Origin: Acidobacteriota bacterium | GTDB taxonomy: Bacteria; Acidobacteriota; Terriglobia; Bryobacterales; Bryobacteraceae | NCBI GenBank assembly: GCA_021788955.1 | Contig: JAJYKC010000036.1 | Coordinates: 1 to 9,911 of the forward strand | Reading direction: 5' to 3' | Length of the DNA stretch: 9,911 nt | Shown: positions 1 to 9,911 of the stretch, one piece after another | How positions within the stretch are numbered: position 1 is the stretch's first letter | Layout of the letters: the number at the start of each line of letters is the position of its first letter | Made by a program: the position numbers and the translations under genes | The notes under the pieces: model-generated | Told to the model about the DNA's origin: nothing | What the model saw: only the letters and a program-made list of their open reading frames with translations | Database searches by the model: none

Positions 1-16
1 CTTGATCCGTTAGGAA

Positions 17-36
17 GGTCGCGCGGCCGCGCGACC
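17..36. repeat. 20-bp perfect GC palindrome
   Basis: The sequence is its own reverse complement across all 20 bases, centred on GCGGCCGC, and symmetry stops at both ends (A at 16, G at 37). It sits about 10 nt inside the open frame of the first gene and just before the stretch that does not look like the protein family. No T-tract follows it, so it is not an obvious intrinsic terminator. It could be part of a dispersed palindromic repeat that disrupted the 5' end of the gene, or a protein-binding site. The palindrome is seen directly; any role is inference. Confidence 0.5.
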
Positions 37-47
37 GCCTGGGGCTG

Positions 48-2069
48 TTGCGCTACGAGTGGGGCTGCGACCGCGTAGCCCGCTTGCCCTGCCGTGCTCC
101 GGCCGCCCTGCGGCTCTCGGGACGGGACTCCGTCGCTCCGCCGCCTGCCGGTCCCGCCGAATCCTACGCCCTGCGCCACACGCGCCGGACCTACGCCGCC
201 CTCGCCGCCGATCCCACCGGCGCCATGTACGCCGGCCTCGATCTTGCTGAAGCCATCCGCCTCGGCACCCTCTCCGCCATCGCCTCCGCCGACCACGCCC
301 CCTACATCGCCAGGCGGGGCATCAAGTTCAACATCCCCCTCGACGCCCGCACCCCCAGCTATTCCGACGCCTCCGATTCCGCCCAGCAGAACATCCCCGA
401 AATGTGGAGCATGGCTTTCTGGCACGAGTTCCTCGACGAAATGGCTCGCGACCGCTACAACGTCCTCTCCCTCTGGAACCTCCATCCATTTCCCTCCATC
501 GTCAAGGTCCCCGAGTATCCCAAAATCGCCCTTGCCGACGTCAAGCGCACCACCGTCCGCTTCGAGGACCACCGCCACAACGGCACCGACATGGGTAGCC
601 CCGAAATCTTCACCCACCTCGAAACCCTCAAGCGCATGACCATCGATGAGAAGATCCGCTTCTGGCGCGCCGTCATGCAGTACGCCCACGACCGCGGCAT
701 CGAGGTCTACCTCTTCACCTGGAACATCTTCACCTTTGGCAAAGGCGGCCAGTACGGCATCACACCCGATGGCACTAACCCCGTCACCATCGATTACTTC
801 CGCAAGAGCGTCCGCCAGACTATCCTCACTTACCCGCTCTTATCCGGCATCGGCATCACCGCGGGCGAGAACATGCCCAAAATGACCGCCCAGGCCAAAG
901 AGAAATGGCTCTGGGAAACCTACGGCCAAGGTATCGCCGACGCCCTCCACCAGCAGCCCGGCCGCAAATTCCGCCTCATCCACCGCCAGCATCAGGCCAA
1001 CATGAACGCCATCCTCGAGCAGTGGAAAACCCTCCCCGCCACCTTCGACCTCAGCTATAAATATTCGGTCGCCCACATGTATTCCTCGCCCAACCCGCCC
1101 TTCGCCGCGCACGACATCCTCGGCATCCTCCCGCCCAACCTGCGCCTCTGGATGACCGTCCGCAACGACGACATTTACAGCTTTCGCTGGGGCGATCCCG
1201 ACTACGCCCGTGCCTACATCCGCAACCTGCCCGGTCCCGCGCAGATGATTGGTTTCTACATGGGCCCCGACGGCTACACCTGGGGCCGCGAATTCGTCAG
1301 CACCGAACCCGACACCCCGCGCCGGTTGGTCATCAAGAAGCAGTGGTACAGCTTCACCCTCTGGGGCCGTCTGAGCTTCGACCCGCAACTCCCCGACACG
1401 CTCTTCCAGCGCATGCTGGCCGCGCGCTTCCCCGAAGCCGGTGCCGCCAGGCTCTACGCCGCTTCCAATTACGCCTCGCGCATCATCCCCCGCATGACCA
1501 CCTTCAACTGGGGCAACATCGATATCAAGTGGTTTCCCGAAGCCTGTTCCGGCGCCCCCAACCAGGGTGGCTTCTACTCCGTCGAGCGCGTCATGAAAGG
1601 CCAGTCCATGCCCGGAGCCGGCGTCCTGAACATCGCGGATTACTTAAAGAATGTTCTCGACGGCCAGCACCTCCCCGGCATGACTCCGCCCGAAGTCGCG
1701 GCCGACCTCGAGTCCAACGCCGCCAAAGCGCTGGATCTCGTCGCCGCCCTCCGCCCCGCCGCGGCCCACGACAAAGAGCTCCGCCGAACCCTCGGCGACT
1801 ACGAAGCCATGGCCGAGCTCGGCAACTACTACGCCGAAAAAATCCGCGGCGCCACCGACCTCGCCCTCTTCGACCGCACCCACCAGCCGCAGCGCCGCGA
1901 AGCGGCGGTCCGCCACCTCGAATCGGCCCTCACCCACTGGAAGCGCTACGCCGCCGTGGCCCTCTCGCAATACAAGCCGCAACTACTAACCCGCATCGGC
2001 TATTTCGACCTCAACGAAATCACTCCCAAAGCAGAAGCCGACATCCGAACCGCCCGGAACTGGAGGTAA
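48..2069 (+). CDS. Glycoside-hydrolase-like TIM-barrel protein (alpha-glucuronidase-like architecture), abnormal N-terminus
   Basis: A 673-residue reading starting at TTG 48. From about residue 37 it resembles large uncharacterised secreted carbohydrate-active proteins of Acidobacteria and Planctomycetes. A short beta segment ending in GAMYAGLDLAEAIRLG (about 58-73) resembles the N-terminal domain that precedes GH67/GH20-type barrels. A long barrel region (about 90-430) carries aromatic and acidic motifs: RYNVLSLWNLHPFPS (136-150), YLFTWNIFTFG (221-231), GIGITAGENM (267-276, candidate catalytic Glu274), SYKYSVAHMYSSPNP (336-350), VRNDDIYSFRWGDPDYA (371-387) and GFYMGPDGYTWGREF (402-416). A helical C-terminal domain follows (about 555-673). 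A polysaccharide or glycoside hydrolase role is inference; the substrate is unknown. There is no signal peptide. Residues 1-36 are low-complexity Arg/Pro/Ala, and an in-frame TGA lies at 3-5, so the true start is probably lost, frameshifted or displaced. Confidence is high for the coding body and low for the start. Confidence 0.75.
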   Translation: MRYEWGCDRVARLPCRAPAALRLSGRDSVAPPPAGPAESYALRHTRRTYAALAADPTGAMYAGLDLAEAIRLGTLSAIASADHAPYIARRGIKFNIPLDARTPSYSDASDSAQQNIPEMWSMAFWHEFLDEMARDRYNVLSLWNLHPFPSIVKVPEYPKIALADVKRTTVRFEDHRHNGTDMGSPEIFTHLETLKRMTIDEKIRFWRAVMQYAHDRGIEVYLFTWNIFTFGKGGQYGITPDGTNPVTIDYFRKSVRQTILTYPLLSGIGITAGENMPKMTAQAKEKWLWETYGQGIADALHQQPGRKFRLIHRQHQANMNAILEQWKTLPATFDLSYKYSVAHMYSSPNPPFAAHDILGILPPNLRLWMTVRNDDIYSFRWGDPDYARAYIRNLPGPAQMIGFYMGPDGYTWGREFVSTEPDTPRRLVIKKQWYSFTLWGRLSFDPQLPDTLFQRMLAARFPEAGAARLYAASNYASRIIPRMTTFNWGNIDIKWFPEACSGAPNQGGFYSVERVMKGQSMPGAGVLNIADYLKNVLDGQHLPGMTPPEVAADLESNAAKALDLVAALRPAAAHDKELRRTLGDYEAMAELGNYYAEKIRGATDLALFDRTHQPQRREAAVRHLESALTHWKRYAAVALSQYKPQLLTRIGYFDLNEITPKAEADIRTARNWR

Positions 2070-2074
2070 CCAAA

Positions 2075-2169
2075 TCACCACAGAGCTGCAGAGAACGCAG
2101 AGGTCACACAGAGAATTCTCTTGGTTTTCTCTCTGTGAAACCTCTGCGTCCTCCGTGGCTCTGTGGTGA
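2075..2169. repeat. Long inverted repeat (CACAGAG-type) in a convergent gap; probable bidirectional terminator
   Basis: The left arm (2075-2114) pairs with the right arm (2130-2169) around a 15-nt loop. The outer 11 bp (TCACCACAGAG with CTCTGTGGTGA) match perfectly, as do 2095-2104 with 2140-2149 and 2107-2114 with 2130-2137. Only a few mismatches or G-T pairs separate these blocks. The element occupies almost all of the 114 nt between the convergent stops at 2069 and 2184. Repeats built from CCACAGAG/CTCTGTGG blocks are, from memory, common intergenic repeats in several bacterial phyla. In RNA either strand would fold into a long hairpin, so two-way transcription termination is plausible. 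It could instead be a non-autonomous mobile element. Confidence 0.75.
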
Positions 2170-2183
2170 ATCCTCAGTCTCTT

Positions 2184-3599
2184 TCAGAACCCGAAATGCT
2201 TCGGGTCCCTCCCGATCAGCATCGCCGCGAACACCTTCGGCACAAACTCCCGCGTCTCCTCCGGCAGCGCCTGCGTCCGGTATAAATACCAGAAGTTTCT
2301 CTGCTTGATCGGGTCCTGCACCACCCGGTTCACCGCCTGCTTCACCTTGGTCGGACCGCTGTTGTACGCCGCCAGCGCCAGCATCACCGAGCTGCCCGTC
2401 CCGAAATCCAGAATCAGGTCCCGCAGGTATTTCATGCTCGCCTGCGTCGATTTCACCAGGTTCTTGCGCTCGTCCACCCGCCCGTCCACCTTCAGCCCGT
2501 ACGCCCGCGCCGTCGCCGCCGTGAGCTGCCACGGTCCCACCGCTCCCGCCGGGCTCTCCGGCGCCTTCTCGAGCGCACTCTCCACAATCGGAATGTACGC
2601 CAGATCCACCGGCAGCTCGTGTTGTTGCAGCATCGCCCGGATTGTCTGAATCTCGCCCCGATCCGCTCCCAGCGCCCACTCGATCAGCGGCCGGTCCGCC
2701 CCTTCGTCCTGCTGGACATAATGATTCACCCGGTCCACGAAATCCGGCGGAATGCTGTATACCTCCGCCCCGAACTCCGCCATCAGCGCGTGCAGTTCCA
2801 TGGTCACGAAGTCGCCCCGCTGCCGCCCTCCGCCGATCCTGTACAGCAGCGTGTGCTGCAGCGATTCCGCCTCGTTCTGATAATTGTCCAGTTGCGAGAC
2901 CAACTGGTCCGCTTCCGGCCCCTGCGCCTTCTCCAGTTCCCGCTCCAGTTGCTGGATGTGCCCGTCGATCGCCGCCTTCTCCCACTTCATGGTTACGATC
3001 TTCCACGCGCCCAGCCCCGTTACCGCTACCAGCGCCACCGTCAGCGAGTATCCGACAATTCGGAACCGCCGTCGCGTATTCTTGAGCGCCTCCTCGATGA
3101 CGCCCCGCATGATCGTCATCGTCTGCCCGGGCATCCCGTGCGCACGCGCTCGCCGCGCCCGCGCCACCGCCTCTTCGAGCAGTCCCTCGTGCGGCGCAAC
3201 CGCCGCGGGCGGAGCCGCTGCGGCAGATGCGATCTCCGCCGCCGCCGCAGCCGAGATTTCCAAGGTCCGGTCCAACTCTTCCTGCGTCTCCTCCAGCAGC
3301 AGCGCAAATTCCGGCCCCTGGTTGCCGAGTTGAATCACAGCCGGAAAACTGACTTCCGCTTCCGTCACCCGCTCGCCGTTCAGCCACGTGCCGTTGGTGC
3401 TCTCCAGGTCGTGCACCCGGCAGCCCTTTGCGTCACGGTGGATTTCCAGGTGGTATCCCGATACGGTCACCGCGTCCGGACCCGCGACGACCGCGTCGTT
3501 ATCCGGCGCGCGCCCCACGCGCGTCGTGCCCTCCGGCAGCGGAAACCGCGTCCCCGCCGCCGGCCCCGACCGCGCCAACAGCCACGCCTTCTCGGCCAT
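2184..3599 (-). CDS. FHA domain - transmembrane - MltD-like lytic transglycosylase fusion
   Basis: 471 residues. An N-terminal forkhead-associated domain (about 4-102) shows the phosphothreonine-binding landmarks: VGR (28-30), S47-x2-H50 and TNGTWLNG (68-75). An Ala-rich linker and a basic stretch (KNTRRRFR, 173-180) lead to one membrane helix (about 181-201). A charged, probably coiled-coil segment follows (205-250), then a C-terminal SLT lysozyme-like domain (about 303-471). That domain aligns with E. coli MltD: IPIVESAL with catalytic Glu340, SPAGAVGPWQ (349-358), YGLK (367-370) and AAYNSGP (410-416). Family knowledge says such enzymes cleave peptidoglycan glycan strands to 1,6-anhydromuramoyl products. 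The positive-inside pattern predicts a cytoplasmic FHA and a periplasmic enzyme domain. LysM repeats typical of MltD are absent. ATG 3599 follows a GAGGGG ribosome site. It lies 45 nt after the YncE-like gene, likely the same transcript. Coupling Ser/Thr phosphorylation to wall turnover is inference. Confidence 0.9.
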   Translation of the reverse strand: MAEKAWLLARSGPAAGTRFPLPEGTTRVGRAPDNDAVVAGPDAVTVSGYHLEIHRDAKGCRVHDLESTNGTWLNGERVTEAEVSFPAVIQLGNQGPEFALLLEETQEELDRTLEISAAAAAEIASAAAAPPAAVAPHEGLLEEAVARARRARAHGMPGQTMTIMRGVIEEALKNTRRRFRIVGYSLTVALVAVTGLGAWKIVTMKWEKAAIDGHIQQLERELEKAQGPEADQLVSQLDNYQNEAESLQHTLLYRIGGGRQRGDFVTMELHALMAEFGAEVYSIPPDFVDRVNHYVQQDEGADRPLIEWALGADRGEIQTIRAMLQQHELPVDLAYIPIVESALEKAPESPAGAVGPWQLTAATARAYGLKVDGRVDERKNLVKSTQASMKYLRDLILDFGTGSSVMLALAAYNSGPTKVKQAVNRVVQDPIKQRNFWYLYRTQALPEETREFVPKVFAAMLIGRDPKHFGF

Positions 3600-3644
3600 A
3601 TCGCCCCCCTCAATCCGCCCGAATCACGCGCGTAATCAAGCCTC

Positions 3645-4634
3645 TCACCGCTCGATCACCAGCAGACTGAAGCTCCCCGGCACCATAGGCGGCCGCCGTT
3701 TGCCCTGCGCCGCCTCTTCGAATTTCGCCGCCACCACGTACACGCGATGGTTCGTCGGGTCCAGCCCCATGCTCCTCGAGTACTCCGGCGTCTTCAGCGT
3801 CTGCACCACGCGATATTTGTCCGGCGAGTCCTGGTGAATCACCGTCAGCGTCCCGTCCGCACACGCCTCGAAGATGTTCCCCAGCGCCGCATCGTACCCC
3901 GAACTGTCCACGCCCTTGCCGATCGGCACCGTCGCCACCACCTTCCCCGCCCGGTAATCCGAGACCGCCAGCACCCCGCTCCGGCATCCGCTGAACAGCC
4001 GATGATGCGTCACGTCGATCGCCATCGCCACCGGTTGCGTGCATCCCGTCGTCGTCCAGCGCCGCGTCACCTTCAGCGCCCTGCCGTCCACTTCCACCAC
4101 CTCGGCTTTGTCCACCAGGTTGAAGTAGACCTTCCCGTCGCCCGCCGAGGCAAGGTACTCCGGCTTCCCGCCCAACGGGATGTTCGTAATCAGCTTGCCC
4201 GCCGGGTCCACCACCGTCGAAGCGTTCGCATCGCCGTCGGACGAGAACACGCGGTCCGTCGCGGGGTCGTAAATGATCCCGTCCGCGTCCTCTTTCGCCG
4301 GAATCGTGCTCAGTTCTTTGTACGTCTTCAGATCGAACATCCGTATCGTGCCGTCTCTCCCGGAAGTGGCGAACCCGTGCCCTACTTTGTCCACCACCGC
4401 GGTCCCATGCGCGCCGTCGATCGGCGTCACTTCGCCCAGCACCTTCCCCGCTTCGCTCACCACCATCACGCGGTTCTCCCGCGCGACAAACAGCCGGTGA
4501 TTCGGTACGTCCGGAATCACATAATCCCAGCCCCCCGGGCCTCCCAGAACGTACGTATGCGCAACGTGATACCCCTGCGCCGCGAGTGGCATGGCAGCCA
4601 GCGTGAACATGAACGTAAGTGCGATCCTGCGCAT
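3645..4634 (-). CDS. Secreted YncE-like beta-propeller protein
   Basis: 329 residues from ATG 4634. The start is fixed by AGGAG 5 nt upstream and by an immediate signal peptide (MRRIALTFMFTLAAMPLAAQ, cleavage probably after LAA). The mature protein is a run of about seven 40-residue blade-like units typical of YncE/YVTN propellers, for example DYVIPDVPNHRLFVARE, DGIIYDPATDRVFSSD, VAMAIDVTHHRLFSG, SGYDAALGNIFEACADG and SMGLDPTNHRVYVVAAK. These share the D-x3-NHRLFV strand-turn pattern of the family. Such proteins are usually periplasmic or surface binding scaffolds without catalysis; the ligand cannot be read from sequence. Its reading frame is open further upstream to 4691, but that extension lacks a signal peptide and ribosome site. 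The FHA-transglycosylase gene follows at 45 nt, suggesting co-transcription. Confidence 0.85.
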   Translation of the reverse strand: MRRIALTFMFTLAAMPLAAQGYHVAHTYVLGGPGGWDYVIPDVPNHRLFVARENRVMVVSEAGKVLGEVTPIDGAHGTAVVDKVGHGFATSGRDGTIRMFDLKTYKELSTIPAKEDADGIIYDPATDRVFSSDGDANASTVVDPAGKLITNIPLGGKPEYLASAGDGKVYFNLVDKAEVVEVDGRALKVTRRWTTTGCTQPVAMAIDVTHHRLFSGCRSGVLAVSDYRAGKVVATVPIGKGVDSSGYDAALGNIFEACADGTLTVIHQDSPDKYRVVQTLKTPEYSRSMGLDPTNHRVYVVAAKFEEAAQGKRRPPMVPGSFSLLVIER

Positions 4635-4639
4635 TGAAA

Positions 4640-4644
4640 CTCCT
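4640..4644 (-). promoter_or_regulatory. Ribosome binding site of the YncE-like gene
   Basis: AGGAG on the minus strand, 5 nt before ATG 4634. It decides the start in favour of the signal-peptide methionine and against the longer open frame reaching 4691. Confidence 0.7.
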
Positions 4645-4735
4645 TTCTCCGCCCCTGAGTATATCTCCCCGCGCGTCCGGCCGCCCTGCAACCCGTCGTG
4701 CTCTCCTTCACGATATGCGCCTGAAATCCCCGGGA

Positions 4736-4843
4736 ACCGCCCCGCGCGGCTCGGTGGTCTCGCTGTGGGGCACCGGCTTCGGCGGGATCGATCCGCCCTG
4801 CCCCACCGGCGGCCTGAATCCGCCCCAAGCCGTAATCGCCGTC
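4736..4843 (+). pseudogene. Remnant of a Solibacter-type extracellular domain (TIGR03437-like)
   Basis: Plus-strand translation in this gap gives TAPRGSVVSLWGTGFGG, then IDPPCPTGGLNPPQAV. This closely resembles the 'GS-(V/I)-V-(S/T)-(L/I)-x-(A/G)-T-G-x-G...P' segment of the repeat-like C-terminal domain abundant in Solibacter extracellular proteins (recalled as TIGR03437). The resemblance covers only about 36 codons. It ends where the DNA glycosylase stop begins on the other strand, and no matching start, signal peptide or downstream domain is present. I read it as a decayed fragment of a longer gene. It could be chance coding-like sequence, so confidence is moderate. Confidence 0.4.
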
Positions 4844-5432
4844 AAGTGGCGCTCACAAACCGGTTCCCCCTCACGAAAAACCGCAGCGGCAAATCCGCGC
4901 TCCTGGTAATCCCCACCCTCCGCGTCACCGCAATTTCAACTCGCCGCGCGGAGCCACGGTCCAACCCTGGCTCCCGCACCACCAGGCTCCCCCGCGTCAC
5001 ATCCGCCCCGTTCTGCGCGCGCGTAATCCCCATCGCCAGCGTCAGCTTTCCCGGCCCCGACGCCAGGTCTTCCACCTTCCGCGCCGCCGGCCGCCGTTCG
5101 CCCATCAACTCGATTCCCGCCACCGGCTCCAGCGCTCGGATCAGCACGCACCCCGGTTTCCCCTCGCGCTCCGCGATCAGGTTCAAACACTCGTACATCC
5201 CGTAAATAAAGTAGACGTACGCGTGCCCCGGCGGCCCGAAAATCACCCGCGTTCGCTCCGTAATCCCCCGCGCCGAATGCGCCGCCAGATCGTCCCCCCC
5301 GAGATAAGCCTCGGTCTCCACGATGATCCCCGCCGCCGCCCCGTGCACCAGCACTTTCCCCAGCAGCGCCCGCGCCACCTCCACCGTCGGCCGCTCGTAA
5401 AACCCGCGTTTCAGCACCGGACCGAAAGCCAC
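4842..5432 (-). CDS. mpg: 3-methyladenine DNA glycosylase (AAG/MPG family)
   Basis: 196 residues, the usual bacterial length for this family. It excises alkylated purines such as 3-methyladenine from DNA, starting base-excision repair in the cytoplasm. Visible landmarks: LLGKVLVH (23-30); IVETEAYLGGDDLAAHS (37-53), with the catalytic Glu equivalent to human AAG Glu125 at residue 41, Tyr43 and His52; HAYVYFIYGMYECLN (70-84); the base-pocket stretch CVLIRALEPVAG (95-106); and LASGPGKLTLAMGI (123-136). The start is GTG 5432, only 3 nt after the TGA of the isomerase-like gene upstream, so the two are translationally close and surely share a transcript. Neither gene explains the other's function; this is probably an opportunistic operon. 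Assignment is confident; lesion range is inferred from the family. Confidence 0.95.
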   Translation of the reverse strand: MAFGPVLKRGFYERPTVEVARALLGKVLVHGAAAGIIVETEAYLGGDDLAAHSARGITERTRVIFGPPGHAYVYFIYGMYECLNLIAEREGKPGCVLIRALEPVAGIELMGERRPAARKVEDLASGPGKLTLAMGITRAQNGADVTRGSLVVREPGLDRGSARRVEIAVTRRVGITRSADLPLRFFVRGNRFVSAT

Positions 5433-5435
5433 GCC

Positions 5436-6350
5436 TCAGCCGCGCCTCCGGATCGCCGCAAACACCGGCGCCATCCGCCCATAGCACACCCGCGCCGCGG
5501 CCATCGGATCATACCCAGGCTTGCCAAATACCATCGCGCTGACCTCCGCGTTCACGAACCCGCGGTATCCCAACTCGCCCAGCAGCCGCGCATACTCCTT
5601 GTAATCCGTGTCGCCGTCGCCCGGCAGCAAAAACTCGAAATGCTCCGGTGTCCCCTTCGCGTCCTTCACGGTAATCATCGCCGTATACGGCAGCAGCTTC
5701 CGCAGGCTCGCCGCCAGCCCGAACCCGCCCACCCGCATGTGGCTGTAGTCGTAAATGAGGCGGATCCGCGGGCTCGCCACCTGCTCCATCATCCACACCG
5801 CTTTTTCCGGCGTGTCCATCGCCTGCCCCGCGTGCGGCTTCACCCCGATCACGAAATCTTCTCTCTCCGCCAGTTCCGCCCACCCCCGCAGTTCCGCGGC
5901 CATCGCCACTTTCCGGCTCTCCCACTCCGCCGTCTTCAACCCCAGCATCGTGTCCATACACGCCGGTTTCCCCCGGGCGAGTTCGTGCGTCACGCCCGCC
6001 GCCAGCTTGATCCGCTCGGCGTTCGATGCCCGGCTCTGCGGCGTTCCGCGCAGCACCAGGTCGTCCATCACCGCCGCAACCGTCAGCCCGGTCTCGTCCA
6101 ACACCCGCCGGATCGCGCTGCGCTCACCCGCCGTCATCCGCGCCGCATCCGCCGGCCATCCCTGCCGCAGGCAAAGCTCCACGCCGTCGAATCCAATCCC
6201 CGCGATGGCTCGCAGCGCCGTCTCCGTGGGCACCGTCTTCATCCCATAAGTCCCAATCGATAGCCTCACCTCCGCGCGCTGGGCCGCGCCCGCCGCGGGC
6301 ACCGCCCCTCCCAACAACGCCACGAACTCCCGCCGCCTCAATCGCTCCAT
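5436..6350 (-). CDS. Tat-exported sugar phosphate isomerase/epimerase-like TIM barrel
   Basis: 304 residues from ATG 6350 (a TTG at 6356 in the same frame would add two; a TGA lies directly before it). The N-terminus has a twin-arginine motif (RRREFVALLGG, 5-15) and an Ala-rich cleavage region ending near AGAAQ. The rest fits the xylose-isomerase-like / AP-endonuclease-2 superfamily. Barrel strands carry likely metal or substrate residues: GFDGVEL (Glu58), KPHAG (His173), IYDYSH (Asp201, His204), ITVKD (Lys229, Asp230) and NAEV (Glu269). Export of such an enzyme after cofactor loading is typical for acidobacterial and planctomycete paralogues. The substrate is unknown, probably a sugar or inositol derivative. 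It runs into the DNA glycosylase gene with a 3-nt gap and diverges from the cupin gene. Confidence 0.85.
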   Translation of the reverse strand: MERLRRREFVALLGGAVPAAGAAQRAEVRLSIGTYGMKTVPTETALRAIAGIGFDGVELCLRQGWPADAARMTAGERSAIRRVLDETGLTVAAVMDDLVLRGTPQSRASNAERIKLAAGVTHELARGKPACMDTMLGLKTAEWESRKVAMAAELRGWAELAEREDFVIGVKPHAGQAMDTPEKAVWMMEQVASPRIRLIYDYSHMRVGGFGLAASLRKLLPYTAMITVKDAKGTPEHFEFLLPGDGDTDYKEYARLLGELGYRGFVNAEVSAMVFGKPGYDPMAAARVCYGRMAPVFAAIRRRG

Positions 6351-6394
6351 AGCCAATCAGCGTAGCGCACCTTCCTCTGCGCCTGGCTTCGGTG

Positions 6395-6400
6395 TATAAT
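6395..6400 (+). promoter_or_regulatory. Candidate -10 box for the cupin gene
   Basis: A perfect TATAAT stands in the 72-nt divergent gap, ending 22 nt before ATG 6423 and implying a short leader of about 15 nt. The hexamer 17 nt upstream (6372-6377, TTCCTC) is a poor -35. The box is nevertheless conspicuous in such GC-rich DNA. I see no equally good promoter for the divergent isomerase gene. Confidence 0.5.
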
Positions 6401-6422
6401 TCCTCCCAGTTCGCGAGGCTCT

Positions 6423-7217
6423 ATGTCGCTTTCTCGCCTTCTTCCCCGTCTTTGTCTTATCCTGATCGCCGTTTGCGCGCCCGCCCAAACCGTCCGGCTC
6501 ATCCGTTTTTCCGAAAGCCAGCCTTTCCACATGGGCAGTGTCACCTCCCGCCGCATCATCGAGCCTCAAATCGGAGCGAAGCTCCTGACCCTGAACTACA
6601 CCGAATCCCAACCCCCCGCCGAATTCGCGCAGCACGTCCACGATCGTTCCGACGACAACATCATCCTCCTGCAAGGCCAAGCCGATCTCCGCCAGGGCGC
6701 AACGCGCACCCCGTTCCACGCCGGCCAATGCGCCTTCGTCCCTGCCGGCCAGATTCACGGCACCATCACCACGGCGTCCGACACCGTCATGATCAGCTTC
6801 CAGGTCCCGCCCGACCTCGCGCTCTACACCGGCGCCCGCGATTCCTCCCGTCCCGGCGCCGCGCCTCCCAAAGGCAAGATCACCCCCGGCGCCGTGAAAT
6901 TCGTCGATTTCGCCCAGCACAACGGCATCTTCCTCGGCCCCGAAATGGGTGCCACCCGCGCTACCGCCGCCCACCGCCGGTTGCACCCGGGCGAAGCGTT
7001 CCCCATGTCCCTTGCCCGCGGCACCGAAGGCCTCATCTTCGTCTGGAAAGGCGCTATTCTCTCGGTCGTAGGCCGCTCGGCCGAAGGCCGCCGCGTCCTC
7101 GCCGCCAACGAGAAAGACACCATCTTCCTCTCCGGCCCCGTTCGCCTGACCGTCTCCAACCCCGGTCCGGCCCAGGCGATCGTGTTCCAGGTCCAGACCG
7201 TGCCCCCACGTCAATAG
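6423..7217 (+). CDS. Secreted double-cupin protein
   Basis: 264 residues from ATG 6423, with GAGG a few nt upstream. A signal peptide (LLPRLCLILIAVCAPAQ) probably ends after APA at residue 21; the residue before Cys18 is Val, so a lipobox is unlikely. The first cupin barrel (about 55-130) has HVHDRSDDNIILLQGQ with metal-ligand candidates His71 and His73. Asp77 or Asp78 sits where the usual Glu would be, and PAGQIHG supplies His112. A second barrel-like half (about 175-258) has the cupin beta pattern (LHPGEAFPMSLARGTEGLIFVWKG) but lacks the metal histidines. The protein is thus a bicupin with one plausible metal site, in the periplasm or outside the cell. Substrate and reaction cannot be inferred. 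Confidence 0.8.
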   Translation: MSLSRLLPRLCLILIAVCAPAQTVRLIRFSESQPFHMGSVTSRRIIEPQIGAKLLTLNYTESQPPAEFAQHVHDRSDDNIILLQGQADLRQGATRTPFHAGQCAFVPAGQIHGTITTASDTVMISFQVPPDLALYTGARDSSRPGAAPPKGKITPGAVKFVDFAQHNGIFLGPEMGATRATAAHRRLHPGEAFPMSLARGTEGLIFVWKGAILSVVGRSAEGRRVLAANEKDTIFLSGPVRLTVSNPGPAQAIVFQVQTVPPRQ

Positions 7218-7295
7218 CCAACAGCCGCCAGTGATAACGCGTGGCATCGAGCCGATCGCGGCGCGCCGATGCTGGCCGTGGTTTCGGCCTATCCA

Positions 7296-7320
7296 CGCCA
7301 AAGTTCGCCAGAATTCGCCA
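7296..7320 (+). repeat. Three CGCCA motifs at exact 10-bp spacing
   Basis: CGCCA starts at 7296, 7306 and 7316. The two full 10-bp units are CGCCAAAGTT and CGCCAGAATT (8 of 10 identical), with a third partial unit. One-turn spacing puts them on one helix face about 90-115 bp upstream of ATG 7412. They could be an operator or chance. The rest of the 194-nt gap (7218-7411) holds no clear promoter or terminator, only a 5-bp stem at 7274-7289 and an A5-loop mini hairpin at 7384-7396. Confidence 0.25.
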
Positions 7321-7398
7321 CCGCTCCGGCGGCGCGCCTTTGCGTGCTCCAATTTTGCTGGTTCCCCCTATCATCTGGAGGAAGGCGAAAAACGCCGG

Positions 7399-7405
7399 AA
7401 AGGAG
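7399..7405 (+). promoter_or_regulatory. Ribosome binding site of the small secreted protein
   Basis: AAAGGAG lies 6 nt before ATG 7412. It decides the start over the longer frame open to 7241 and agrees with the signal peptide that follows. A 4-bp hairpin with five A's in the loop (7384-7396) stands directly upstream, leaving the site unpaired. Confidence 0.75.
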
Positions 7406-7411
7406 CTCGAA

Positions 7412-7858
7412 ATGAAAGACGTCAGTTTCATGAAAGCGGGCCTCGCGGCTCTCGCTGTCACAGTTCTGTTGTCGGCAGCGCCGGCAAATGCGCAAACCCA
7501 GGTCACCCGCATCGATATCCCGTTCGTGTTCGGCGCCGGAAACGAAATGCTGCCCGCCGGGCAGTACGAGATGGTGCTCGATCGCTTCCCCCGCATCCTG
7601 CTCCGCAACACCACCGGGAAGACCTTCCATTCCATCGCGCTCTCCGCGGTATGGGGAAAGCGCTCCTCGGCGGATGTCTCGCCGGCCACCCTGCGCTTTG
7701 AGCGGTACGCCGGAACCATGTTCCTGACCGCCGCGTGGGCGCCCGGCCAGGAGGACGGAAGAACCGTTCTGCCGTCCGGAAGACAGGCCGAAGCCATGCG
7801 CGCCAGCCTCAACGAGAGCCACCCCGCGCCCGTGATGATCGATGCCAGCCTGAAGTAG
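7412..7858 (+). CDS. Small secreted acidobacterial protein of unknown function
   Basis: 148 residues. It has a classic Sec signal peptide (positive MKDVSFMK, hydrophobic AGLAALAVTVLLSA, cleavage after ANA at about residue 28). The mature all-beta-looking domain begins VTRIDIPFVFGAGNEMLPAGQYEMVLDRFPRILLRNTTGK. The pattern 'I/V-P-F-x-F-x-x-G-x-x-x-LPAG-x-Y-x-V' is, in my recollection, a recurrent short secreted family expanded in Acidobacteria with no assigned function. No catalytic motif or cysteine pair is visible. It is probably periplasmic or extracellular. It stands alone between the cupin gene and a strong hairpin at 7900-7958 that likely ends its transcript. Confidence 0.85.
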   Translation: MKDVSFMKAGLAALAVTVLLSAAPANAQTQVTRIDIPFVFGAGNEMLPAGQYEMVLDRFPRILLRNTTGKTFHSIALSAVWGKRSSADVSPATLRFERYAGTMFLTAAWAPGQEDGRTVLPSGRQAEAMRASLNESHPAPVMIDASLK

Positions 7859-7899
7859 CGCCCGCGTTAGCGAGCGCCCACTGAACCCCCGGACACCCC

Positions 7900-7958
7900 G
7901 CAAAAAGGGGACTGACTCGAAATTCGCTTTTTGAATTTCGTGTCTGTCCCCTTTTTGC
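7900..7958. terminator. 26-bp-arm inverted repeat with T-tract; probable terminator and dispersed repeat
   Basis: Arms 7900-7925 and 7933-7958 pair at 24 of 26 positions around a 7-nt loop. The outer 13 bp (GCAAAAAGGGGAC with GTCCCCTTTTTGC) and inner CGAAATTC/GAATTTCG are perfect. The stem ends in CCCCTTTTT on the plus strand and, by symmetry, the same on the minus strand, so it suits intrinsic termination of the upstream secreted-protein gene at 7858. AAAAAGGGGAC-type arms recall REP/RAYT-associated repeats found in many genomes; no transposase is present here. The structure is seen directly; termination and mobility are inferred. Confidence 0.75.
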
Positions 7959-7997
7959 CTTTACGCATCACTTCTGCAATCGCGCAATTCCCTTGGA

Positions 7998-8003
7998 TAG
8001 AAT
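7998..8003 (+). promoter_or_regulatory. Candidate -10 box for the response regulator
   Basis: TAGAAT (5 of 6 to consensus) with a weak CTGCAA -35-like hexamer 18 nt upstream (7974-7979). Transcription from about 8010 would leave a 17-nt leader to GTG 8027 or a 47-nt leader to ATG 8057. Confidence 0.35.
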
Positions 8004-8056
8004 GGGATTGGTGGCGCGAGGTTCACGTGCTACGCGCCCGCCGTTCCCGAATTGAA

Positions 8057-8686
8057 ATGTCTTCTGCCCCCCATATTTCTCTCGTCATTGTGGACGACCA
8101 CCCGGTGGTGCGCGATGGCCTCAACGCCATCCTGGCCACCCAGCCCGATATGACCGTGATCGGCGAGGCGGCGACCGGCGCCGAGGCGATCCAGATCATT
8201 ACAAGGCTGCGGCCCAATGTCGTCCTCCTGGATCTCTTCCTTCCCGATATCGTTGGAAGCGAGGTCATCGCCCGCGTCGCCAAAAGTTATTCCGATGTCC
8301 TGTTCATCGTGCTCACTTCCGCCGCGGGCGATGAAGATATTTATCGTGCCATCGAGGCGGGCGCCCGCGGCTACCTCTTCAAGGACATGGCGCGCAAAGA
8401 ACTTTTGCAGGCCATCCGCGCGGTGGAAGCCGGGCAGCGCTACATCCCCGGCGAAGTGGGCAGCCGCATTGCCGAGAACCTCCCCCGGCCCGGATTGAGC
8501 GCGCGCGAAATCGAAGTCTTACAGTGCGTGGCTGGAGGGCTGCGGAACAAGGAGATCGCCTTCCGCCTGGAAATCAGCGAGGCTACCGTCAACGCCCACC
8601 TCAAACACATTCTCGAGAAACTGAACGTGAGTGACCGCACCCTCGCCGTCACCACCGCGCTCAAGCGCGGCATCATTCATCTGTAG
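8057..8686 (+). CDS. NarL/FixJ-family response regulator
   Basis: 209 residues: receiver domain (about 7-125) plus LuxR-type helix-turn-helix (about 146-206). Receiver landmarks are the acidic pair Asp13-Asp14, phosphoacceptor Asp59 in VVLLDLFLPD, Thr87 in IVLTSA and Lys109 in GYLFKDM. The DNA-binding domain has LSAREIEVLQCVAGGLRNKEIA and the recognition helix in SEATVNAHLKHILEKLNVSDRT. It should bind DNA as a dimer after phosphorylation by a histidine kinase, none of which is encoded here. The start is uncertain: ATG 8057 begins six residues before the first strand but lacks a ribosome site, whereas GTG 8027 has GAGG 5 nt upstream and would add ten residues. Its stop is 11 bp from the convergent XRE gene stop. 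Target genes unknown. Confidence 0.93.
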   Translation: MSSAPHISLVIVDDHPVVRDGLNAILATQPDMTVIGEAATGAEAIQIITRLRPNVVLLDLFLPDIVGSEVIARVAKSYSDVLFIVLTSAAGDEDIYRAIEAGARGYLFKDMARKELLQAIRAVEAGQRYIPGEVGSRIAENLPRPGLSAREIEVLQCVAGGLRNKEIAFRLEISEATVNAHLKHILEKLNVSDRTLAVTTALKRGIIHL

Positions 8687-8697
8687 TCAACCCGGGC

Positions 8698-9441
8698 TCA
8701 GTCGATCCTGCCGGCCACCGCCGTTACGCGCCCGACTACTTCCACCTCGCGCGGATATGCGAACGCGCGTGCGTGGCAGGAAGACAGCGAGTGGGGCACC
8801 GAGATGAGCTGCCCGGGAGCAAGATCGCACCACGAGCAGATATATCCGTTGCGGGTTTCGAGAAAGTAGACCGGCCGCTCGAATTCGTTGCGCCACACCG
8901 GCGCCCGCGGGAGTTTCTCGGATTCGTCGATTTGCACCAGCGCACCGGGGCGGATCAGCGGATCCATGGTGCGGTCCTCCAAACCGATCAGCGCATAACG
9001 TCGGTTCGGGGCATGCACGTGGCCCCGTAAAGGACTCTCGCCGCCGATCGAGACGAGGCGCGTATCAAGGACTCCCGGCGGAGATTGCGGCCGCTGCCCG
9101 TTTCCCGGATTCAGATACAGCTCCAGCAACTCGCTCACACTGGTCCCGTAGATCACCGAGAGGCTGTAGAGTTTCTGAAGACTGGGCGACGACCGCTCGT
9201 TTTCAATCTGCACCAGGCGCGCGTGCGAGATGGCAAATTCGTGTCTGCCACGCTCGCGCGCGATCCGGCGGCTGTGTTCCGCTACCTGGCGCGTGGTGAG
9301 TCCGAACCGCAGGCGCAGGCGGCGCAGTGCCTCACCCGGCAAGCTGTTGAGCCGGAGCGGCCGGACCGCGCCCGGCGCCCACCCTGGACGCATGAGCGTC
9401 GTAACCGCCGCGGTCTCTGCGAGCGGTATCGTGTTTGTCAT
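8698..9441 (-). CDS. XRE-family regulator with degenerate S24/LexA-like C-terminal domain
   Basis: 247 residues. The N-terminal helix-turn-helix (about 34-110) is of the long-insert kind I associate with Acidobacteria: EALRRLRLRFGLTTRQVAEHSRRIA, an insert (RERGRHEFAISHA), then RLVQIENERSSPSLQKLYSLSVIYG. The C-terminal part (about 148-245) follows the S24/LexA fold pattern: YALIGLEDRTMDPLIRPGALVQID, VYFLETRNGYICSWC and VEVVGRV. The nucleophile position preceding Met159 is Thr158 instead of Ser, and no lysine stands near the expected general-base strand, so self-cleavage is unlikely and the domain may sense or dimerise instead. ATG 9441 lies 6 nt after the lasso-like precursor stop, with AAGGA overlapping the junction, so it is co-transcribed with that gene. 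It may autoregulate the RiPP operon (inference). Confidence 0.85.
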   Translation of the reverse strand: MTNTIPLAETAAVTTLMRPGWAPGAVRPLRLNSLPGEALRRLRLRFGLTTRQVAEHSRRIARERGRHEFAISHARLVQIENERSSPSLQKLYSLSVIYGTSVSELLELYLNPGNGQRPQSPPGVLDTRLVSIGGESPLRGHVHAPNRRYALIGLEDRTMDPLIRPGALVQIDESEKLPRAPVWRNEFERPVYFLETRNGYICSWCDLAPGQLISVPHSLSSCHARAFAYPREVEVVGRVTAVAGRID

Positions 9442-9447
9442 AAATCC

Positions 9448-9597
9448 TTACTCGGAATCCGCCGGTTCGGGATCTTCGATCAAATCGTTGCCGCCGGACC
9501 CGCTCCAGCTCCCGTCCAGGTCGTTGCCGCTGAGCCCGACGCCCAGGATGACTTCCTGCGCCTCGCCCACGTGAATCAGTTTCGGCTTTTCGTACAT
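9448..9597 (-). CDS. Lasso-peptide-type RiPP precursor (49 aa)
   Basis: Begins MYEKPKLIHVGEAQEVILG. The leader fits the lasso recognition pattern Y-x2-P-x-L-x3-G (Tyr2, Pro5, Leu7, Gly11), which binds the PqqD-like B1 protein in known systems. Counting to the usual Thr(-2) reaches Ile17, so the predicted core starts at Gly19 and has Asp at its eighth residue (Asp26). That is the geometry for an amide ring between the Gly1 amine and the Asp8 side chain. The core would be 31 residues, rich in Gly, Ser and Asp, with one Trp, two GNDL copies and an acidic DPEPADSE end, long for a lasso. An alternative boundary puts Gly21 at position 1 and Asp28 at 8. AAGGAG 5 nt upstream fixes the ATG. Direct neighbours are a B2-type protease (45 nt upstream) and the XRE gene (6 nt downstream). 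Precursor identity is well supported; lasso topology is inferred. Confidence 0.8.
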   Translation of the reverse strand: MYEKPKLIHVGEAQEVILGVGLSGNDLDGSWSGSGGNDLIEDPEPADSE

Positions 9598-9602
9598 GTG
9601 TT

Positions 9603-9608
9603 CTCCTT
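9603..9608 (-). promoter_or_regulatory. Ribosome binding site of the precursor gene
   Basis: AAGGAG on the minus strand, 5 nt before ATG 9597, the strongest ribosome site in the region. It chooses the 49-residue precursor over the 60-residue frame starting at 9630 and would suit high-level translation of a peptide substrate. Confidence 0.75.
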
Positions 9609-9642
9609 CTTTCTCTCGAATGAAATGCAATGCCTCTCGCCG

Positions 9643-9911
9643 TCAAAAGCGGTCGAGAACATTGAACTTTTTGCGGTAGAGCTGCGAATCGCCGACTACG
9701 CGCCCGCCCACCTCCACCCAGGCATGGCTCAGGAACGGCACCGCGCGAAATCCGATCACCACGTCCGCCTGAATGCCTTGGGCGCGCAGCATTCGCGCCG
9801 TCACCACCGACCGCTGCAAGCACAGCAGCGGTTTCCAGTAAAACGAGCTCACGCAGGCCACCGCGCGGCATACCGCGGAAACGTCCCGCCCCTCTGGTCC
9901 TGTGCAGAAAC
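9643..9911 (-). CDS. Lasso-peptide B2-type leader protease (transglutaminase-like), partial
   Basis: C-terminal 88 complete codons of a gene that enters from beyond the right edge and stays open to 9911. The fragment matches the lasso B2 / Transglut_core3 family. The nucleophile region LLCLQRSVVTARMLRAQGIQADVVIGFR carries a Cys-Leu-x-Arg-Ser motif, FLSHAWVEVGG carries the catalytic His, and GDSQLY supplies an Asp at the end of the triad; the protein ends NVLDRF. Family knowledge: the enzyme cuts the leader from a precursor bound by the PqqD-like B1 partner, before or during macrolactam formation by an asparagine-synthetase-like enzyme. Those partners are not in the window. A GTG at 9861 is in frame, but the sequence before it (ending DVSAVCRAVAC) continues the family, so it is not the start. 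Confidence 0.88.
   Translation of the reverse strand, partial: FCTGPEGRDVSAVCRAVACVSSFYWKPLLCLQRSVVTARMLRAQGIQADVVIGFRAVPFLSHAWVEVGGRVVGDSQLYRKKFNVLDRF

Follow-up and report, generated by a model that had tools for sequence, protein, structure and literature searches.

The right-hand end of the window (the whole 9,911-nucleotide stretch analysed) very probably belongs to a lasso peptide cluster of uncultured Acidobacteriota, the product of which is predicted to have a ring closed between Gly1 and Asp8 and which would be controlled by a two-component system of its own. Two open reading frames were present there on the minus strand, a fragment of a B2-like protease and, 45 nt further on, a 49-codon precursor gene (Table 1), just as the original prediction had described, and both the Y-x2-P-x-L-x3-G leader and the ribosome site ascribed to the short peptide were found. 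The pairing had been judged unlikely to arise by chance and this still stands, but it is carried by conservation, namely by the homologues of the precursor and the adjacency of B2 and precursor at related loci. The leader motif was matched once in the six frames of the window against a mean of 0.27 in 200 mononucleotide-shuffled windows and, because shuffled windows yield it at that average, is weak evidence by itself.

The protease fragment scored 83.6 bits against PF13471 (curated cut-off 26) and 67.3 bits against the lasso B2 model NF033537 (curated cut-off 33), which bears out its reading as a lasso B2 protein with a Cys/His/Asp arrangement and places it in no other transglutaminase family. 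It was 55% identical to its match at locus L001. The Cys (in CLQRS) and the His (in SHAW) were kept in all eight aligned B2 sequences and the Asp (in VVGDS) in six of them, being replaced by Gly in L072 and L073. A sequence search of the PDB with B2 gave no match at E <= 0.1; when the genome collection was scanned with the fragment, 34 distinct loci came up.

Table 1. Positions of cluster genes and other features in the window and on the contig L002 that carries the upstream genes
Feature	Contig	Position	Strand	Basis or remark
NarL/LuxR-type response regulator, cluster-linked	window	8057..8686	+	PF00072, PF00196; orthologs 62-70% identical
XRE-type HTH protein between precursor and regulator	window	8698..9441	-	probably bystander
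Lasso precursor A, 49 aa	window	9448..9597	-	ORF reads 9597-9448; homologues, profile
Predicted core, 31 aa	window	9451..9543	-	predicted ring Gly1-Asp8, Trp13, acidic tail
Predicted leader, 18 aa	window	9544..9597	-	Tyr(-17), Pro(-14), Leu(-12), Gly(-8), Ile(-2); Tyr/Pro/Leu spacing as in the main text of PMC10368454
AAGGAG, likely ribosome-binding site of precursor	window	9603..9608	-	5 bases ahead of ATG, read from sequence
Lasso B2 leader protease, C-terminal part, transglutaminase-like	window	9643..9895	-	PF13471, NF033537; stop at 9643, runs off right edge
Contig-edge bases matching L002 in its B1 region and not in B2	window	9896..9911		probable assembly join, shared 8-mer
PF17648 protein	L002	4268-4792	same orientation as B2	
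Cyclase C, asparagine-synthetase-like	L002	4789-6510	same orientation as B2	PF00733 and GATase_7
Histidine kinase with propeller repeats	L002	between C and B1	opposite strand	Y_Y_Y, HisKA_3, HATPase
B1, PqqD-like	L002	9556-9885	same orientation as B2	PF05402

The upstream genes were located on a second contig, L002 (JAJYLS010000112.1, from an Acidobacteria bin), which ends inside B2 and overlaps the edge of the window at 134/135 nt; the cluster around the window is assembled from these two contigs. A PqqD-like B1 and an asparagine-synthetase-like C had been expected within about 10 kb upstream and both were there, B1 directly before B2 and C ~3 kb before B1, and both also stand with B2 and the precursor on a single contig in L001, L003, L072 and L073. 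At the extreme end of the window, 16 bases match L002 at a place 321 bases upstream of the start of the B2 match, across a shared AGAGGGGC, which is most likely a wrong assembly join at the contig end and may otherwise reflect a true deletion in the strain that was sampled. When the L002 bin was searched with positions 7000-9911 of the window and 40 of 118 candidates were scored, near-identical stretches were limited to the overlap at the edge, 26 further matching bases there and some short-repeat copies. The bin contained no precursor match and no ortholog of the regulator, both of which sit on the window; such gaps are expected if window and L002 adjoin each other in one organism or come from two very close ones. 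The organism behind the window probably belongs to the same order as L001, a Bryobacterales MAG. A dispersed repeat is shared by bin and window. Positions 7898-7968 of the window form an almost perfect hairpin (RNA fold energy -38.0 kcal/mol), a dispersed REP-like element with copies at seven places in the L002 bin that are 86-96% identical, some of them matching both strands because the element is a palindrome. Elsewhere in the window a single protein with an FHA domain and a lytic transglycosylase (SLT) domain is encoded at 2184-3599 on the minus strand.

The L002 B1 protein scored 49.3 bits against PF05402 and, at 36.2 bits, lay below the curated cut-off of 70 of NF033530. Its only match in the PDB was TbiB1 (5v1u, 5v1v; E 3e-9), with which only residues 24-97 align, at low identity. 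The best NCBIfam match of C was the lasso cyclase model NF033535, at 155.9 bits far under the curated cut-off of 525, and C also matched hydroxyamidotransferase and asparagine synthetase B. All six C proteins examined (L073, L075 and L077 left out) had the SGGLDSSS motif and, with their starts assumed, Ser or Gly at residue 2, not the Cys of glutaminases. A cyclase match (E <= 1e-30) was found in 12 of 257 genomes; the distant G070, G094 and G242 among the matching genomes were not used. A PF17648 match occurred once per genome, at the cluster, in seven of nine genomes examined and was lacking from the other two, and other genomes of the order carry PF17648 without a lasso cluster. The PF17648 protein adjoins C and has a YjbR-like predicted fold; a literature search for PF17648/DUF5519 found nothing.

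The whole cluster was found on one contig in L001 (Bryobacterales), L003 (Solibacteraceae) and in L072 and L073 of the same order, where the genes follow in the order PF17648, C, kinase (on the opposite strand), B1, B2, precursor and response regulator, the last varying in strand. The precursor gene stood directly after B2 at all seven fetched loci with both genes on one contig (L001, L003 and L072-L076). L074 and L076 were rearranged, with kinase and regulator still beside the cluster, and the 9 kb of L074 that were read contained no B1 match, while the short contig L075 carries C, B1, B2 and the precursor. L077 carried B2, C and part of B1; a scan for the leader motif revealed no precursor on it, and no close kinase or regulator was present in the genome to which it belongs. 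The genome G167 has a second cluster that is split over contigs, with B1, B2, part of C and no precursor found on L078, while L079 has a precursor next to a fragment of C and lacks B2. Other acidobacterial lasso loci carried two or three successive precursor genes, at 7564 and 7869 of L007 and at 2572, 2798 and 3028 of L008, with YxxPx[VI]xxxG leaders and a common C-terminal PAYDLD[DE].

An ABC exporter had also been expected by the cluster and, among the neighbours scanned, was seen at L074 only. Among 18 further neighbour proteins scanned with Pfam (from L001, L003, L072, L073, L074, L076 and L079) there was one ABC exporter, which stands after C in L074 and has relatives elsewhere that are only 28-41% identical; none was among the neighbours scanned at L001, L003, L072, L073 and L076. 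Two MacB/FtsX-type permeases lay some kilobases away in L079, and the other 15 proteins were not exporters by Pfam or were without a family. The XRE-type HTH gene next to the precursor was considered as a regulator of the cluster and gained no support, there being no relative at that place in L001, L003 and L072-L076; relatives were found elsewhere in nine of 11 genomes and were absent from the other two. In favour of such a role, two XRE-type HTH relatives (4226-4930 and 6124-6900) lie 3-6 kb from B2 in L005, which is a lasso locus but belongs to a different family.

Relatives of the window precursor were found at 86% identity over its full length and at 71% over 63% of its length. It matched none of the NCBIfam models, and against the lasso leader model NF033521 six of ten aligned precursors matched at E <= 1, at least 2 below its cut-off. 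A profile built from ten precursors found 186 proteins at E <= 10, 120 of which were listed; these and three from the loci make up 123 distinct precursors, all of which could be placed by the leader motif. Weak matches in G070, G171 and G176 (E 8.7e-5 to 0.0033) were left out of the members. Tyr(-17), Pro(-14), Gly(-8) and, in the core, Gly1, Gly6 and Asp8 were invariant in 123/123, a conservation part of which reflects selection because the sequences were gathered by profile. Position -12 was Leu in 119 precursors and Val in four. The usual penultimate Thr of lasso leaders was absent, residue -2 being Ile (106) or Val (17) and never Thr. Core residue 2 was variable (with Ile, Val, Leu, Tyr and Cys among the residues seen there), none of the Ser or Thr residues in the core was invariant, and residue 13 was aromatic (Trp, Tyr or Phe) in 114 of the 123, which would suit a role as plug. 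The tail is acidic, with EF, EY or EW past core residue 16 in 108 of the 120 listed proteins, mostly at 19-20. In P0002 and P0093, the closest relatives among those listed, EFA is displaced to core 26-28; the window peptide has EPA in its place. The mass computed for the window core after loss of one water, with the tail untrimmed, is 3027.285 Da.

These features can be compared with several described systems. Removal of the leader by B1 and B2 has been shown for BsfA of Bradymonas sediminis, and the main text of the paper (PMC10368454) describes a cluster like the present one in its YxxPxL motif at -17 to -12 (Tyr(-17), Pro(-14), Leu(-12)), its Ile(-2), Gly1 and Asp8, and its separate B1 and B2 along with C. 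It differs in having a kinase that phosphorylates Ser3 of the core, and no kinase of that type was among the neighbours scanned here with Pfam; the words "regulator" and "histidine kinase" are absent from that main text. The same paper reports lasso precursors with Ile or Val(-2) in Acidobacteriaceae. The claim that the core resembles none known is only partly right, since Gly1 and Asp8 with Ile(-2) are the arrangement of BsfA. The soil acidobacterial clusters 40.1, 482.1 and 44.1, as tabulated in PMC9064862, share B1, B2 and C with acidobacterial best matches, and 482.1 and 44.1 also share a similar precursor size; the penultimate Thr is replaced as well (Leu, Ser). Unlike here, C is placed after B2 and before the precursor in 482.1 and 44.1, and there is a kinase in 482.1 and there are ABC transporter genes in 44.1, while the tables for the three clusters name no two-component genes and no PF17648. 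The humidimycin cluster of Streptomyces (with related MS-271 regulators) likewise has a histidine kinase and response regulators within a lasso cluster, but is actinobacterial, of class I with disulfides and equipped with the exporter genes D1-D4, as described in PMC7168211. Lasso clusters from Acidobacteria, leaders with Ile(-2) and two-component systems within a lasso cluster have thus each been published before. A family that combines the fixed core with a propeller kinase and a PF17648 partner was not met in the literature searched, mainly freely readable main texts; searches for lasso peptides with Solibacter gave no papers and with Bryobacter, judged by title, nothing on the topic.

In the favoured reading, B1 as a PqqD-like recognition element would bind the YxxPxL leader, and B2 would recognise Ile(-2) and cut after Leu(-1). 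C would then use ATP to activate Asp8 and link it with the Gly1 amino group. The resulting ring would have eight residues, and the tail would pass through it and be held there, probably by Trp13. The fixed core predicts this Gly1-Asp8 ring, which is that described for BsfA. Asp10 is nearly as conserved as Asp8 (122/123), and cleavage after Gly would give a nine-residue ring closed on Asp10, but a ring that closes on Asp10 or begins at core residue 2 is very improbable: the sole exception to Asp10, the L079 precursor with Leu at core 10, keeps both Gly1 and Asp8 and so favours these as the ring residues, residue 2 varies where Gly1 is invariant, and the leader spacing fixes Gly1 as it does in BsfA (main text of PMC10368454). 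It is also improbable, if slightly less so, that the enzymes make a branched-cyclic, unthreaded macrolactam or some other peptide. Such a product would be compatible with the long acidic tail, with the abundance of Gly and Ser in the window core and with the score of C against the albusnodin/ikarugamycin macrolactam cyclase model (130.1 bits, cut-off 300), whereas the ring residues, the leader spacing and the enzyme set are those of lasso precursors and the common aromatic residue at core 13 would suit a plug.

The lasso peptide cluster is most likely placed under a dedicated two-component system, judging from the comparison of the kinase and regulator sequences across genomes, in which the beta-propeller histidine kinase, probably a periplasmic sensor, and the response regulator of the window would control its expression. 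Hydrophobic stretches near residues 12 and 733 would place the propeller part of the L002 kinase in the periplasm; at the same hydrophobicity cut-off the L001 kinase had only the first and the L072 kinase only the second. Kinases and regulators of such types are numerous in these genomes, and their orientation and place differ among the loci, as would suit genes that merely neighbour the cluster. That they are unrelated neighbours is nevertheless unlikely, given that the best match to the L002 kinase scored 759-861 bits in the seven genomes that match the precursor strongly, against at most 411 bits for other copies, the kinase of the second G167 cluster (508 bits) apart. The best regulator matches were 62-70% identical to that of the window and other copies at most 49%. 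Six of the seven genomes had the best matches of both kinase and regulator beside the cluster; G122 (L075) had them on a different contig, at the end of which the regulator sits. The second cluster of G167 was more distant (kinase 37%, regulator 44%), and G238, which has B2 and C and no precursor found, had no close kinase or regulator. Among 257 genomes of the order, seven had an ortholog of the regulator (E <= 1e-62), and exactly these seven matched the precursor at E <= 1e-10; the chance of this co-occurrence would be 7e-14 were the genomes independent, a figure that is too small because the seven share descent.

A more far-reaching reading takes the mature lasso peptide for the very signal that the periplasmic beta-propeller kinase of its cluster perceives, a lasso-based autoinduction that would serve cell-cell signalling. 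Gly1, Gly6, Asp8, Asp10, the aromatic residue 13 and the EF motif of the tail would then form a receptor-binding face, to which the PF17648 protein would be an accessory. This is put forward tentatively, as something conceivable that is on balance doubtful.

Acidobacterial lasso clusters have been predicted before, yet in the expression study of 40.1, 482.1 and 44.1 no product was detected in heterologous hosts (PMC9064862). What was an orphan B2 fragment at the end of a contig can now be linked with a family of precursors, at least 123 of them distinct, whose core is unusually fixed. The sensor pair, which shares its genomes with the precursor, provides a handle on the timing of peptide production and makes the question of signalling testable.
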